Origin: Cellvibrio sp. pealriver
GTDB taxonomy: Bacteria; Pseudomonadota; Gammaproteobacteria; Pseudomonadales; Cellvibrionaceae
Direction: 5' to 3'
DNA length: 64,000 nucleotides
NCBI RefSeq assembly: GCF_001183545.1
Contig: NZ_KQ236688.1
Span: 3,794,395 to 3,858,394, forward strand
Position numbers and translations under genes: made by a program. Positions 1-64,000 of this stretch are shown piece after piece (within the stretch, counting starts at the first letter, position 1; every line of letters begins with the position of its first letter). Under the pieces are notes generated by a model. The model saw only the letters and a program-made list of their open reading frames with translations. It searched no databases and was not told the origin of the DNA.

Positions 1-395
1 TTGAGCGCTACCAACAGCGCGAACCTTTTACGGTGTTGCTGAGCCATCGCCACAATACCCAGGCAACGCTGGATCTAATGGAGGTGGTTAAACAAAACTG
101 GCCGGGAACCATTGAAACTACCAATGCGGGCAGCTCATTGAAATTTTGTGTGATCGCCGAGGGCTTGGCCGACTTTTATCCGCGTCTGGCACCTACATCG
201 GAATGGGATACAGCGGCTGCACAGGCCGTGTTGGAGGCCGCAGGTGGACGTGTGGTCTGCGCTACATCCGATCTGCCATCGCTGGTGTACAACACGCGGG
301 AGGATATTTTGAACCCGCATTTTTACGCGCTGGGCGATAAACATTTCTATTGGGAAGGGTTATTAAACTCCAACTCCGTTAGCGGCAATTCTTAA
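1..395 (+). CDS. cysQ: 3'(2'),5'-bisphosphate nucleotidase CysQ, 3' part
   Basis: The reading frame is open at the left edge (first full codon at base 3), so this is the C-terminal part of a gene that starts outside the window. The translated part (about 131 residues) has the C-terminal inositol-monophosphatase-fold signature of CysQ: an SSLKFCVIAEG strand, then a WDTAAAQAVLEAAGG metal/substrate motif. CysQ removes the 3'-phosphate of PAP formed during sulfate assimilation. A GTG at 33 could be read as a start, but the homology runs through it to the edge. The stop is at 393-395, and no obvious terminator hairpin follows. Confidence 0.88.
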   Translation, partial: ERYQQREPFTVLLSHRHNTQATLDLMEVVKQNWPGTIETTNAGSSLKFCVIAEGLADFYPRLAPTSEWDTAAAQAVLEAAGGRVVCATSDLPSLVYNTREDILNPHFYALGDKHFYWEGLLNSNSVSGNS

Positions 396-623
396 CGCGT
401 TTTTCTGCAAAAAAATACTGTCGGTTATCTGCCGCCGCACCTGATTGGTGTGGTGGCAATCCTGTTGGTTTTATAACCAAATCACCATGCCTCCGAGAAG
501 AAAATATTCTAAGTTTGCGCTAGTGAATCTCATCACATTTGGACTAGGCTTCAACCTGTAGGTCACTGCTCTGTGTGTCATTGCTGTTTCCTGCCCTGAT
601 TCATTCATAAGGAGAGTTCGTCG

Positions 624-839
624 ATGAGAAGAGAAAGCAAAAACCTGAAGGCCGATTTGAATACCAGCCGTTCTGATTTGATGCGCGATAAATTGCTGCG
701 TGAAATTTCAGACTATGAGCGTCAGCTTGCAGAACTGAAATTAAATGGCACCCAGGTGAATTTCACTATGATCCAGACGTACAAAGAATTGATCAGTGCA
801 CGTCAGGCCATGCTCAAACGTTTACCGGTGCACTATTAA
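624..839 (+). CDS. Small conserved-looking helical protein, unknown function
   Basis: This 71-residue protein is charged and predicted mostly helical, with a Leu/Glu/Arg-rich central stretch (RDKLLREISDYERQLAELK) that could form a short coiled coil. It has no signal peptide, membrane segment or cysteines. The start is supported by an AAGGAGAG Shine-Dalgarno about 8 bases upstream of ATG 624. It stands alone on the plus strand between cysQ and the convergent GGDEF/EAL gene. I do not recognise a family. Coding status rests on the ribosome binding site and clean amphipathic composition. Confidence 0.7.
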   Translation: MRRESKNLKADLNTSRSDLMRDKLLREISDYERQLAELKLNGTQVNFTMIQTYKELISARQAMLKRLPVHY

Positions 840-873
840 TTGTTGCGGGTAATTGTAATGCTGCGGGCGCACA

Positions 874-2862
874 TTATTTGTGTGCGCCGGATTTGATACT
901 GCCCAAAGGTTTAAGCGTAAAACGCGGGTCAAGTTCGCGCTGCAAATGAATCCCCATTGCCAGCTGAGCATGATGTAATTTGCTCTCGTTGGCCGCAGGA
1001 CGATTTGTGTGGGGGCTTGGGGCAAGTGTGCTGCTGAACGATGTGCGCAATGCTTTGTGTTGTAACCAGCTGTTCGCATCAATAAATGGCATTGGGCGAT
1101 GGATAAAATATCCCTGTACCTGATCGCAGCCCAGCTCACGCAAACTGCCTATTTGTTCAAATACTTCTGCTCCTTCTGCCACGACTGTCAGCCCTAATGC
1201 ATGGGCAATCGACACGATTCCCTTGCTGATATCCCAATCCACTTTATTGCCCGGTAAATCAGCGACAAAAGAGCGGTCAATTTTGATCATATCGAGTGGT
1301 AAACGTTTGATATAGGTGAGCGACGCATAACCCGTTCCGAAATCATCCACCGCCATACGTGCGCCCAAATCGCGGCAGCGCAACATAATCCGCTTGGCGC
1401 GCTCCAGATCCTCCAGCATCGCCGTTTCGGTAATTTCAATAATAAGTGATTCACCAAACCCCTGCTGTTGCTCGCAGAGTTTTTGCAATTCCAATAAAAA
1501 AGAGGGGTGTAAAAAATGACGCGGGGAAATATTGATGTGGATATCGGGGGTGAGGGAATTTTTATTCCACAACTGCATCTGTCGCGCCGCCTCGCGCAAA
1601 ACCCAATTGCCCAAACGGAATTCCAGATCGCCGCGCGCAGATTCAAATGCCTGAATGATGGGGCCTGCGCTGATCACCTCGCCGTCTGGTTTGCACCAGC
1701 GCAACAGCGCTTCAAAGCCGACGACAGATAAATCGCCCAGTTCGCAAATCGGTTGATACCACAGTTGTAATTCATTGCGCTCCAGCGCGCCTTCCACATC
1801 GACAATTGAAATGGTTGTCTGCGGCAACTCGGCGTTGACGGACGCGCGCTGAACGCGGTCGCCGCCCTGACTTTTGGCAACATACATCGCGGCATCGGCT
1901 TTGCGCAGCAAATTAATTTCGTCTACGCCGTCTTGTGGTGCCAACACCACGCCAATGCTGCCACTTAACCGGCCGCGTTTGCGCCCGCGCCCATAGGGTA
2001 CGCGCAATGCCTGCAAAAAACGTTTCGCAAGCGTGTCGATATGCGAATCATTGCATTCAGCGATAATTAAAAATTCATCGCCACCTAAACGGCCAATCTG
2101 GTCACCTTTGCGCATGACATCGGCCAGGCGCTGTGCAACATCGCGCAATAAAAGATCGCCGGTTTCGTGCCCCCAGTGATCGTTGGCCGATTTCAAACCA
2201 TCTACATCAATAAAAAATAATGCAAAGCTGCGGTTGTAGCGATGCAGTTTTTCCAGACTGTTATCAAGGCAGTCCAGAATGCCGCGCCGGTTTAATAATT
2301 TGGTGAGTGGATCAATCGTGACCAGTGCGCGCAATTGCGCTTCTAATTGTTCGCGATGGCACGCGACTGCAATTTGGCTTGCAATGCGCTCGGCCAATGT
2401 CAGTAATTGTGGGGAAATATCCGCAACCGATTCCGTATGGGTAAACCAGGACGATGCCAGCACGCCCAATACTTTATCGGATGAAATCAACGGAATCACC
2501 AGATTGGATTGCAAGCCCGCATCGACCAACTGTGGCATGGCATCGGGAGCGGTAGGGTAATTGCGTGTAAAAATACTGGTTTTGCTGGTCAGTGCGCGGC
2601 CGGAGATTCCTGTCGCCGCAGAAAAACGGAAACCTTTAAACGCATTCAGCAAATGTTGCTGCTCGCCTTCAAATAATTTGTATTCAAAGGTGTGGGTTTC
2701 TTCATCTAATAAAATCAGCGCTGTACCATCGGCACCCAATAACTGGCGCACAGCCGCCGCTGCTTTTTTAAAAAAAACCTGAAAATCCGGCTCCAGTGTC
2801 AATGCATCCATGGCGGCCAATAACGATGGCACCGCAGTATGTAGCAATAAAGAATGGTTCAT
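874..2862 (-). CDS. GAF-GGDEF-EAL cyclic-di-GMP turnover protein
   Basis: This 662-residue cytoplasmic protein has no membrane segment. Residues about 20-170 form a GAF sensor domain. A GGDEF domain follows, with an intact active site (RLGGDEF, 260-264) and an RKGD inhibitory I-site five residues before it (251-254). The C-terminal EAL domain keeps EALLR (384-388) and the DDFGTGYASL and KIDRSFV motifs. Both diguanylate cyclase and phosphodiesterase sites look complete, so the net activity cannot be read from sequence; product inhibition of the cyclase is expected from the I-site. It is a single gene convergent with the small gene at 624-839. Confidence 0.93.
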   Translation of the reverse strand: MNHSLLLHTAVPSLLAAMDALTLEPDFQVFFKKAAAAVRQLLGADGTALILLDEETHTFEYKLFEGEQQHLLNAFKGFRFSAATGISGRALTSKTSIFTRNYPTAPDAMPQLVDAGLQSNLVIPLISSDKVLGVLASSWFTHTESVADISPQLLTLAERIASQIAVACHREQLEAQLRALVTIDPLTKLLNRRGILDCLDNSLEKLHRYNRSFALFFIDVDGLKSANDHWGHETGDLLLRDVAQRLADVMRKGDQIGRLGGDEFLIIAECNDSHIDTLAKRFLQALRVPYGRGRKRGRLSGSIGVVLAPQDGVDEINLLRKADAAMYVAKSQGGDRVQRASVNAELPQTTISIVDVEGALERNELQLWYQPICELGDLSVVGFEALLRWCKPDGEVISAGPIIQAFESARGDLEFRLGNWVLREAARQMQLWNKNSLTPDIHINISPRHFLHPSFLLELQKLCEQQQGFGESLIIEITETAMLEDLERAKRIMLRCRDLGARMAVDDFGTGYASLTYIKRLPLDMIKIDRSFVADLPGNKVDWDISKGIVSIAHALGLTVVAEGAEVFEQIGSLRELGCDQVQGYFIHRPMPFIDANSWLQHKALRTSFSSTLAPSPHTNRPAANESKLHHAQLAMGIHLQRELDPRFTLKPLGSIKSGAHK

Positions 2863-3182
2863 GGATAGCTGCTCACAAGTACATCAATAGCCCTGAATAA
2901 AACCAAGGCTTGTGTGAATTGCAATTAGCTTGCCAGTGGGATTTCCCTAATCATTTTTTTACATAGATATCGCAAAATGCAGAGTGTCTCGCGTAAACCG
3001 CATGTCTGGCTTCCCGATAAAGGAAAGTTTTTTTTGGGCTTACACCAAAACAAAGCAGAAATAATCTGTGCTGTATTTATTTGGTGCACATTTCATAAGT
3101 CCATCAGGTAAAAATGCATTGACTTGGCTTTTTGGATTCAAGGAACATGCACGGCAATGACCATCATCTTGTCCGGATTAAA
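2863..3182. other. Intergenic region between the GGDEF/EAL gene and the permease
   Basis: This divergent promoter region is AT-rich. The one structured element seen is a 7-bp inverted repeat, CACCAAA at 3043-3049 and TTTGGTG at 3080-3086, whose right arm extends to TTGGTGCAC. That arm resembles the TGGTGC elements in front of the nitrite operon. No clear -35/-10 pair can be asserted. Confidence 0.35.
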
Positions 3183-3935
3183 ATGCCCATGCAGATTGAT
3201 ATTGAAACTATTGTTATCGCCGTATTGCTGCTGCTGGCGGCATTGTTGTACTCATCGGTTGGTCATGGTGGTGCATCCGGTTATATCGCGGCCATGGGGC
3301 TGTTGGGGGTTTCCCCTGCGGTAATGAAACCGACGGCGCTCGCATTAAATTTGGTGGTAGCCTCGGTTGCGATCTTCAAGTTCTATCGCGTAGGTGCATT
3401 TTCCTGGCAATTATTTATTCCGCTGGCAATCACCGCCATACCCATGGCGTATCTTGGCGGTAGCATCACTCTCCCTGTGCATTGGTATAAGCCCCTTGTA
3501 GGTTTGGTGCTGGTGTATGCCGCGTGGCGATCTTTTTATACGGCGCAAAAGGCATCCGTCTATGAAGTGCAGGCTGTGTCGCCTTGGCTTCTGGCATTGG
3601 CAGGGGCGATATTGGGTTTGTTATCCGGATTAACCGGTGTTGGCGGAGGGATTTTTTTAAGCCCATTATTATTGTTTTTTCGCTGGGCACCGGTAAAAGT
3701 CATTTCCGGTGTGGCCGCGGCATTTATTCTGGTGAATTCGGCAGCGGGAATATTAGGTGTTATGTCCACAGGAACCCAATTCCATCCCGGTTTGCCCTTG
3801 TGGGCTCTGGTGGTGTTGGTGGGCGGATTAATTGGTGCTGAGTATGGCAGCCGCCGCTTGGCGAATCCGGTTATCCAGCGGCTGCTTGCATTAGTGCTCT
3901 TGGTTGCCGGAGTAAAAATGCTCCTGACGTTTTAA
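3183..3935 (+). CDS. TSUP family (TauE/SafE-like) membrane permease
   Basis: This polytopic membrane protein of about 250 residues has two homologous halves. The first carries LLYSSVGHGGASGYIAAMGL and the second LLSGLTGVGGGIFLSPLLL, the glycine-rich repeats typical of the TSUP (DUF81) family of sulfite/sulfonate or organic-anion exporters. The frame is open from a TTG at 3132, with ATGs at 3147 and 3183. I chose 3183 because the first membrane helix begins a few residues later; no start has a strong Shine-Dalgarno. With cysQ and the siroheme gene nearby, a sulfur-oxyanion substrate is possible but not shown. Confidence 0.85.
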   Translation: MPMQIDIETIVIAVLLLLAALLYSSVGHGGASGYIAAMGLLGVSPAVMKPTALALNLVVASVAIFKFYRVGAFSWQLFIPLAITAIPMAYLGGSITLPVHWYKPLVGLVLVYAAWRSFYTAQKASVYEVQAVSPWLLALAGAILGLLSGLTGVGGGIFLSPLLLFFRWAPVKVISGVAAAFILVNSAAGILGVMSTGTQFHPGLPLWALVVLVGGLIGAEYGSRRLANPVIQRLLALVLLVAGVKMLLTF

Positions 3936-4000
3936 CGGCTTGGTTTTTTAATTGATTCGTTTTTTAATGAATGAGTTTTAAATAGATTTTTTTTAATAAA

Positions 4001-4519
4001 TCAGTTTTTTTCGATACGCAATTGCGCCACAAAATTGCAGGGTTTATTGCGTGCATCCAACTGGTCTTTGATAATTTTTTCCCAGGCGGTGTTGCAGGCA
4101 CCGGTGGAACCAGGCAGGCAAAAAATCAGGGTGCGATTGGCCATGCCTGCCGTTGCGCGCGATTGTATGGTTGAGGTGCCGATTTCCTCGTAAGACACCT
4201 GCCGGAATAATTCACCAAAACCGACCACGGTTTTATCAAACAGCGGCGTCATGGCTTCAACGGTTGAATCGCGCCCGGCAAAACCGGTGCCGCCGGTAAT
4301 TAATACCACTTGCGCTTGTGGATCGACAATCCAATTGGAGACTACCGCGCGGATTTGATAAATATCATCGGTCACTAATGCGCGGTCATGTAATTGGTGG
4401 CCATCGGCGATTAATAAATCCTGCAGTTTTTGGCCTGATGTATCGGTTTCAAGATTGCGCGTATCCGATACCGTAAGTACGCAAATATTGAGTGGTTCGA
4501 ATTCTTTTGTTGCAGTCAT
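4001..4519 (-). CDS. moaB: Molybdenum cofactor biosynthesis protein MoaB
   Basis: This 172-residue MoaB/Mog-fold protein is normal length for the family. It shows the N-terminal NICVLTVSDTR strand, the LITGGTGFAGRDSTVEA molybdopterin-binding loop and a late FCLPGSTGACNTAWEKI segment. MoaB/Mog proteins adenylylate molybdopterin before metal insertion. In gammaproteobacteria MoaB is often less active than Mog, so its exact step is uncertain. It starts 21 bases after the moaA stop in the same direction, consistent with one transcript. It converges with the permease gene across a T-rich spacer lacking a clear hairpin. Confidence 0.93.
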   Translation of the reverse strand: MTATKEFEPLNICVLTVSDTRNLETDTSGQKLQDLLIADGHQLHDRALVTDDIYQIRAVVSNWIVDPQAQVVLITGGTGFAGRDSTVEAMTPLFDKTVVGFGELFRQVSYEEIGTSTIQSRATAGMANRTLIFCLPGSTGACNTAWEKIIKDQLDARNKPCNFVAQLRIEKN

Positions 4520-4540
4520 AAATCCCCTCTCGGTCGGAGG

Positions 4541-5530
4541 CTACCCTCCGGTCATATTCATAAACCGCACAATTTGCGGTTCATTGTGTAAATCAAAATA
4601 ATGTCTTTCCGGCTTGTGTTGCATGGCATTGATAATGCGCTCACGCAGTGCCGTTTCTGAATAGTGTTCACTGCGCAATTGTTCGCGCAAATCTACGCTG
4701 TGTTCGTTACCAAGGCAGAGCAGCAAGCGACCGGTGGCGGTTACGCGCACGCGGTTGCAGCTGCCGCAAAAATTGTGTGAATGGGGCGAAATAAAACCGA
4801 TGCGCGTATTACATCCATCCACTTGCCAGTAGCGCGATGGGCCTGCATCGGCATGGGAATTTTCTTGCGCGAGCAAGCGGTAGTCGCGGCTGAGTTGGCT
4901 GCGCAATTCATCGCTGCTGACATATTCAGCTGCGCGCCCGTGCTCGCTAATTTTGCCGAGCGGCATTTCCTCGATAAAGCTGATGTCCAGGCCTTCATCC
5001 AACGCAAATTGCACCAGCTGCGGTACTTCATCGGCGTTGTAATGTTTGAGTGCAACGCAGTTGAGTTTGATTTTCAGCCCCGCCTGTTGCGCGGCTTTGA
5101 TGCCCGCGAATACCTGATCCAGATCGCCAAAGCGGGTGAGCTGGCGGAAGCGTTCCGGGTTGAGGCTATCCAGACTGATATTGATGCGTTTGACTCCGGC
5201 ATCGCGGATGGCGTTGGCGTATTGCGGCAGGTGGGTGCCATTGGTGGTCAGGCAGAGTTCTTTCAGCGCAGATAATTGCCCGAGGTTTTGCAGCAGCTCG
5301 ATAGTGCCGCGCCTGACCAGCGGCTCGCCGCCGGTGATGCGCAGCTTGGTTACACCCAGATCGACAAAGGCGCGGCCAAGGCTGGTGAACTCCTCGATAC
5401 TTAATACCTCATTGCGCGGCAGAAACGTCATCTCCTCCGCCATGCAGTAAACACAGCGCAGGTCGCAGCGGTCAGTGACTGACAGGCGTACATAATTGAC
5501 GGTGCGGCCGAAGCTATCGATCAGTTGCAT
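4541..5530 (-). CDS. moaA: GTP 3',8-cyclase MoaA
   Basis: This radical-SAM enzyme makes the first committed intermediate of molybdenum cofactor from GTP. From the ATG at 5530 the protein begins MQLIDSFGRTVNYVRLS and has the CxxxCxxC cluster (C22, C26, C29). The C-terminal cluster is CGSCNRVRVTATGRLLLC, and the protein ends in the conserved Gly-Gly. The frame stays open upstream to 5587, but that extension is unlike the family, so 5530 is preferred. It is first gene of moaA-moaB. Proximity to the nitrite reductase operon fits supply of cofactor to a molybdenum nitrate reductase, which is not in this window. Confidence 0.94.
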   Translation of the reverse strand: MQLIDSFGRTVNYVRLSVTDRCDLRCVYCMAEEMTFLPRNEVLSIEEFTSLGRAFVDLGVTKLRITGGEPLVRRGTIELLQNLGQLSALKELCLTTNGTHLPQYANAIRDAGVKRINISLDSLNPERFRQLTRFGDLDQVFAGIKAAQQAGLKIKLNCVALKHYNADEVPQLVQFALDEGLDISFIEEMPLGKISEHGRAAEYVSSDELRSQLSRDYRLLAQENSHADAGPSRYWQVDGCNTRIGFISPHSHNFCGSCNRVRVTATGRLLLCLGNEHSVDLREQLRSEHYSETALRERIINAMQHKPERHYFDLHNEPQIVRFMNMTGG

Positions 5531-5846
5531 AAAAAGATACGGGTTCCTGTGTGTCTGCACTCTAACCCCGCCTCGGGGTTGGCTCAAGGTGTTTCCCTCT
5601 ATGGCTTGCTGTGAAAGCGGGCAATCTAAAGTCAGCAGCTCAGCAGTGGCAAGTCAGGTTAGCAAAGTGGCTGCCAAGTTGGCTTGATGAATATCAATAA
5701 GCCGCGCAAGGCCTGTTCCAAAATGGTGATTATTTGGATTTTAGCCCTTTGTCAGGCATCTGTGCTCCGGTTTTTGAGTAAGGATTTGTTGTTGGGCATG
5801 TGGCTCTGTGCAGTGTTTTGGCCTTAAAACAGCAAAATGTTTTTTT

Positions 5847-5865
5847 ATGGTGCGCAGTGCACCAT
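5847..5865. promoter_or_regulatory. Inverted repeat ATGGTGC-N5-GCACCAT
   Basis: Perfect 7-bp arms surround a 5-bp centre. A second copy lies about 77 bp downstream and a single TGGTGCA half lies between them at 5881-5887. It sits about 240 bp before the predicted sigma-54 start site, within range for an enhancer-bound activator. The half-site matches the NtrC half-site word, but the arrangement differs from the usual closely spaced TGCACCA...TGGTGCA. Confidence 0.5.
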
Positions 5866-5923
5866 CACTGTGTTTTTTAATGGTGCATTTTTGTGAAATT
5901 AAAAAATCTATTTTTGCAATCAA

Positions 5924-5943
5924 TTGGTGCGCTCTTGCACCAA
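5924..5943. promoter_or_regulatory. Inverted repeat TTGGTGC-N6-GCACCAA
   Basis: Perfect 7-bp arms surround a 6-bp centre. This is the second copy of the element at 5847-5865, about 165 bp before the predicted transcription start of cobA-nirBD. It is a likely enhancer or operator, but could also fold as an RNA hairpin if transcribed. Confidence 0.5.
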
Positions 5944-6071
5944 CAAAAAACACAAAATGAATTATTGATACGCGTTATTGATTGCTCAAGGGATCGATTT
6001 ATGTCTGATGGATTTTTATAAGTGCCTGATCTGCATTAAGAAAAATTTATTTTTTGATGAAATATTGGTTA

Positions 6072-6087
6072 TGGCATTTGCCTTGCA
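6072..6087 (+). promoter_or_regulatory. Sigma-54 (-24/-12) promoter of cobA-nirB-nirD
   Basis: The sequence TGGCATTTGCCTTGCA has GG and GC exactly 10 bases apart and matches the TGGCAC-N5-TTGCA consensus at nearly every conserved position. Transcription would begin near 6097-6099, about 25 bases before the chosen ATG at 6122. Sigma-54 control by NtrC-like activators is established for nitrite/nitrate assimilation operons. Confidence 0.72.
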
Positions 6088-6121
6088 ATTACCCCTGTGT
6101 AATCAAAATGCAGGTGTTGCC

Positions 6122-7003
6122 ATGAACAATTTCCTTAAAGCGAATGTAGAAATCCTTCCTTCTGCGATGTTGAAAGCGCGCACAGGTGGCGACGGGCAAG
6201 CTAAAAAAGGCGATGACTACAACAAAAAAAATCGCACCGGAAAAGTGTGGTTAGTCGGTGCAGGCCCGGGCGATGCCGAACTGCTCACGGTGAAAGCATT
6301 GCGTGCAATCAACACGGCGGATGTGATTTTTTATGACTATCTGGTGAGCGCCGATATTCGCTCACTCTTCCCTAAAAACATTCCTGCTTTTTATGTTGGC
6401 AAAGCCAAAAACAAACACAGTATTGCGCAGAACGATTTAAACCAACTGTTGGTAAATCAGGCGAAGCTGGGTTTAACCGTGTGCCGTATTAAAGGCGGAG
6501 ATCCTTTTGTATTTGGTCGCGGCGGCGAAGAATTATTGGAGCTGCGCAGCGCCGGTATTGAAGCAGAGGTTATTCCTGGCATCACCTCTGCCTCTGGCTG
6601 CAGTACCTATGCCGATATTCCTTTGACCCACCGCGGTTTGTCCCAAGGCTGTACCTTTGTTACCGGTCACGCCGAAAAAAGCTTGGATGTGAATTGGCAT
6701 GCGCTCGCACAGTTAAAACACACGCTGGTGTTTTATATGGGGCTGACGCGCGCGGATGAAATATCAGCAAATTTATTAGCAGGTGGTCTTGCTGCAGATA
6801 CACCGGTGGCAATTATCGAGAACGGCTGCCGCAAAGACCAGCGCAATATTATTTCTACACTCAGTGAATTTCCGGCGGATGTGCTGCGTGAAAACGTGCA
6901 GTCACCTGCGTTAATTATCGTGGGTGAAGTGGTGCGCTTGCGTGAAGAATTACAGAGCACTGTGATGGCACATGCCGCTGAACCGCAATACCTGTTGGCT
7001 TAA
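6122..7003 (+). CDS. cobA: Uroporphyrinogen-III C-methyltransferase (siroheme)
   Basis: This SUMT-family enzyme adds the two methyl groups to uroporphyrinogen III on the way to siroheme, the prosthetic group of NirB. The core starts with KVWLVGAGPGDAELLTVKAL and shows GGDPFVFGRGGEE, the PGITSASGCSTYADIPLTHRG substrate loop and LVFYMGL. The frame is open from 5978, but the sigma-54 promoter lies inside that extension, so ATG 6122 is preferred (293 residues). That start leaves an unusual basic tail of about 38 residues before the domain. It is a stand-alone methyltransferase without the CysG dehydrogenase/chelatase part. nirB follows closely. Confidence 0.9.
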   Translation: MNNFLKANVEILPSAMLKARTGGDGQAKKGDDYNKKNRTGKVWLVGAGPGDAELLTVKALRAINTADVIFYDYLVSADIRSLFPKNIPAFYVGKAKNKHSIAQNDLNQLLVNQAKLGLTVCRIKGGDPFVFGRGGEELLELRSAGIEAEVIPGITSASGCSTYADIPLTHRGLSQGCTFVTGHAEKSLDVNWHALAQLKHTLVFYMGLTRADEISANLLAGGLAADTPVAIIENGCRKDQRNIISTLSEFPADVLRENVQSPALIIVGEVVRLREELQSTVMAHAAEPQYLLA

Positions 7004-7050
7004 TCAATTGAATGAGTGAAAACAAAAAATTTTACGACCGTGAGGCAGAT

Positions 7051-9591
7051 ATGAAGAAGCGCATTATTGTTGTTGGCAACGGAATGGTAGGGCATAAATT
7101 TATCGATAATCTGGTGAATCATGCAGATGCTGATCAATATCAGGTGATCACTTTTTCGGAAGAGCCGCGCCTTGCGTATGACCGCGTGCAGCTCTCCAAA
7201 TATTTTTCCGGTTCGACTGCCGAAGACCTGATGCTGACCAGCACTGATTATTACGACGCAAAAGGTGTGCAATATATCCTGAGCGATAAAGTGATTGATC
7301 TGGATTTTGACAACAAAGAAGTGATCACCACATCTGGCCGCCGCGAAGCCTATGACAAATTAATTCTCGCCACGGGTTCTTATCCCTTTGTGCCGCCGAT
7401 TCCCGGCAACAATGGCGAGCACTGTTTGGTGTATCGCACCATCGAAGATCTGGAGCGTATTACGGCATCTGCACAGCAAAGCAAAATTGGTGTGGTAGTC
7501 GGTGGTGGTTTGCTCGGGCTTGAAGCAGCCGCAGCGTTAAAAGCGGCGGGCCTTGAAACCCACGTAGTGGAATTTGCACCGCGCTTAATGGCAGTGCAGC
7601 TCGATGAAGGTGGCGGTAAATTATTGCGCCGCAAAATTGAATCCATTGGTGTAAAAGTTCACACGCAAAAAGCCACCAATGAAATTGTTGCGGGTACTGA
7701 AGCGCGCTATCGCATGAATTTTGCGGATGGCAGCCATCTGGAAACCGATATGATTTTATTTTCTGCCGGTATTCGCCCGCAGGATGAGCTCGCGCGCAAA
7801 TGCGGTATTGGTTTAGGTGAGCGCGGCGGTATTGTGGTGGACAACAATTGCCAAACTACCATCAGCGATGTTTACGCCATTGGTGAATGTGCGCTGTGGA
7901 ATAACCGCATTTATGGTTTGGTTGCGCCCGGTTACCAAATGGCGAAAGTGGCAGTGTCGCATATCACCGGTGGCAGTGACCAATTTATGGGTGCCGACAT
8001 GAGCACCAAATTAAAATTGCTCGGTGTGGATGTAGCCTCGGTTGGTGATGCACATGGCACTACGCCCGGTTCACTCAGCTACACCTACAGCAACGATGTA
8101 GAAGAAGTTTACAAGCGCATTATTGTGTCGGCAGACAACAAAAAATTATTGGGCGCAGTATTGGTGGGCGATGTGGAAGCCTACGGCACTTTGCAATCCA
8201 TGTGCGTCAACGGTATGGATTTGCCGCAAGATCCAAACTGTTTGATTCTGCCTAATGTTGAAGGTGGCGGAGCCGCCATTGGTGTTGATGCGTTGCCGGA
8301 ATCCGCCTGTGTGTGCTCTTGTTACGATGTCAGCAAAGGTGCTATTTGCTGCGCTGTGCAAGACGGTGCGCGCACCATGGGTGATATTAAAGCAATTACC
8401 AAAGCCTCCACCGGTTGCGGTGGTTGTTCGGCGCTGGCCAAACAAGTGATGGATTCTGAATTGCTCAAATTGGGTGTGGAAGTCAGCAACCATATTTGCG
8501 AACACTTTCCACATTCGCGTCAGGAATTGGCTGACATTGTGCGCATTAAACAAATCAAAACCTTTGATGAATTGTTGGATCAACATGGTCATGGTTTGGG
8601 CTGCGATATTTGTAAGCCTGCGGTGGGCTCTATTCTCGCCGGTTTCTGGAATGAATTTGTGTTGGATAAAAAACACATCGGCCTGCAAGACACTAACGAT
8701 ATTTTCCTCGGCAATATGCAAAAAGATGGAACCTATTCCATTGTTCCGCGTGTAGCAGGTGGCGAGATCACGCCGGAAAAATTAATTGTGTTGGGTGAAG
8801 TGGCAAAAGAGTACAAGCTCTACACCAAAATCACCGGCGGCCAGCGTATCGATTTATTCGGTGCACAACTGCATCAATTACCTGCGATCTGGAAAAAATT
8901 GGTCGATGCCGGTTTTGAAACGGGTCACGCCTACGGTAAATCATTGCGCACGGTGAAATCCTGTGTGGGTTCAACCTGGTGTCGCTACGGTGTATTGGAT
9001 TCAGTCGGCATGGCGATTGAATTGGAAAATCGCTACAAAGGTGTGCGCTCGCCACACAAAATGAAATTCGGCGTGTCTGGCTGTACGCGTGAATGTGCCG
9101 AGGCGCAGTCAAAAGATTTTGGCATTATCGCCACCGAAACCGGTTGGAGTTTGTATGTGTGCGGCAACGGCGGTATGCGCCCGCGTCACGCCGATTTATT
9201 TGCAACAGGTTTGGATGATGTCACGCTGATTAAATATATCGACCGCGTCATGATGTTCTACATCCGCACCGCAGATCGCCTGCAGCGCACGTCGGTGTGG
9301 CTGGAAAATATGGAAGGTGGTTTGGATTATCTGAAGAAAGTGGTGATTGATGATGTATTGGGTTTGTGCGACGAACTTGAAGCACAAATGAATTACAACA
9401 TCAGCCAATACCAGTGCGAGTGGAAAACCACCGTTGAGAATGAAGAGTTGCAAAAACGCTTCAAACATTTCATCAACAGCAACGCAACCGATGACAATCT
9501 GGCCTATGTGGTAGAGCGCGAACAAATTCGCCCTGCAACCGCAGAAGAGCGCAACAGCAGTAGCATTCAGTTTGTGGAATTGGTGGATTAA
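7051..9591 (+). CDS. nirB: NAD(P)H nitrite reductase large subunit NirB
   Basis: This enzyme reduces nitrite to ammonium in the cytoplasm. The start at 7051 (846 residues, standard family length) has GAGG five bases upstream; an in-frame ATG at 7012 would add 13 atypical residues. In order: an FAD/NAD(P) oxidoreductase domain (RIIVVGNGMVGHKFID; LATGSYPFVPPIPG; VVGGGLLGLEAAAAL), a BFD-type [2Fe-2S] region (CVCSCYD...GCGGC), and the sulfite/nitrite reductase repeats. The siroheme-4Fe4S ligands are CVGSTWC and CTREC. It lies between cobA (siroheme) and nirD in one transcription unit, probably under the sigma-54 promoter at 6072-6087. Confidence 0.96.
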   Translation: MKKRIIVVGNGMVGHKFIDNLVNHADADQYQVITFSEEPRLAYDRVQLSKYFSGSTAEDLMLTSTDYYDAKGVQYILSDKVIDLDFDNKEVITTSGRREAYDKLILATGSYPFVPPIPGNNGEHCLVYRTIEDLERITASAQQSKIGVVVGGGLLGLEAAAALKAAGLETHVVEFAPRLMAVQLDEGGGKLLRRKIESIGVKVHTQKATNEIVAGTEARYRMNFADGSHLETDMILFSAGIRPQDELARKCGIGLGERGGIVVDNNCQTTISDVYAIGECALWNNRIYGLVAPGYQMAKVAVSHITGGSDQFMGADMSTKLKLLGVDVASVGDAHGTTPGSLSYTYSNDVEEVYKRIIVSADNKKLLGAVLVGDVEAYGTLQSMCVNGMDLPQDPNCLILPNVEGGGAAIGVDALPESACVCSCYDVSKGAICCAVQDGARTMGDIKAITKASTGCGGCSALAKQVMDSELLKLGVEVSNHICEHFPHSRQELADIVRIKQIKTFDELLDQHGHGLGCDICKPAVGSILAGFWNEFVLDKKHIGLQDTNDIFLGNMQKDGTYSIVPRVAGGEITPEKLIVLGEVAKEYKLYTKITGGQRIDLFGAQLHQLPAIWKKLVDAGFETGHAYGKSLRTVKSCVGSTWCRYGVLDSVGMAIELENRYKGVRSPHKMKFGVSGCTRECAEAQSKDFGIIATETGWSLYVCGNGGMRPRHADLFATGLDDVTLIKYIDRVMMFYIRTADRLQRTSVWLENMEGGLDYLKKVVIDDVLGLCDELEAQMNYNISQYQCEWKTTVENEELQKRFKHFINSNATDDNLAYVVEREQIRPATAEERNSSSIQFVELVD

Positions 9592-9601
9592 TCCCTCCCG
9601 G

Positions 9602-9705
9602 CCTCCCTTTTAAAAAGGGAGGTGTTGGTTCCCCCTTTGAAAAAGGGGGTTAGGGGGATTGTGTTTTTAAATTCTTCCGAGCCTCCCGTTTGCAAAGGAA
9701 GGGGG
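9602..9705. repeat. Three successive G/C-run hairpins between nirB and nirD
   Basis: Three inverted repeats are stacked: 9602-9622 (CCTCCCTTTT / AAAAGGGAGG), 9631-9649 (CCCCCTTT / AAAGGGGG) and an imperfect one at 9682-9705. They are typical of dispersed non-coding palindromic elements in bacterial genomes. They sit inside the operon, so they could dampen nirD expression or stabilise the nirB mRNA. Confidence 0.65.
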
Positions 9706-9744
9706 TTATAGAATTACAAATTTATATTTTCAGTGAGAAACATC

Positions 9745-10077
9745 ATGAGCGAAAAACTCTGGATTAGTGTGTGTGAAATTGATGATCTTCTGCCCGACAC
9801 CGGTGTCTGTGCGTTAGTCAATAATCAACAGGTGGCAATTTTCCGCTCGCGTCGCCTGAATGAAATTTTCGCAGTCTCTAATTACGATCCGGTCGGTGAA
9901 GCCAATGTGTTGTCGCGCGGCATTATTGGTTCGATCGGCGATGAAGTGGTTGTGGCATCGCCACTGTATAAAGAACATTACAATCTGCGCACGGGTGAGT
10001 GTTTGGAAAAACCGGAATACAACGTCAGTGTATTTCCTGTGCGTGTGGATGATGGTTTGGTTCAGGTGTTGGCCTGA
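9745..10077 (+). CDS. nirD: Nitrite reductase small subunit NirD
   Basis: This 110-residue Rieske-like beta-sandwich subunit of the assimilatory NADH nitrite reductase shows MSEKLWISVCEIDDLLPDTGVCALV, the QVAIFRSRR core and the C-terminal YNVSVFPVRVDDGLVQV strand. Like other NirD proteins it lacks the Cys/His ligands of a Rieske cluster. A GTG at 9733 is an alternative start; ATG 9745 matches the family N-terminus. It is last gene of cobA-nirB-nirD, separated from nirB by the hairpin array and followed by a strong terminator. Confidence 0.93.
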   Translation: MSEKLWISVCEIDDLLPDTGVCALVNNQQVAIFRSRRLNEIFAVSNYDPVGEANVLSRGIIGSIGDEVVVASPLYKEHYNLRTGECLEKPEYNVSVFPVRVDDGLVQVLA

Positions 10078-10131
10078 TGGTTTTAGTGTGAGCTTCCCTT
10101 CTTCTTCGGCTGCTTCATGAGTCGGCTTAAT

Positions 10132-10158
10132 GGGCAACCCTTTGGGTTGCCCTTTTTT
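10132..10158 (+). terminator. Rho-independent terminator after nirD
   Basis: A perfect 9-bp stem (GGGCAACCC / GGGTTGCCC) with a TTT loop is followed immediately by a run of six T. It closes the cobA-nirB-nirD operon. Confidence 0.9.
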
Positions 10159-10217
10159 ATGAAAGATATTTGTATGAAAAAATATTTTTTTGAATGGATA
10201 TTGTTGATGCGAACGGA

Positions 10218-12353
10218 TTAGCGCGCTGAAAGGCTGACCGGTTTTTGATGTTTTTGGTGATACATACGCTGGTCGGCAATTTGTGTTAGCTCATGCGCAT
10301 CCTGACTGTCTTGCGGATAAAACGCAGTGCCAATACAGCAGCCAATCTGGATTTTTTTATCTTCAATCACAAACAGTTCGTTGAGTACTGACTGGATTTT
10401 TTCGCTGACGATTTTCGCTTGGGCGATGTCATCAATCTGGTGCAGGAGAATAACAAATTCATCGCCGCCGATACGCGCCACAGTGTCGGAGTGGCGCACG
10501 GTGGTGAGTAAGCGCCGCGCCACTTGTTTTAATAGTTCATCGCCCAGCGCGTGGCCGTATTGGTCGTTGACCGGTTTGAATTTATCGAGGTCGAGCAACA
10601 TAACGGCCAGCGCCCGCTGGTGGCGTTTACTGTAGCTCAGTGCCTGTTGGAGCCGGTCGGAAAAGAGTGCGCGGTTGGGCAGCCCGGTCAGGCTGTCGTG
10701 TTGCGCCATAATGCGGTGCCGCTCTTCACTTTCGCGCAGGGCTTCAATGGCCTGTTTGCGGCCGATTGCAATCTCGGCCAGATACGCCGACTCCTCAATC
10801 AGTTTGATGTCTTCTGCGCTGGGTTCTGCAACCTGCGCCTGATAAATTGCAAAGGTACCCAACACTTCGCCACGGTGATTGATGATGGGCTCTGACCAGC
10901 AAGAGGCCAGTCCCGCCTTGGCGGCCAGTTCACGGGCGCTGGCCCAGGCAGGATCATTCTGGATGTCTTTGGTAATTACCCGCTGGCCGGTAATGACGGC
11001 TGTGCCGCATGAGCCAATCGCGCGCGCGATGTGCAGGCCATCGACCGCTTCATTATAAAAATCGGGCAAGTGCGGGGCGGCGGCCAGCCTGAGTGTATTG
11101 GTGGCGCGTTCAACCAGCAGGATGCTGCAGAGCATGTCCGGTTTGATGTGCTCAACACCGACGATAATCCCAAGCAGTATGTCCTCCAGCGGGTCATCAG
11201 CCACTATTTGCGCCAGCACATGGTTGTGGCCGCGCTGCCAGACATCGGCGCTGCGCATCAGGCGCACCATATTGCGCAATTTCTGGTTGACGCGGTTGAT
11301 GTGCGCGGCGACCAGAAAAACGACAAACGCGCCTATCAACGAAGCGGCAGTAATGTACAGCCAGCTGCGATCCACCGAAACCTCGCTGCGGTACAGAAAT
11401 CCATTCAGTGCCAGGTTTTTGGGGAGTAAACCCAAACTTGCATAGGTATCGGCAATATGCCGCCAGCGGCCGGGGTTGCTGTAACCCAGCTCTATCAGCT
11501 CGGGGTGGATAAGTTCACGCGTGTGCGCCATCTGCTTGCGCAGCAGTTCATCGCTCTGTTGTTGGTTGTATTGCTGGTGTTGGTTGTATTGCGTGCGGAT
11601 CAGCTCAACGACGGCATCCGGATGATCCATCGCGTACTGCCAGCCCTTGAGGCTCGCTTTGCGGAATGCTTCTACAACATCGGGATTGCGCTTGAGCAGG
11701 CGGCTAGAGGTAAACAGGTTGTCGCCATAGAAATCAATGCCAACAGCGCGTGGGCTATACACCTGCACCGGGTATTGCATCGCCTCAAAATAGGGTAGTG
11801 CGATGCTGGAGTAAGTAGAAAGTGCATCGGTCTTGCCGGTAATCAGATCGTTGAGATCGGCGCTGTGGGGCACCAGTGAATACTGATCGGCACTGAGTCC
11901 TTCCTGCTGCAGATAGGCGACCAGCTCATCCGGGGTTTTGGTCAACATCAGGCGCTTGCCCGCCAGATCGTGGATATTCTGGGTTGGGCTCCACTGCCGG
12001 GCGACAAGCACCAAGGCAGAGTGTTGAAAGATATTAGCCAGCACGACGACCGGTTTACCGCGATAGTGCTCCAGCAGCAGGTTGCTGGAGCCCACCCCAA
12101 AATCCGCTGCACCACTGGTGACCGCAGTGACCACATCGGTCTCCGGTGTTGCCTCCATCAGGCTCACGTCCAGACCAGCCTCTTTGTAATATCCCTGCTC
12201 AAGCGCGGCGTAGTAACCGGCAAATTGAGGGCTATGATGCCATTTTAATTGCAGCGTCACCTGCTCGGCGGCCAGTGCACCAGCGCACACCAGCACATTT
12301 GTCAGGGCGGCAATGCACCGCCAAATACACCTGTTATTCACCGGTATCCTCAT
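10218..12353 (-). CDS. Membrane diguanylate cyclase with NMT1/SsuA-like periplasmic sensor
   Basis: This protein of about 711 residues has a signal sequence, then an NMT1/THI5-like substrate-binding domain (QLKWHHSPQFAGYYAALEQ...GAADFGVGSSNLLL), a single membrane helix (LYITAASLIGAFVVFLVAAH), a GAF domain and a C-terminal GGDEF domain. The cyclase motif RIGGDEF is intact and preceded by an RHSD inhibitory site. The design implies that binding of a small periplasmic ligand controls cyclic-di-GMP synthesis; the ligand is unknown. I favour the ATG at 12353; the frame extends to 12404. It is convergent with the nitrite operon, and a role in nitrogen sensing is only suggested by location. Confidence 0.9.
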   Translation of the reverse strand: MRIPVNNRCIWRCIAALTNVLVCAGALAAEQVTLQLKWHHSPQFAGYYAALEQGYYKEAGLDVSLMEATPETDVVTAVTSGAADFGVGSSNLLLEHYRGKPVVVLANIFQHSALVLVARQWSPTQNIHDLAGKRLMLTKTPDELVAYLQQEGLSADQYSLVPHSADLNDLITGKTDALSTYSSIALPYFEAMQYPVQVYSPRAVGIDFYGDNLFTSSRLLKRNPDVVEAFRKASLKGWQYAMDHPDAVVELIRTQYNQHQQYNQQQSDELLRKQMAHTRELIHPELIELGYSNPGRWRHIADTYASLGLLPKNLALNGFLYRSEVSVDRSWLYITAASLIGAFVVFLVAAHINRVNQKLRNMVRLMRSADVWQRGHNHVLAQIVADDPLEDILLGIIVGVEHIKPDMLCSILLVERATNTLRLAAAPHLPDFYNEAVDGLHIARAIGSCGTAVITGQRVITKDIQNDPAWASARELAAKAGLASCWSEPIINHRGEVLGTFAIYQAQVAEPSAEDIKLIEESAYLAEIAIGRKQAIEALRESEERHRIMAQHDSLTGLPNRALFSDRLQQALSYSKRHQRALAVMLLDLDKFKPVNDQYGHALGDELLKQVARRLLTTVRHSDTVARIGGDEFVILLHQIDDIAQAKIVSEKIQSVLNELFVIEDKKIQIGCCIGTAFYPQDSQDAHELTQIADQRMYHQKHQKPVSLSAR

Positions 12354-12774
12354 TCCATAAGTAGGGCGATGGGTGGAAAAGTGGTTGCACGGCATGTGCT
12401 TCAACCGTAACCAGTAGTGTGCTGATCTGGATGAAACCTGCGTGCGTTTCTGCGGTTGGGGCCTGTCTATGTAGATCCGTAAGCATGACGAAAGCTCCTG
12501 TACAACAGTATTCCTGAGTGTAGTGTCAGTTTATTGCCCGGGGTTGTTTTTTTCAGAAAATGCGCACCCGGTATTACTGCCAATACCTATGTAGTGAAAA
12601 TATTGGCAATAACTGTGCCTTGGAGGGATTTTGCGAACCGACGTTCAATAAAACGTGGATCTGGGTAGCATTATTGATGCGCCAAATTTTAAAAATTGTA
12701 AAAAAGCTCGACTGGTTCGAGTGAGGAAATCGCACAAAAATGGATTTTTGGAATAAGTCGCCAGTTATTTCATG
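12354..12774. other. Intergenic region with a long inverted repeat
   Basis: No gene is supported. It should hold the promoter of the GGDEF gene at its left end. The notable element is an inverted repeat at 12574-12612, listed separately. Confidence 0.45.
12574..12612. repeat. Inverted repeat TTACTGCCAATA / TATTGGCAATAA
   Basis: The 12-bp arms match at 11 of 12 positions and flank a 15-base spacer. There is no T-run, so a terminator is unlikely. It lies between the ends of the AraC gene and the GGDEF promoter and may be an operator or transcript stem. Confidence 0.4.
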
Positions 12775-13695
12775 TCAGTTGGCCTGAATCAGGGAGGGCG
12801 ATGTATTGCGGAGCCGCACCAAATCGCGCACCGGTGGCAAGCCAAACAGACGTTGGTATTCGCGATTGAACTGTGAAGGGCTTTCATAACCAACGCGATG
12901 GCTGGCGGTGGCGGCATCCAGATTTTCGCTAAACAACAAGCGTCGGGCTTCTTGCAGCCGCAGTTGTTTCAAGTACTGCAGCGGCGTCATGTTGGTGATG
13001 CTTTTGAAGTGCGCATGCAGGGCCGAATTGCTCATGCACGCCATCTGCGCCAGCTCTTCAATCCGCCAATTTCTATGGAAATCGCGCTTTAGTGTTTTGA
13101 TAACCCGCGCAATCTGCTGCGCATGGCTATCGGTCTGCGCGGTTTGCTGCAGGATAACGGCCTGCTCATCCAGCAATAACCGGTACAGGATTTCCCGCTC
13201 GACCAGTGGTGCCAACACCGCAAGGTCATCTGGAGTATCAAGCAAGCGCATCAGGCGCAAGACTGCATCCAGTAATTGATAATTCGCCTGGCTCACAAAC
13301 AACCCGCGATGCGGCATTTTTACCGGCCGCAACAACTGGCGGTTCTCCAGCAGCATTTCACTGATCTTATGTGGTTTCAGCCTCAGGCGGATACACAAAT
13401 ACGGCTGTTCAGGCGTTGCCTCTATCACTTGGCCGCGCACCGGTAAATCTACCGCCGCCACCAAATACGTGGATGGATTGTAGCTATACAGCTCTTCGCC
13501 CAGTCGCGCCTGCTTTTGACCCTGCGCAATGATGCATACGGAGGGCTCATAAAGTGCGTGGGTGATTTCTGTGGGCTGGTTGCTGCGAAACAACTGCATG
13601 CATTCCAGCGCCGTGCTGGTCATGCCTTCTTCGGTCGCCAGCCGTTTGGCACGCAGCGCCAATTCAGGCAAAAGGCTGTTGATATCGCCGCTCAT
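12775..13695 (-). CDS. AraC family transcriptional regulator (AraC_N type)
   Basis: This 306-residue protein has an N-terminal cupin-like AraC_N domain (LYEPSVCIIAQGQKQARLGEE, about 45-200) and two C-terminal helix-turn-helix motifs (IEELAQMACMSNSALHAHFK and ATASHRVGYESPSQFNREYQ). The subfamily is commonly placed next to, and controls, an oxidoreductase gene. Here it is transcribed divergently from the SDR gene starting at 13925, so it probably controls that gene through the shared 230-base promoter region. The effector is unknown. Confidence 0.92.
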   Translation of the reverse strand: MSGDINSLLPELALRAKRLATEEGMTSTALECMQLFRSNQPTEITHALYEPSVCIIAQGQKQARLGEELYSYNPSTYLVAAVDLPVRGQVIEATPEQPYLCIRLRLKPHKISEMLLENRQLLRPVKMPHRGLFVSQANYQLLDAVLRLMRLLDTPDDLAVLAPLVEREILYRLLLDEQAVILQQTAQTDSHAQQIARVIKTLKRDFHRNWRIEELAQMACMSNSALHAHFKSITNMTPLQYLKQLRLQEARRLLFSENLDAATASHRVGYESPSQFNREYQRLFGLPPVRDLVRLRNTSPSLIQAN

Positions 13696-13924
13696 ATATC
13701 CCTCTCGTTCGATGTGGAAATGGCTTATCGGATGTTGTGCTGCTTGTCAGATGTTGTGTTGATGAGTGTAGCGACTTGCCCGCTGCGATTGAACCGGCTG
13801 GCCGCGAGTCTGGAGTTTTAGGCAATCATCAACGAGGAATTGGCTACCGGCGAAAACGGGCTGGTTTTTATAGTGGCTCCATCGGGACGGAATTCTTCTG
13901 CCCCTCTTATCAGGAGCTGAACCT

Positions 13925-14677
13925 ATGTCTACATCACACACAAACCCTCAAACCAAAGTGGTTGTTATTACCGGTGCCAGTAGCGGCATTGGCGAAACCG
14001 CTGCCCTGGCCTTGGCGCAGGCCGGCCATATTGTGGTACTGGGCGCGCGCCGTCAGGAGCGGTTGGCTGCGTTGGCCGACAAAATCCGCGCGGCAGGCGG
14101 AACTGCGGCCTATCTGGAGACCGACGTTACCAGCAAAGCGCAGGTTGATGCGCTGGTGGGGTTGGCGCGCGAGCAGTTCGGGCGCGTTGATGTCATCGTC
14201 AATAACGCCGGGGTAATGCCGCTCTCGGCCATGCAGGAATTGAAGCTGGATGAATGGGAGCGCATGGTGGATGTCAATATCAAAGGGGTGCTTTACGGGA
14301 TTGCCGCTGGCTTGCCGATCATGAAAGCCCAGGGAAGCGGCCATTTTATTAACGTATCGTCTATTGGTGGTCATGCGGTTTATCCCACCGCAGCGGTTTA
14401 TTGCGCGACCAAATATGCCGTGCGCGCAATCTCTGAAGGCCTGCGTCAGGAGCAACTGGATGGCGACATCCGCGTCACGATTATTTCCCCCGGAGTGGTG
14501 GAATCCGAGCTTGCGGAGTCTATTTCTGACCCGGCGGCGCGTGCGGCCATGCGCGAGTTCCGCCAGATTGCGCTCAAGCCTGATGCCATCGCGCGGGCCC
14601 TTGTGTATGCGATTGAGCAACCGGCAGATGTGGATGTCAGTGAAATTATTATTCGCCCGACCCAAAGCCCGTATTGA
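13925..14677 (+). CDS. Short-chain dehydrogenase/reductase
   Basis: This classical SDR has 250 residues, with a TGASSGIG cofactor loop (17-24), NNAG (93-96), a catalytic Ser in INVSS (about 145), and a YxxxK pair (Y159, K163). An Arg after the second strand (GARRQERL) suggests a preference for NADP(H). The start has an AGGAG site eight bases upstream. It is divergent from an AraC regulator of the type that often controls SDR or aldo-keto reductase genes. The substrate cannot be read from sequence. Confidence 0.93.
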   Translation: MSTSHTNPQTKVVVITGASSGIGETAALALAQAGHIVVLGARRQERLAALADKIRAAGGTAAYLETDVTSKAQVDALVGLAREQFGRVDVIVNNAGVMPLSAMQELKLDEWERMVDVNIKGVLYGIAAGLPIMKAQGSGHFINVSSIGGHAVYPTAAVYCATKYAVRAISEGLRQEQLDGDIRVTIISPGVVESELAESISDPAARAAMREFRQIALKPDAIARALVYAIEQPADVDVSEIIIRPTQSPY

Positions 14678-14926
14678 TCGATACCCGTATTAATCGATAG
14701 CAGAATCAGTAATCTGGATGGCAACTAAGCAGTAACCTGAACAGCGCGCTAATCCAATCGCGCTGGATACAAACTGTCACAGTTTGCCGCCAGCTTACTG
14801 ACATAATTTGCCGGTGCTTGACCTTACCATAATGGAAGGTTACAGACTGCAGCCTGTTTTACCGAACTCGCTATGCACTTATACGATCTTCGCAAGAGGA
14901 AAATCCCCACAAGGGAAGGAGTCAGT

Positions 14927-15406
14927 ATGCATCACCACCAACATCTGGCCGCACAGGTCAGCCAATTTTTGAATAGCGCCTTGTCGGCATCGCATTCATC
15001 CACGGGAAATTTTCTTGCCGGGCAGGTTCGCTGCTGGGGTTTTCCCGAGTTTGATCCGTCCAGTCCGTCAGAGTATCAAGGCTTTTTTAACTACCTGATC
15101 GATGTATTCGCAGAACGTGAATGGTCAATTGAGCAGTTGTTGGCAAGCGATTCACAAGTATTGGTGCGTTTCCGAATGAATGGAGTTCACCATGAGGAAT
15201 TCATGGGGCTGCCAGCGACAGGCGCGTTTTTGGAATTCAGTGCCAACCTCCTGTTCCGTTTGCGCGATGGTTTGATTGAAGAGTCCTGGATGTACAAAAA
15301 ATCCCTGCGGATGACGAGTAAAAAAGGCAGCGTGTTTGAGTTATTGCCAGCCCCCGCACAAGCTGCTTACCCGGCCAGCGCAAAGATCTACACCGCCTGC
15401 TCTTAA
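14927..15406 (+). CDS. SnoaL-like / ester-cyclase-like small protein
   Basis: From ATG 14927, which has a strong GGGAAGGA site six bases upstream, the protein has 159 residues. The middle resembles a SnoaL/NTF2-like fold: FNYLIDVFAEREWSIEQLLAS, VLVRFRMNGVHHEEFMGLPATGAFLEF and the late LIEESW strand. These proteins range from polyketide cyclases to non-enzymatic binding proteins, so no reaction is claimed. The frame stays open to 14873 but lacks a ribosome binding site there. It is probably monocistronic. Confidence 0.75.
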   Translation: MHHHQHLAAQVSQFLNSALSASHSSTGNFLAGQVRCWGFPEFDPSSPSEYQGFFNYLIDVFAEREWSIEQLLASDSQVLVRFRMNGVHHEEFMGLPATGAFLEFSANLLFRLRDGLIEESWMYKKSLRMTSKKGSVFELLPAPAQAAYPASAKIYTACS

Positions 15407-15541
15407 GTGATACTGTGGTTTGGATGTTGTAGCTGTTCCTTTCAGCGGGTGATCGAGTAAAATTGCCCGCTTGATTCGGGTCATTTCCTGCTGGCGTTCT
15501 GTTAGCGAGGAGGTGGCCTTTGGCCGCTATGAGATCCCCCC

Positions 15542-16897
15542 ATGAGACAACTCCTGCTTTTTTGTGCACTGGTCTGTACCAGCCTCGGCGCCCGCGCTGA
15601 TATTTTTGCGGTTTTCCGGGAGGAGGATGGCAGTACCAAGTGGCAGTACGTAGCCAATACCACGGCCAGTGTATTGATCCTCACGCTGGTGATTGTGTTG
15701 GCATTTTTGATCCGCGCTCACTGGCGCGCGGTTCGCTCCAATCGCGCGCTCACCGAAATCAAAGCCACACTGGAAGATCGCGTGGCGCGCCGCACTGCGG
15801 TATTGCAAGAGCGCGAGGCTTACATCGCCAGCATCGTTAACTCCATGCCGGTGATGCTCATAGGCCTTAACCAGGAACTGCAGATTACCCAGTGGAACCA
15901 AAAAGCCGAAGAAATTACCGGCCGCCCTTTTAAAGATGTGGTTGGGCAAAACCTGTGGGCGGCTTATGCGCAAATTACCCTGACGCAGGAACAGGTCAAA
16001 ACTGTGTTGGCCACGGGCGAAACTCTCAATCTCAAGCACACCCAGCGCGGTCAATATACTTTTGATATCACGCTCTACCCGCTGAACAACCAGCAGGAAA
16101 CGGGCATAGTGATTTTGATTTCAGATGTCACCAAACAAGTGAATGCAGAAAATAAATTGGCCGAGCGCGATAAGGTATCGGCGATGGGCGAGTTGGCATC
16201 AGCAATGGCGTATGACATCAGCTTGCCGATCAATACCATTTTTGCGCGCGTCTCCAGTGCGCGTCAGGAAATTGAAACGGCAGAGTTGGGTGACGTAAAA
16301 GAATTTTTATTGCAGGAAGTGGAAACTGTCCGCCAGAGTGCGCATCAGGCAACGGCGATTGCGCAAAATTTATTGCAACTGGCGAGCAGTCATCGCGACA
16401 GCAAACAATTGGCCGATGTGCCACCGATTATGGATCACAGTATTGAATTGGCGAGCGGTTTATTTTTTGATGCCAATGGCCTCACCTTCAAACACATTAA
16501 TATCCGCCGTAATTACGCGGATAATTTGCCGCAAATCCCCTGCTATCCTGCAGAGCTCGCGCAGGTATTTGTTCGCTTGATGCGCAATGCGTTTTACGCA
16601 CTCAATGCCAAATCCTGGAATGACAACAACAAGCCGTGGATCAATATCGAGATCGGTGAATTTTATGATTCGCTGTGGATTAAAGTAGAACACAACGGCA
16701 AATGTTTGAGTCCTGCTGAGCAATTGGAAATCTTCCAGCCTTTCTTCTCTATCGAGAGTCAGACAAGTACCTGTCCGGTTGAGCAGCGTCTGTCGTATTC
16801 TTATTTTATTATTACCGACCATCACCGTGGGCAAATGGCGGTTACATCCGATGAACAGAATGGCACTTGCTTTAATATCCAATTAGCCTTGAGCTGA
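15542..16897 (+). CDS. PAS-containing histidine-kinase-like protein with degenerate catalytic motifs
   Basis: This 451-residue protein has a signal-like N-terminus, a membrane helix at about 42-58, a short coiled coil, a PAS domain (about 95-200) and a DHp/ATPase-like region. The expected H-box AHEINxPL reads AYDISLPI, so the phospho-acceptor His is Tyr224. The N-box Asn survives (LMRNAFYAL). The G1 box reads VEHNGKCLS instead of VxDNGxGI, and no GxGxG lid motif follows. It is therefore unlikely to autophosphorylate and may act as a sensor or scaffold. There is no response regulator next to it. The reading frame is intact. Confidence 0.82.
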   Translation: MRQLLLFCALVCTSLGARADIFAVFREEDGSTKWQYVANTTASVLILTLVIVLAFLIRAHWRAVRSNRALTEIKATLEDRVARRTAVLQEREAYIASIVNSMPVMLIGLNQELQITQWNQKAEEITGRPFKDVVGQNLWAAYAQITLTQEQVKTVLATGETLNLKHTQRGQYTFDITLYPLNNQQETGIVILISDVTKQVNAENKLAERDKVSAMGELASAMAYDISLPINTIFARVSSARQEIETAELGDVKEFLLQEVETVRQSAHQATAIAQNLLQLASSHRDSKQLADVPPIMDHSIELASGLFFDANGLTFKHINIRRNYADNLPQIPCYPAELAQVFVRLMRNAFYALNAKSWNDNNKPWINIEIGEFYDSLWIKVEHNGKCLSPAEQLEIFQPFFSIESQTSTCPVEQRLSYSYFIITDHHRGQMAVTSDEQNGTCFNIQLALS

Positions 16898-16941
16898 TCA
16901 TGGTGTGCAATTGATACCATCAAAATAGTATTGAGTTAAAC

Positions 16942-16972
16942 AAAAATGCCGGCGTTAATGCCGGCATTTTTT
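16942..16972. terminator. Bidirectional terminator
   Basis: Stem ATGCCGGC / GCCGGCAT has a GTTAAT loop, with A-run on the left and T-run on the right. It serves both the kinase-like gene (plus) and the small secreted gene (minus) that converge here. Confidence 0.88.
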
Positions 16973-16982
16973 ATCGATTATT

Positions 16983-17390
16983 TCAGTTTACCCGCTTCCA
17001 GTGTTCTTCAATTAACACACCGTCTTCCATACCTTTATGAATCCAGATGCCGTCTTTAAAGGTGCAGTTGAATTCATAGGTTTTTCCCATGAGCCGCGCT
17101 TCAGATGTGGCATCAACGGTTTCGTTGTAATTTTCGCCTTTCAAAGTGTAAGTGCCGGAGCCAGCCACAATAAACTTTCCGCTTTTATCCCAAGTGATAA
17201 AGGTAAAGTGATTGTCAGACAACACTTTGCGCGAGAGTGTGGCTTTGTCTTTAATTTCACCGACGACTTCGCCTTTTTCATTTTTGTATACGGCGTATTC
17301 CAATTCCCATGCGCCGGTTAATTCACTTGCCGAAACCCATTGGCTGAATACAACTAGCAGGGCGGCCAAACCTATGATCATTTTTTTCAT
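16983..17390 (-). CDS. Small secreted protein, lipocalin-like beta-barrel candidate
   Basis: This 135-residue protein has a clear Sec signal peptide cleaved after about residue 21 (VSA-SELTG). The mature part alternates short beta-strands (GAWELEYAVYKNEKGEV, FTFITWDKSGKFIVAGSGTYTL, YEFNCTFKDGIWIHKG) and ends EEHWKRV, a pattern seen in small lipocalin-like proteins. One Cys is present. I cannot name a family with certainty. It is monocistronic and shares the bidirectional terminator at 16942-16972. Confidence 0.78.
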   Translation of the reverse strand: MKKMIIGLAALLVVFSQWVSASELTGAWELEYAVYKNEKGEVVGEIKDKATLSRKVLSDNHFTFITWDKSGKFIVAGSGTYTLKGENYNETVDATSEARLMGKTYEFNCTFKDGIWIHKGMEDGVLIEEHWKRVN

Positions 17391-17560
17391 TGTTATCTCT
17401 CTATTTTATATAGGTGTTATATAAGTGTTGTGTTTGAGTTGATAATGGAAACGAATCGCGAACATAGAATTCTTGCTGCGCGCGAATCTCAGCCCGATTA
17501 TGCAACAGGAAAATAGCGCAACCAAACGATTAAACAAAAATTAATAATAATTAAGAACGA

Positions 17561-20500
17561 TCAGAGCAGGGCAAGTGCGGAATTCAGTTTTTGTTCCAGC
17601 TCTGCTTTTAATTGCAGGTAGTGGCCTAATTGTAAACCGGTCTGTTGGGCGAGAGTGTCCTGGCAGAGTGATAAATCCAGATCGGTAATGTAGCAAGGAT
17701 AGCGCTCACCTTGTTTTCTTCTGCGCACAATATAACTGGCGACCGCTTTAAATAAATCGTCGCCATACACCAGCGATGAAAATTCCTGCTCATTACAGAA
17801 AATAGTAAAGCGCAACACTTGTGCGCTATCCATTTCCGCAATTGCTTTGATATTGATGTAGTGCAATTGGTTAAGGTTATTGTGCAACTCCCTGCGTTCA
17901 GCAATACCTTGATGTTGTTTGATGTTGCCGGTTAGCTCGTAAATCTGGATATCCTGCGGGTTGGTGGCATTGTTAAAGTCGATACTGTGCGATTGGCGTT
18001 GCAGTGCCGCGCGAATAAAATTCACCAGTGGGCGCAGTAGGGTTTGCTGGTTGTGGTATTCCGTGGTGGTGGTAAACAGTGAGCCTTTTTCATCGATGAT
18101 GGTAATCTGTGCTTGCTGTTGATCCAGCTGGTAAAAAAGATAAATGCCGCACTGCCTAGCAATATCGCCAATAATGCGCAGTGGTTTATCGCGCAGTGCA
18201 TAGCGGTCTATCACCATGGGGCTAAAGTCTGATTGTGCTTGCGCTAGTTTGTTCAACAATTTTTCGTAGGATTTGAATCGTTGTATTTGCGGTTGCTGTT
18301 GGAAAAATTGCAAGAGCAAATACTCGTCTCCCATCTCCAAAATATAACGGCTGCTGCGCGGCCGTGTGCCGGAATAAAAACAGCTAATCAGGTCGCGCCA
18401 TAAATCGGTAAGCCGCTGCGCAATATTATTGCCTTGGCCGGTACTAAAACAGCGAATACTCAATTCGGGCAAGCTGAAATGTTTTCCCGGTGGAAACAGA
18501 CGGCAATAGTGTTGCAAACAATTGATTAGCGCGTCGCTCGGGTAATGCCGGCAGACTAACTCACCCCACGAATTGACCTGGATGATATCGGCATTGATCA
18601 TTAGATTTTCACGCAAACCGCTATAGCCAAGCGCATCTTTTTGGTTGCTGAGCATTTGCATACCTTTTTTGTGCAAATCGGCTTGGGGCTCAACACCGGT
18701 ATTGACCAAAATTAGCATGCGTTCAACCGCAGCAGGGCGCATAAATTGTTGGTGGTCGCGCAGCATTGGCAGTGGCAACCACTGTTGCAATGTTTGGATC
18801 AATAATTGTTTTTGGTTGGCACTGATGGAAAAAGTCGGTGCGATAATATCGACTTTGGTATGACTGGCCAGAATCTCATTGGCATGGCACCACAACAGCA
18901 ACTCGACCAGACTGCGCGCATGTTTAATTGGTTCGACGTTGATATTGCGCAGCGCTAAATCGTTTTGGCTGCCGCGAATCACCTGCCAGTTTTCTTGTTG
19001 CTCTTGTTGTTTATGGACAAAGCAGAGCGCATCTTCACTTAGATCGCGCGAAATGCCGGGGTTGATCCATTCAATTTTTCCCGCTTTGCGTTCAAACGCA
19101 GCGTGTAACTTGCGCCCGAGTATCGCCAGCTCATCACTGCTGATCGCGATATCCTGATACTGATGTTTGCTTAACTCACTGAGCAGGCGATAACTTTGAT
19201 TGAGCTCATTCACCAACAAGGTGCGCTCGCTAATCACATGAGGCGCTTTCCAATAAGCGCGGTTATCCAGCATATGTAACTGATGCGAAGACCAGTTCCA
19301 TTCTTTTACCAATCCTTCCAACAATGTTCGCTGCCAGGATTTTTGTGCATGCCTGCTGGTGCGTGACAATGCTTTGTTGACTTTAAAATAAAAACAGCGC
19401 CGCACTAATTCCAATCGCTGCAACTGTCCATGTTCTAATAAATACTGTTCAATACGGCGATACACCATCACATAAGGGTCAAGGGCATCTGCATCGGGAG
19501 TGTCGGCGTAAATGGCGCGTTTTAAACTCAGCGCCAGGGGTTCTGCCGCAATACTTTCCGCGCTCTCTTCTTCGGCAGTAGGCGTGTGGATGTGTGGTTC
19601 AGAAAAGTCATTTTCAGAAATGTCATTATCAGAAAGACTATTTTCAGAAAAATCATTCAGGTCATCGGCTCCACTCATTGCTGGCATATCATCAATAATA
19701 TGGGCACTGGCATAAACCTCCAGCAGCAATAATTTCAAAACCGATTTATAGGGGGACTCAATCGCTTTGTAGAGTTGCCAAATGCCCGCACCAATAAATT
19801 CATTTGGGGGGATGTAAGGCAAGCTGCCAAAGTCCACCAGGTCTTCTTCTTTTAAAAAGCGTTTGCCCAGCAAGGTATCACGATAGGCAATGTAATTTTT
19901 CTCTTGCGATGCAGGTACAAACCACCATAGCGGGAATTTTCCGGCAAGCCACAAGGCGGTGCGATAAAACTCATCAAGCAATAAAAAGTGCTGCGCAGAG
20001 CCACTGGCTTCGCTACTTAAATGTTGTGTGCGGCTATGGGTGAATTCATCGCTACGCATTAAAAAGAAATGCACTTCAAGGCGAACTTGTACGGCAGCCC
20101 ACTGGCTGATCAGCGTGCATTTGCGCTCCAGTTCTTGTAGCAGCGGGTTGTCCTCATGCAGGCTGTGACACACCCATAAATCCAGATCGCTGGAGTCGCT
20201 TTGCGCAATGGTGCCGACACTGCCCATAATAAAAAGCGCATCTATCGCACATTTTTTCTCAATCAGATCGCGGTTGTACTGAAAGCTGCGGGCAATAATT
20301 TTGGCAATGCGTAAATCATCGTTGGACGGTGTGTATTGATAAACGCCCGCTGGTGTTCCGTGAGAAATATAGCCAGGCAACATCGGGTGGTTGACGTGAA
20401 ACAACAATGGCAACACTTGCACAAATTGTTGTTGTCGTTCAGTCAGTGCGGCACACGTTCGCTCATGGCGCTGTGCATTTAAATCGAGGAAGCGTTGTTT

Positions 20501-20569
20501 AAGCAGGCTGAGTTGTTTGCGGTCAACACCGTCATCTATGTTGTGAATGTCGATCGGTCGTGAGTACAT
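17561..20569 (-). CDS. cyaA: Class I adenylate cyclase CyaA
   Basis: This 1002-residue cytoplasmic enzyme makes cAMP from ATP, presumably for a Crp/Vfr-type regulator. The catalytic nucleotidyltransferase motif GSVGTIAQSDSSDLDLW is at 116-132. The long C-terminal half corresponds to the regulatory region of enterobacterial CyaA. It is longer than the usual 850-950 residues. Part of the excess is an acidic insert near residues 295-345 with four NDFSE-like pentapeptides encoded by a 15-bp tandem repeat. It starts five bases after the stop of the upstream hybrid kinase gene, so the two are almost certainly co-transcribed and coupled. Confidence 0.95.
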   Translation of the reverse strand: MYSRPIDIHNIDDGVDRKQLSLLKQRFLDLNAQRHERTCAALTERQQQFVQVLPLLFHVNHPMLPGYISHGTPAGVYQYTPSNDDLRIAKIIARSFQYNRDLIEKKCAIDALFIMGSVGTIAQSDSSDLDLWVCHSLHEDNPLLQELERKCTLISQWAAVQVRLEVHFFLMRSDEFTHSRTQHLSSEASGSAQHFLLLDEFYRTALWLAGKFPLWWFVPASQEKNYIAYRDTLLGKRFLKEEDLVDFGSLPYIPPNEFIGAGIWQLYKAIESPYKSVLKLLLLEVYASAHIIDDMPAMSGADDLNDFSENSLSDNDISENDFSEPHIHTPTAEEESAESIAAEPLALSLKRAIYADTPDADALDPYVMVYRRIEQYLLEHGQLQRLELVRRCFYFKVNKALSRTSRHAQKSWQRTLLEGLVKEWNWSSHQLHMLDNRAYWKAPHVISERTLLVNELNQSYRLLSELSKHQYQDIAISSDELAILGRKLHAAFERKAGKIEWINPGISRDLSEDALCFVHKQQEQQENWQVIRGSQNDLALRNINVEPIKHARSLVELLLWCHANEILASHTKVDIIAPTFSISANQKQLLIQTLQQWLPLPMLRDHQQFMRPAAVERMLILVNTGVEPQADLHKKGMQMLSNQKDALGYSGLRENLMINADIIQVNSWGELVCRHYPSDALINCLQHYCRLFPPGKHFSLPELSIRCFSTGQGNNIAQRLTDLWRDLISCFYSGTRPRSSRYILEMGDEYLLLQFFQQQPQIQRFKSYEKLLNKLAQAQSDFSPMVIDRYALRDKPLRIIGDIARQCGIYLFYQLDQQQAQITIIDEKGSLFTTTTEYHNQQTLLRPLVNFIRAALQRQSHSIDFNNATNPQDIQIYELTGNIKQHQGIAERRELHNNLNQLHYINIKAIAEMDSAQVLRFTIFCNEQEFSSLVYGDDLFKAVASYIVRRRKQGERYPCYITDLDLSLCQDTLAQQTGLQLGHYLQLKAELEQKLNSALALL
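19599..19658 (-). repeat. Four 15-bp tandem repeats inside cyaA
   Basis: The unit (plus strand) is close to TCAGAAAAGTCATTT, repeated four times without gaps at 19599, 19614, 19629 and 19644. It encodes NDFSE, NDISE, NSLSD and NDFSE. Copy-number change would keep the reading frame. Confidence 0.85.
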
Positions 20570-20574
20570 AAATG

Positions 20575-23310
20575 TCAGTGCTGGGCATTCCCGTTGGATA
20601 TTTTTTTCTTACGCAAGATATCGGCGAGCGTGGTATAGAGCAATTCAGGATTGACGGGTTTGGATAAATAGCCGTTCATTCCTGCCGCAAGGCAGCGTTC
20701 GCGGTCGCCACGCATGGCTTGTGCCGTTACGGCAATAATGGGAATGTCTTGCAGTTGCTGTATGTGCCCGGCGCGAATACATTGGGTTGCTTCAATGCCA
20801 TCCATTTCAGGCATTTCCAAATCCATCAAAATTGCGTCGAATGTTTCGCTGCTGCTTTCAAGTATTTTTAGCGCCTCTATACCGTTGGCGGCTATAACGC
20901 TGCTGATTTTTTTCTTTTTCAAAATGCCGCGGATCACTTGCTGATTTACGACATTGTCTTCCGCGATCAGTAGATGACAATTTTCCAGTAATGCCAGTGC
21001 CTCATCGGTAACAACAATTTCCGGGCTGATGTCTTGCAATAATTGTTCACGGCCTATGGTTTGGCTGATGGCATCAAACAGGCGCGATTCGCTTACTGGT
21101 TTACTTAAAAACTCATCGACCAGAATCGCGTTAGGGTCAGAGCTAGAAATTTCATCGCGATGATAAGCTGAAATTAAAAATACATGCGGTTTGCTTTTGA
21201 GTGTGCGGTCAGTTTTGATGAGCCCGGTGAGTTGTAGCCCATTCATGTTGGGCATGCGGTAATCCAGCAGTACAAAATGATAGGGCTGCCCCAAATTATC
21301 TGCCTGACGGATTCGCTCTATGGCACTGACCGGGTTATCGATTTCGTCTACTTGCAAATGGATACTACGCGCGGTGCTGGCAATAATAGTGCGCGCAATG
21401 GAATTGTCATCCACAATCAATACGCGGATATTGTTTAAGTCGCGCGGGTGATTGACCAGGGTTTTTTCACCAAAGTGACTGCGTTCAAACGATGCACTGA
21501 ACGTAATTTTACAGCCGTGGTTGAGGCTGGATTCAATGGCAAAATCGCCTTGCATTAAATGCACAAGGTGGCTGCAAATGCCCAAGCCATAGGAATTTTT
21601 TTCATGATCTTGTGCGTTGTGGTTGAACACCAGGCGCTCTTTGATATGCGCCAGTTTTTCTTCCGTCATTCCCAGCCCGCTATCTTCAACGGTAAATTCC
21701 AGCATCACTTGCTTGGCGCTTTGCGCGCGGCGGCACACGCGCACCACAACCTGACTGGTGTTGGAGTACTGGAAAGCATTGCTAATCAAATGGCTGAGAA
21801 TTTGGCTCAGGCGCGAGGCATCGCCGCGCAAAAATCGCGGCACATCAGGTTTGATGTCGTAAATAATGTTGACTGAACGATGCAGTGCGCTGATTTCAAA
21901 TAAACGCGATATTTTTTCAAACAATTGGTCAAGGTCAAAATGCGCGTATTCCAGAATAACGCGGCCCGCTTCGATTTTGGAAAAATCGAGCAATTGATTG
22001 ATGATTTGCAAGAGTGAATCGGCTGCGGAGTTAATGCTGGAAAGATAGCTTTGTTGCTGCTCATCCAGTTGCGTATCGTTAAGTAAATAACCAATGCCGA
22101 TGATCGCGTTCATGGGCGTGCGGATTTCATGGCTGATGCGCGCCAGAAATTCGCTTTTGGTTCTGCTCGCCAAATCGGCTTGCGCTTTGGCGTTGATCAG
22201 TTCCTCGCGCGATGACATAAAATCGGTGATGTCGGTATTCACACCAACGCAGCGTGTGGCTTTACCGTTGTGGTCTGGCTCGAATAATTTGGCTTTGGAA
22301 TTAACCCAGAGCTCATGGCCGTCGCGGTGCAACATGCGGAATTGTAATTGCAGGGATTCGCGCTGGTTTTCAATCGCGGTCTGGTATTCCGCGAGCATGT
22401 TGTCTACGTCGTCAGGGTGGACAAAATAATCGCGCAAGGTGTCCAGATTGCCGGGTAGGTCTTCGTAATCGTAGCCGAGCATGCGCAAATAACTGCGGCT
22501 GAAATAAATCCGGTTGGTGAGTAAGTTCCAGTCCCACAGGCCGTCGTTGGTCGCTTCCATCGCATATTGGTGGCGTGTGTCCCTGTCTACCATTATCCGC
22601 AGCTGTTCATGCTGCTGCATAAAGCGGAACAACCAGGCAAGCAAGCTGCCCAGCGCTTTGCTGTCGTGCGGATGCCAGGTGCGCGGATTATCGCGATGCA
22701 ACGCCATCAGCCCGCGCACTTGCCCCTGTTCACACAGCGGGATCAGCAGGCTGTTATAAATGCCTTGGGTGCGCAGGTTGAGGGTCAGGTCTGCCATATC
22801 GTGGTCGGTGGCGCGCACCGCCAGTGGCATCCCTTCTTGTAATTGGCGCAGGCTGGCAGAGTCAGGTTGCAGCAATGGCTGTAGCCAATCCGGGTTTTGC
22901 AAAAGCATGCGTGTGCTCGCGGGCAAATCGGCGGCACACCATTCATGCTGCAATTGGTGGGTGTTGGAATGGTTATCCCGGCTCCAGAGCGCTATTGCAC
23001 GTAGTGCCAGCAACTCACCTACTTTAGCCAGAATCTGTTGGATACTGTTGGGGCGCTGCTGTTTGACCAAGAACTTGAGGGTTTCCAGCACCCAGCTTTC
23101 ATCAAAAATGGCACCTTCCTGAGCGAGGCTGGCAGGTGTTGGCACTTCATCAAAGGCTTTGTGATCCCAATGGGATGAGTCTTGCAGTTGCCTGACGGCG
23201 CGTTTGGCATGCAGAGTCTGTTTTAATGAGGCGAGTTCATCCTCCAGCAGCCGGATTTTGGCTGCCAGATCTTCTTCAGAGTCTCCTGAATGCACTGATT
23301 TTTTACCCAT
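20575..23310 (-). CDS. GAF-PAS hybrid sensor histidine kinase with two receiver domains
   Basis: This protein of about 911 residues has an N-terminal coiled coil, a GAF-like domain, a PAS domain with PAC (ATNDGLWDWNLLTNRIYFS), HisKA with intact ARISHEIRTPMN, an ATPase domain (ISNAFQYS, EDSGLGMT, SYGLGI), and two receivers with phospho-acceptor contexts LLDYRMPNMNG and LMDLEMPEMDG. There is no membrane segment, so the signal is cytoplasmic. ATG 23310 with AAGGA just upstream is preferred over TTG 23343. cyaA follows after five bases, which suggests a shared role in cAMP control. No HPt domain is present, so phosphate must leave through another protein. Confidence 0.93.
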   Translation of the reverse strand: MGKKSVHSGDSEEDLAAKIRLLEDELASLKQTLHAKRAVRQLQDSSHWDHKAFDEVPTPASLAQEGAIFDESWVLETLKFLVKQQRPNSIQQILAKVGELLALRAIALWSRDNHSNTHQLQHEWCAADLPASTRMLLQNPDWLQPLLQPDSASLRQLQEGMPLAVRATDHDMADLTLNLRTQGIYNSLLIPLCEQGQVRGLMALHRDNPRTWHPHDSKALGSLLAWLFRFMQQHEQLRIMVDRDTRHQYAMEATNDGLWDWNLLTNRIYFSRSYLRMLGYDYEDLPGNLDTLRDYFVHPDDVDNMLAEYQTAIENQRESLQLQFRMLHRDGHELWVNSKAKLFEPDHNGKATRCVGVNTDITDFMSSREELINAKAQADLASRTKSEFLARISHEIRTPMNAIIGIGYLLNDTQLDEQQQSYLSSINSAADSLLQIINQLLDFSKIEAGRVILEYAHFDLDQLFEKISRLFEISALHRSVNIIYDIKPDVPRFLRGDASRLSQILSHLISNAFQYSNTSQVVVRVCRRAQSAKQVMLEFTVEDSGLGMTEEKLAHIKERLVFNHNAQDHEKNSYGLGICSHLVHLMQGDFAIESSLNHGCKITFSASFERSHFGEKTLVNHPRDLNNIRVLIVDDNSIARTIIASTARSIHLQVDEIDNPVSAIERIRQADNLGQPYHFVLLDYRMPNMNGLQLTGLIKTDRTLKSKPHVFLISAYHRDEISSSDPNAILVDEFLSKPVSESRLFDAISQTIGREQLLQDISPEIVVTDEALALLENCHLLIAEDNVVNQQVIRGILKKKKISSVIAANGIEALKILESSSETFDAILMDLEMPEMDGIEATQCIRAGHIQQLQDIPIIAVTAQAMRGDRERCLAAGMNGYLSKPVNPELLYTTLADILRKKKISNGNAQH

Positions 23311-23460
23311 ATTCCTTATTTTCGCCTCAGTCGATCTGGACAAAAAATAAACTTTTAGACTTTAAGACTAGCCCAAGTTGGTGCAAATACCAGTAAAAGC
23401 AGCAATTTAAAGATGATTTGGATGACAGGTGCAGGCGGGGCAGTGATGGGTTTCGCAAAT

Positions 23461-23482
23461 TAAGATCAATCGATTGATCTTA
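23461..23482. promoter_or_regulatory. Perfect 22-bp palindrome upstream of the kinase-cyaA operon
   Basis: The half-site TAAGATCAATC is followed directly by its exact complement, with no spacer and no T-run. It lies about 150 bp before the kinase start and 120 bp after argH. A dimeric repressor or activator operator is the simplest reading. Confidence 0.55.
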
Positions 23483-23524
23483 GTGGTGTTTGTAGTGATA
23501 AGTCATTGATACATAAAAACAAAA

Positions 23525-23554
23525 AAGCCGCGTGTTACATCCAGCACGCGGCTT
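23525..23554 (-). terminator. Terminator of argH
   Basis: The 10-bp stem AAGCCGCGTG / CACGCGGCTT has a 10-base loop and is followed, on the minus strand, by a T-rich run. It lies 46 bases beyond the argH stop. Confidence 0.85.
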
Positions 23555-23600
23555 CTTGAGGCAGGGCGTTTACCCGTATTCTTGATGTCCCGCTCGTTTA

Positions 23601-24998
<1,398 letters not shown>

Positions 24999-25187
24999 GA
25001 GGATGTGTCCACAAACTAGAAATAATGAAAGAGATGGCGGCTGCTGTTGGGCTAGAATCCAAGGCGATGCTTGCGCAAATGTCGCTGGATAATCACGCCC
25101 CGTGCCGCAGGCCGCGCATTATAGCCCAACAGCGTTTTAAAAAGACCGATTAATCAAGGCAGCAGACAGGTATCTGGACTGCTCGTT

Positions 25188-26321
25188 ATGGAAACCGTAT
25201 CGACAATGACTGCACCGGAAACCGATAAAAAACAGCCCGCATCATTGGCTGAACCTGCCAATCCATTTTTACCGGAGTTGTGCACTAGCCAATCGGTATT
25301 TTTGCTGGTGCTGGTGGCGGAGTTACTGGCGCTGTTGCTGACCATCAGTGCATCGTCCGGGTTGCAGCATTTTGACTGGGACAAGCTCGCGCTGATCTCG
25401 GTGCAAGTGCAATGGGTGGTGGTATTCAGTGCGATTGCGCTGTGCCGTTTGCGTTTCTGGCTCGCGCGGCAAAGCCATGTACGTGCTGGTTGTACCAGTT
25501 ATGCCTTGGTGTTGTTTATTACACTGGTGCTGAGTGTGTTGGGGCAGTGGATAATCTATGGCGTTAGCGGCATGGCATTTATTGAATATCAAGATTTTGA
25601 ATTTGATGGCTGGCAATTGCTTAACAATATGGCCATCGCTGCAATTCTGTCGGGTATTTTGCTGCGCTATTTATATTTGCAGCAACAGCTGCGCAATCAA
25701 CAACAGGCTGAAATGCAGGCGCGCATACAAGCATTGCAATCGCGCATTCGTCCGCACTTTTTATTTAACAGCATGAATTCCATCGCCAGTTTGATTGCTA
25801 CAGATCCGGATACCGCAGAGCGGGTGGTGGAAGATTTATCGGAATTGTTCCGCGCCAGTTTGGCGGAGCCGAGTTTGATTCCGCTTGAGCGTGAATTGGA
25901 GTTGTGCAAACACTATCTGGATATAGAGCAGCTGCGCCTTGGTCGGCGTTTGCAGTTGGACTGGCAAATTGGCAATTACAACAAAGAGATAAAAATCCCC
26001 AGTTTGATGATGCAGCCTTTAGTCGAGAATGCCATTTTTCACGGTGTAGAACCTTTGCCCAAGGGCGGAAAAATCACGGTCAAGGTTTCGCAGAACGATA
26101 AGCAGCTCAGTATCGTCATCAGCAACCCTTACTTGCTGGTGAAAAAAAATAATCACCAGGGCAGTGGCTCGCAGCGCCATAGTGAGCAAAAGCATAATCG
26201 TATGGCGCTTGATAATATTCGCCGCAGGCTCACCGCGCACTTCGGGTCGGCAGCGCGGTTATCCAGCAGTGCAGAGAATGGCATTTTTACGACTTATATT
26301 TTTTGTCCTTTGACGGTTTGA
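25188..26321 (+). CDS. algZ: LytS/AlgZ(FimS)-type membrane sensor kinase
   Basis: This 377-residue protein has four hydrophobic segments (about 33-165) and then a His_kinase domain with RIRPHFLFNSMNSI (His190) and N-box PLVENAIFHGVEP. The glycine lid is reduced to HNRMALDNIRRRL, as in AlgZ/FimS of Pseudomonas, an atypical kinase working with AlgR. The argH-algZ-algR order supports orthology. Known partners control type IV pili, twitching and, in Pseudomonas, alginate. Here a role in surface behaviour is inferred. algR follows after 58 bases. Confidence 0.88.
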   Translation: METVSTMTAPETDKKQPASLAEPANPFLPELCTSQSVFLLVLVAELLALLLTISASSGLQHFDWDKLALISVQVQWVVVFSAIALCRLRFWLARQSHVRAGCTSYALVLFITLVLSVLGQWIIYGVSGMAFIEYQDFEFDGWQLLNNMAIAAILSGILLRYLYLQQQLRNQQQAEMQARIQALQSRIRPHFLFNSMNSIASLIATDPDTAERVVEDLSELFRASLAEPSLIPLERELELCKHYLDIEQLRLGRRLQLDWQIGNYNKEIKIPSLMMQPLVENAIFHGVEPLPKGGKITVKVSQNDKQLSIVISNPYLLVKKNNHQGSGSQRHSEQKHNRMALDNIRRRLTAHFGSAARLSSSAENGIFTTYIFCPLTV

Positions 26322-26379
26322 TGTTTGCTTTTTTTCATATCGATTAAAACGGAAAACAATAACAACCAGAGACATAACA

Positions 26380-27120
26380 ATGGATATTTTAATTGTTGAT
26401 GATGAGCCTCTTGCGCGGCAGCGGTTGCTGCGCATGGTGGAAAAAATTGAAGGTTTTTCTGTGGTGTCCGAGGCGGATAATGCAGAAGATGCGCTGATTG
26501 CCATTATCGCGCATGACCCGGATATTGTCTTGCTGGACATTCGTATGCCCGGGCGCGATGGCTTGAGCCTTGCGCAGGATATTGCCGAATTGGAGGATGC
26601 GCCTGCCGTTATTTTTTGTACCGCATTTGACCAATACGCACTCGATGCGTTTGGCACCAATGCCGTCGGGTATTTGCTCAAGCCGGTCAAAGCCGAACAG
26701 TTATTGCAGGTATTAGAGAAGGCCAAAAAGCTCAATAAAATCCAACGTGTCGCTGCACAAAAAAATCCTGCGACGGCACTAGAAACCCAGCGTACCCATA
26801 TCACCGCCAAAACACGTCGTGGCGTGGAGCTTATTCCGCTGGAGGATGTTCGCTATTTTCTTGCTGATCACAAATATGTCACTGTCTATCATCGCAACGG
26901 CGAACATTTGCTGGATGAAACCTTAAAGGAATTGGAAGAGGAATTCAGTGGGCGTTTTGTGCGCATCCATCGCAATTCATTGGTGTCGATCAAACACATC
27001 GAGGCGCTGGAGCGCAATGCGCAGGGGCAATATCATGTGCGTTTGGCCGATATCGAGTTGCGCCCGATTATCAGCCGCCGTCATGTGAGTGATGTAAAAG
27101 AACTGTTAAAAATAATATGA
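26380..27120 (+). CDS. algR: LytTR response regulator AlgR
   Basis: This 246-residue protein has an N-terminal receiver domain (DDEP acidic pocket, phospho-acceptor D53 in LLDIRMPGRDG, conserved Lys in LLKPVKAEQ) and a C-terminal LytTR DNA-binding domain (about 145-245; ALERNAQGQYHVRLADIELRPIISRRH in part). It is the probable partner of AlgZ. In Pseudomonas, hemC follows algR; here the next gene is a convergent DUF6445-like gene whose stop lies one base away, with no terminator hairpin between them. Confidence 0.9.
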   Translation: MDILIVDDEPLARQRLLRMVEKIEGFSVVSEADNAEDALIAIIAHDPDIVLLDIRMPGRDGLSLAQDIAELEDAPAVIFCTAFDQYALDAFGTNAVGYLLKPVKAEQLLQVLEKAKKLNKIQRVAAQKNPATALETQRTHITAKTRRGVELIPLEDVRYFLADHKYVTVYHRNGEHLLDETLKELEEEFSGRFVRIHRNSLVSIKHIEALERNAQGQYHVRLADIELRPIISRRHVSDVKELLKII

Positions 27121-27121
27121 G

Positions 27122-27829
27122 TTATTCAATAAAGCTAAAAAAACTGTTTACTGTCAATCGTCCTTGCTTGGGGTTTTCACTTAACCCCAATTGTGCGCTG
27201 ATATCTCCGGAGTGCAGTTGGTTGCTGCGGTATATCACCGCACGGTTAAATGCGACAGGTACCTGCGCGATCCGCTCGAATAAATGTGTATCGCCATTGA
27301 TGTAATTAAATCGGGTTTGTTGTTCCTCCATCACTTCCTGCTTGAGAATTTTAAAATAATTGGTTAATCGCTCTTGTGTGATACTTTCATGGCCGGTGCT
27401 GCGGTGGCGATAAAAAGAGGTGCCACCGTAAGAATTAGGGCACAGATAGTGCACCATTGCAAAATGTGATGGATCATGAGTGTCGATATGTGGCACCGAC
27501 TGTATGGGGCGCAATTTTTCTGGTGGTGTGGTAGTGAGTGAAAAAGCGCACAGACTCTGCTGCACTGCGCGCGATGCATCAATTGAAAATACTTCGCGCA
27601 CCAGTGAGGTGATTGCATTCAAACTCTGTGCAGGATAATTCCCATCAACCTGTTTGCGTAGGCCAGGATAAAAATCACTGGCTTGTGCGATGAATGGTTC
27701 GCCTGAGCAAGCTTGGTCAGTTAATGCATTTGGTGTGTTACAAAAATTATCGATGATCAAGAGTGGGTTTTTTTCATGTCCGATCAGTTGGACATCTATT
27801 TTCCATTTTTCTTGCGAGTAAAGTGTCAT
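27122..27829 (-). CDS. DUF6445-like protein with 2OG/Fe(II)-oxygenase-like motif
   Basis: This 235-residue soluble protein is of the family found beside tryptophan-halogenase-like genes in TonB receptor loci. I see H114-x-D116 (VPHIDTHD), then MVHYLCPNSYGGTSFYRH, then H206 (SNQLHSGDI) and R224 (KQGRLTVN). That HxD...H...R order and spacing match the metal and co-substrate ligands of 2-oxoglutarate/Fe(II) dioxygenases; the assignment is inference. Its ATG overlaps the stop of the SapC gene (TGATG), so translation is coupled. It is last gene of the halogenase-SapC-DUF6445 unit and convergent with algR. Confidence 0.75.
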   Translation of the reverse strand: MTLYSQEKWKIDVQLIGHEKNPLLIIDNFCNTPNALTDQACSGEPFIAQASDFYPGLRKQVDGNYPAQSLNAITSLVREVFSIDASRAVQQSLCAFSLTTTPPEKLRPIQSVPHIDTHDPSHFAMVHYLCPNSYGGTSFYRHRSTGHESITQERLTNYFKILKQEVMEEQQTRFNYINGDTHLFERIAQVPVAFNRAVIYRSNQLHSGDISAQLGLSENPKQGRLTVNSFFSFIE

Positions 27830-28542
27830 CAGTTTGTACCATGCCCCAATCGTATATTCTTTTTTTGGATCAACGAATAAATCTGCCCGAGTGATGCCAG
27901 CTGGGTATAGATGGGTTGTAAATATCCCTCACGCTGAAGCTCACTTAATTGCGTTGGGTCAAGTTGTGTGAGTCGCTGTTCATTAATGGTATATAAACCT
28001 TGTACGCGCTGTTGCTGGTTATTGCCAAAACGGATGTCCAGCGCCATAGGCTCAAGTAAATTCAGTGCCAGTAAATGTTGAATAAATGCATGGGTTTGCG
28101 TTTCACCATCAAGCAATTGTGCAAGGCGTGCTTTAATTGTGTTGAGATAGTTAGTCTCTTTTCCGAACGCATCAAAAATTGCTTCACCCTGACCTGAGTG
28201 CAAGGTGGCGCTGTCTGTATCGATACAAATAAGTGTTTGGCCGTTTTCCTGTCCGATAAAAAACGGCTGGCGGGTAATGTTCAGTGGTGTATAAATTCCC
28301 TGCCATTGATTGTCTTGCCAAAATAAATTTTCACCTTGTTCAAATCCCAAAAGTGCAACACACACAAAGTTGCCATTCTCGCTGTTTTTGGTAAACACAA
28401 TAGGGTACTGAACGACCAGGCGCAGGAATTCACTGAGTACCACCGGTACCATATTGTTAGCTGCACCGAGCGACTCAACCAGTGTGGTATCTACGCGCAG
28501 TTGTTGGTGAAGTTGATTATGCAGTGCAACAAAGTGAGTCAT
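27829..28542 (-). CDS. SapC-like protein
   Basis: This 237-residue cytoplasmic protein is related to SapC of Campylobacter S-layer loci: MVPVVLSEFLRLVVQYPIVFTKN, VCVALLGFEQGENLF, QWQGIYTPLNITRQPFFIG and the C-terminal LDPTQLSELQREGYLQPIY are the usual blocks. The molecular role of the family is unknown, but SapC-like genes recur next to halogenase-like genes and TonB receptors. It lies 24 bases after the halogenase and shares the TGATG junction with the DUF6445 gene. Confidence 0.83.
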   Translation of the reverse strand: MTHFVALHNQLHQQLRVDTTLVESLGAANNMVPVVLSEFLRLVVQYPIVFTKNSENGNFVCVALLGFEQGENLFWQDNQWQGIYTPLNITRQPFFIGQENGQTLICIDTDSATLHSGQGEAIFDAFGKETNYLNTIKARLAQLLDGETQTHAFIQHLLALNLLEPMALDIRFGNNQQQRVQGLYTINEQRLTQLDPTQLSELQREGYLQPIYTQLASLGQIYSLIQKKNIRLGHGTN

Positions 28543-28566
28543 GGGGTTTTCCGTACTGAATAATGA

Positions 28567-30123
28567 TTAGATGGTTTGCAAGCCGTGCAAATGAATTTTA
28601 TTAAGCAGCTCGCGGTTACTGGGCAAGCTGCGTAATACCTGCTCGATATTCTTTTGGTTTTTATCAAACTGCTCACGCGCTACTGCATGGTCGCGTAGCA
28701 AATGCTGGCTGCATGAGTAGTCAGTTTCAAAGCCCATACCATAGAGCACATATTGGTAACTTGCCGCAGGAAATACCTCGTTGTTGCTGGTGAAGTCCTG
28801 ATCGCCTGGTGGGTGATAACGCCACAGTTTTATGAGTTCCTGCAAGCTGTCGGGAATAGTGGATGGATCGCGGTTATCAACCCAGAAAGCATTGTCTGTG
28901 CGTTTGCTTAAAATATAATGTAATTTTAAAAAATCGATAATACGCGCCCAGCGATAGGTAAATGTGTCGTTGAATCGCTTGGCAACAATGTCCATGACAT
29001 CGCGACAGGCGGGCAATTGTTCCGCAATCATACTGGCTGATAATTCCACCAATACAATGGCCGATGCTTCCAGCGGTTCCAGAAAACCTGCCGATAAGCC
29101 TACCGCGACGCAGTTGTTTTTCCAGAAGAGTTTGCGGTGACCGCAGTGGATTGGAATTTTGCGCACGGATAAATTATTAAAGGTATGGCCAACATAGGAT
29201 TGCAAACGCTCCATCGCTTGCTCTTCTGTTGTGTGGCGACTGGAATACACATGGCCTACACCACGGCGATGTACCAAGCCTATATCCCAAATCCAACCCG
29301 CATCCTGGGCGGTTGAAATCGTGTGTGATGCAATAGGGGCATCTTCTGTTTCATAGGGCACTTGAACGGCGAGCGCACTGTCAATAAATAATACGTCTTT
29401 GTAATCGACAAACGGTACCTGCAAATGTTGGCCTAGCAACAGCGATTGGAAACCGCTGCAATCGATAAATAAATCGCCGCTGATCACGCCAGCTTGTTCA
29501 GTAGTGACGGAAAGTATGTCGTCATTGTCGGCCAGGTTAACGCCCGTAACATCGGCGAGTACATGCTGCACACCTAATTTTTCACTACAGTGTTTTTGCA
29601 AAAATACAGAAAATTTTCCAGCGTTTAAATGATAAGCATAATTGGCTACGGCGTTGAATTCCGGTGTCGTAATCATTTTTGGGGCAAGCCCTGATTCACA
29701 AAGACTTTCCTGAAAACACGTTGCAGCAGAAAAAGATTGTTGGAGTTTTTGTTGGTTGCGCAGCTCTTGCCAGTGTGCAGCCATATTGGTTTTGCCAAAC
29801 CCCTGCGGCAGCATTAATGGATGATAATAAAAATCATCCGGCGTGCCTGTTACCCAGCGAGCGAATTTTGCGCCTTGTTTAAAGGATGCATCGCATTCGC
29901 GGATAAAATCGGTTTCAGAAATACCCAATTTCATCAGGGTGCTGCGCATCGTGGGCCAGGTGCCTTCACCTACACCAATGATGGGAATATTCGGTGATTC
30001 AATGAGAGTAATTTTGAGGTTGTTGCCCGTGGCGGTGCGATGGTGTGCAGCAATACGGCCTGCAGTAATCCAACCGGCAGTACCGCCTCCAACAATCACA
30101 ACAGAGGTAATTTTATTATTCAT
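28567..30123 (-). CDS. Flavin-dependent tryptophan-halogenase-like protein
   Basis: This 518-residue FAD enzyme (PF04820-type) has GGGTAGW (12-18) for FAD, GVGEGTWPT (50-58), and Lys82 in SFKQGAKF at the place of the catalytic lysine of flavin halogenases. The WxWxIP box reads WIWDIG (277-282), with Gly for Pro, followed by RRGVGHVYSS. The subfamily accompanies TonB receptors in carbohydrate-scavenging bacteria; its substrate is unknown, and halogenation is not demonstrated by sequence. A flavin reductase is not encoded nearby. It begins 155 bases after the receptor, past a hairpin that may attenuate read-through. Confidence 0.87.
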   Translation of the reverse strand: MNNKITSVVIVGGGTAGWITAGRIAAHHRTATGNNLKITLIESPNIPIIGVGEGTWPTMRSTLMKLGISETDFIRECDASFKQGAKFARWVTGTPDDFYYHPLMLPQGFGKTNMAAHWQELRNQQKLQQSFSAATCFQESLCESGLAPKMITTPEFNAVANYAYHLNAGKFSVFLQKHCSEKLGVQHVLADVTGVNLADNDDILSVTTEQAGVISGDLFIDCSGFQSLLLGQHLQVPFVDYKDVLFIDSALAVQVPYETEDAPIASHTISTAQDAGWIWDIGLVHRRGVGHVYSSRHTTEEQAMERLQSYVGHTFNNLSVRKIPIHCGHRKLFWKNNCVAVGLSAGFLEPLEASAIVLVELSASMIAEQLPACRDVMDIVAKRFNDTFTYRWARIIDFLKLHYILSKRTDNAFWVDNRDPSTIPDSLQELIKLWRYHPPGDQDFTSNNEVFPAASYQYVLYGMGFETDYSCSQHLLRDHAVAREQFDKNQKNIEQVLRSLPSNRELLNKIHLHGLQTI

Positions 30124-30213
30124 GATCCACTCTTGGATACGGCTAATAAACAGATGGTATTAGTGAAACTATTTTTACTAAAGCGGTATTAATGTTAAAT
30201 ATTAAATAAAAAG

Positions 30214-30234
30214 AGCCGCTGCATTGCAGCGGCT
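30214..30234 (-). terminator. Hairpin after the TonB receptor gene
   Basis: Perfect 10-bp stem AGCCGCTGCA / TGCAGCGGCT with a one-base centre (the tip would not pair) is followed on the minus strand by CTTTTTATTTAA. It lies 43 bases after the receptor stop and before the halogenase gene, so it either ends the transcript or lowers downstream expression. Confidence 0.8.
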
Positions 30235-30277
30235 GAAAATCATAGCGGATAGTGGCTATGAGTGAACATCATGAATA

Positions 30278-33200
30278 TTAAAAACTCGCTCTCACACCCA
30301 GTGCCCAACGGCGACCACTGTCTTCAACCAATAATAAATGGTTTTCATAGCGGCCACGTTTATGCACATATTCCTCAGTGAGATTAATACCTTCAACGAA
30401 CACGGTTATTTCATCGGTGATGTCATAACTTGCACTCAAATCCCATTGTTCGTAATCCTCTACGAGTGTTGGGCCGTTGCCGTTGCTTTGAGTCAGTGAT
30501 TGCACAAATTCGCCGCGTTGGTTATACGCCAAACGAATTTGCACCGGGCCTTGTTCATAAAAACCAACCAGGTTTGCGGAGTCGCTCAATCCGGTGAGAG
30601 CAAATACCTGGGTGACATCAGCGGGGTCGAGCTCCGCATCACTATCAACCAATGTGGTGTTAAACATTACACCAAAACCGGTTTCACCAAAGGTGTGTTG
30701 TATGCCGAGTTCCCAACCGTCCACGGTGGCATCTTCACCATTATTAGGAAGGGTATTTTTAAATACCGCGACTGCATCGTTGGCATCTGCAGCGCCAGTG
30801 TCACTGCCGGTGGATGGATCGGTTAACAAACTGCCGTTAGGCAATGCGAAAGTTTTATCGGCAATCGAGTTAACGATAAAGTTCGCCACATCTTTTTTGA
30901 AATAACCAGCCGACACATAACTCGCTTCGTCGTAATACCATTCCCAACTCAAATCAAAGTTATCTGATTCGAACGGTTTCAGTGCAGCGTTACCACTGGT
31001 TGATGTGAGGTTACCTCCTTGACGTGTTGTGGTAATTACGGTGACGGGTGCCATGCTGGTGAGTGTCGGACGGGTCAAGCTTTTTGATGCAGCCGCGCGT
31101 ATAACCATGTCATCAGTAATATCGAGTTTGATGCTCATATTTGGCAGGATTGCATCGTAACTGTTATCGACATTGATCGCCTGTGCTGAACCAAATTCGG
31201 CGAGCATTTCGGTTTCATCTAAAATGCGCAAGCCAGTTACCGGCGCTTCGGTTCCTGTCACAGTGACATCGGTAGATTCAACGCGCACGCCGCCAATTGC
31301 ACTGACCGGCATACCACTTAAATCACCTGCGAATTCCGATTCCAAATAAAACGACAAGGTCTCCTCTTCAACCACAAAAGAATTGTCGCGTTTAACGGCA
31401 TCAAAATTTTTGCCGCTGGTGCTTTCGAGATAAGCAAATTGTTCTTCGCCATCGTGCGCTAACCATTTGGTTGGCATGCGGCCGCTGCCACTTACGTCGC
31501 CAAGGAAATCACTGCCTGCATCAAAAATATATTGCATGTCGGCAGGAATAACCGGTGAGTCAGGGTAGCCGCAATAAGTACAGTGAATGCCGACGCCTTC
31601 GTTATCCCAGCGATCCAATGCTTTTTCTTCACTTGAGAACATGCCGCCGAATTTTACTTTTACCAAGCCTGAGTCGCTGCCTTCATCCCAAGTACCGTCC
31701 ATTTTAAATTGGTCAACCTGGTCATCTACCGCCCAACCGCGACGCAACATTACGTGTGCGCGGCTGTTGTTTTTATCGAGAAGGTCACCGACACCTGCTG
31801 GTGCAACATAATTTGGCGCACTTGGATCGCGATAGGCGGTGCCATCCAATTCTTGCTGGCCAGAGAAAATGTTTGGATTTGCCGTTTCAAATTCACTGGC
31901 ATAAGGAAGGATGTTGTCATCCACCTGGAAGCGCACGCGGTTGGCATATCCAATCAGCGATAACTGATCGCCGCCGCCATTGTTTGCAGCGCGTTCGGCG
32001 CTGGATGTGGTCGCATCAAAATTCAAATTTAATTTGTCGTTCACTTGCCAGTCGGCATTGATGGCAAATAGCGATGTTTTGGTGAGACGATCAAATTTTT
32101 TAGCGTGCATGTCAGTGGCCAAACCCACTTCCTGACGCAGGTCAATCACGGTGCCATTTTCATCGGTTACGGCATCGGTGATGTTAGGCGCAGTGAACCA
32201 GTGGCCGTAAGACAGAGCATTGGTTTCAATATCAAAATCGGAATAGATTGCATCGGTAGTGATTGTCAAATCATCAGTCGCTGCGAATTGCAATACCAGT
32301 GACGCGTTTGTGCGGGTGCGTTCTTCAAACGTGACTTTATGGTCGTAGTTGCGCGGCGAAAAAATAGTAGTGCCTGCAGGAACGCCTGCGCCGCCATTTA
32401 ATTCACTGGTGGGAATACCTACGTTTTCCAGCCAGCCATCCATTTGCGCCTGATTCAAGCGTGTGTCCCGCTCTTGATGTGAAACGGCGAGCAGTGCGCC
32501 AAATTTTCCATCGTTAAATACATTGCTTACCAAGCCTGATACTTGCGGTGTTGTTTTTTCACTGTTTTCTTCCAGTGCTGCTTTAATACTACCGGCTACT
32601 TTGAAATCGCCAATATCAAAAGGGCGCGCGGTTTTTACGTTGACGGTTGAACCAACACCACCGGATTGCATAGTGGCCGTTGAAGTTTTGTGAACCTCTA
32701 AACCACTTACTAATTCAGACGCAACAGTATCAAAACTGAATGCGCGCGATAAATTTTCGGTTGCCATTTGGCGGCCATTGATTAATACCGTATTAAATTC
32801 CGGGCCGAAACCGCGCACGGTAATTAATTGGCCTTCACCGCCTGAGCGGTCAATCGATACGCCAGTAATACGCTGTAGAGATTCTGCGAGGTTGGTGTCG
32901 GGAAACTTACCTATATCTTCCGATGAAATGGCATCAACAACACCGCCCGCGGCACGTTTAACATCCATCGACCGCTGCAAACTGCCGCGAATACCGGTCA
33001 CCATTAATTCTTCAACTTGTTCAGTTGCACCACTGGGTGTAGCTGGGGATTGTGCAATAGCCTGTGCTCCGGCCATGGAGGTAATAATGCCGATGACGGC
33101 ACTGAGTTTATTTTTATTGTGCATTGAATCCAACTCCTCAAGAGACTGATGGGTCGTGATGGTCAGCAGACCTTTCTCGTCAATCTTTACACTGAGGTTG

Positions 33201-33532
33201 GTATTCGCAACGAGGCGCATGGCAGCCTCTTTGATGGAATAACGTCCGGCTAATCTATTCGTGGTAATTTCCATTGCATCATCAAATGGAAATATCAGCG
33301 TTATATCAGCTTGTTCGGCAAACTCAGTGAGCGAAAGATCTGCCCGTTGCTGAGGTATGTTGAACTGGATAATTTTATCGAGATTATTTTTTTCTGCCCA
33401 TGCAGACAGCGGTGTGCCTACCGCGAGGGCAAAAATTAATAAACGAAAAATCGCCTGCTCGTTTACATCAGCCGCAAGCATCTTGCTTGCGTGCTTAATA
33501 GACGAGGCGCGATTTTTTTTCCGCCATGCCAT
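30278..33532 (-). CDS. TonB-dependent receptor with N-terminal STN module and an internal second signal peptide
   Basis: From ATG 33532 the protein has 1084 residues. A signal sequence (ending about residue 46, LSAWA) precedes an STN signalling domain (FNIPQQRADLSLTEFAEQA to LLTI, about 55-125), the part that contacts FecR in transducing receptors. The chain then meets MHNKNKLSAVIGIITSMAGA at residue 137, a second typical signal peptide with AQA cleavage site, then the TonB box (EELMVTG), plug (TVRGFGPEFNTVLINGRQ) and beta-barrel ending in Phe. ATG 33124 of that second start has GAGGAG nine bases upstream. Longer (33676) and shorter (33481) starts are possible. It is downstream of fecI-fecR. 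Confidence 0.88.
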   Translation of the reverse strand: MAWRKKNRASSIKHASKMLAADVNEQAIFRLLIFALAVGTPLSAWAEKNNLDKIIQFNIPQQRADLSLTEFAEQADITLIFPFDDAMEITTNRLAGRYSIKEAAMRLVANTNLSVKIDEKGLLTITTHQSLEELDSMHNKNKLSAVIGIITSMAGAQAIAQSPATPSGATEQVEELMVTGIRGSLQRSMDVKRAAGGVVDAISSEDIGKFPDTNLAESLQRITGVSIDRSGGEGQLITVRGFGPEFNTVLINGRQMATENLSRAFSFDTVASELVSGLEVHKTSTATMQSGGVGSTVNVKTARPFDIGDFKVAGSIKAALEENSEKTTPQVSGLVSNVFNDGKFGALLAVSHQERDTRLNQAQMDGWLENVGIPTSELNGGAGVPAGTTIFSPRNYDHKVTFEERTRTNASLVLQFAATDDLTITTDAIYSDFDIETNALSYGHWFTAPNITDAVTDENGTVIDLRQEVGLATDMHAKKFDRLTKTSLFAINADWQVNDKLNLNFDATTSSAERAANNGGGDQLSLIGYANRVRFQVDDNILPYASEFETANPNIFSGQQELDGTAYRDPSAPNYVAPAGVGDLLDKNNSRAHVMLRRGWAVDDQVDQFKMDGTWDEGSDSGLVKVKFGGMFSSEEKALDRWDNEGVGIHCTYCGYPDSPVIPADMQYIFDAGSDFLGDVSGSGRMPTKWLAHDGEEQFAYLESTSGKNFDAVKRDNSFVVEEETLSFYLESEFAGDLSGMPVSAIGGVRVESTDVTVTGTEAPVTGLRILDETEMLAEFGSAQAINVDNSYDAILPNMSIKLDITDDMVIRAAASKSLTRPTLTSMAPVTVITTTRQGGNLTSTSGNAALKPFESDNFDLSWEWYYDEASYVSAGYFKKDVANFIVNSIADKTFALPNGSLLTDPSTGSDTGAADANDAVAVFKNTLPNNGEDATVDGWELGIQHTFGETGFGVMFNTTLVDSDAELDPADVTQVFALTGLSDSANLVGFYEQGPVQIRLAYNQRGEFVQSLTQSNGNGPTLVEDYEQWDLSASYDITDEITVFVEGINLTEEYVHKRGRYENHLLLVEDSGRRWALGVRASF
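33134..33139 (-). promoter_or_regulatory. Internal Shine-Dalgarno GAGGAG for a nested receptor start
   Basis: GAGGAG sits nine bases before the in-frame ATG at 33124 and also encodes the Glu-Glu of the linker between STN and receptor. It is the best ribosome binding site seen for this gene; upstream candidate starts (33676, 33532, 33481) have none comparable. Confidence 0.6.
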
Positions 33533-33878
33533 GATTTTTTTTTGCACAATGAACACTTTATTGTAGTTATACGAAGTTATGCCCATGCCAGTCTGGCGCA
33601 AAAAGTAACTTCGTTTTGTTGTTTGTTTAGCTGTTAGTAGTGCTGAGAGCTTAATAGCTTGTCTTGTCTTCAACAAGTATTGGCGCGCGAACTCTCATCT
33701 AGCTTAGCCCAGTTGGGTTATTTTGTATTGTGTCGGACTGCTAAAATAGCTTCTGGTCAATTGCTGACTAAGGGTGAATTTGTATAGTGAAGAAAGTCCG
33801 TGCTGGGAGGGGTAGGTGAAAGTGTGGCCATTTACAGGAGGCAGATGATTCTGTCTCCTGCAGGTTGGTGCGAATGGT
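33533..33878. other. Region between fecR and the TonB receptor
   Basis: This 346-base leader should hold the FecI-type promoter of the receptor. The receptor frame is open as far as 33676. I could not assign -35/-10 boxes, and no terminator-like hairpin after fecR was recognised. Confidence 0.4.
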
Positions 33879-34922
33879 TTATTTGGCGCGCAGGCGGATT
33901 TTATTATTACCTACACGCTCATTGTGAATATTGAAATTCTGTTCCAACGCCGCGAGCAAACCATCAACATCACCCGCTTTAAATAAACCGGCAATGCGCT
34001 CTTGTTTGATACTGTCATCAGTCACTTCAAATTGAACGGCTGTGTAGCGGTTAATTTCTACCAGTGCATCTTCAAGTGTTTCCCCGCGAAAAACCAGATT
34101 GCCCTGACGCCAACTTAATTGCGCGGCTATGTCATTGTCATCGGCTTTGGCGATAGTTTCCTGCGCTGAGCCAAGCACTACTTTTTCGCCTTTTGCAACA
34201 GCCATTGCATTGGTGGGCAAGCGTTTTGCGACAATTTTTTCAATTGCCGGTTGCGTCTCCTGTTTGGCCACCAATACTTTTCCATCAGTCACTAGCAGTG
34301 CAACTTCGTTGTCGTTGCGGATGCGTACATTAAATGCGGTGCCCACTGCTTGCACAACCTTATTGCCCGCAACAACACTTAGCGGACGATTTTTGTCGTG
34401 CGCGACCTCAATATTTAATTCGCCGCGCTCCAATAAAAACAAACGATGCTCATCGGTGTATTTTACTGTCACGCGGCTGTTGGTGTTGAGTACCAATTGT
34501 GAGCCGTCGGGCAGGTTGACACTGGAATGCTCGCCGACAGCGGTTTCATAAACGCCATCAATAGATTGTTGTTGAAATGGAGAGATGCTCAACAATTGGC
34601 TGTGAAGTTGTGGATTCAGGTTCCAGCCAATCACCATTGCAACCAACACAAAAGATGCTGCGACAGCGCCGTAAAAACGCGGTTTGTACGAAGGTTGCTG
34701 TGTCGGCGCTTGAAATAAATCGGCAAGGCGCGCGAGGCTGTCCATTTTGTCCCACAGCTCGGCCATTTCAAATAATACGGCGCGATGTTGCTCGTTTGCA
34801 GCGAGCCATTGGGCTAATTCCTGCTGTTCCGTTGCTGTTAATTCGCGGTCGATACGTGCAATCCATAGGCTCGCTTGATCATAAATCTGTTCGCGGTTGG
34901 GGAACTCAATAATATTACTCAT
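33879..34922 (-). CDS. fecR: FecR-type anti-sigma / sigma-regulator protein
   Basis: This 347-residue inner-membrane protein has a cytoplasmic N-terminal DUF4880-type segment (ASLWIARIDRELTATEQQELAQWLAANEQHR in parts, about 15-50), one membrane helix at about 88-104 (VAASFVLVAMVIGW), a periplasmic FecR domain (VGEHSSVNLPDGSQLVLNT, RGELNIEVAHDKNRP, VQAVGTAFNVR) and a C-terminal STN-like domain from about residue 270. It would receive the signal from the receptor's STN module and control the ECF sigma factor encoded just upstream, whose stop overlaps its start (ATGA). Confidence 0.93.
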   Translation of the reverse strand: MSNIIEFPNREQIYDQASLWIARIDRELTATEQQELAQWLAANEQHRAVLFEMAELWDKMDSLARLADLFQAPTQQPSYKPRFYGAVAASFVLVAMVIGWNLNPQLHSQLLSISPFQQQSIDGVYETAVGEHSSVNLPDGSQLVLNTNSRVTVKYTDEHRLFLLERGELNIEVAHDKNRPLSVVAGNKVVQAVGTAFNVRIRNDNEVALLVTDGKVLVAKQETQPAIEKIVAKRLPTNAMAVAKGEKVVLGSAQETIAKADDNDIAAQLSWRQGNLVFRGETLEDALVEINRYTAVQFEVTDDSIKQERIAGLFKAGDVDGLLAALEQNFNIHNERVGNNKIRLRAK

Positions 34923-35557
34923 GATTTGCTCCTCTCGTGCGGAGCCGGATGTTGTTGCATGGACTGCTTGTCGCCATTGTGTTTTTGGCTACTGTGTTGC
35001 TGTTTGTTGTGCTGCAAAGCAGCCATAAACTGCGTGCAGCGTTTGATGCCTGTTGCTATGTGTTTTTCTACCGTGTTTTCACTGATATCGAGTTGCAGTG
35101 CGATTTCTTTTTGCGAATAGCCATAGACTTTTTTCAATACAAACGCTTTGCGGCACTGCAGTGGCAGCTGCCTGACAGCCTCACAAAAAAAACCAAACTC
35201 CTGGTTAGCGGCAACGCGGTCAAAGGTTTCATCGGCACGTGTGATATAACCTGCCGCTTCCAATGTTTGCTCCGGATCATCGTCCATACTCACGCTTAGC
35301 CGTGTTTCGGCGCGCTTTAAATGATCCAGCGCCAAATTGTGCGCAGTGCGCAGCATAAATGAGCGTGGAAACTGGATCTGGTCCGGTTTCTCTACCTGAC
35401 AGACCCGCACATAGGTCTCCTGCACTATGTCTTCTACTTCTTTCGGCGGTACCAGCCGCGACACAGCGCGCGCAAGTGAGCCGCGCAGGGCGATAAATAG
35501 AGTGGCGATGCTGTCGTTGCGCATGGGTTGATTCGTTATTTTTGGATTATTCGACAT
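34919..35557 (-). CDS. fecI: ECF sigma factor, FecI family
   Basis: This 212-residue protein has region 2 (VEDIVQETYVRVCQ, FPRSFMLRTAHNLALDHLKR) and region 4 (LPLQCRKAFVLKKVYGYSQKEIALQLDISENTVEKHIATG), with a hydrophilic His/Gln-rich tail of about 35 residues. FecI-type factors direct transcription of the linked TonB receptor gene once the receptor binds its substrate. The order fecI-fecR-receptor, with a four-base overlap between the first two, supports this. The start is not fixed: Met12 (MRNDSIATLF) would give 201 residues. Confidence 0.94.
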   Translation of the reverse strand: MSNNPKITNQPMRNDSIATLFIALRGSLARAVSRLVPPKEVEDIVQETYVRVCQVEKPDQIQFPRSFMLRTAHNLALDHLKRAETRLSVSMDDDPEQTLEAAGYITRADETFDRVAANQEFGFFCEAVRQLPLQCRKAFVLKKVYGYSQKEIALQLDISENTVEKHIATGIKRCTQFMAALQHNKQQHSSQKHNGDKQSMQQHPAPHERSKS

Positions 35558-35777
35558 GGACTCTTGCCATTACTGTAATTTCCTTACAAGCCATGACGAT
35601 GCTGGATGAATATTCCGCCATTCCCCGGTACAAATAAAGTAAAAAAATCCGCTTTTCGATTAGCCCAAGTGCGATACATGGCCTCCTTTCCGGTGGGTTG
35701 GAAAACACATGGTAGGTAAATGTTATAAGCGGATTAATGTCTATATCTGAATGTGCAAATAGACTTCATCATAAGCA

Positions 35778-36353
35778 CTAGCGATTAAATAAACGCTGCC
35801 AGAGCGATTTGCGCTGTGTGGGTTGGGTGGGTTCCGGTGCGCTGTGTTGTTCACTGTATCGTTCCTGTGCAACTGTCTGAGAGGCTTGTCCCGTAGAAGG
35901 TGCTGATGTGCCCGGTTCTGCAGCCGCTTTGGATTGTTGAAAAAAGATGAGCAGCCGTCCGACCATCTCGCGATCATAATCAAATGGGGAAAACTCGGTT
36001 AACCCGTGTTGTGCGAGAAAATCGCGCAGATTTTTTTCGGTCGGCAAATATTTCATGCTCCACTCTTCAAACAAGCGGCGCTTGGCAAACCCTTTTAATA
36101 AGACTGTGGCGTTTTTGTGGCGCGGGTCGGTACAAATGCGCTGGTAAGTCTCGATCACAGCATCGCGCGAACCTTCAAGGCATTGAAAAAAATACCCGTT
36201 ACCATAATAAAGAACACCGCCTACCTGCGCTCGCGCATTGTTGCGGCGCGATTGCGCCAAAATGCGGCCCACTTCGGGCTCTATGCCTTGCTCGGCATGA
36301 CTGCTATTGAATGTTGCTTCGCTGGCGTACACCAGCCTGACCAAATCACTCAC
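35778..36353 (-). CDS. BLUF-domain blue-light sensor
   Basis: This 191-residue protein has an N-terminal BLUF domain. Tyr9 (LVYAS), Asn39 (NNARAQ), Gln57 (FFQCLEG), Trp98 and Met100 (EEWSMKY) correspond to the flavin-pocket residues of AppA-type photoreceptors, so FAD photochemistry is expected. The loop between the Tyr and Asn is about six residues longer than in AppA. The C-terminal 60 residues are Pro/Ser/Thr/Gln-rich and probably disordered, ending in the basic amphipathic SLWQRLFNR. There is no fused effector, so it must act on a partner protein. It is monocistronic. Confidence 0.93.
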   Translation of the reverse strand: MSDLVRLVYASEATFNSSHAEQGIEPEVGRILAQSRRNNARAQVGGVLYYGNGYFFQCLEGSRDAVIETYQRICTDPRHKNATVLLKGFAKRRLFEEWSMKYLPTEKNLRDFLAQHGLTEFSPFDYDREMVGRLLIFFQQSKAAAEPGTSAPSTGQASQTVAQERYSEQHSAPEPTQPTQRKSLWQRLFNR

Positions 36354-36407
36354 GTTTTCTTCTCCTGATGCGAACAGATGCCCCTACGACATGAGTCACA
36401 TCACGGC

Positions 36408-36440
36408 GGCACCACCTATGCCTTAGCAACCGGTGGTGCC
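36408..36440. repeat. Inverted repeat GGCACCACC / GGTGGTGCC
   Basis: Perfect 9-bp arms have a 15-base loop, just after the methyltransferase stop and before the BLUF start. There is no T-run, so a rho-independent terminator is doubtful. Confidence 0.4.
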
Positions 36441-36467
36441 ATACCTTGAGCGTGGTGTCGTGAAAGC

Positions 36468-37352
36468 TTATTTCTTGCGGAACAACAGGGTTATACGATT
36501 GGATTCGCCAATTAGACGATTCCTGGCTTTTTGCTCTTCGCTGCCACTCAGGCTTGGTGGCAAGCGCCAGACATTATCATCGGCCTGCGGATCGTCTTTG
36601 GGGTTTTTATTGATATCGCTCTCGGCCACAAATTCAAAGCCTGCCTGCGTCATTACCTGAATCACCGCCGAACGTTTCAGATAGCCGCGCTCGCCGGTTG
36701 CCCATGCATCGGGTTTATCTTCTGTCATGGCGTGCTGGACGATACCCACTACACCGCCGGGTTTAAGTACGCGATGGGTTTCTGCCATCGCTTGTTGCAG
36801 GTATTGGCCTTTGGCATCAAAGCGCGCGAGGTTGTGCAGGGCGCGGATGAACAACACGGCATCCACTTTCCCGGTCAATTCTGCGGGCATGGTGGCAAAG
36901 GTATAGGCCTCGGCCGCTGCACCATCGGCACCGCCCCAGGTTTTGGCATCAACCGCCCATTGTGCTGGCCAGGCTTTACGCTCTGCCAAAAATTTCGGGT
37001 CTTTACCCCATGCACCAAATTCCGGCCACATCGCGTAGTTGTAATCCACCCCGATCAACTTGCCTTCTTTACCCAAATACGGGAACAGGATTTTGGAATA
37101 CCAGCCTTCACCGGGGAGCGCTTCAATCACGGTATCGCCCGGCTTGATGCCAAAAAACGACAGTGTTTCCACCGGGTGACGCGCGGCATAACGGGCCTGA
37201 TGTTCGGCAGGCAGGCCTTGGGTGACTTCAACCAGGCGCGCTTTATCCTGCTCGCTCAACGCGGGTTGGCCAAGTTCAGCGGTGGCGGTATTGAGTGGCG
37301 ATGTACAAGCCTGCAGCAAGAAAGCCGCGGCCAAAAATGCGATTTTTTTCAT
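36468..37352 (-). CDS. Predicted periplasmic lipoprotein with SAM-methyltransferase fold
   Basis: This 294-residue protein has a lipoprotein signal (LLQAC, lipidated Cys16) followed by a class I methyltransferase-like domain: DTVIEALPGEGWYSKILFPYLG (motif I region), LIGVDYNYAM, AVLFIRALHNLARF (in part) and RVLKPGGVVGIVQH. The family (COG4798-like) is widespread in proteobacteria, and its exported location is puzzling because SAM is cytoplasmic. Function is unknown. It is monocistronic on the minus strand. Confidence 0.82.
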   Translation of the reverse strand: MKKIAFLAAAFLLQACTSPLNTATAELGQPALSEQDKARLVEVTQGLPAEHQARYAARHPVETLSFFGIKPGDTVIEALPGEGWYSKILFPYLGKEGKLIGVDYNYAMWPEFGAWGKDPKFLAERKAWPAQWAVDAKTWGGADGAAAEAYTFATMPAELTGKVDAVLFIRALHNLARFDAKGQYLQQAMAETHRVLKPGGVVGIVQHAMTEDKPDAWATGERGYLKRSAVIQVMTQAGFEFVAESDINKNPKDDPQADDNVWRLPPSLSGSEEQKARNRLIGESNRITLLFRKK

Positions 37353-37463
37353 TTCATGATTCCTTTGTGGGTAAACGAAACCGCCTGAGTGTGCCAGCCA
37401 ACGATGTGAGCCAATAGTGCTGAAGGATCATTTTTTGTTAAGGGCTGATATTGCAGCCAATAA

Positions 37464-37485
37464 AAAACCCGCCGAAGCGGGTTTT
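37464..37485. terminator. Terminator hairpin AAAACCCGC-CGAA-GCGGGTTTT
   Basis: A 9-bp stem with a CGAA tetraloop and A/T runs on both sides works in either direction. It follows the duplicated secreted-protein gene. An identical hairpin is at 38851-38872. Confidence 0.85.
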
Positions 37486-37505
37486 CAATTGCATCCAAGG
37501 CAGGC

Positions 37506-38681
37506 TTAAAAGCCATACAACCTGAAGCTGGCGACAGGTGCTGTTGAGTCAAATGGAGCACAAGAAGACTCGATCGCAGTCAGGCTATAGCCACCGAAAA
37601 GTTTGCTACTGGTGGTGACATAACCCAGGGTTGCGCCGTTGCGGACAATAATCGGTGGCAAGGTTGCCGCTGGATTATTGATGCTGTAATTGCCGGTAGC
37701 GGAGCCATACACAGAGCTTTTATTTTTCATGCTTTGTGCCGATGTTGTATTGCCGTAATTGCCGGTGGATCTGGTAATGGAATTGGTCGCTGATGAGGTG
37801 CCAAAAAAGCCGAGGAAAACCGGCACTGCTTCCTGTGAGTACACGGATGCACCGTCTAATTGGTCACAGGTCAGTTGGGTTTTTTGCGGTGTGCCATGCT
37901 CCGCGGCAACGTCGGAGGTGTTGGATACATAACCGCCAGGCAGCTCCATAAAACTCATCGCAGTAGATTCTTCGGTCGATATGACAGACAGCCGCCATTT
38001 GCCGGTGCCCTTACCCAATGAACCTGTCAGGCCTTTCGCCACGTTGCCATTTTCCAGATCCTGAGAGCTGAAAGTGGCGGCTTCGTCAGCGCCCAGCGTG
38101 ACACTGACTGAACCGTTGGGGGCATCATTACCATTGTCATCAATGCCGCTGATTAAAAAATCATTGCTGTAATTGGTGTTGTTGATAATCCGCAAACGGC
38201 TTTGTTGGTTGGCGTTTGAGCCCGGGTTAAACATAGGAATCGAGTGGTATATACCGCCCAAGTACGCCTGTGAGCTGGCGTGCATAGGGCTCAGGAATCC
38301 ACTTGGGCTGCGGATATAGCCCATGACCATAATGATGTTTGATGATGAAACGGTCAGTCGCCAGCTGCCAACCCCTGGGCCAATCCCAAAGGAAACGCCT
38401 TTGCTTGAGTTTCCATTTTCAATATCGCTAATAGTCAGTTGTTTGCTTTCGCCCGCGTTCATGCGGACATAGGTGAAATCAGAGCGGCCAGAATCATCAA
38501 TTGCATCGATATACACGATCCCGCTGGTTGAGCTGTCATTCACGATACGGATAAAACCCTGTTGGTCGGCATTGGTGCTGACGGGTACATAGTTAAGCCG
38601 ATAGTCTTGGGCAAAGGTTTGGAAGGCATTGAAAGTAAAAAGGGTTCCAAGGCACAGGGACAACAATAAACGCATACGCAT
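37506..38681 (-). CDS. Secreted protein with two tandem beta-rich repeats, unknown function
   Basis: This 391-residue protein has a Sec signal peptide (cleavage after TFA-Q, about 25). Two repeats of roughly 115 residues follow. Each starts FIRIVND / RLRIINN, contains DAIDDSGR / SGIDDNGN, then an ISDIENGN / SQDLENGN block and a GVGSWRLTV / GTGKWRLSV block, ending in a Pro-Gly motif. The last 120 residues are Ser/Thr/Asn-rich with two Cys that could form a disulfide. No catalytic motif is seen. It is isolated between two identical terminators. Surface adhesion or carbohydrate binding would be guesses. Confidence 0.8.
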   Translation of the reverse strand: MRMRLLLSLCLGTLFTFNAFQTFAQDYRLNYVPVSTNADQQGFIRIVNDSSTSGIVYIDAIDDSGRSDFTYVRMNAGESKQLTISDIENGNSSKGVSFGIGPGVGSWRLTVSSSNIIMVMGYIRSPSGFLSPMHASSQAYLGGIYHSIPMFNPGSNANQQSRLRIINNTNYSNDFLISGIDDNGNDAPNGSVSVTLGADEAATFSSQDLENGNVAKGLTGSLGKGTGKWRLSVISTEESTAMSFMELPGGYVSNTSDVAAEHGTPQKTQLTCDQLDGASVYSQEAVPVFLGFFGTSSATNSITRSTGNYGNTTSAQSMKNKSSVYGSATGNYSINNPAATLPPIIVRNGATLGYVTTSSKLFGGYSLTAIESSCAPFDSTAPVASFRLYGF

Positions 38682-38850
38682 AAATGCTCCTTGATTATGC
38701 GAAAGAGGGGGGAGGGAGTTAAAACGGTGCGCATATTAACGTGAGTTGAAATTTGCGCCAAATAAATAATCGGGAAAATTGTTGTCCGAAATGAGCACTA
38801 AAAATATAAGTAGTTATAACAACAGGTTGCGATTCTGCCGGTAACACAAA

Positions 38851-38872
38851 AAAACCCGCCGAAGCGGGTTTT
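38851..38872. terminator. Terminator hairpin downstream of the GH30 gene
   Basis: This is the same AAAACCCGC-CGAA-GCGGGTTTT hairpin as at 37464-37485. It lies 54 bases past the GH30 stop. Confidence 0.87.
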
Positions 38873-38926
38873 TTGTTTTGAGTATTTTGGTTTTGACCGA
38901 ATACTTTTTGAATCAGTAAGCCTGAA

Positions 38927-40357
38927 TCAATACACCAAGGTTTGCATCGCGTGCGCAGGAATATTCACGGTGGTTTCCTGGGTGCCGATGTACAAGCGGT
39001 AGGTTACAGCGGCATCGCTGTTGTTCATCACGATGGTGGCGAGTTTGTTGTCCGCGTTCATCCAGGATGTGGTTTGCAATACGCTGCGGCTGGGTACTGC
39101 GCTTACGCGTTTGGCATCGGGGCGGATAAATTTGGAGAAGTGACCGATGTAGTAGTAGCTCGGGGTATAAATCAGTTCGCCATTGTTTTCATGGATAGGT
39201 GCGAAACAGAAATTACCGACGTGGTTTGGGCCACCTTTGTTGTCGAGCAAAATATTCCAGTCAGTCCAGGCTACTGCGCCTGAGTTGAAATCGTTAATGA
39301 TGGAATCGCCATAGCGCTCTGCGTTTGGCCAATAGTGGTAGCGCTCTGCATTGAATTTTTCCACAGTCGCTTCAGTCACCAACAAATTCAGCTCGGGATA
39401 GGCGCGGTTTACTTCAGCTACATTGCCGTACATTGGTTTGCCGCCCGCCCAGGTTTCATACCAGTGGAAGCCAACGCCCCACACATATTTTGCTGCTTCC
39501 GGGTCGGCCATGATGGTGTTGACGCGATGCACAATCAAATCGCGGTTGTGATCCCAGACGATAATTTTTTTATCGCCCAAGCCTTCTTTTTTCATCACCG
39601 GGCCGAGATGGTTTTTGAGGAAATCGCGCTCTTCTTCAGCGGTGTAAATCATTGATTCCCAGGTTTGTTTTGCCATGGGTTCGTTTTGTACGGTAATGCC
39701 CCAGATTGGAATGCCTTCTTTTTCGTAGGCTTTAATAAATTTGGTGTAGTACATCGCCCAGGCGTTGTTGTATTCAGGCAACAATTTTCCGCCTTGCAAC
39801 ATATTGTTGGTGTCTTTCATAAACGCGGGCGCACTCCAGGGGCTCGCATAGGTAGTGATTTTTCCACCTGCTGCTTTGATGGCCGCTTTAAGCATGGGAA
39901 TGCGATATTTCTGGTCGTGTTTGATGTTGAAGGTTTTTAATTCTTTATCGCCTTCTTCAATGTAAGTGTGGCTGCCGCTGGCAAAATCCGAACTGTGGAT
40001 AGTGGTGCGCAACAGGCTGTAGCCGATACCGTCTTTTTTGTCGTAGTAGGCTTTTAAAAATTCCGCTTGTTTCTTTTTATTTAATTTAGCGAAGGTTTCC
40101 GCGCTCGCATCGGTAATTGCGCCGCCAAAACCCAAAAAGGTTTGGAACGTTTTATCGGGATTTACGTAAACCGCAATTTCACCTTCAGTGTTTTGTGTTG
40201 CCGGTTTAAGGCTGAGCGTATCGGTGAGGCTCAATTTGTGCTCAGTATCTTTTGCCGTGGTGTAAACGCTCAGGGTTTTATCCCCGGCGGCAAATGCACC
40301 CAATGCAGGGCTCGCAAGTGCCAGTGCGATCACCAGTTTTTTTACATGTTTATTCAT
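38927..40357 (-). CDS. Secreted GH30 glycosidase
   Basis: This 476-residue protein has a Sec signal peptide (ALGAFA-AGD, about 24). The mature enzyme is GH30: GFGGAITDASAETF at the start of the barrel, LLRTTIHSSDF, WSAPAFMKDT, catalytic acid/base Glu in TVQNEP, nucleophile Glu in LLVTEATVE, and the beta-domain at the C-terminus. Related bacterial enzymes hydrolyse beta-1,6-glucan or glucosyl linkages (subfamilies GH30_1/GH30_3); I cannot separate these by eye. It is downstream of the GH5 lipoprotein gene by 218 bases, in the same direction. Confidence 0.92.
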   Translation of the reverse strand: MNKHVKKLVIALALASPALGAFAAGDKTLSVYTTAKDTEHKLSLTDTLSLKPATQNTEGEIAVYVNPDKTFQTFLGFGGAITDASAETFAKLNKKKQAEFLKAYYDKKDGIGYSLLRTTIHSSDFASGSHTYIEEGDKELKTFNIKHDQKYRIPMLKAAIKAAGGKITTYASPWSAPAFMKDTNNMLQGGKLLPEYNNAWAMYYTKFIKAYEKEGIPIWGITVQNEPMAKQTWESMIYTAEEERDFLKNHLGPVMKKEGLGDKKIIVWDHNRDLIVHRVNTIMADPEAAKYVWGVGFHWYETWAGGKPMYGNVAEVNRAYPELNLLVTEATVEKFNAERYHYWPNAERYGDSIINDFNSGAVAWTDWNILLDNKGGPNHVGNFCFAPIHENNGELIYTPSYYYIGHFSKFIRPDAKRVSAVPSRSVLQTTSWMNADNKLATIVMNNSDAAVTYRLYIGTQETTVNIPAHAMQTLVY

Positions 40358-40575
40358 AGCGTGCGTTCTCTTGTGGTGGTGAAAATTAACATCAACATCG
40401 GTGGCCCTTTCACTGCAGCGATTGACTTGGCATCAATCGGTATAGCATCGATCGGCATAACAGCCATTGGCACTGGATTTTCAGTCGTAGCGCGCGCGGA
40501 AGGCAGCGCAGCAAAGTCATGCTTCGGCTTTGCTTTTGCTTTATTTGCGATCCGCGCGCGACTCATTACGGGTTA

Positions 40576-43200
40576 CTATTGTTTTTTGATTTCAAACCAA
40601 TTCAGGTTCCATTCCTTGCCAATTGAGCGGAAGCGCAGGGTGTGGTTGCCCGCTGTCATTGCAAAGGATTTACCGGTTTTGGTGATGTAGGTTTGCCAGC
40701 CGCCAGTGGCTTCCAAATCCATGGTGTCTACCACCACATCATCAATCAGCACTTCAAAGCCGGTGCTGCCGGTTTGGCTCGCAAGGCGATAATCAATGGT
40801 GTAGTTGCCATCGCTTTCTGCTTTGATTTTGAACTCAATGTAATCGCCCGCTTCAAAGTGACCTACGTTAGTACCGCCACCGATATCGCCCGATGCCTCA
40901 GTCTGTATGCCGTTCATCGCAGTGAATTTCTCCGCTTCGATTTTGGCTGGTACAGGTACGTACAGCAGTGGGGTATTCGCTTGTGCACTGGTATAGCCTT
41001 CGGCGATGCTGTTTTTCGCTGCAATGGAGTAGTAATAGGTCTCGTCCGGGTTCAAACCGGAATCATTGAAGCTGGTAGCCGTCAGGCCTTCAGCGACCAA
41101 TGTGCCTTTGGCGCCCGCCGATGTTGCGCGGTAGACGTTGTAGGTAATGCCGTTACCGGCTACCGGGTTCCAGGTCAGTGCTGCATTAGTGCCGGTAAGG
41201 GTTAGGCTAAGGTTGGTTGGGCGCTCGGGGTAATCGAACACATCGTTGTGTTCATCGGTCACCAGCCACTTGGCCAGACCGGCGTTCACGTCATAACCCA
41301 CTTCACCATAGCTCTTGAACAGGGCTTCAATCGCTTCCACGGGCGCGGTGGTGAAATCCACTTTACCGGCGTTATCGACCACGTCTTTACCTGCTACAGG
41401 TGCATCTTCAATCAAGTAGATTTCAGCCCAGGTGTTCACACTGGTGTTGCCTTTGAAGGTGCCGCTGAAGGTATAGCTTTGGCCAGCTTGCAAGGTGATT
41501 TGCTGATACACCGCGCCGTTGATTTCACCGCTCACACCGTCCGGACGGGTGATGTGCAGGAAGGAGCCCTCACTGCCGGTGGGTGCTTTGGTTGCATCGG
41601 CTGCGCTGTAGTTGTAGTTGAGCGATCCGCTGATGCTCAACTCGGTCCAGCCGCTGCCACTGCCAAAGCCGCCATTCACCAATACTTCTTCATTGGTGGC
41701 GGTGTTTTTCAGGCTGATGCTGTCGTAGGTCACGTCTGGATTAGCACCGCCGTTCGCGCCGGTTTTCACCACCAGATAATAGGTCTTGCTGCCGGTGCCA
41801 TTGACCTTGATGGTCGGTGCTTTTTTGGCGCATGCCTCGGCAAAGGTGGAGTTCCAGTTGTTGCAATCCCAAGTGCTGGCTTTGGTGATCAAGCCAACAC
41901 CGGTGTCCAGGCTGGTATTGATCTCATTGGTTACCATCCCCCAGGTGCCTCTACCCTGACCACCCGCCACCGAGACAAGCTTGTAAGCCCAACTGGTTGA
42001 TGCCCAGCCATAGGATGCATAAATGTCATATGTGATGCCCCCCATTTTGCCGCCCAGGTCATTTTCACCGGCACCTGCGCCTTGCCAGGGTTGGAATTCA
42101 CCCATCAGCATCGGGGTTTTCAGTGCATCCAGTTTGGTTCCCCAGAAGCACACGCCGCCTTTGCCGTCGTTGCCGCATTTGAGCCAATCGCGGTGGATAT
42201 CAAAATGGCTGTCGTTCGGGCGATCGCCAAACAGGCCGGGGTAGGGGTGAAGTTCAAAGGCGACATTGGTCATGCCTTTTTCAGCCGGGTTGCCGTAGCC
42301 TTCAATGCTGCCGTAGTGGCTTGGGAGCATTACTATGTGTTTGTCGTCGATGGCGCGGATGACTTGATACAGTTCGGTAACGCGCGTCACCATATCGGCT
42401 TCGGTTGAGCCCCAAGGCTCGTTGAGTGGGTCAAAAGCAGCGACTGCTGGCTCGTCTTTATAGCGGGTGGCAATTTGCTCCCACAGCCATTTGGTGCGCT
42501 CTTGATATTCCGGGGTGCTCCAGTATTTATTTTGGCCGGAACAGCCGGTGTGGTCGTTAGGCGTTTGGCCGCCCAGCGCGCCGTGCAGGTCGAGGATCAC
42601 ATAAATGCCGCGCTTCTTCGCTTCGGCAATGGTCCAGTCGATGTAGTGCCATGCATCCGGACGCAGGGTTTTGGGGTTTTTCTCGTCTTCAATCACGCTC
42701 CACAAGATCGGCAGGCGGATCACGTTAAAGCCGAACGCTTGCAACTGATCAAAATCGCGTTCCTTGATCCAGTTGTCGCGGAATAATTTGATCAGGCGCT
42801 CTTTTTCCTCGTAGCCGAAGCGCTCGGTGAGTTTGGCTTCAAGGGTGCATTGGTCGTGTACGCCATTGCCGCCCTGGCCCATCATCCAGAATTCCTGCAC
42901 CAGCCAGTTGCCCAGGTTAGTCCCCTTGAGGCAAACCTGATTACCACTGGCTTTGACCCACTTGGTGCCATCGGTTTTCAGCATGGTCATGCCTTCACCA
43001 TCAGACTCTGTACAGGCTGCAACGGGTGCAACTGATGAAGACGAAGAAGATGACGATGCAACGGATGATGTAGAGCTTGATAAATTGGTTGAAGCGCGAA
43101 CGCCGTGATCGCTGCCACCACCGCAGGAGATAAGCCCGACAATACAGGCACCAAGCAGCGAGGTTTTGAATAGGGGTTGTAGAATATTGTGATTAGTCAT
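40576..43200 (-). CDS. GH5 glycosidase lipoprotein with FN3 and CBM6
   Basis: ATG 43200 gives 874 residues; the frame extends to 43254 without a better start. It has a lipoprotein signal (GLISC, Cys26), then a serine-rich linker, and a GH5 domain (GTNLGNWLVQEFWMMG; acid/base Glu in DPLNEPWG; nucleophile Glu in LMGEFQPW). A CBM4/9-like module follows, then an FN3 domain (about 690-770) and a C-terminal CBM6 ending NLNWFEI. The GH5 core resembles fungal exo-beta-1,3-glucanases. With GH30 downstream, attack on beta-1,3/1,6-glucan is a reasonable inference. It is paralogous to the GH5 at 51752-53869. Confidence 0.92.
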   Translation of the reverse strand: MTNHNILQPLFKTSLLGACIVGLISCGGGSDHGVRASTNLSSSTSSVASSSSSSSSVAPVAACTESDGEGMTMLKTDGTKWVKASGNQVCLKGTNLGNWLVQEFWMMGQGGNGVHDQCTLEAKLTERFGYEEKERLIKLFRDNWIKERDFDQLQAFGFNVIRLPILWSVIEDEKNPKTLRPDAWHYIDWTIAEAKKRGIYVILDLHGALGGQTPNDHTGCSGQNKYWSTPEYQERTKWLWEQIATRYKDEPAVAAFDPLNEPWGSTEADMVTRVTELYQVIRAIDDKHIVMLPSHYGSIEGYGNPAEKGMTNVAFELHPYPGLFGDRPNDSHFDIHRDWLKCGNDGKGGVCFWGTKLDALKTPMLMGEFQPWQGAGAGENDLGGKMGGITYDIYASYGWASTSWAYKLVSVAGGQGRGTWGMVTNEINTSLDTGVGLITKASTWDCNNWNSTFAEACAKKAPTIKVNGTGSKTYYLVVKTGANGGANPDVTYDSISLKNTATNEEVLVNGGFGSGSGWTELSISGSLNYNYSAADATKAPTGSEGSFLHITRPDGVSGEINGAVYQQITLQAGQSYTFSGTFKGNTSVNTWAEIYLIEDAPVAGKDVVDNAGKVDFTTAPVEAIEALFKSYGEVGYDVNAGLAKWLVTDEHNDVFDYPERPTNLSLTLTGTNAALTWNPVAGNGITYNVYRATSAGAKGTLVAEGLTATSFNDSGLNPDETYYYSIAAKNSIAEGYTSAQANTPLLYVPVPAKIEAEKFTAMNGIQTEASGDIGGGTNVGHFEAGDYIEFKIKAESDGNYTIDYRLASQTGSTGFEVLIDDVVVDTMDLEATGGWQTYITKTGKSFAMTAGNHTLRFRSIGKEWNLNWFEIKKQ

Positions 43201-43434
43201 ATCGGGTTCTCTTATCGTTTTTAAGCTTATTGTTAGCGCTGCTCCAGAAAACAAAACCTCTGGACAGCTATTGCCGTATGCATCCTGACCTAATCAACAA
43301 GGGCTCGCGCCCGACTAAATTTACTCGAACCGGCCCAGCTTGGGTTCTAGCTAAACTGGGAGCTGATTTGCTCGAACCTACGCGGGAAAAACCGTCGTCC
43401 GCGCAAGAATTGGATCACGTCACTGCCGTGAGTG

Positions 43435-43457
43435 GGTTCGGATAATTTATCCGAACC
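43435..43457. promoter_or_regulatory. 23-bp palindrome with GGTTCGGATAA arms
   Basis: Perfect 11-bp arms (GGTTCGGATAA and its complement) sit around one central T. It is about 235 bp upstream of the GH5 ATG. It is followed by TGTTTTT on the plus strand, but no plus-strand gene ends here, so an operator is favoured over a terminator. Confidence 0.5.
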
Positions 43458-43498
43458 TGTTTTTGACGAAGGTGGGATTCATTTCGTCGAATAAAAAA

Positions 43499-43518
43499 GC
43501 CCCGTGCGGGCACGGGGC
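43499..43518 (-). terminator. Terminator downstream of the TonB receptor
   Basis: Stem GCCCCGTG / CACGGGGC with a CGGG loop is followed on the minus strand by a run of six T. It lies 240 bases beyond the receptor stop. Confidence 0.82.
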
Positions 43519-43676
43519 GCAAGAGGTTTCAGGAAAAATCACCACCACAGGTTTGCCCGGATTGGGATAAGGCAAACCGCGATAGCAACTGACTGATTTC
43601 CTGGAACCCAGGGAGAGCCATCCGAGGAAGGCTTTGGTACTTGAAAGTAAAAGTTACCTGACTAAAAACTTATGGA

Positions 43677-43731
43677 TACCCGCTGCGCGGGTATGACGGA
43701 GTTTGTCTATCGATACCCGCTTGTGCGGGTA
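43677..43731. repeat. Pair of REP-like hairpins (TACCCGC / GCGGGTA)
   Basis: Two copies, 43677-43693 and 43714-43731, share 7-bp arms in GATACCCGC...GCGGGTATGAC context but differ in the loop. They are directly repeated 37 bp apart just after the receptor gene, where dispersed palindromic elements commonly lie. Confidence 0.7.
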
Positions 43732-43755
43732 TGACAGGGTTAGACGTTGCCTCCG

Positions 43756-46455
43756 TTAAAAGTTGTAATTAGCGCGAATACCGTAGAAGCGCGGCATTGA
43801 CACTGGCCCTTTAATCAAACCATCGCCGCCGCTTGCCCAGTAGAAATCCACTTCGTCGGTTGCGTTGTTCACAAAGGCTTCAAGGTTCCACAAGTCATCC
43901 GGTGCGACGTACTTGATACCGAGGTTCACGTAAGTCACCGCCGGGCGGGTATCGCTAAAGGCTTCGGGGGTATCGGTCACGAACTTTTCGGTGTGTTTAT
44001 CCACGTTGAAGTAGCTGTAGTAGCTGTCATCGCGCCAGTTCACGCCTAACCACGGCTGGATCATCGCCCCGTAACTCAGGTTAAAGTCATGGCTGTAGTT
44101 CAGGTTGATCGAGAACTTGGGTGATGAGGGCAGCTCGTTACCTTTGAGGTTGGCGCGGATCAGGGTGTTGGTCGGGTCAACCGATGCTGCCTGGTCGATC
44201 TTGTACAAATCGGTCGCGGCAAACGCCCATTGCTGGACAAAGTCGCTGACGATTTCGGTATCCAGGTAAGTGAGGTGGCCGCGCAACCGGTCGGTTTCCG
44301 TCATCGCCCAATCGAACTCCACTTCCAGACCTTTGATCTCGGCCTTGCCGATATTGTCGGTCACGGTGGAGTAGGCCGCATTGGTGGTGATCTTGCCGGT
44401 CTCAACGCCGGTTTGCGGGTCTTTCTCTTTAGCGTAGGTGACGAACAGCGGTTTGACGTTGCTCACCTGCATATCGGTGTATTCGCTGTAGAACGCGGTC
44501 GCCATCAAACGCAGGGAGTTGTCGAACAGGTCGGTTTTAACACCGGTTTCCCAGGTCACCACTTCCTCTTCGTCGTAGGTCAGCTGCCAGCGTTTTTCGA
44601 TCACCGCATTGCCGTTTTCATCCAGCACATAGTCAGCAGTTAACGGATCTTGTTTGGTCTGCACGATCACATCGCCAATGCCACCGCCTTTGTTGCCGTT
44701 GGCCACATAGGCAAACACCATGGTGTCTTCGCTGATGTCGTAATCCAGCCCGAGGCGATAGTTGTTGTAGCTCCACTCACCGTAGTTGTCGTTATCGGAG
44801 TTGATGCGGTAAATATCCGCATTCATAAAGTAGTCTTTCGGCAGCGAGTTAAAGGTGCCGTGGTCCCAAGCCGGGAAACAGCGGCCGCCGTTAGCGCTCG
44901 CATCGTCCTGATTGGGGTGCCAGTCCCAACATTGGGCACCATGCCCACCCACGTCTTGCTTGGTGTCTTCGGTGTAGCGATAACCCACTGTCAGCGCCAG
45001 GTCGTCCGTCAGGTCATAGGTGCCCTGTGCAAATGCCGCTTGGGATTCCAGCGTGCGGTCGGATTGGTTCCAATACTCGCCAAACATCATTGAGTGGGTC
45101 ATGCCGCCTTGCATGTTGTTGTTTTCTTCAAAGTAAAAGAGGCCGGTGATCCACTGCAATTTGCTGTCGCCGGTGGACTGGATTTGCAGCTCGTGGGATT
45201 GGGATTTGAAAGTCGCATCATTAAAGAACATGGACATATCCCAATCAGTAATGCCGCGGTCGAGGTCGGACATCTGCGATTGGGTTTGCTTGGCAACGCC
45301 CGCGTTGTAAACAAACGCCATGCTGTCGCTGAAATCCCAACGGATGTTGGAGCGAATGTTTTCGATGGTCTGGTCAACCATACCGGGCATATTCACCAGC
45401 AGGGTGTATTCATCCGCGCCCTTGCCGTACACGTTTTCACAGCCTTGCAACGGAGCCGGAGTAGCGCCGTTCATGATGGTGGTCTTTTTCGCTTTGCTGC
45501 AGTCGATGCTATCGCTTGAGCCCGCGCCATCATTCTGGAAGCGCTCATAGGCCAGCTGCCAACTGAAGCTTTCTGTTGGCGTCCAATAACCGGCGATGCG
45601 GAAGGCGTATTGATCGGAGTTGTTATAAAAAGTACTTGGGTCAGCTTTAACGACTTCCTGCGCGCCACCCCACCAGCGCTTGCTTTGCACGCGGGTGCGA
45701 TCATCGGCAGCGCCGCTATAAGCCGGTGCATTTTTTACATCGTCCGGCAGATAACGTTGATCCCATTGGTTGGGGTCGTAGTAGCCATCCAAATAAGAGT
45801 CACGCTTTTCCGTCATAAAAGACGCACGCAGCGCGAAGGTTTCTGCAACGGGGATATTCACCATCCCGCGTACTTGCTGGTGGTTCCAGCGGCCAGCTTC
45901 TACGCCGAGGCTTGCATCAAATTCTTTAGCGTCTGGGCGTTTGCTGATGATGTTGATGTTACCCACTGTGGAGTTGCGGCCAAACAAAGTCCCCTGTGGG
46001 CCGCGTTGCGCCTCGATGCGTTCAACGTCAAACATCAGCGCCATTGCACCTTGTGGCCGTGGGGAATAGATACCATCCAAATGCAGGCCAACCGCTGGGT
46101 CGCCCAATTCAGTGTTGTTAGTGGAGCGCACACCGCGCATGGAAATCACCGGTGCCGAGCGGGACGATTCAAGGGTGATGTCCATATTGGGCACCATCTT
46201 CGACAAGTCTTTCACATTGGCAATGCCTTCGCGGTCAAGGTCGGCCTGGCTGAATACGGTAATGGCGATGGGGGTGTCCATCAGATTGGTTTCGCGCTTG
46301 GTGGCCGTAACAATCACTTCCTCCAATTGGCCTGCGCCGGATTCTTTGGTGTCTTTATCGGTTTGCGCAAACGCGCCTGCCGCAAAACCGCTGTTGATTA
46401 CCGCAATCGTAAGGGCAAGGGGGCTGATGCCTTTCCGGATCAATGAGCTACTCAT
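43756..46455 (-). CDS. TonB-dependent outer-membrane receptor
   Basis: This 899-residue protein has a signal peptide (AGAFA-Q, about 30), TonB box EEVIVTATKRE, plug (TPIAITVFSQADLDREGI, RIEAQRGPQGTLFGRN, INIISKRP) and a 22-strand-type barrel ending IRANYNF. There is no STN module. The plug motifs are those of receptors for large or complex ligands. It lies next to the GH5 lipoprotein and is co-oriented, so import of glucan oligosaccharides is inferred. Three CGAAC words occur upstream. Confidence 0.93.
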   Translation of the reverse strand: MSSSLIRKGISPLALTIAVINSGFAAGAFAQTDKDTKESGAGQLEEVIVTATKRETNLMDTPIAITVFSQADLDREGIANVKDLSKMVPNMDITLESSRSAPVISMRGVRSTNNTELGDPAVGLHLDGIYSPRPQGAMALMFDVERIEAQRGPQGTLFGRNSTVGNINIISKRPDAKEFDASLGVEAGRWNHQQVRGMVNIPVAETFALRASFMTEKRDSYLDGYYDPNQWDQRYLPDDVKNAPAYSGAADDRTRVQSKRWWGGAQEVVKADPSTFYNNSDQYAFRIAGYWTPTESFSWQLAYERFQNDGAGSSDSIDCSKAKKTTIMNGATPAPLQGCENVYGKGADEYTLLVNMPGMVDQTIENIRSNIRWDFSDSMAFVYNAGVAKQTQSQMSDLDRGITDWDMSMFFNDATFKSQSHELQIQSTGDSKLQWITGLFYFEENNNMQGGMTHSMMFGEYWNQSDRTLESQAAFAQGTYDLTDDLALTVGYRYTEDTKQDVGGHGAQCWDWHPNQDDASANGGRCFPAWDHGTFNSLPKDYFMNADIYRINSDNDNYGEWSYNNYRLGLDYDISEDTMVFAYVANGNKGGGIGDVIVQTKQDPLTADYVLDENGNAVIEKRWQLTYDEEEVVTWETGVKTDLFDNSLRLMATAFYSEYTDMQVSNVKPLFVTYAKEKDPQTGVETGKITTNAAYSTVTDNIGKAEIKGLEVEFDWAMTETDRLRGHLTYLDTEIVSDFVQQWAFAATDLYKIDQAASVDPTNTLIRANLKGNELPSSPKFSINLNYSHDFNLSYGAMIQPWLGVNWRDDSYYSYFNVDKHTEKFVTDTPEAFSDTRPAVTYVNLGIKYVAPDDLWNLEAFVNNATDEVDFYWASGGDGLIKGPVSMPRFYGIRANYNF

Positions 46456-46958
46456 GGTCTACCTCGTTGTTTTTATAGTGAGTTGTTTTGTTATGGGTAT
46501 TAATGCTCTGCAGGAGCAGTGGCACCGCATTCCCTGTAAGCCAATAACAGCGGCCCAAGGTGGGCGATGCGAGAGTGATTAAAACGCGATGAACCATGCG
46601 CCGCGTCCGGCCACATGCAAGCGAACCAAAAAGTCTACAAAAGGACGGGTTTTGTTGGTGGGGGTGAAACGAACGGGGATAAATATCAATAAATACAACG
46701 CGCTAGCACTCGCCTTGCGAGCAGGTTACGGGGCGAGGTGGTGAGCAGAAATGTAAAAACTGACCGGTTTTTTTTAGCGGGTTTGGTTGGTGGTGATCTG
46801 AATTCTCATCATTCGAACGAAGTGTAGTGGGCGCAAAAGCTGAGATGGGGTAGTTGTAAATGGGTAATACATATTTATTGTCGAGCGTGCGTGGTAAGTC
46901 TTGTTCAATTCTGTCGGGCTGCCTATAGTGAACTCGTTTAGCGGATATTGGAGCTTTT
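46456..46958. other. 503-base region upstream of the TonB receptor and antitoxin
   Basis: This divergent promoter region has CGAAC words at 46622, 46670 and 46814 and a GGAG ribosome binding site for the antitoxin at about 46947. No hairpin or further gene is supported. Confidence 0.5.
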
Positions 46959-47183
46959 ATGAATGCACAACAATTAATTGCCGAGGCTAATGAGCTGCCA
47001 CTGGAAGATCGCGCCATGGTGGTTGACTCCTTGTTGCTTAGCCTTAATGCCTCTTCTGCTGATCTTGATCGTCAATGGCTTAAGGCAGCGCATTACCGTT
47101 TGGATGAGTTGAAATCTGGCAAGGCAACTGCCGTTCCTGCACAGGAAGTTTTTGCCAAAATCTGGAATCGTTTTGACAAATGA
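46959..47183 (+). CDS. Addiction-module antitoxin-like protein
   Basis: This 74-residue protein resembles the short 'addiction module' component family: AEANELPLEDRAMVVDSLLLSL, then a variable acidic part and a DELKSGKATAVPAQEVFAKI tail. These proteins pair with RelE/ParE-like toxins, and here the next frame overlaps the stop by ATGA. A GGAG site eight bases upstream fixes the start. The frame is intact, although the toxin frame is broken. Confidence 0.85.
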   Translation: MNAQQLIAEANELPLEDRAMVVDSLLLSLNASSADLDRQWLKAAHYRLDELKSGKATAVPAQEVFAKIWNRFDK

Positions 47184-47473
47184 TTGCTGAGTTTCATCCG
47201 GAAGCAGAAGCAGAGCTTGTTGCTGCTATCGATTATTACGAAGCGTGTGAGTCAGGGTTAGGTTTTGAATTTGCGTTAGAAGCGAACCTGGCTCTAGAGC
47301 GCGCCATCAAATACCCCACGGCATGGGCTCCATTAAATACTACTTTCCGGTGCACGTGATTGCGCCGCTTTCCCTTCGGCCTTATTTACACAATTGATGA
47401 TAATCGGTTGCTAGTAGTGGCTGTTATGAATCTTCATCGCAAGCCAGGTTATTGGCAGGATCGTATCGAATAA
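47180..47473 (+). pseudogene. RelE/ParE-like toxin with in-frame TGA
   Basis: Starting at ATG 47180 (overlapping the antitoxin stop), the frame encodes FHPEAEAELVAAIDYYEA and YPTAWAPLN, typical of ParE-like toxins. It reaches TGA at 47357-47359 (codon 60). The same frame then continues with RRFPFGLIYTIDDNRLLVVA and MNLHRKPGYWQDRIE, the normal C-terminus, to TAA 47471-47473. A single nonsense change therefore splits an otherwise complete 97-codon gene and removes the conserved C-terminal strands. It is not a frameshift. Confidence 0.83.
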
Positions 47474-47491
47474 CCGCGCGCATGAACTTTA

Positions 47492-48082
47492 TTAAAGCGC
47501 ATCATCCGGCACAAATATTCCAATCAATGCCAAGGTCAAAATAATCGAGCCAAAGAAAATCCACACGCAATTAGCAAAGGTGAAATTGCTGTTGGAGCTT
47601 CCTGTTGGGTCGTTACAACTGATGTTAATTGCTCGCTGGGCTTTAAATAGTGCGAAGCCGTAAATGGCCATTAATACGAGGGAGACAAAATCGATCACTC
47701 CCACAGCCGGGTTGGTTTCTGCAAAATGATCGATGATAGGTGAAATAAATACTGAGATCACAGCTATTGTTGCCCATGTTGATGGATCCCAATTGAAGTT
47801 CGTTTTCAATTGTTTAAGTCGCATGTCTATAGCAAAAAACAACGCGTGAGTGAAAAAAATAGAGAATATTGCTCTCATAATCGGCATGGGTTCGTGATCA
47901 TCGTAAGCAATTTTGTACTGTTTCCAATTCTTAAAGTGCCAATACAGCCCATACAAACTAAATGTAAAAAAGAATAAGGTTAAAAACTTGGCTGTTGATA
48001 CCACATAAAAAGCTTGCTCCACTGAATCTGCTTCAGTGTTTGTTAAAGTGGCTTCCGGTGCGGCGTAAATGTTTTCTTCCAT
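47492..48082 (-). CDS. Small multi-pass membrane protein, unknown
   Basis: ATG 48082 has an AGGGGA site upstream and gives 196 residues; the frame extends to 48118. It has four or five hydrophobic segments (FLTLFFFTFSLYGLYWHF, AIFSIFFTHALFFAI, TIAVISVFISPII, FVSLVLMAIYGFALF, FFGSIILTLALIGIFV). The YGLYWHFKNWKQYK stretch resembles DUF4234-like proteins. It sits in a run of three small envelope genes on the minus strand. Confidence 0.75.
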   Translation of the reverse strand: MEENIYAAPEATLTNTEADSVEQAFYVVSTAKFLTLFFFTFSLYGLYWHFKNWKQYKIAYDDHEPMPIMRAIFSIFFTHALFFAIDMRLKQLKTNFNWDPSTWATIAVISVFISPIIDHFAETNPAVGVIDFVSLVLMAIYGFALFKAQRAINISCNDPTGSSNSNFTFANCVWIFFGSIILTLALIGIFVPDDAL

Positions 48083-48175
48083 ACAAATCCCCTTGAGTTG
48101 GTTACTTGTGTTCTGCATAGGCTTTTGAAGAGCCGCAGGGCTTTCAAAATTCTATTTATAGATTTCCGTTTAACA

Positions 48176-48631
48176 TTACCGATCAGACTCGCATAGCCAC
48201 AAAAGCGTGCGCCGTTCTTGGTCATTAGTGGCGATGGTGTAGGGCGTTTGCTGCATCGCCCAAGTGAAATGCATCATTTGGTCTGAATGCCACATGTCAC
48301 CATTAAGGTCGCAATTTCTCTGCAGGTTTTCTTTCTGTTGCGCGGCCGCGTGTCCGGCATAAATCCATGCATTTTGGCATTGTGAAATCGCGATCTGCCT
48401 AACGTTATTTTCAAATTCGGCAGTAGCTTTTCCTATTCTCGTTGCAAAACGTTGATGCTCATCAACGTCACTGTGCCATCGCTTGTCGCTATAGTCACAG
48501 CGAAGCTCAATATTTTGTTTCTGGTAAGTAACTGCTTGAAGGGCATATTCAGTAGCCCATTCAGGGTAAGTGCCTGCACATGCAGCACTCGCGGCAAGTA
48601 AAGTGGAAATAAATACAATTGTCTTTTTCAT
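48176..48631 (-). CDS. Small secreted cysteine protein with internal duplication
   Basis: This 151-residue protein has a signal peptide (SAACA-G, about 19). Two segments, QKQNIELRCDYSDKRWHSD (37-55) and QKENLQRNCDLNGDMWHSD (99-117), are clearly related and share Gln-Lys, Asn, Cys-Asp and WHSD. Cys45 and Cys107 in the repeats plus Cys85 and Cys147 could form disulfides. I recognise no family. Position beside two small membrane proteins suggests an envelope role only by proximity. Confidence 0.72.
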   Translation of the reverse strand: MKKTIVFISTLLAASAACAGTYPEWATEYALQAVTYQKQNIELRCDYSDKRWHSDVDEHQRFATRIGKATAEFENNVRQIAISQCQNAWIYAGHAAAQQKENLQRNCDLNGDMWHSDQMMHFTWAMQQTPYTIATNDQERRTLLWLCESDR

Positions 48632-48704
48632 TTGGCGTTCCTTTCGGTTTGATCCGGCTTTTATTCTGGTCTGAAATTCTTTTAAGCTTTATGTTTTTTG
48701 CGGG

Positions 48705-49019
48705 TTAATTCTTTTGCAATTTTTGCCACAAATAAATACCGCCTACCACTGTCCCCACGGGTACATTTAAAAGAAGGAATATAGATACTGGCAGCGCGAT
48801 TTTATGCACGTATTCTTTCCCCATTAATAATCCTGCACCACAAAATACGGTGAGGATGTTGATGGCTACGCCGAATACAAAAAAGGCGTGGAAAAGCCCA
48901 ATGTGAGGAAAGGAATCATCAAATTTCGATAGCATAAGAAGCGCTAATATTGAAGTTATCGAAAACAATATCCCATAAGCGATAAATGACCATCCTGAAA
49001 TTTCAAATTTTTTATTCAT
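48705..49019 (-). CDS. Small membrane protein, unknown
   Basis: ATG 49019 has AAGGA eight bases upstream and gives 104 residues; the frame extends to 49064. It has three strongly hydrophobic segments (FIAYGILFSITSILALLML, FFVFGVAINILTVFCGAGLL, IALPVSIFLLLNVPVGTVVG) and a short basic tail. No family was recognised. Confidence 0.7.
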   Translation of the reverse strand: MNKKFEISGWSFIAYGILFSITSILALLMLSKFDDSFPHIGLFHAFFVFGVAINILTVFCGAGLLMGKEYVHKIALPVSIFLLLNVPVGTVVGGIYLWQKLQKN

Positions 49020-49414
49020 ATTTTGCATCCTTGGAGTTGTTAAAAATTTTTCAAAGTTAACCAAACGTGACTCCTATTTTCATAGGGTTATTAATTTGAT
49101 GGACAGACTTAGCAAATTATCACGCTGAAATTTCATCTGTTGGGGTTCGCAAGCTCACCACCAACCTACATTGGTTTTCAATTTGATAATGGAATTTGAC
49201 GCGAATTATTTGTCGCGCAAGCACAGCTGAAAATTAAAGAGAGAATTTGGATGAGAGAGGGAGCGCTTAATATCCATAATTCCATAGCAGCCGAGCTTGT
49301 ATCCAAAATCCGTAACGCCATTCCTTTGGGGCTATAACTGCTGTGGTCATTCCTGTGACGGCAACCGCATAGCGCTTAGGCTATGCGATTTGAAGTGCCA
49401 GATCATATTACAGT
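49020..49414. other. Intergenic region, nothing recognised
   Basis: This 395-base spacer lies between the small membrane protein and the end of the AraC/GyrI gene. No hairpin terminator, repeat or credible reading frame was seen. Confidence 0.4.
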
Positions 49415-50281
49415 TTATTTCAATGGGAAATAGATGTCGGTCAGCAGGTCGCACTCATCGACTTCGTGGATGAAGTTGATGTAGTGGAAAAAGCAGGGGA
49501 AGTCACGGACTTCTTCGCCGCTGTTTGGCAGCCACTCGCGATAAAACGCGTAAATGGTGGTATCGACATTATCGAGACTACCTTGGTGGCGGATCACCGC
49601 ACATTTACCGCCGGGAATGCTGCCAGTTTTTACACCGAATTCATTCGCTGGTACATCGCCATCGATGCTGCCGCAAACATCCCAGCGAAATTCATCGGGC
49701 GGTGTGGTTTTGGGATCGCTGTAAGGAATGCCAAAGGTTTTGCTGGTTTTTACTGGTGATAGGCCAGTGGCCTTGCGCCATGCAATAAATTTTCCTGCAG
49801 TTTCCAACACATTTTCCGGTGCGCCCAGATGTTCCAGCAGCGCAACTTTGGTGGTTTCAAATTGAATGATGCTAACGTTCATAGGAATGGCTCCAAAAAG
49901 CTTTGGCTGAAATTGAAACCGCAAATGCCATGCAGGCCAATTGGGTTCGCCCCTGAACGCAGATGGCGATTGGTCAAACGTGCGCTTAAATGCGCGCGCA
50001 AACGCTTCGGGGCTTTCAAAGCCCGCTTCCAATGCAATATCAATAACCCGTTTTGTATTTTCAAAAGCCAAACGGTATGAGGCGCGTTTCAGTCTGGCGA
50101 GCTGAACATAGCGCGTCACACTCATGCCGGTATGCGCCAAAAATACCCGATGAAAATGGTATTTTGAAAATGCGGCCACATCGCTCAATGCCTCAAGCGT
50201 TAATTCCTGATTGAGGTGTTGATCTATGTGTTCACACACGCGGGCGATGCGCACGTCGTAGCTGTTAATCGTATTGCTCAT
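49415..50281 (-). CDS. AraC-type regulator with GyrI-like effector domain
   Basis: This 288-residue protein has an N-terminal AraC DNA-binding domain (LTLEALSDVAAFSKYHFHRVF and VIDIALEAGFESPEAFARAF, about 10-110) and a C-terminal GyrI-like small-molecule-binding domain (about 135-288; KFIAWRKATGLSP, FGIPYSDPKTTP, PGGKCAVIRHQGSLDNV in part). The layout resembles Rob/SoxS-related drug-responsive regulators. It is monocistronic and its targets are unknown. Confidence 0.92.
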   Translation of the reverse strand: MSNTINSYDVRIARVCEHIDQHLNQELTLEALSDVAAFSKYHFHRVFLAHTGMSVTRYVQLARLKRASYRLAFENTKRVIDIALEAGFESPEAFARAFKRTFDQSPSAFRGEPNWPAWHLRFQFQPKLFGAIPMNVSIIQFETTKVALLEHLGAPENVLETAGKFIAWRKATGLSPVKTSKTFGIPYSDPKTTPPDEFRWDVCGSIDGDVPANEFGVKTGSIPGGKCAVIRHQGSLDNVDTTIYAFYREWLPNSGEEVRDFPCFFHYINFIHEVDECDLLTDIYFPLK

Positions 50282-50414
50282 TCAATTGTCACGTTTATTG
50301 TCGCTTTGGTTCAGGTGCTGCGCATTGTGAAAGTTTTGCGCGCGTGCATCCTGATCCAGATTGCTACGTTGCTCTGTGGATTTTCAGTGTGATTGCTTTT
50401 GTATTTATGAAAAC

Positions 50415-50446
50415 AAAAAAGCCGATACATTTCTGTATCGGCTTTT
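50415..50446 (-). terminator. Terminator hairpin after the Fic gene
   Basis: GCCGATACA-TTTC-TGTATCGGC has an A-run before and TTTT after. On the minus strand it lies 31 bases past the Fic stop. A near copy with two compensated base pairs occurs at 51581-51608 on the other side of the Fic gene. Confidence 0.85.
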
Positions 50447-50477
50447 GATCGCGTGAGAGGTCATTGATCAAAACGTT

Positions 50478-51488
50478 TCAGCGTACAACTTTCCATTTGC
50501 CACCCTTTTTTGATCCTTCGTAAATCAGGCGGTTTTCAGTTTTCATTTTCGATACAGCGCGTTCAACCGCGCGTAGTGATTTCCCAATCGTAGCGGCTAC
50601 ATCGGACAGGCTCAGCTCCGGGTGCGAATGGAGTAAATCCAGAATTCGGGATTCGGTTGTGGCACGGATTTCTACCGGCGTTTCTACCGGCGTTTCTACC
50701 GGCGTTTTGGCTGATGCCTTGAAGTTTTGCAGGGCGACTGCCTCATGCAGTGCTTCCTGGATGGATTGCAGTAAAAACTCGATGAATGCAGAACAGTCGG
50801 CCTGTTTGTCGGCTTCTCCTAGCAGTCGGTAGTAATCTTGTTGGCGGTTTTTAATCACGGTTTCTACTGGCAAGTAAGCCAGCAGCGGTTGCCAGCTGCT
50901 TAAAATCAAGGTTTGCCAGAGTCGTCCCATGCGCCCGTTACCGTCGGAGAATGGGTGGATAAATTCAAACTCGTAATGAAATGCGGTAGAAGCAATCAAT
51001 GGATGCGCTTCGGTAGTACTAAGCCAGTGAAACAGGTTCTCCATGAGCCGTGGCACTTGGCTGGGTGGCGGTGCCATATGAACAAGTTGTTGTCCTTGAT
51101 AAATGCCCGAGCCACCTGAGCGAAAACGCCCCGCGTCATCCACTAGTCCATGCATCAATGAACTGTGAGCGCTTAATAAGTCATCTAATCGCTGTGGCTG
51201 CCACTGCTCCAGCTTTTCGTAAGTCGCGAACGCATTGCGTACCTCCTGAATTTCACGCGGCAAACCCAAAACAGTTTTCCCTTCCAATACGGCAGTTACC
51301 TGCGCCACGCTCAAAGTATTTTGCTCAACCGCCAATGAGGCTTGAATAGTTTTAATCCGATTCCCGCGCCGCAACTCCGGCACTAACGCACCTTGATTCA
51401 CCGCCTTCCATGCGCCGATCAATTCAGAAATTTCCGCCACACGTTTGGTCATAGTGTGGGTTAGGTGGAAGGGTGGGTGGTAGGTCAT
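50478..51488 (-). CDS. Fic-domain protein (probable AMP transferase) with C-terminal winged helix
   Basis: This 336-residue protein has an N-terminal domain carrying the inhibitory-helix-like motif SLAVEQN (51-57; usual S/TxxxEG/N, here Gln at the Gly/Asn place). The Fic core has the active-site motif HPFSDGNGRMGR (His178), all catalytic residues intact. A short linker with ETPVETPVETPVE repeats leads to a winged-helix DNA-binding domain (SRILDLLHSHPELSLSDVAA, about 275-336). Fic enzymes with this layout adenylylate a protein target and may autoregulate. It is a single gene flanked by two near-identical hairpins. Confidence 0.92.
   Translation of the reverse strand: MTYHPPFHLTHTMTKRVAEISELIGAWKAVNQGALVPELRRGNRIKTIQASLAVEQNTLSVAQVTAVLEGKTVLGLPREIQEVRNAFATYEKLEQWQPQRLDDLLSAHSSLMHGLVDDAGRFRSGGSGIYQGQQLVHMAPPPSQVPRLMENLFHWLSTTEAHPLIASTAFHYEFEFIHPFSDGNGRMGRLWQTLILSSWQPLLAYLPVETVIKNRQQDYYRLLGEADKQADCSAFIEFLLQSIQEALHEAVALQNFKASAKTPVETPVETPVEIRATTESRILDLLHSHPELSLSDVAATIGKSLRAVERAVSKMKTENRLIYEGSKKGGKWKVVR
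50669..50704 (-). repeat. Three exact 12-bp tandem repeats in the Fic gene
   Basis: TTTCTACCGGCG (plus strand) occurs three times in a row and encodes the TPVE repeats of the linker. Loss or gain of units keeps the frame and changes only linker length. Confidence 0.9.
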
Positions 51489-51580
51489 CGGAGGCTCTGT
51501 TCGGTGTTATTGCGTATCAGTTTGTTAGCTATTCGGCAATTGCGCAACAGTCTAGTGCCGCAGCACTACCCACGAGAAAC

Positions 51581-51608
51581 AAAAAAGCCGATGCATTTCT
51601 GCATCGGC
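51581..51608. terminator. Hairpin nearly identical to the Fic terminator
   Basis: AAAAAA then GCCGATGCA-TTTC-TGCATCGGC. It differs from the 50415-50446 hairpin by one base pair in the stem (A-T to G-C on both arms). It lies 92 bases upstream of the Fic start, same orientation, with its T-run on the minus strand. Confidence 0.7.
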
Positions 51609-51694
51609 GAAGGGATCATGATTAACCAGGGTGGAAAATCATGAAGCTATGGAGAGGGCTACAAAATTTCAAACACGAGATAAAACAACTTTCA

Positions 51695-51722
51695 AAAAAG
51701 ACCGGCACATTGCTGTGCCGGT
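51695..51722 (-). terminator. Terminator of the second GH5 gene
   Basis: Stem ACCGGCACA / TGTGCCGGT with a TTGC loop is followed on the minus strand by CTTTTTT. It lies 30 bases beyond the GH5 stop. Confidence 0.87.
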
Positions 51723-51751
51723 TAAAGCTTCGTAGACACTAACGGGCTGAA

Positions 51752-53869
51752 CTATTGTTTGGTGAGTTGCCACCAGTTGATATTCCAGCCACCTTTTCTC
51801 ACGAAGATCGACAGGTCTTGTTGACCTGCTTGTAGGTTGACGGTGATGCTCACTGTCTGCCAGTTTTGCCAGCCGCCAGTGTTAGGTACAGTCACTACCC
51901 CCAGATCACTTCCGTTTCTGCTCAGCACCAATGTGCCGCCGCTGTAGGGCGATGCCACGCGCACTTGCAGTGTGTAGTTGCCTGCGGTTGGGATGTTGAT
52001 CGGGTAGCTCATCCAATCGTTGTCATCGGTGCTGCCCGCATTGAATCCGCCGCCGGCATCGGTAGTGGTTTCCATACGAATACCGTTGTGGTCTTTAAAC
52101 ATTTCGGCTTCGATACGTTGGCCCACTTCGGCTTTCCAGTTCATCCAGTAGGCGATGCTTTCGTTGCGTACCAGTGGTTGGGTGCTGAATTGCTTGAACC
52201 AGTTTTCGATCTGCGCGGCGCTGGCGTTGCTCACGTTAATGCCGCTCATGCCGCCACCGTTGGATGAGTTGGTCACCATGCCCCAGTTCCAGCTGCTGGT
52301 GTCGCCATTGGAGCCGCCTGCAGATGTGGTTTTCCATGCCCAGTTGGTGGCTGCCCAGCCGTAGCTGTTGTAGATGTCATAGGTTTTGCGCGTCATCTGG
52401 CCGCCATAGCTACCCAGTAGCGTCCAAGGTTGGAACTCACCCACTAAGAAAGGAGTTTGCAGGCCGATGATTTTGTTGCGCCAATCGCAGCTTTCACCGG
52501 TGCCGTTTTGGTTACAGTGCAACCAGTTGGCGTGCATGTTGGCTTGGCCTGCACCGTAGGTGGCGGTGTCGTTCCAGCCCCACAAGCCGGGGTAGAAGTG
52601 CATCCAGGTGGAGACGTTGGTCAGGCCGCGGCTGTTGGGGTTGCCGTAGGCATCGATACCGGAGTTGTGGCCGGGCAGGAGGATGATGGTATCCGGGTCT
52701 TTGGCGCGCACCACGTTGAACAGTTCGTAAGAACGGTTGGCGAGGGTGGTGGCATCGGTTCCCCATGGCTCGTTGAGCAGGTCATAGGCGACCACGGCGC
52801 TGCGGCCACGGTATTTCTGCGCGATCATGTCCCACAGCCATTTGGTGCGATCCCAATAGTTGGCGTTGGTCCAGAGTTGCGCGGCACCCACGCAGCCATC
52901 GTGCTGCTCGGCAGTACCGGCTTGCCCGCCCACGGCACCATGCAGGTCGATGATGGTGTACATGCCGCGTTTTTCCGCTTCATCGATCGCCCAATCCAGA
53001 TACTGCCATGCATCGGCGCGCAGGTTGTAAGGGTTGTATTCGTCTTCGATCAAGCTGTACAAGAACGGAATACGCACCACATTCATACCCATGGCTTTCA
53101 TCATGTCGAAGTCGCGTGTGGTGATGAAGTTGCTGCGGAACACTTTCATCAAACGCTCTTTTTCCGCATTGCCAAAGCGTTGAGACAAGGTGGCTTCCAG
53201 CGTGCATTGGTCGCCAATGCTGCCGTTGTTGGTGGACATAATGCCGCCCATCATCCAGAACTCCTGGATCAACCAGTTGCCGAGGTTGGTGCCGCGCAGG
53301 TCAACACGCTGGTTGTTGTTGGCGTTTACCCACAGATGACCGCTTTGCTTAACGCGCGGTAGCGGTGTCCAGCCTTGGGTTTGGACTGGCACCACACGGA
53401 ACCAGTTAAGGTTAAAACCGCCTGCAGGAATGGCGATACCAAAGCGGCGGGTGCCTGCTGCCAGATTTACGCGCTGCTTGATGGTCGTCCAGGTCTGCCA
53501 GCCGCCGGTGCTGGGTACGGCGATGGTGCCGTAGTTAACTGATCCGCCCGCTTCTTCCAGGCGAATCGTGCCGCCACCGCCTTGACTGGCCACACGGTAT
53601 TCAATGTCATAAGCACCAGCGGTGCTGATGGTGACAGGGTTGTTGCTATAGGCCATCCAGTCATTGGCATCGATCCAGCCGACGTTTTGCCCGCCACCGG
53701 TGTCCGATGTGGTTTCCAGTTGCACACCATTCATATGGCTGTAGGCTTCGGCCTGTATGGTGGTGGGCACTTGTGCATTGCTTAATTGGCTGAGGAAGGC
53801 ACCAGTAAGGCCGAGTGCCAGAGCCGGCCATTTGCGCAGCAAAAGGCCTGTTTTGTGGTTGGTTGTCAT
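51752..53869 (-). CDS. Secreted CBM6-GH5-CBM6 glycosidase
   Basis: ATG 53869 gives 705 residues; a GTG at 53905 would add 12. A Sec signal peptide (LSNA-QVP, about 33) is followed by CBM6 (about 36-165; AYSHMNGVQLETTSDTGGG, ending FNLNWFRV) and a GH5 domain with GTNLGNWLIQEFWMMG. Its acid/base Glu is in DLLNEPWGTD and its nucleophile Glu in LVGEFQPW. A second CBM6 (about 575-705) ends INWWQLT. The GH5 is clearly related to that at 40576-43200 but has flanking CBM6 modules instead of CBM4/9-FN3. It is probably extracellular and acts on beta-glucan (inference). Confidence 0.93.
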   Translation of the reverse strand: MTTNHKTGLLLRKWPALALGLTGAFLSQLSNAQVPTTIQAEAYSHMNGVQLETTSDTGGGQNVGWIDANDWMAYSNNPVTISTAGAYDIEYRVASQGGGGTIRLEEAGGSVNYGTIAVPSTGGWQTWTTIKQRVNLAAGTRRFGIAIPAGGFNLNWFRVVPVQTQGWTPLPRVKQSGHLWVNANNNQRVDLRGTNLGNWLIQEFWMMGGIMSTNNGSIGDQCTLEATLSQRFGNAEKERLMKVFRSNFITTRDFDMMKAMGMNVVRIPFLYSLIEDEYNPYNLRADAWQYLDWAIDEAEKRGMYTIIDLHGAVGGQAGTAEQHDGCVGAAQLWTNANYWDRTKWLWDMIAQKYRGRSAVVAYDLLNEPWGTDATTLANRSYELFNVVRAKDPDTIILLPGHNSGIDAYGNPNSRGLTNVSTWMHFYPGLWGWNDTATYGAGQANMHANWLHCNQNGTGESCDWRNKIIGLQTPFLVGEFQPWTLLGSYGGQMTRKTYDIYNSYGWAATNWAWKTTSAGGSNGDTSSWNWGMVTNSSNGGGMSGINVSNASAAQIENWFKQFSTQPLVRNESIAYWMNWKAEVGQRIEAEMFKDHNGIRMETTTDAGGGFNAGSTDDNDWMSYPINIPTAGNYTLQVRVASPYSGGTLVLSRNGSDLGVVTVPNTGGWQNWQTVSITVNLQAGQQDLSIFVRKGGWNINWWQLTKQ

Positions 53870-54208
53870 TTCAAAGTACCTGTAAAAGTTATTGTTATTG
53901 CTCACAGAGTACGAAAGCCGGGTCCGCTGTTACGACATTCCTTTATTGTTGTTATCGGGGTTTCGCAAGGCTAGGTTAGGGGCGGTGTTGGTGGGTGTCG
54001 TTCGACAGCAGGGGCTGGGGTGAAAAAAATCCCGATGCGAACGGGTTCGACTGTCGAAAAAAAGCTAGTACGCCATTGGCAGAAGGCCTCCCGCGCCATT
54101 TTTTCTGGCTCGATGGCATCATCTTCTATAGTATCCGGCTACAAACTGCCGCCAACAAAAAACAGGATCGGCAAAAAACAACAACTATAAGTACGAGAGG
54201 AGAGCGTC
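53870..54208. promoter_or_regulatory. Divergent GH5 / AraC-regulator control region
   Basis: It contains GTTCGAC at 54000 and 54045, an 8-bp inverted repeat TTCGACAG (54001-54008) / CTGTCGAA (54051-54058), and the palindrome CGAACGGGTTCG at 54038-54049. CGAAC words also occur upstream of the other GH5 gene and a TonB receptor. The divergently encoded AraC protein is a candidate binder. Confidence 0.55.
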
Positions 54209-55420
54209 ATGCAACTTAACCAGGTCGTCTTTAACTTTCACGATGTCATCCTGTTGATGACCGCGATGCTGTGCTGCTTTTTTGCATTGCTGCTGATTGC
54301 GACCAACCCCCCAAAAAACATCAGCAACTATTTTCTGGCGGCCTTTCTGGTTGCCCACGCCTTTATTCCCTTGCATGAGCTGATCCTATGGGGAGCGGAG
54401 TTCAAGTTGCATGTGCGCAACCATTTGCCGCAGGTCTACTTCATTGGCTCCTTTGCTTATTATCTGGATGCGGTGTTGCTGTACTTTTATGTGAAGTCAT
54501 TGGTGTTCCGTGATTTCCACCTCCGCCGCAAGGACTATTTGCACCTGATCCCGTTTGCGCTGTTCGCCGTGTTTATGGTGGTCGCGTTTTATCGCTTTCC
54601 GTCGGATGTGCGTCAGGAGTGGATCAACACTGAGGCGTTTGTGTACAGCCCGGGTTATATCGGTATGGATTTGATGGTGAAAGTCATGCGCGTGGCTTAC
54701 TGTATCGCGGCGTTCCTGCTCATCTTCAAATACAAGGACATCCTCAAAAATACCCACTCCAATATCGAGAAGGTGGATATTCTCTGGCTTAAGATTCTGG
54801 TTGTCGGGTTCACACTGGTCACCTGTATGGAGGCCTTCCTTGCGTTGTCCAAACTGGTTGGCCTGCTTGCGCATTACGATTTCCAGCATCCAGACCCGGA
54901 TGGCAATGTGATCGAATATATCGGCCTGAGTGGTTATTACGCGCTCTTTTTCCTGGTATGCACCTTGGTGTTTACCAGCATGCGCTACTTCAGCAACTTT
55001 GAAGCGGTCAAACAAAAAGAGAACAAAGAGCCGGCCAAAAAGACAACGCAAGAAAAGCTGCTTAACCCCGAATACGCCGCCAAGATCGACAGCGTGATGC
55101 GCTCGCAAAAAACCTATCTCAATCCGGAGCTCACACTGGATATGCTGGCCGATACCCTGGGTATTCCCGCCAAAGATTTATCCATGATTATCAATCGCCA
55201 TTTCAATTTGAACTTCTATGAATTTGTAAATGGCTATCGCATTGAAGAGGCGCAAAAGCGTTTGCTAGATCCGGCGAATAAAGAGAAAACCATCACCGAT
55301 ATTTATCTGGAGGTGGGTTTTAACAGCAAGTCGGTTTTTAATACGTTTTTCAAAAAATTGGTCGGGAAGACCCCATCAGAGTATCGCCAACAGCCAGTGG
55401 ATGCGGCAGTTGCACCTTAA
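54209..55420 (+). CDS. Membrane-anchored AraC-family regulator
   Basis: This 403-residue protein has seven hydrophobic segments in residues 1-270 (for example FHDVILLMTAMLCCFFALLL and IGLSGYYALFFLVCTLVFTS) followed by a basic linker. A C-terminal AraC domain (about 300-400) has LTLDMLADTLGIPAKDLSMI and ITDIYLEVGFNSKSVFNTFF. Such one-component membrane regulators sense an envelope signal and act on nearby genes. It has a GAGGAG ribosome binding site. It is divergent from GH5 and 32 bases upstream of a TonB receptor, so control of glucan uptake genes is likely. Confidence 0.9.
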   Translation: MQLNQVVFNFHDVILLMTAMLCCFFALLLIATNPPKNISNYFLAAFLVAHAFIPLHELILWGAEFKLHVRNHLPQVYFIGSFAYYLDAVLLYFYVKSLVFRDFHLRRKDYLHLIPFALFAVFMVVAFYRFPSDVRQEWINTEAFVYSPGYIGMDLMVKVMRVAYCIAAFLLIFKYKDILKNTHSNIEKVDILWLKILVVGFTLVTCMEAFLALSKLVGLLAHYDFQHPDPDGNVIEYIGLSGYYALFFLVCTLVFTSMRYFSNFEAVKQKENKEPAKKTTQEKLLNPEYAAKIDSVMRSQKTYLNPELTLDMLADTLGIPAKDLSMIINRHFNLNFYEFVNGYRIEEAQKRLLDPANKEKTITDIYLEVGFNSKSVFNTFFKKLVGKTPSEYRQQPVDAAVAP

Positions 55421-55452
55421 TTTATTATTCATTACAACAAGAGCACTCACTC

Positions 55453-57660
55453 ATGACTTACACATCTAGCTTGGGAAGAACTTATCTGCGTAATCCATTG
55501 TTTATTACGTGCACCCTTTTACCAATGATTAGCGCTCCATTGGCTTTAGCCGACACAACTGCATCCGTAGAAGAGGTTGTGGTGACCGCGTCCAAGCGCA
55601 ACCAAAGCCTGCAGGATTTTTCCGGATCGGTCAGTGTAGTGAATGATTTTTCCGGGATTAAAAATCTGGGCGATATTGCCGCACAGGTGCCGGGTTTTTC
55701 GCTGGTAGATGTAGGCCCGCGCAACCCCGCCGTATTAATTATGCGCGGTTTGCGCTTGGATGAAATTGGCTCCAATGATTTGGGCGGCGATGGCTCTGCC
55801 ATTGCGAGCTACGTGGATAACATTCCGCTGCAAGGCTACTTCGTGCCGCCCGCATTCAGTTTAAAAGATTTGCAGCAAGTCGAAGTGTTGCGCGGGCCGC
55901 AAGGCACACTCTACGGCAATGCATCGATTGGCGGTTTGATTCGTTATGTGACAGCAAAACCGGATGTAGAAAAATATTCTGTGCGCGTGAGTGGCGAATT
56001 ATCGCAAACTGATCACAGTGATGACCTGAATTACGATTCTGATCTGGTGGTGAATACGCCCTTAATTGAAGACACTCTTGCACTGCGCCTGATGTTGGGC
56101 AAAACCGAAAATGCCGGATTTATCGATAACCCCTATTTATTATCCGGCGCACAAGACGATATTAATGACGATGAAACCAAGCAGGCGCGCATCAGTTTGC
56201 TGTGGCAAGCAAGTGACAATTTCTCGCTCAACAGCAGTTATCACTATCAAAAAATCAATGTAGGCGACCGCCAGGCTACGAACGAAAGTTTTACTGGTGA
56301 TGAGTACGCCGCATCCAGCCGTTATTTGCAGCCGATGCAAGGCGAATTGCAATTGGCGAGTATCGATGCCAATTATGAAATGCCTTGGGCAACGCTCACC
56401 GCCAGCCTGAATCACTACGACTATGCACACCATGAGCGTGCAGACCAAACCGATTTGTACATTGGTCTTGACCCGACTGTGGAGTACTACAACCTTTACG
56501 AGAATCTCTCTGCGTATAACGCGAGTGATATTGATATTGTAAAAGACAGTGCGGAATTGCGTTTGGTATCACCTGATAACCAACGTTTGCGCTGGTTGGT
56601 CGGTGCGTTTTATAGCCGCGATGATCTGGATGCCTACATGGGTGATTACACCCCCGGTCTGGGCGAGTTTTTTGAAATGGATTTACCCGGTGATCTGGAA
56701 TATCTCGCCACCCAAACCGAAACGCTGGATGAGTACTCTACCTACGCTGAAGTCACTTACGATCTCACCGAAAAATGGGAGGCAACTGTCGGTGCGCGCC
56801 ATTTCCGGTATGACGATGATCTTGATGTATGCATCAGCTATTTTCCTGGTCCCATTGAGGATTGCAGCAATGGCGATGACGTTAGCAAAGACACGCTCGG
56901 AAAATTCAGTACCAGCTATAAATTCAGCGACGATAAAAAAATCTATTTTCTCGCTGCAGAAGGGTATCGCCGCGGCGGTGCCAATACGGCTCCAGCAGAG
57001 GTACTCAACAATCGCTTCTATCGCCCGGATGTTGCTACCAATTACGAACTCGGTTTCCACTCCCTATGGTTGGCGCAGCGCCTGGAATTAAATGCAGCAC
57101 TGTTCAATATCGAGTGGGATGATTTGCAAGTTCAGTTGGAAACAGTCGATGGCCGCACGGCGTGGGATAACGCCGGTAAAGCGCGCACCAAGGGCATTGA
57201 ATTTGATGTATCGGCACAATTGAGCGATGCCTTTGCCCTGCACGCGGGCTATGCCTATACCGATGCAGAAATTACCGAATCGGTTGCGGAGATAGGCGTG
57301 TATAACGGCAACCAATTGCCCGGCTCACCGCGCACGCAGTGGAGTCTCTCGCTGGATTTCAATCAGGAATTCAATGGCACATTGTGGGATGCCAGTATTG
57401 GCGTGAACCGCATTGGTGATGTTGCTACAGCGCTTAATCCTGAGTTTTCCAACTATCAAAAGCTGGACTCCTACAGTATCGCCAGTGCACGCGTTGGTGT
57501 AACACGGGGTAATTGGCGATTGGGTGCCTTCGTGAATAATATCGACAATACGCGCGCCATCACGAGTGGCCGTGCAGATGATTTTTTTGGCGAGCAAGGC
57601 CAGTTTGAATACATCACCCGCCCACGCACGATTGGTTTGTCGGTGAGCTATCAGTATTAA
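55453..57660 (+). CDS. TonB-dependent outer-membrane receptor, compact
   Basis: This 735-residue protein has a signal peptide (PLALA-D, about 34), TonB box EEVVVTASKRNQ, plug with LIMRGLRLDEIGSNDLGG and QVEVLRGPQGTLYGNASIG, and a beta-barrel ending GLSVSYQY. It is shorter than the receptor at 43756-46455 and only distantly similar. It starts 32 bases after the AraC regulator and is probably co-transcribed with it. Ligand is unknown; context suggests an oligosaccharide. Confidence 0.93.
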   Translation: MTYTSSLGRTYLRNPLFITCTLLPMISAPLALADTTASVEEVVVTASKRNQSLQDFSGSVSVVNDFSGIKNLGDIAAQVPGFSLVDVGPRNPAVLIMRGLRLDEIGSNDLGGDGSAIASYVDNIPLQGYFVPPAFSLKDLQQVEVLRGPQGTLYGNASIGGLIRYVTAKPDVEKYSVRVSGELSQTDHSDDLNYDSDLVVNTPLIEDTLALRLMLGKTENAGFIDNPYLLSGAQDDINDDETKQARISLLWQASDNFSLNSSYHYQKINVGDRQATNESFTGDEYAASSRYLQPMQGELQLASIDANYEMPWATLTASLNHYDYAHHERADQTDLYIGLDPTVEYYNLYENLSAYNASDIDIVKDSAELRLVSPDNQRLRWLVGAFYSRDDLDAYMGDYTPGLGEFFEMDLPGDLEYLATQTETLDEYSTYAEVTYDLTEKWEATVGARHFRYDDDLDVCISYFPGPIEDCSNGDDVSKDTLGKFSTSYKFSDDKKIYFLAAEGYRRGGANTAPAEVLNNRFYRPDVATNYELGFHSLWLAQRLELNAALFNIEWDDLQVQLETVDGRTAWDNAGKARTKGIEFDVSAQLSDAFALHAGYAYTDAEITESVAEIGVYNGNQLPGSPRTQWSLSLDFNQEFNGTLWDASIGVNRIGDVATALNPEFSNYQKLDSYSIASARVGVTRGNWRLGAFVNNIDNTRAITSGRADDFFGEQGQFEYITRPRTIGLSVSYQY

Positions 57661-57864
57661 TGTGCTCGTGATGCGTGTTGGCAACTCATATGGCAGTTGC
57701 CTGCGCATGTGCATTTTATGATCTATGCTTGCCTTGCGATATTTGTGATCGTCCTATTTACGGCTGCTTTCTGGGAAGAAGGCGGCACACAATCAAAAAG
57801 CCGTTATTTTTGATGTGATGATCATTTAGGGAATTCACACACTTAATTAACAGGAATATTCAAT

Positions 57865-58464
57865 ATGGCAGCAGAAAAGAAAAAAACAGAAAAGAAAGCA
57901 GCAGAGAAAAAGACTGCGAAAAAAGTTGTTGCGACAGTCGCGAAGGCAGCAAAAACGCCAGTGAAAAAAGGTAAGAAAAAAACCGAAAGCGATTACAGTG
58001 TTGAAATTAATGTCCCAAGAGGCGGTCAGGTTATCCAGAATTTTAACTTGGTACCTGCATTCCCAACCGCGACTGGGGCAGGGGATTGGATTTTTTCAGA
58101 GCCCGGCAGCACAACAGACATTACAGGTTTAACTGTACGCTTTCAGTTAAATCCATCTGCGCTGGAGCGCACCTTCGAACGTGCAATTTTAGTGGTCAGC
58201 ATGCAGCAAAATCCGGCCACTAATGGAACCTGGCGTTTTGCATTAGATGGCGTTGCTACCGCCGATGGTGATTGTGATCCAGACAACGACATTGTTGTAG
58301 AGGTCATTGATAACGGGTTTACTCTGCTGATTTACGTGCAAGTACTGGAAAACTCAGAGGAAATGATCCCGTTCCAGTTTGTAGCGTCGTTTACAGATGC
58401 AGTGACTGGCGCTGTATCTATATATCAGTCGCAAGATCCAACAATTTACCCCAAGAGACCTTAA
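57865..58464 (+). CDS. Lys/Ala-rich-tailed protein with beta-type domain, unknown
   Basis: This 199-residue protein's first 42 residues are almost only Lys, Ala, Glu and Thr (AEKKKTEKKAAEKK, TAKKVVATVAKAAKTP), like histone-H1/AlgP-type tails. The rest is an acidic beta-rich domain (YSVEINVPRGGQVIQNFNLV, VRFQLNPSALERTFERAILV, FTLLIYVQVLENSEEMIPF) without a signal peptide. I know no family for the combination. An AGGA ribosome binding site precedes ATG 57865. Its stop overlaps by four bases the stop of the convergent Ser/Thr kinase gene; a substrate relationship is speculative. Confidence 0.75.
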   Translation: MAAEKKKTEKKAAEKKTAKKVVATVAKAAKTPVKKGKKKTESDYSVEINVPRGGQVIQNFNLVPAFPTATGAGDWIFSEPGSTTDITGLTVRFQLNPSALERTFERAILVVSMQQNPATNGTWRFALDGVATADGDCDPDNDIVVEVIDNGFTLLIYVQVLENSEEMIPFQFVASFTDAVTGAVSIYQSQDPTIYPKRP

Positions 58465-61142
58465 CGTAAAGATTCGGGGCATCTATTTGATGCCCCTGTG
58501 CTGTTTATCAGGTGAATGAAGCTTTCTTTTTTGCAAAGAGAATCGAACCAAGAAAAGCTGAACCAAGCAGGGTGCATTCCATTTTTTAATGAAATTGAGA
58601 TATTCAAAATTGCCGATGAATCATTATTGGCGAGCGTGTGAACTAGAGCTGCGGTATAAGCGGTTTCTATATTCTGTGGATCTAATTTTTCCAATTCTCT
58701 GAGAGAGAGCAATGCTTTTTCGATTTGCCCTATATGGGCATATGCCTGTGCGAGCCTTAGATGGTGCTCGCTTAAATATGCATTTTTTTCTAATGTAGAT
58801 ATTATGCTGCTATAAATCACCTGTGATTCGGCAATCTCACCTTTCAGATTATAGGCGTCCGCTTTATTTAATTTGTGAGCCGTATTTTGAGGGTCAAGTT
58901 TTTCAGCTTGAGAAAACTCTTCAATCGCTTTGTCAAAATTTTGTGACAGTAAATAACATAGGCCAAGATTTCCACGGTTATAAATGTCATTCGGATTTTC
59001 ATTAACGGCTACTTCAAACGCTTTTTTTGCACTTTCAATGTTCCCTTCAAGTAACTCTATTAATCCGTACAGGCTATGAACTTTATAGTTCTTAGGCGCC
59101 ATGAGCATTGCTTGTTTCAGAGTTTCTTTGGCGTTCAGCATGTTGCCAGCGTAACGATAGGAATTTGATAGTCCAATTAAATTCTTCACACTATTTTTTG
59201 AACTGACTGCTTTTTTGTAGAGTGTGATGGCGGCATCAAATTTATTTTGAGCATTCATTAGGTATGCTGTTAGTGCATTTATTGATGATTGATTGGCATC
59301 AATGGCTTTTATTTTTGAAATTGTTTCTTGTGCTTCCAGAAAGTTTCTTTGCGCAGTTTGCAAATAAAAGGTGTTGTATAAAAAAATTATGTGATCGTTT
59401 TTTGTGTTGCCTTTATCAAGTAGCAATTCAATTTTACTTAAAATGTCTGATGATTGCGTCTCATGGTACAAGTCAAGACCTATTTCGCTGAATAGGGACT
59501 GCGTTGTTGAAAGTTTTTGTGTGTTTTTGCTCAGCGTTTCGATGCTATTAAACAGGGCTTCGCTCGCACCTTTCTCATAGTATGAAACGTTAACCGATAG
59601 TAATTTCTCATACTCCCCTTGATTCAGTTGTTCAAAGGAACTTGAAAGACTGCTTTTATACATCCCGCCCACATTAGATTGTACTATCCCTGCTATTGAT
59701 AAGTAGTTCTCGGTGAGGATGTCAATGGTCTTGGTGTCATGCGCCTTTAAGCGGCTATTAGGGATGCTATTTTCAGGTGTGAGCCGTGATAGCCTGATTG
59801 TACATGTCTCAATTTTACACTGAAGCTCAGTGGTAATTAATTCATCTGCTGCGGTTGCATTGCGAACCGTTTCATTATCCCCATTTACGTCCACCACTTC
59901 TTCTCTAGGGATTAAATAGTACCCGTCCAATTGAATAATGCTTTGTTGAATCGCATCATAAACAGCCTCTTTCACAAGCTCTTGCTGTGACTCCTGCATT
60001 CCCTCTGCAATCATCTTTGGTGGAATGACAGCTACATACTTTGGCGGCTTCGGTTGTAGTTGCCACGCCATCACACCCGCAACAATCAACATGCTGATAG
60101 CGGCTGAACTCACCGTAATAATATTGGCGGCGATGAATTGTTTAATTTTTTGCCATGCCGATACTTTCGGAATCGTCGGTGATGCAGCAAATCGCGTTTC
60201 AAATGTCGGGTGATCTTGTGTGTGCGATGAGCGGGTGTTTGCCGATGGCGCGATCAGCGCCTGGGTTTCATCGCCCAGCGCGGTTTCTTGCCAGCGCAAG
60301 GTTTTTAGTTTTTCAAATTGCGCGGCAACCCAATGGGTATTGTCCGGGCGCTTGTCCGGGTCTTTGCTGAGTAATTGGCCGAGCAACTCAATCAATTCTG
60401 CCGGTAAATCAGGGTTGTATTTATGTGGCGCGGTGGGCGGGTGGGAAATAATCCGCTGCATGGTTTGCAGTTTGTTGTTGGTATCGCCAAATGGATGCGC
60501 GCCGCACAATAATTGGTAGGCCAGAATACCCAGTGAAAATAAATCGCTCTTGAAGGTGATGGCTTCGCCCATCGCCTGCTCGGGCGACATAGAGCAATAA
60601 CTGCCTGCAATGTGATCGGTCAGGGTGCCTTTAAAGTCTTGCGATTTTGCGATGCCAAGGTCAGTGATTTTTGCCTGGCCGCGTTTATTGATGAGGATGT
60701 TTTCGGTTTTTAAATCGCGGTGGATGATGCCGGTGTCGTGCGCCGCTGCGAGCCCTTCGGCAATTTGTGCTAGCCACTGCAAACGCTGTGCAATCGGCGC
60801 GATGTGCTCGCGCAAATAAGTTTGCAGGTTTTGCCCGTCCACCAATTCCATCACCAGCGCCAGTTGGTCGTGCGCTTCAATGTAATCGTAAATCTGCACG
60901 ATGTTCGGGTGATTTAATTTGGCAAGCAGCAAGGCCTCGCGTTTGAATCGCTCAACGTAGTGCGCCTCAAATAATTCGGTGCGTAAACATTTCACCGCGA
61001 CCTCGCGCTCCAGCTTGGTGTCGCGCGCGCGATACACCAAACCCATACCGCCGCGCCCAATGCAATTGCGCAGCTCATAGTGGCCGATGCGCAGTGGCTC
61101 GGTTGTGCTGGTGTGCGAGGGTGGCGGGTTAGAGCTATTCAT
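58461..61142 (-). CDS. Ser/Thr protein kinase with TPR sensor region
   Basis: This 893-residue protein has an N-terminal Hanks-type kinase domain (about 20-285): glycine loop GRGGMGLVYRA, Lys51 in VAVKCL, HRDLKTEN, DLG in place of DFG, and SPEQ. All catalytic residues are present. One membrane helix (IITVSSAAISMLIVAGVMAW, about 340-362) leads to a region with at least six TPR-like repeats (for example NPNDIYNRGNLGLCYLLSQN and AYNLKGEIAESQVIYSSI). The FHA gene lies seven bases upstream in the same operon, a classic phospho-Thr writer/reader pair. Confidence 0.93.
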   Translation of the reverse strand: MNSSNPPPSHTSTTEPLRIGHYELRNCIGRGGMGLVYRARDTKLEREVAVKCLRTELFEAHYVERFKREALLLAKLNHPNIVQIYDYIEAHDQLALVMELVDGQNLQTYLREHIAPIAQRLQWLAQIAEGLAAAHDTGIIHRDLKTENILINKRGQAKITDLGIAKSQDFKGTLTDHIAGSYCSMSPEQAMGEAITFKSDLFSLGILAYQLLCGAHPFGDTNNKLQTMQRIISHPPTAPHKYNPDLPAELIELLGQLLSKDPDKRPDNTHWVAAQFEKLKTLRWQETALGDETQALIAPSANTRSSHTQDHPTFETRFAASPTIPKVSAWQKIKQFIAANIITVSSAAISMLIVAGVMAWQLQPKPPKYVAVIPPKMIAEGMQESQQELVKEAVYDAIQQSIIQLDGYYLIPREEVVDVNGDNETVRNATAADELITTELQCKIETCTIRLSRLTPENSIPNSRLKAHDTKTIDILTENYLSIAGIVQSNVGGMYKSSLSSSFEQLNQGEYEKLLSVNVSYYEKGASEALFNSIETLSKNTQKLSTTQSLFSEIGLDLYHETQSSDILSKIELLLDKGNTKNDHIIFLYNTFYLQTAQRNFLEAQETISKIKAIDANQSSINALTAYLMNAQNKFDAAITLYKKAVSSKNSVKNLIGLSNSYRYAGNMLNAKETLKQAMLMAPKNYKVHSLYGLIELLEGNIESAKKAFEVAVNENPNDIYNRGNLGLCYLLSQNFDKAIEEFSQAEKLDPQNTAHKLNKADAYNLKGEIAESQVIYSSIISTLEKNAYLSEHHLRLAQAYAHIGQIEKALLSLRELEKLDPQNIETAYTAALVHTLANNDSSAILNISISLKNGMHPAWFSFSWFDSLCKKESFIHLINSTGASNRCPESLR

Positions 61143-61149
61143 TCAGCGA

Positions 61150-62124
61150 TCAACAATGTTTATAGGGCGAGGCAAGCGTAAGCTGGTCGCCTTTATAGAT
61201 TTTGAATTTTTCGCAGCCAAAGCGAATTTTGCCTCCGCGCCTTTCCAGCAAACATTGTTGCCCTGCGGTGTCGGGCAGGCTGTCGGCCAATTGTTTGCGT
61301 GCGCGGAAAATCTGAATATTCAGGTGCGTGCCATCAACTCCCAATTCGGCGGCGAGTTGGTCGGCATAGATCCAACCCTGGCTCTTGCTGTCCAGTCCGC
61401 GCTCGGCATCTTCGGCGCGGTGGCGGGCGAGCTGCAATAACAGGTAGTGATGGGTGCGCACTGCCAAATCCAATGTTTGTTGGTGATGCAATTCGAGCTG
61501 GGTAGTTTCTTCATCCATGCTCATATTAAAAATAAATTCGTAATCATTCAGATGGCGCGATGCTTTGGCTTCGGTTGGGCCGTAAATTTGCGCGCGCACA
61601 AATTGCCAGTGGCTGTGGCCGAATTGCACCAGATCGCCGTCGTTTAATTCTGGCTGCTCATGTTCATTTTGTTGGTGCAGGGCTTCGCAGTGCCATTGTT
61701 GGGTTTGCTCGTTGTAAAACACCGCGAGCTCCGGCTCGTTGGCATCGGGCAGCAAATGGTAGCGCGACAGGGTGATGGGGCGCAGTTGGTCTACCGGCTG
61801 GTCGAGTGGCCAGAGCATATCGGTCGGCGGGCTAAGGTCGGCGACGATAAACCCGGGGTCGGTCTGCTCGGCAAAATGGATTTCATCGTGGATGTTCAGA
61901 TCGCGGCTGTCGCCCTGGCTGAGGCTGATCCCATTGATCCAGGTGCCATTAAGACCGAGGTTTTTAATCCGCCATTGGCGACCGTTCCACTCAATAGCGG
62001 CATGCAGCTTGGACACATAGGGTTTATCGATATGCGTCTCCACACTGTTGGCGAGTCTGCCAAAGGTGTGGTGGGGTGCGAGAGGAAAGTGCGTCTTCGC
62101 AGCTACATCCAGCAAATAAGCCAT
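61150..62124 (-). CDS. FHA-domain protein with C-terminal winged-helix-like domain
   Basis: This 324-residue protein has an N-terminal FHA domain (FGRLANSVETHID, YVSKLHAAIEW, NLGLNGTWINGISL, about 20-90) holding the Gly-Arg, Ser/His and Asn residues that bind phosphothreonine. A middle segment has a second, weaker FHA-like pattern (LNDGDLVQFGHSHW). The C-terminal 120 residues (WIYADQLAAELGVDGTHLNIQIFRARKQL) resemble a winged-helix transcription-regulator domain. It is first gene of the FHA-kinase operon, so it probably responds to that kinase. Confidence 0.88.
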   Translation of the reverse strand: MAYLLDVAAKTHFPLAPHHTFGRLANSVETHIDKPYVSKLHAAIEWNGRQWRIKNLGLNGTWINGISLSQGDSRDLNIHDEIHFAEQTDPGFIVADLSPPTDMLWPLDQPVDQLRPITLSRYHLLPDANEPELAVFYNEQTQQWHCEALHQQNEHEQPELNDGDLVQFGHSHWQFVRAQIYGPTEAKASRHLNDYEFIFNMSMDEETTQLELHHQQTLDLAVRTHHYLLLQLARHRAEDAERGLDSKSQGWIYADQLAAELGVDGTHLNIQIFRARKQLADSLPDTAGQQCLLERRGGKIRFGCEKFKIYKGDQLTLASPYKHC

Positions 62125-62287
62125 AGTTTTTCCGCGTAAAAAGTCTGCAGTTAAAGGTCGTGGGTGCCGGTTTCAGTCGCTCCTTTAAGTGATTTCACCC
62201 TGCGCCTGTAATGTCGTGTAATTGCCTGTAATTGGCAGATCCTTATTTGGGCTATAGATTGCCACAAGATGCCGGCATTTTCCCAAT

Positions 62288-62330
62288 TTATTGTCCTATT
62301 TATTGTTTCGATTATTGTTCTGCTTATTGT
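62288..62330. repeat. Four TTATTGT heptamers at an exact 12-bp period
   Basis: TTATTGT starts at 62288, 62300, 62312 and 62324, with unrelated 5-base spacers. It lies 49-91 bases before the ATG of the next gene in a divergent promoter region. Conserved words with variable spacers suggest an array of binding sites rather than a simple slippage repeat. Confidence 0.6.
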
Positions 62331-62378
62331 TGCGATGAATTGATTGTAGACCGCACAGCTCTTGAGAGATAAAACGAG

Positions 62379-63590
62379 ATGGCCGCTATATTTGCCTTAT
62401 TTCAAGCTGCAATAAATTACAAGCCTGTCTCCCGGGCGATCCACAAGTTCAACCAATCGGCGACTGCCAAGTGGGTTCCGGTCAATAAAAGCTTCATCAG
62501 CCTGAATAAAATTATTCTGCGCGCGGCGGTAGAGCGCTTGGGGCTTGTTAATGTTGCGATCACCCTGCGCTGCGTTACTCATCAAGGGTATCGCCATTTA
62601 TTATTAGTCAATGATGAGCGCGATTTACAAATTGCCGCTGCTGGCCGTGTTGAAGATTTTATTATTTCCACCCAGGAGGCGAATGCATCGCCATTTGAAT
62701 ATTTTGATGCTGAAAGTGCAATCAGTTTGCCGCTCAACTTCAAACAGCCCCAAGGGCAACCGCAGCGGTTGGGGTATCTGGTCGCGCAAATTGCATCCGA
62801 TGCCCGCCTGAGTCGCGAGCAATTGGTGAAAGAATTGACGCTGGTTGCGGACGAAATTATCCGCACCATTGGTCGCTACCAAACCCGCTATCGCGCCATC
62901 CATATTTATGGTGACCAAAGTTATTGGGTGGGTAATAGCAAAGCATTGCGCCAGTTAGATCAACGGATCGATCAATTGGCCAAAGGGAGTCAACCGGTGC
63001 TGATCCGCGCTGACAAAGGCAGCGGTAAAGTGATTGCCGCGCGTTCGCTGCACTGTTTATCCCGTGCAGATACGGCTCCGTTTATCGAATCGGATTGCCG
63101 CGAATGGGAGCAGGGCGGTGCTGCAGGGATTTTGCAATCGCTGCATACCTACGCCAAAGGAGGCACCTTGTTCCTGCGCAATATCGATGTGTTGTCGCGC
63201 AGTGAATTCCAAGCGCTGTGTAATTTCTGGAAACACGCGGCAACCACCCGCTTTGATGATAGTTATAGCCTACGTTTGATTATGAGTCTGAGCCGCCAGA
63301 ATGTTGTGCTTGAGTCGTTTCAGGTGCAGTGGCTTGCGCAGCATACGCAAGAGTTATTGCTGCCCACGTTGCTTGATCGGCGCGACGATGTGCGCGATCT
63401 GGCGCAGTTTTACATCCGCGAATTTGCGCTCTCGTCTGAATTTGATCTCACTGAAGATGCCTGGCAGTTGCTGGAGTCCCATCACGAGTTGATCAATGTC
63501 GAGCAATTAAAAGTGCTGATCCAGGCGTTGTCGCTGACAACAGATGGCAAGCTGGTTTCCGCTGATGAGTTGCGCGCGGCACTTGCCTGA
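62379..63590 (+). CDS. Degenerate sigma-54-activator-like AAA protein
   Basis: This 403-residue protein has an N-terminal GAF-like half (about 30-185) followed by a shrunken AAA domain. Walker A reads RADKGSGKVIAARSLH (expected GExGTGKExIA), Walker B reads GGTLFLRNIDVLS (expected GGTLFLDEI), so the catalytic acidic pair is lost. The GAFTGA loop that contacts sigma-54 is missing between them. The sensor/arginine region LDRRDDVRDLAQFYIREF remains. There is no C-terminal DNA-binding helix-turn-helix. Transcription activation is therefore unlikely; a binding or scaffold role is more plausible. It is divergent from the FHA-kinase operon. Confidence 0.82.
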   Translation: MAAIFALFQAAINYKPVSRAIHKFNQSATAKWVPVNKSFISLNKIILRAAVERLGLVNVAITLRCVTHQGYRHLLLVNDERDLQIAAAGRVEDFIISTQEANASPFEYFDAESAISLPLNFKQPQGQPQRLGYLVAQIASDARLSREQLVKELTLVADEIIRTIGRYQTRYRAIHIYGDQSYWVGNSKALRQLDQRIDQLAKGSQPVLIRADKGSGKVIAARSLHCLSRADTAPFIESDCREWEQGGAAGILQSLHTYAKGGTLFLRNIDVLSRSEFQALCNFWKHAATTRFDDSYSLRLIMSLSRQNVVLESFQVQWLAQHTQELLLPTLLDRRDDVRDLAQFYIREFALSSEFDLTEDAWQLLESHHELINVEQLKVLIQALSLTTDGKLVSADELRAALA

Positions 63591-63789
63591 CCCTGCTGGT
63601 TTGTTCCCTGTTCTGCTACTTCCTTCAATCTGGTTTCTGCAGCCTGTTTTCTTGCTGCCTATTCGCCTGCAACCTGTTGCCTGATCGCCCTCCCGGTGTG
63701 TGGGGTGACGCTGGCTATTGCGCGAGGTTATACTGCCTCGTCTTTAATACTGCCCTGATGTAATGCGGGGTAATGCCGGATGCCTGGTT

Positions 63790-63966
63790 ATGAAAATTAC
63801 TGCTGCCTGTTTATTGTTCTGTATCGGCCTTGGTGGCTGTGGCCAAAAAGGGCCACTGTATTTGCCGCAGCCTGCAAAGCCGCAGCCAGAGGTATCCCAA
63901 CCCGATACACCCGAACCAACCCAACCCCGGCAGGATGAGTCTTCCTCATCTGCTGATCCAGCCTGA
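63790..63966 (+). CDS. lptM: LptM (YifL)-type small lipoprotein
   Basis: ATG 63790 gives a 58-residue lipoprotein with signal LGLGGC (Cys17) followed at once by GQKGPLYLP, the hallmark of YifL/LppL, now named LptM, which assists assembly of the LptD/E lipopolysaccharide translocon. The tail is Pro/Gln/Ser-rich and probably flexible. The frame runs back to a GTG at 63763, but ATG 63790 places the signal peptide correctly. In related bacteria lysA and dapF follow; they would lie past the window edge. Confidence 0.9.
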   Translation: MKITAACLLFCIGLGGCGQKGPLYLPQPAKPQPEVSQPDTPEPTQPRQDESSSSADPA

Positions 63967-64000
63967 TTTCTTTTCTGGTTTTTTGATCGAGATTTTTTAT

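Follow-up and report, generated by a model that had tools for sequence, protein, structure and literature searches.

Does a TonB-dependent receptor gene that holds two signal peptides in one reading frame encode one protein or two? The question is raised by positions 30278-33532 of the 64-kb stretch of DNA analysed here (the window), a single open frame of 1084 aa counted from ATG 33532; this and all other features given below lie on the minus strand. An earlier note on this DNA proposed that an STN (signalling) module had been joined to a full receptor and that two products may still be made, which would set uptake apart from signalling. Comparison with homologous genes supports this proposal on several grounds: apparent selection on an internal start codon and its Shine-Dalgarno sequence (SD), selection on the STN domain, the existence of versions with separate genes, and the coincidence of internal-start loss with a separate plain receptor led by a shared element. 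That element, which resembles a promoter and lies within the long ORF downstream of the assumed start, is likely the driver that the note overlooked.

Judged from sequence, Pfam matches and homologous ORFs, the long ORF runs from a basic N-terminus through a hydrophobic first signal peptide (SP1; hydrophobic part and AxA-like end at residues 27-46, 33395-33454, ending ...LSAWA) and the STN domain (approximately 33152-33394) to MHNKNKLSAVIGIITSMAGAQAIAQ, plug and beta-barrel. Plug and barrel of the window receptor were matched in Pfam by PF07715 (64 bits) and PF00593 (102 bits). The window sequence by itself gave no Pfam STN match; PF07660 was matched at E<=1 in 16/18 family members, and the STN family profile matched the solved PDB signalling domains of the ferric-pseudobactin 358 receptor, FpvA, HasR, PupB, FecA and FoxA with a best E of 1.3e-13. 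The arrangement of STN, internal signal peptide, plug and barrel in one frame is conserved, as the frame continues from STN to plug in 176 of 179 distinct homologous STN ORFs and a hydrophobic, signal-peptide-like segment lies between STN and plug in 140 of the 175 STN-receptor genes analysed. The segment was missing from 21 of 22 loci in a phylum sample that excluded the two home families, as scored with Kyte-Doolittle values at a threshold of 1.7 that was our own choice; the sole locus above it, L284 (1.76), has no start codon.

What precedes the segment looks like a complete translation start. In the window gene, the GAGGAG at 33134-33139 ends nine bases 5' of an ATG (33122-33124, residue 137 of the long frame), as had been described, and the nested short ORF that begins there (30278-33124) would encode a plain TonB-dependent receptor of 948 aa, one fewer than previously given, with a predicted signal peptide of its own (SP2, 33053-33124, MHNKNKLSAVIGIITSMAGAQAIA). 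The first residue of an STN-less orthologue, L022, is the homologous Met. An in-frame start codon precedes the segment in 136/140 genes (ATG 117, GTG 19), compared with 7/31 genes lacking the segment and 1/4 intermediates under the same loose rule. Within SP2, a net n-region charge of at least +1 was found in 134 of the 136 genes and a small-x-Ala motif likewise in 134. SD energies were computed with anti-SD letters that we take to apply here and that may differ from the 16S of these genomes; the family mean at the internal start is -5.67 kcal/mol. At 1135 in-frame ATGs elsewhere it is -1.96 (p 6e-49), and synonymous shuffles give -3.00 (p 4e-23; p 9e-14 over 79 clusters). Long starts carry weak SDs, and the window gene, with -8.8 kcal/mol internally and -0.6 at its best upstream start, bears out the claim that no upstream start has a comparable site. 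Codon -5 is the top column for codon conservation, identical in 93% of same-residue comparisons against a baseline of 43%. Around the internal start the RNA also folds less strongly, at -2.2 against -7.4 kcal/mol, a difference to which the AT-rich composition of the site contributes (GC 0.34). By these comparisons, the internal start codon and SD are conserved beyond what residue constraint and chance would give. The earlier note would have counted against two products a segment carried by all close homologues. Most do carry it, but since the segment mostly persists or disappears along with its start codon and SD, its conservation counts for the short product.

Codon comparison likewise points to purifying selection on the STN domain (dN/dS 0.136, below 0.5 in 59/60 close pairs); SP1, at 0.34, keeps its hydrophobic segment in 136/136 genes. 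On this evidence, both the long and the short product are under selection. The surroundings are those of a signalling locus, with genes for a FecR-like sigma regulator (33879-34922; PF04773, PF16344) and a FecI-like ECF sigma factor (34919-35557; PF04542, PF08281), and sigma and/or FecR genes lie near 23 of 26 STN orthologue loci, the remaining three being on short contigs. Conserved neighbours after the receptor encode a co-oriented tryptophan-halogenase-family protein (28567-30123), a SapC-family protein (27829-28542) and a DUF6445 protein (27122-27829).

From its third codon, the long ORF of the window contains element E (TGGNGGAAA-N12-TCGTC, also given as TGGCGGAAA-N12-TCGTC; 33501-33526), and a second copy with one mismatch lies 37 nt 5' of the sigma ATG (35595-35620). 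We infer that E is the cognate ECF-sigma promoter. Its layout (TGGNGGA, 15 nt, CGTC) resembles that of ECF promoters such as TGTCACA-n16-CGTC, as given in PMC3426412, and the presence of one bipartite motif at both sigma gene and target would fit an autoregulated ECF sigma promoter, though not at every locus. The copy at 33501-33526 is the only exact one in the window genome; across 15 genomes, exact copies at a receptor or sigma gene numbered 0-2 per genome, the exception being one genome with three unrelated exact copies. E was found inside the ORF in 72/136 genes with an internal start and in 0/35 without the hydrophobic segment. It is missing by this consensus in 64 of the 136, where divergent promoters would be needed. 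Before sigma genes it occurs in 18/23 cases at up to three mismatches and in 14/23 at up to two, the latter compared with 5/300 random stretches.

Two products could also come from a single transcript with an additional internal initiation site. E would then be no promoter but a motif (W-R-K...S-S) belonging to an extended signal peptide and conserved as RNA or protein. E does mostly read in frame as WRK...SS, and the frame between E and SP1 is kept in 30/32 clusters (p 1e-12); pN/pS in that interval separates the frames poorly (0.70, 0.79, 0.91). A conserved peptide was our own first impression, dropped because E also precedes sigma genes and separate plain receptors, where it lies outside their reading frames. 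A structured RNA was considered from a short inverted repeat (33473-33491) that begins 9 nt past TCGTC, close to where an E transcript is predicted to start; its stem begins 7-10 nt past TCGTC in 55/70 genes, which average 7.7 pairs over the 70 genes where simple shuffles average 5.9, and six or more pairs are formed in 63/70 genes against 61% of the shuffles. For this stretch of the window, however, Rfam gave only sub-threshold matches, none of them to a credible family. Given also the ECF-like layout of E, a common transcript is an unlikely source of both products.

The reading that we prefer, and consider quite probable from the comparisons above, is that one gene gives two proteins in one frame, a transducer and a nested, sigma-induced plain transporter. 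A putative upstream promoter would yield a transcript containing ATG 33532 and, from it, small amounts of a TonB-dependent transducer that has SP1 and STN and signals to the adjacent FecR/FecI. Once activated by ligand, the sigma factor would transcribe its own operon and would also fire from E in the transducer's first codons. E lies downstream of ATG 33532, so the resulting shorter RNA (predicted +1 near 33494) would miss the long start; the internal SD and ATG 33124 would then serve for initiation, and the induced product would be a plain receptor, bearing a signal peptide of its own but lacking STN. Against this, in a 470-nt fold of this predicted RNA, much of the window's internal SD is paired (mean unpaired 0.16). 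Induction would add transport capacity while sensor number would not be raised in proportion. Sensor and transporter would thus probably be split by the choice of transcription start: a sigma promoter inside the transducer ORF would yield only the STN-less transporter, so that positive feedback amplifies uptake and not sensing, and the nested gene would be interchangeable with a separate transporter gene. Induction of the classical Fec system gives more of the same sensor-transporter. If the model is true, signalling and uptake could be tuned apart, and an isoform switch is predicted.

Some observations on the long start count against this reading. No sigma-70-type promoter stands out upstream of it (4 found, 3.8 expected), and an in-frame ATG upstream of E is lacking in 17/62 genes. 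The window gene also has an ATG in frame at 33481, past the predicted +1, so that the E transcript might also give a long form; an in-frame ATG, GTG or TTG lies between predicted +1 and SP1 in 44/64 genes. A TTG with GGAG after E looks like a real long start in L125, L127, L128, L171, L172 and L176.

Alternatively, signal peptidase might cut a single long pre-protein twice, at SP1 and SP2, releasing a soluble periplasmic STN domain and a plain receptor, and the near-universal small-x-Ala of SP2 would suit such processing. A signal sequence reached after the onset of translocation is, however, poorly placed for signal peptidase, and double cleavage explains neither why start codon and SD are selected nor the presence of E and of separate receptors led by it. 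Even with the parallel of FoxA of P. aeruginosa, whose signalling domain is proposed, in PMC11637429, to be cleaved off, protecting FoxR, we regard it as decidedly improbable as the sole explanation; it could be an addition to the two-start model. Still less credible is that the long protein alone is made, the internal segment serving as a linker, for structure or for anchoring in the membrane, and its residues giving rise to ATG and GAGGAG as by-products. The frame is unbroken in nearly all STN ORFs, and some lineages seemingly produce the long form alone yet retain the gene; against this, the SD is stronger than in synonymous shuffles, the start can be GTG and not just ATG, and hydrophobicity of the segment is gone in 3/4 genes without the start codon, so that the long protein seems not to need it. 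That only the short receptor is made, with the STN part a fossil or untranslated leader, would fit the weak SDs at long starts and the exclusion of the long start from any E transcript, but is extremely hard to reconcile with the low dN/dS of STN and SP1, the invariably hydrophobic SP1, the frame kept between E and SP1, and the sigma and FecR neighbours.

The two-product reading is further supported by loci that carry the parts separately. As the earlier note suggested, homologues were compared for separate STN and receptor genes, and three relatives, L353-L355, pair a plain receptor that has E with an STN receptor that lacks E, the segment and the start; a point against is that in L355 the second E is oriented away from sigma. 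In the genomes of the STN-less orthologues L022, L027 and L030, sigma and FecR genes lie further along the region, adjoining a separate STN receptor, and our view that STN-less orthologues lack sigma and FecR proved wrong for these three of four. The receptor of L025 (Teredinibacter) has no E, and L034, cut by a contig end, was left out of this count. A midpoint-rooted tree with very long outgroup branches gave two label changes, and whether the STN-less state is ancestral is not settled by it. Splits by stop or frameshift were also sought among the 179 distinct STN ORFs. Just three (L232, L260 and L270) terminate ahead of the plug, and in L031 the frame shifts inside it. L232 and L270 look decayed and the stop of L260 falls in an SP2-less gene type, leaving no clean two-gene case.

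Loss of the internal start follows a pattern of its own. Among the window-type genes of 26 genomes (the start-less L202, L203 and L237 belong to other receptor types and were left out of this contrast), four lack it; in three of these, E is gone too and SP2 is no longer hydrophobic. The genomes of all four (4/4) have a stand-alone plain receptor with a perfect E before it, these receptors being mutually 86-97% identical, and such a receptor is absent from 22/22 genomes keeping the start and in-ORF E (best 43%). Such losses are few, and the replacement receptor could owe its spread to transfer; both points count against the reading. Across these genomes, a gene nested in frame and a stand-alone gene seem to substitute for one another in evolution.

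The window gene shares with the FecA, FpvA, PupB and FoxA transducers of FecI/FecR systems a homologous STN domain by profile, the plug, the barrel, and an adjacent ECF sigma and FecR-like gene. It differs from them in having a second signal peptide, served by a separate start and SD, where TonB-dependent transducers normally have a single one, and in the inferred sigma promoter, which would lie inside the ORF and not before it. PMC9249621 describes transport as retained by FecA without STN and fecIR as not autoregulated; the window sigma gene, with E before it, is apparently autoregulated. Second products from in-frame internal starts are described for two-polypeptide phage endolysins (PMC9430671) and HrcQ of Xanthomonas (PMC8553256). 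Unlike those pairs as there described, the two window products are seemingly both exported by means of separate signal peptides, and switching between them is seemingly tied to an internal sigma-controlled promoter. In FoxA, too, the signalling domain is parted from the receptor, but by proteolysis after export (proposed CtpA, according to PMC11637429), whereas the window gene is proposed to use a choice of transcription and translation start. Lastly, two database entries listed with a 219,011-base contig, P0033 (1081 aa) and P0041 (945 aa), differ on the gene start, a disagreement that the two starts may explain.

The receptor gene at 30278-33532 (-) is a single frame that opens at ATG 33532 with a first signal peptide (SP1) and the STN domain and continues into an internal methionine with a complete second signal peptide (SP2), followed by plug and barrel. 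The STN identity is confirmed by a profile comparison with solved signalling domains (ferric-pseudobactin 358 receptor, FpvA, HasR, PupB, FecA and FoxA). The internal ATG lies at 33124, and a GAGGAG ends nine bases before it. FecR- and FecI-like genes are found upstream, and tryptophan-halogenase-family, SapC and DUF6445 genes downstream (27122-30123, -); this trio recurs after the receptor in most of 31 orthologue loci, whether STN is fused or not. An adjoining pair encodes a His_kinase-family sensor and a LytTR response regulator (25188-27120, +). The whole case for a long STN transducer and a nested, sigma-induced plain (STN-less) receptor from one gene is comparative sequence evidence.

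We reduced 270 loci to 179 distinct STN open reading frames and analyzed 175, excluding L031, L232, L260 and L270 because their frames were shifted, interrupted by a stop or decayed. In 140 of the 175 genes the plug was preceded by a hydrophobic segment, defined by a threshold chosen in this analysis (10-residue Kyte-Doolittle mean of at least 1.7). Upstream of it was an ATG in 117, a GTG in 19, only a TTG in 2 and no start codon in 2, and the same loose rule found ATG or GTG in 7 of 31 genes without the segment and in 1 of 4 intermediates. Mean Shine-Dalgarno (SD) energy was -5.67 kcal/mol at the chosen internal start, compared to -1.96 at 1135 further in-frame ATGs within these genes and -3.00 in synonymous shuffles; the contrast between real and shuffled sequences persisted across 79 clusters (p 9e-14). 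Codon -5 was the top column, being identical in 93% of same-residue comparisons (1140 pairs) against a 43% baseline. The GTG share of valine codons was 27% in these receptors and 40% in GTG-start genes. Local RNA structure was weaker at the internal start, but this site is AT-rich, so base composition contributes to the difference; in the window, the internal SD is partly paired in a long fold. The SP2 n-region carried a net charge of at least +1 in 134/136 genes, and small-x-Ala was likewise found in 134/136. Judged by these comparisons, the internal start is under selection.

The long product is, by the same kind of evidence, under selection as well. SP1 was hydrophobic in 136/136 genes, and median dN/dS among close pairs was 0.34 for SP1, 0.14 for STN, 0.18 for the linker and SP2 and 0.04 for the receptor. 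The SD sequences of upstream starts were weaker than the internal one, with a best value of -3.73 for any codon, -2.28 for ATG (93 genes having one) and -0.6 in the window gene.

Upstream of SP1, in the first codons of the long frame (33501-33526), lies element E, TGGNGGAAA-N12-TCGTC. Parsed as TGGNGGA, 15 nt and CGTC, its layout resembles that of known ECF promoters, for example TGTCACA-n16-CGTC (PMC3426412). The sole exact copy in the window genome is the one within the receptor gene, and a one-mismatch copy lies 37 nt before the sigma ATG. Across 15 genomes, 20 exact copies were found in 13: 13 at receptors, 4 just before a sigma gene and 3 in unrelated coding DNA (all in genome G229), while a reversed pattern used as control matched 3 times. 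Among 23 loci, E preceded the sigma gene at up to 3 mismatches in 18 and up to 2 in 14; with up to 2 mismatches allowed, it matched 5 of 300 random stretches. A relaxed form, T[AG]GNGGA[AT][AT]-N12-TCGTC, occurred in 72/136 genes with segment and start, in 1/4 with the segment but no ATG or GTG, and in 0/35 without the segment (by clusters 32/79 vs 0/30, p 4e-6). It was in frame with the open reading frame in 30/32 clusters, and an in-frame ATG lay upstream of it in 45/62 in-frame cases.

The promoter role of E, the position of +1 and how much of each product is made are our inferences. Should E be the cognate promoter, transcription would begin near 33494, downstream of the long start, so that this RNA would retain the internal SD and start, plus a weak ATG at 33481 in the window. 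Between the predicted +1 and SP1, 20/64 genes have no in-frame ATG, GTG or TTG. Exceptions to the scheme are genes without E and a TTG-start group. This subgroup, L125, L127, L128, L171, L172 and L176, has stops in the stretch from E to SP1, and after the inverted repeat described next comes a TTG start associated with GGAG, so its long form may come from the E transcript. An inverted repeat begins 7-10 nt after TCGTC in 55/70 genes; in the window it is short (33473-33491, -) and sits where the 5' end of the E transcript is predicted. Its sequence is variable, yet it is found in most relatives with E, and it is possibly a 5' stem-loop stabilizing the RNA. L179, L182 and L183 carry upstream of SP1 a variant, TGGCGGAAA-N12-CTGTCA, in which TCGTC is replaced; this may be a promoter for a sigma factor that prefers a different -10.

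The internal start has disappeared from four window-type genes. In three of these the segment has become less hydrophobic and E has degenerated: L158 (CTA; L024 is the same gene; hydrophobicity 1.41; E matching 11 of 13 positions), L028 (TTA; L213 is the same gene; 0.20; 10 of 13) and L217 (ATA; 0.85; 9 of 13). The fourth is L150 (GGG), whose retained segment (2.52) and E (13 of 13) are as would be expected of a recent loss. Each of the four genomes (G935, G886, G892 and G1070) also encodes a plain receptor as a separate gene; these receptors share 86-97% identity with one another, and in all four a perfect E stands 68-136 nt before the open frame. None of 22 genomes whose window-type gene has the ATG and a perfect E within the open reading frame has this receptor (best 43%), and its nearest relative in the 3 of these 22 that were inspected (35-37% to the window protein) had no E. 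The same contrast is seen inside single genera, g417 (G1070 vs G999 and G1059) and g443 (G892 vs G861). Such loss with replacement is expected if the internal start serves to provide a plain receptor under sigma control and becomes dispensable once another gene supplies one. The high identity across genera (97% for one pair) suggests that the replacement receptor spread by horizontal transfer. L356, L357, L358 and L359 are E-led plain receptors of 1044-1055 aa, 86-97% identical between genera.

The earlier note proposed checking homologues for separate genes; versions with an STN receptor and a plain receptor as two genes exist in the genomes of L022, L027 and L030. These STN-less orthologues retain the downstream gene set, E precedes their receptor, and the N-terminus of L022, MYKKSKLASAV, is homologous to the internal start. 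In all three genomes a separate STN receptor is found next to fecI/fecR, across the operon from the plain receptor. These STN genes carry no E (best match 8-9 of 13 positions), and their segment stays below threshold (1.24-1.60) and is not preceded by a start codon. A fourth STN-less locus, L025, is without E. At locus L355, a second E is oriented away from the sigma gene.

Transport persists in FecA without its signalling domain, and excess free signalling domain inhibits induction (PMC9249621); for FoxA, a proposal is that the signalling domain is cleaved off and protects FoxR (PMC11637429). The fecIR genes are described as not autoregulated (PMC9249621), whereas here E before the sigma gene suggests autoregulation. 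Among open-access papers, screened by listing and opening of the abstract for TonB-dependent receptors in combination with an internal start, a second signal peptide or an internal promoter, we recognized none describing this arrangement.

A protein search gave 7592 relatives at E<=1e-10 (7994 scored). When the best 120 of the 7592 were taken together with the window protein, the region was covered in 116 of 121 rows; the internal residue was M in 101 of them and V in 12, with single cases of I, L and T. An STN+SP2 profile searched against genomes matched 61/144 in the window's family, 122/295 in a second gammaproteobacterial family (the one to which G430 belongs), 10/274 in a class sample and 48/299 in a phylum sample. 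The arrangement is lineage-specific and no general trait of STN receptors, because among 22 loci of the phylum sample that lie outside the two home families, 21 lack a hydrophobic segment after STN, and in the single locus exceeding the threshold, L284 (1.76), no start codon precedes the segment. Two listed relatives, P0033 (1081 aa) and P0041 (945 aa, from the internal methionine), apparently represent one gene, located on a 219,011-base contig, its start being called differently by gene callers.
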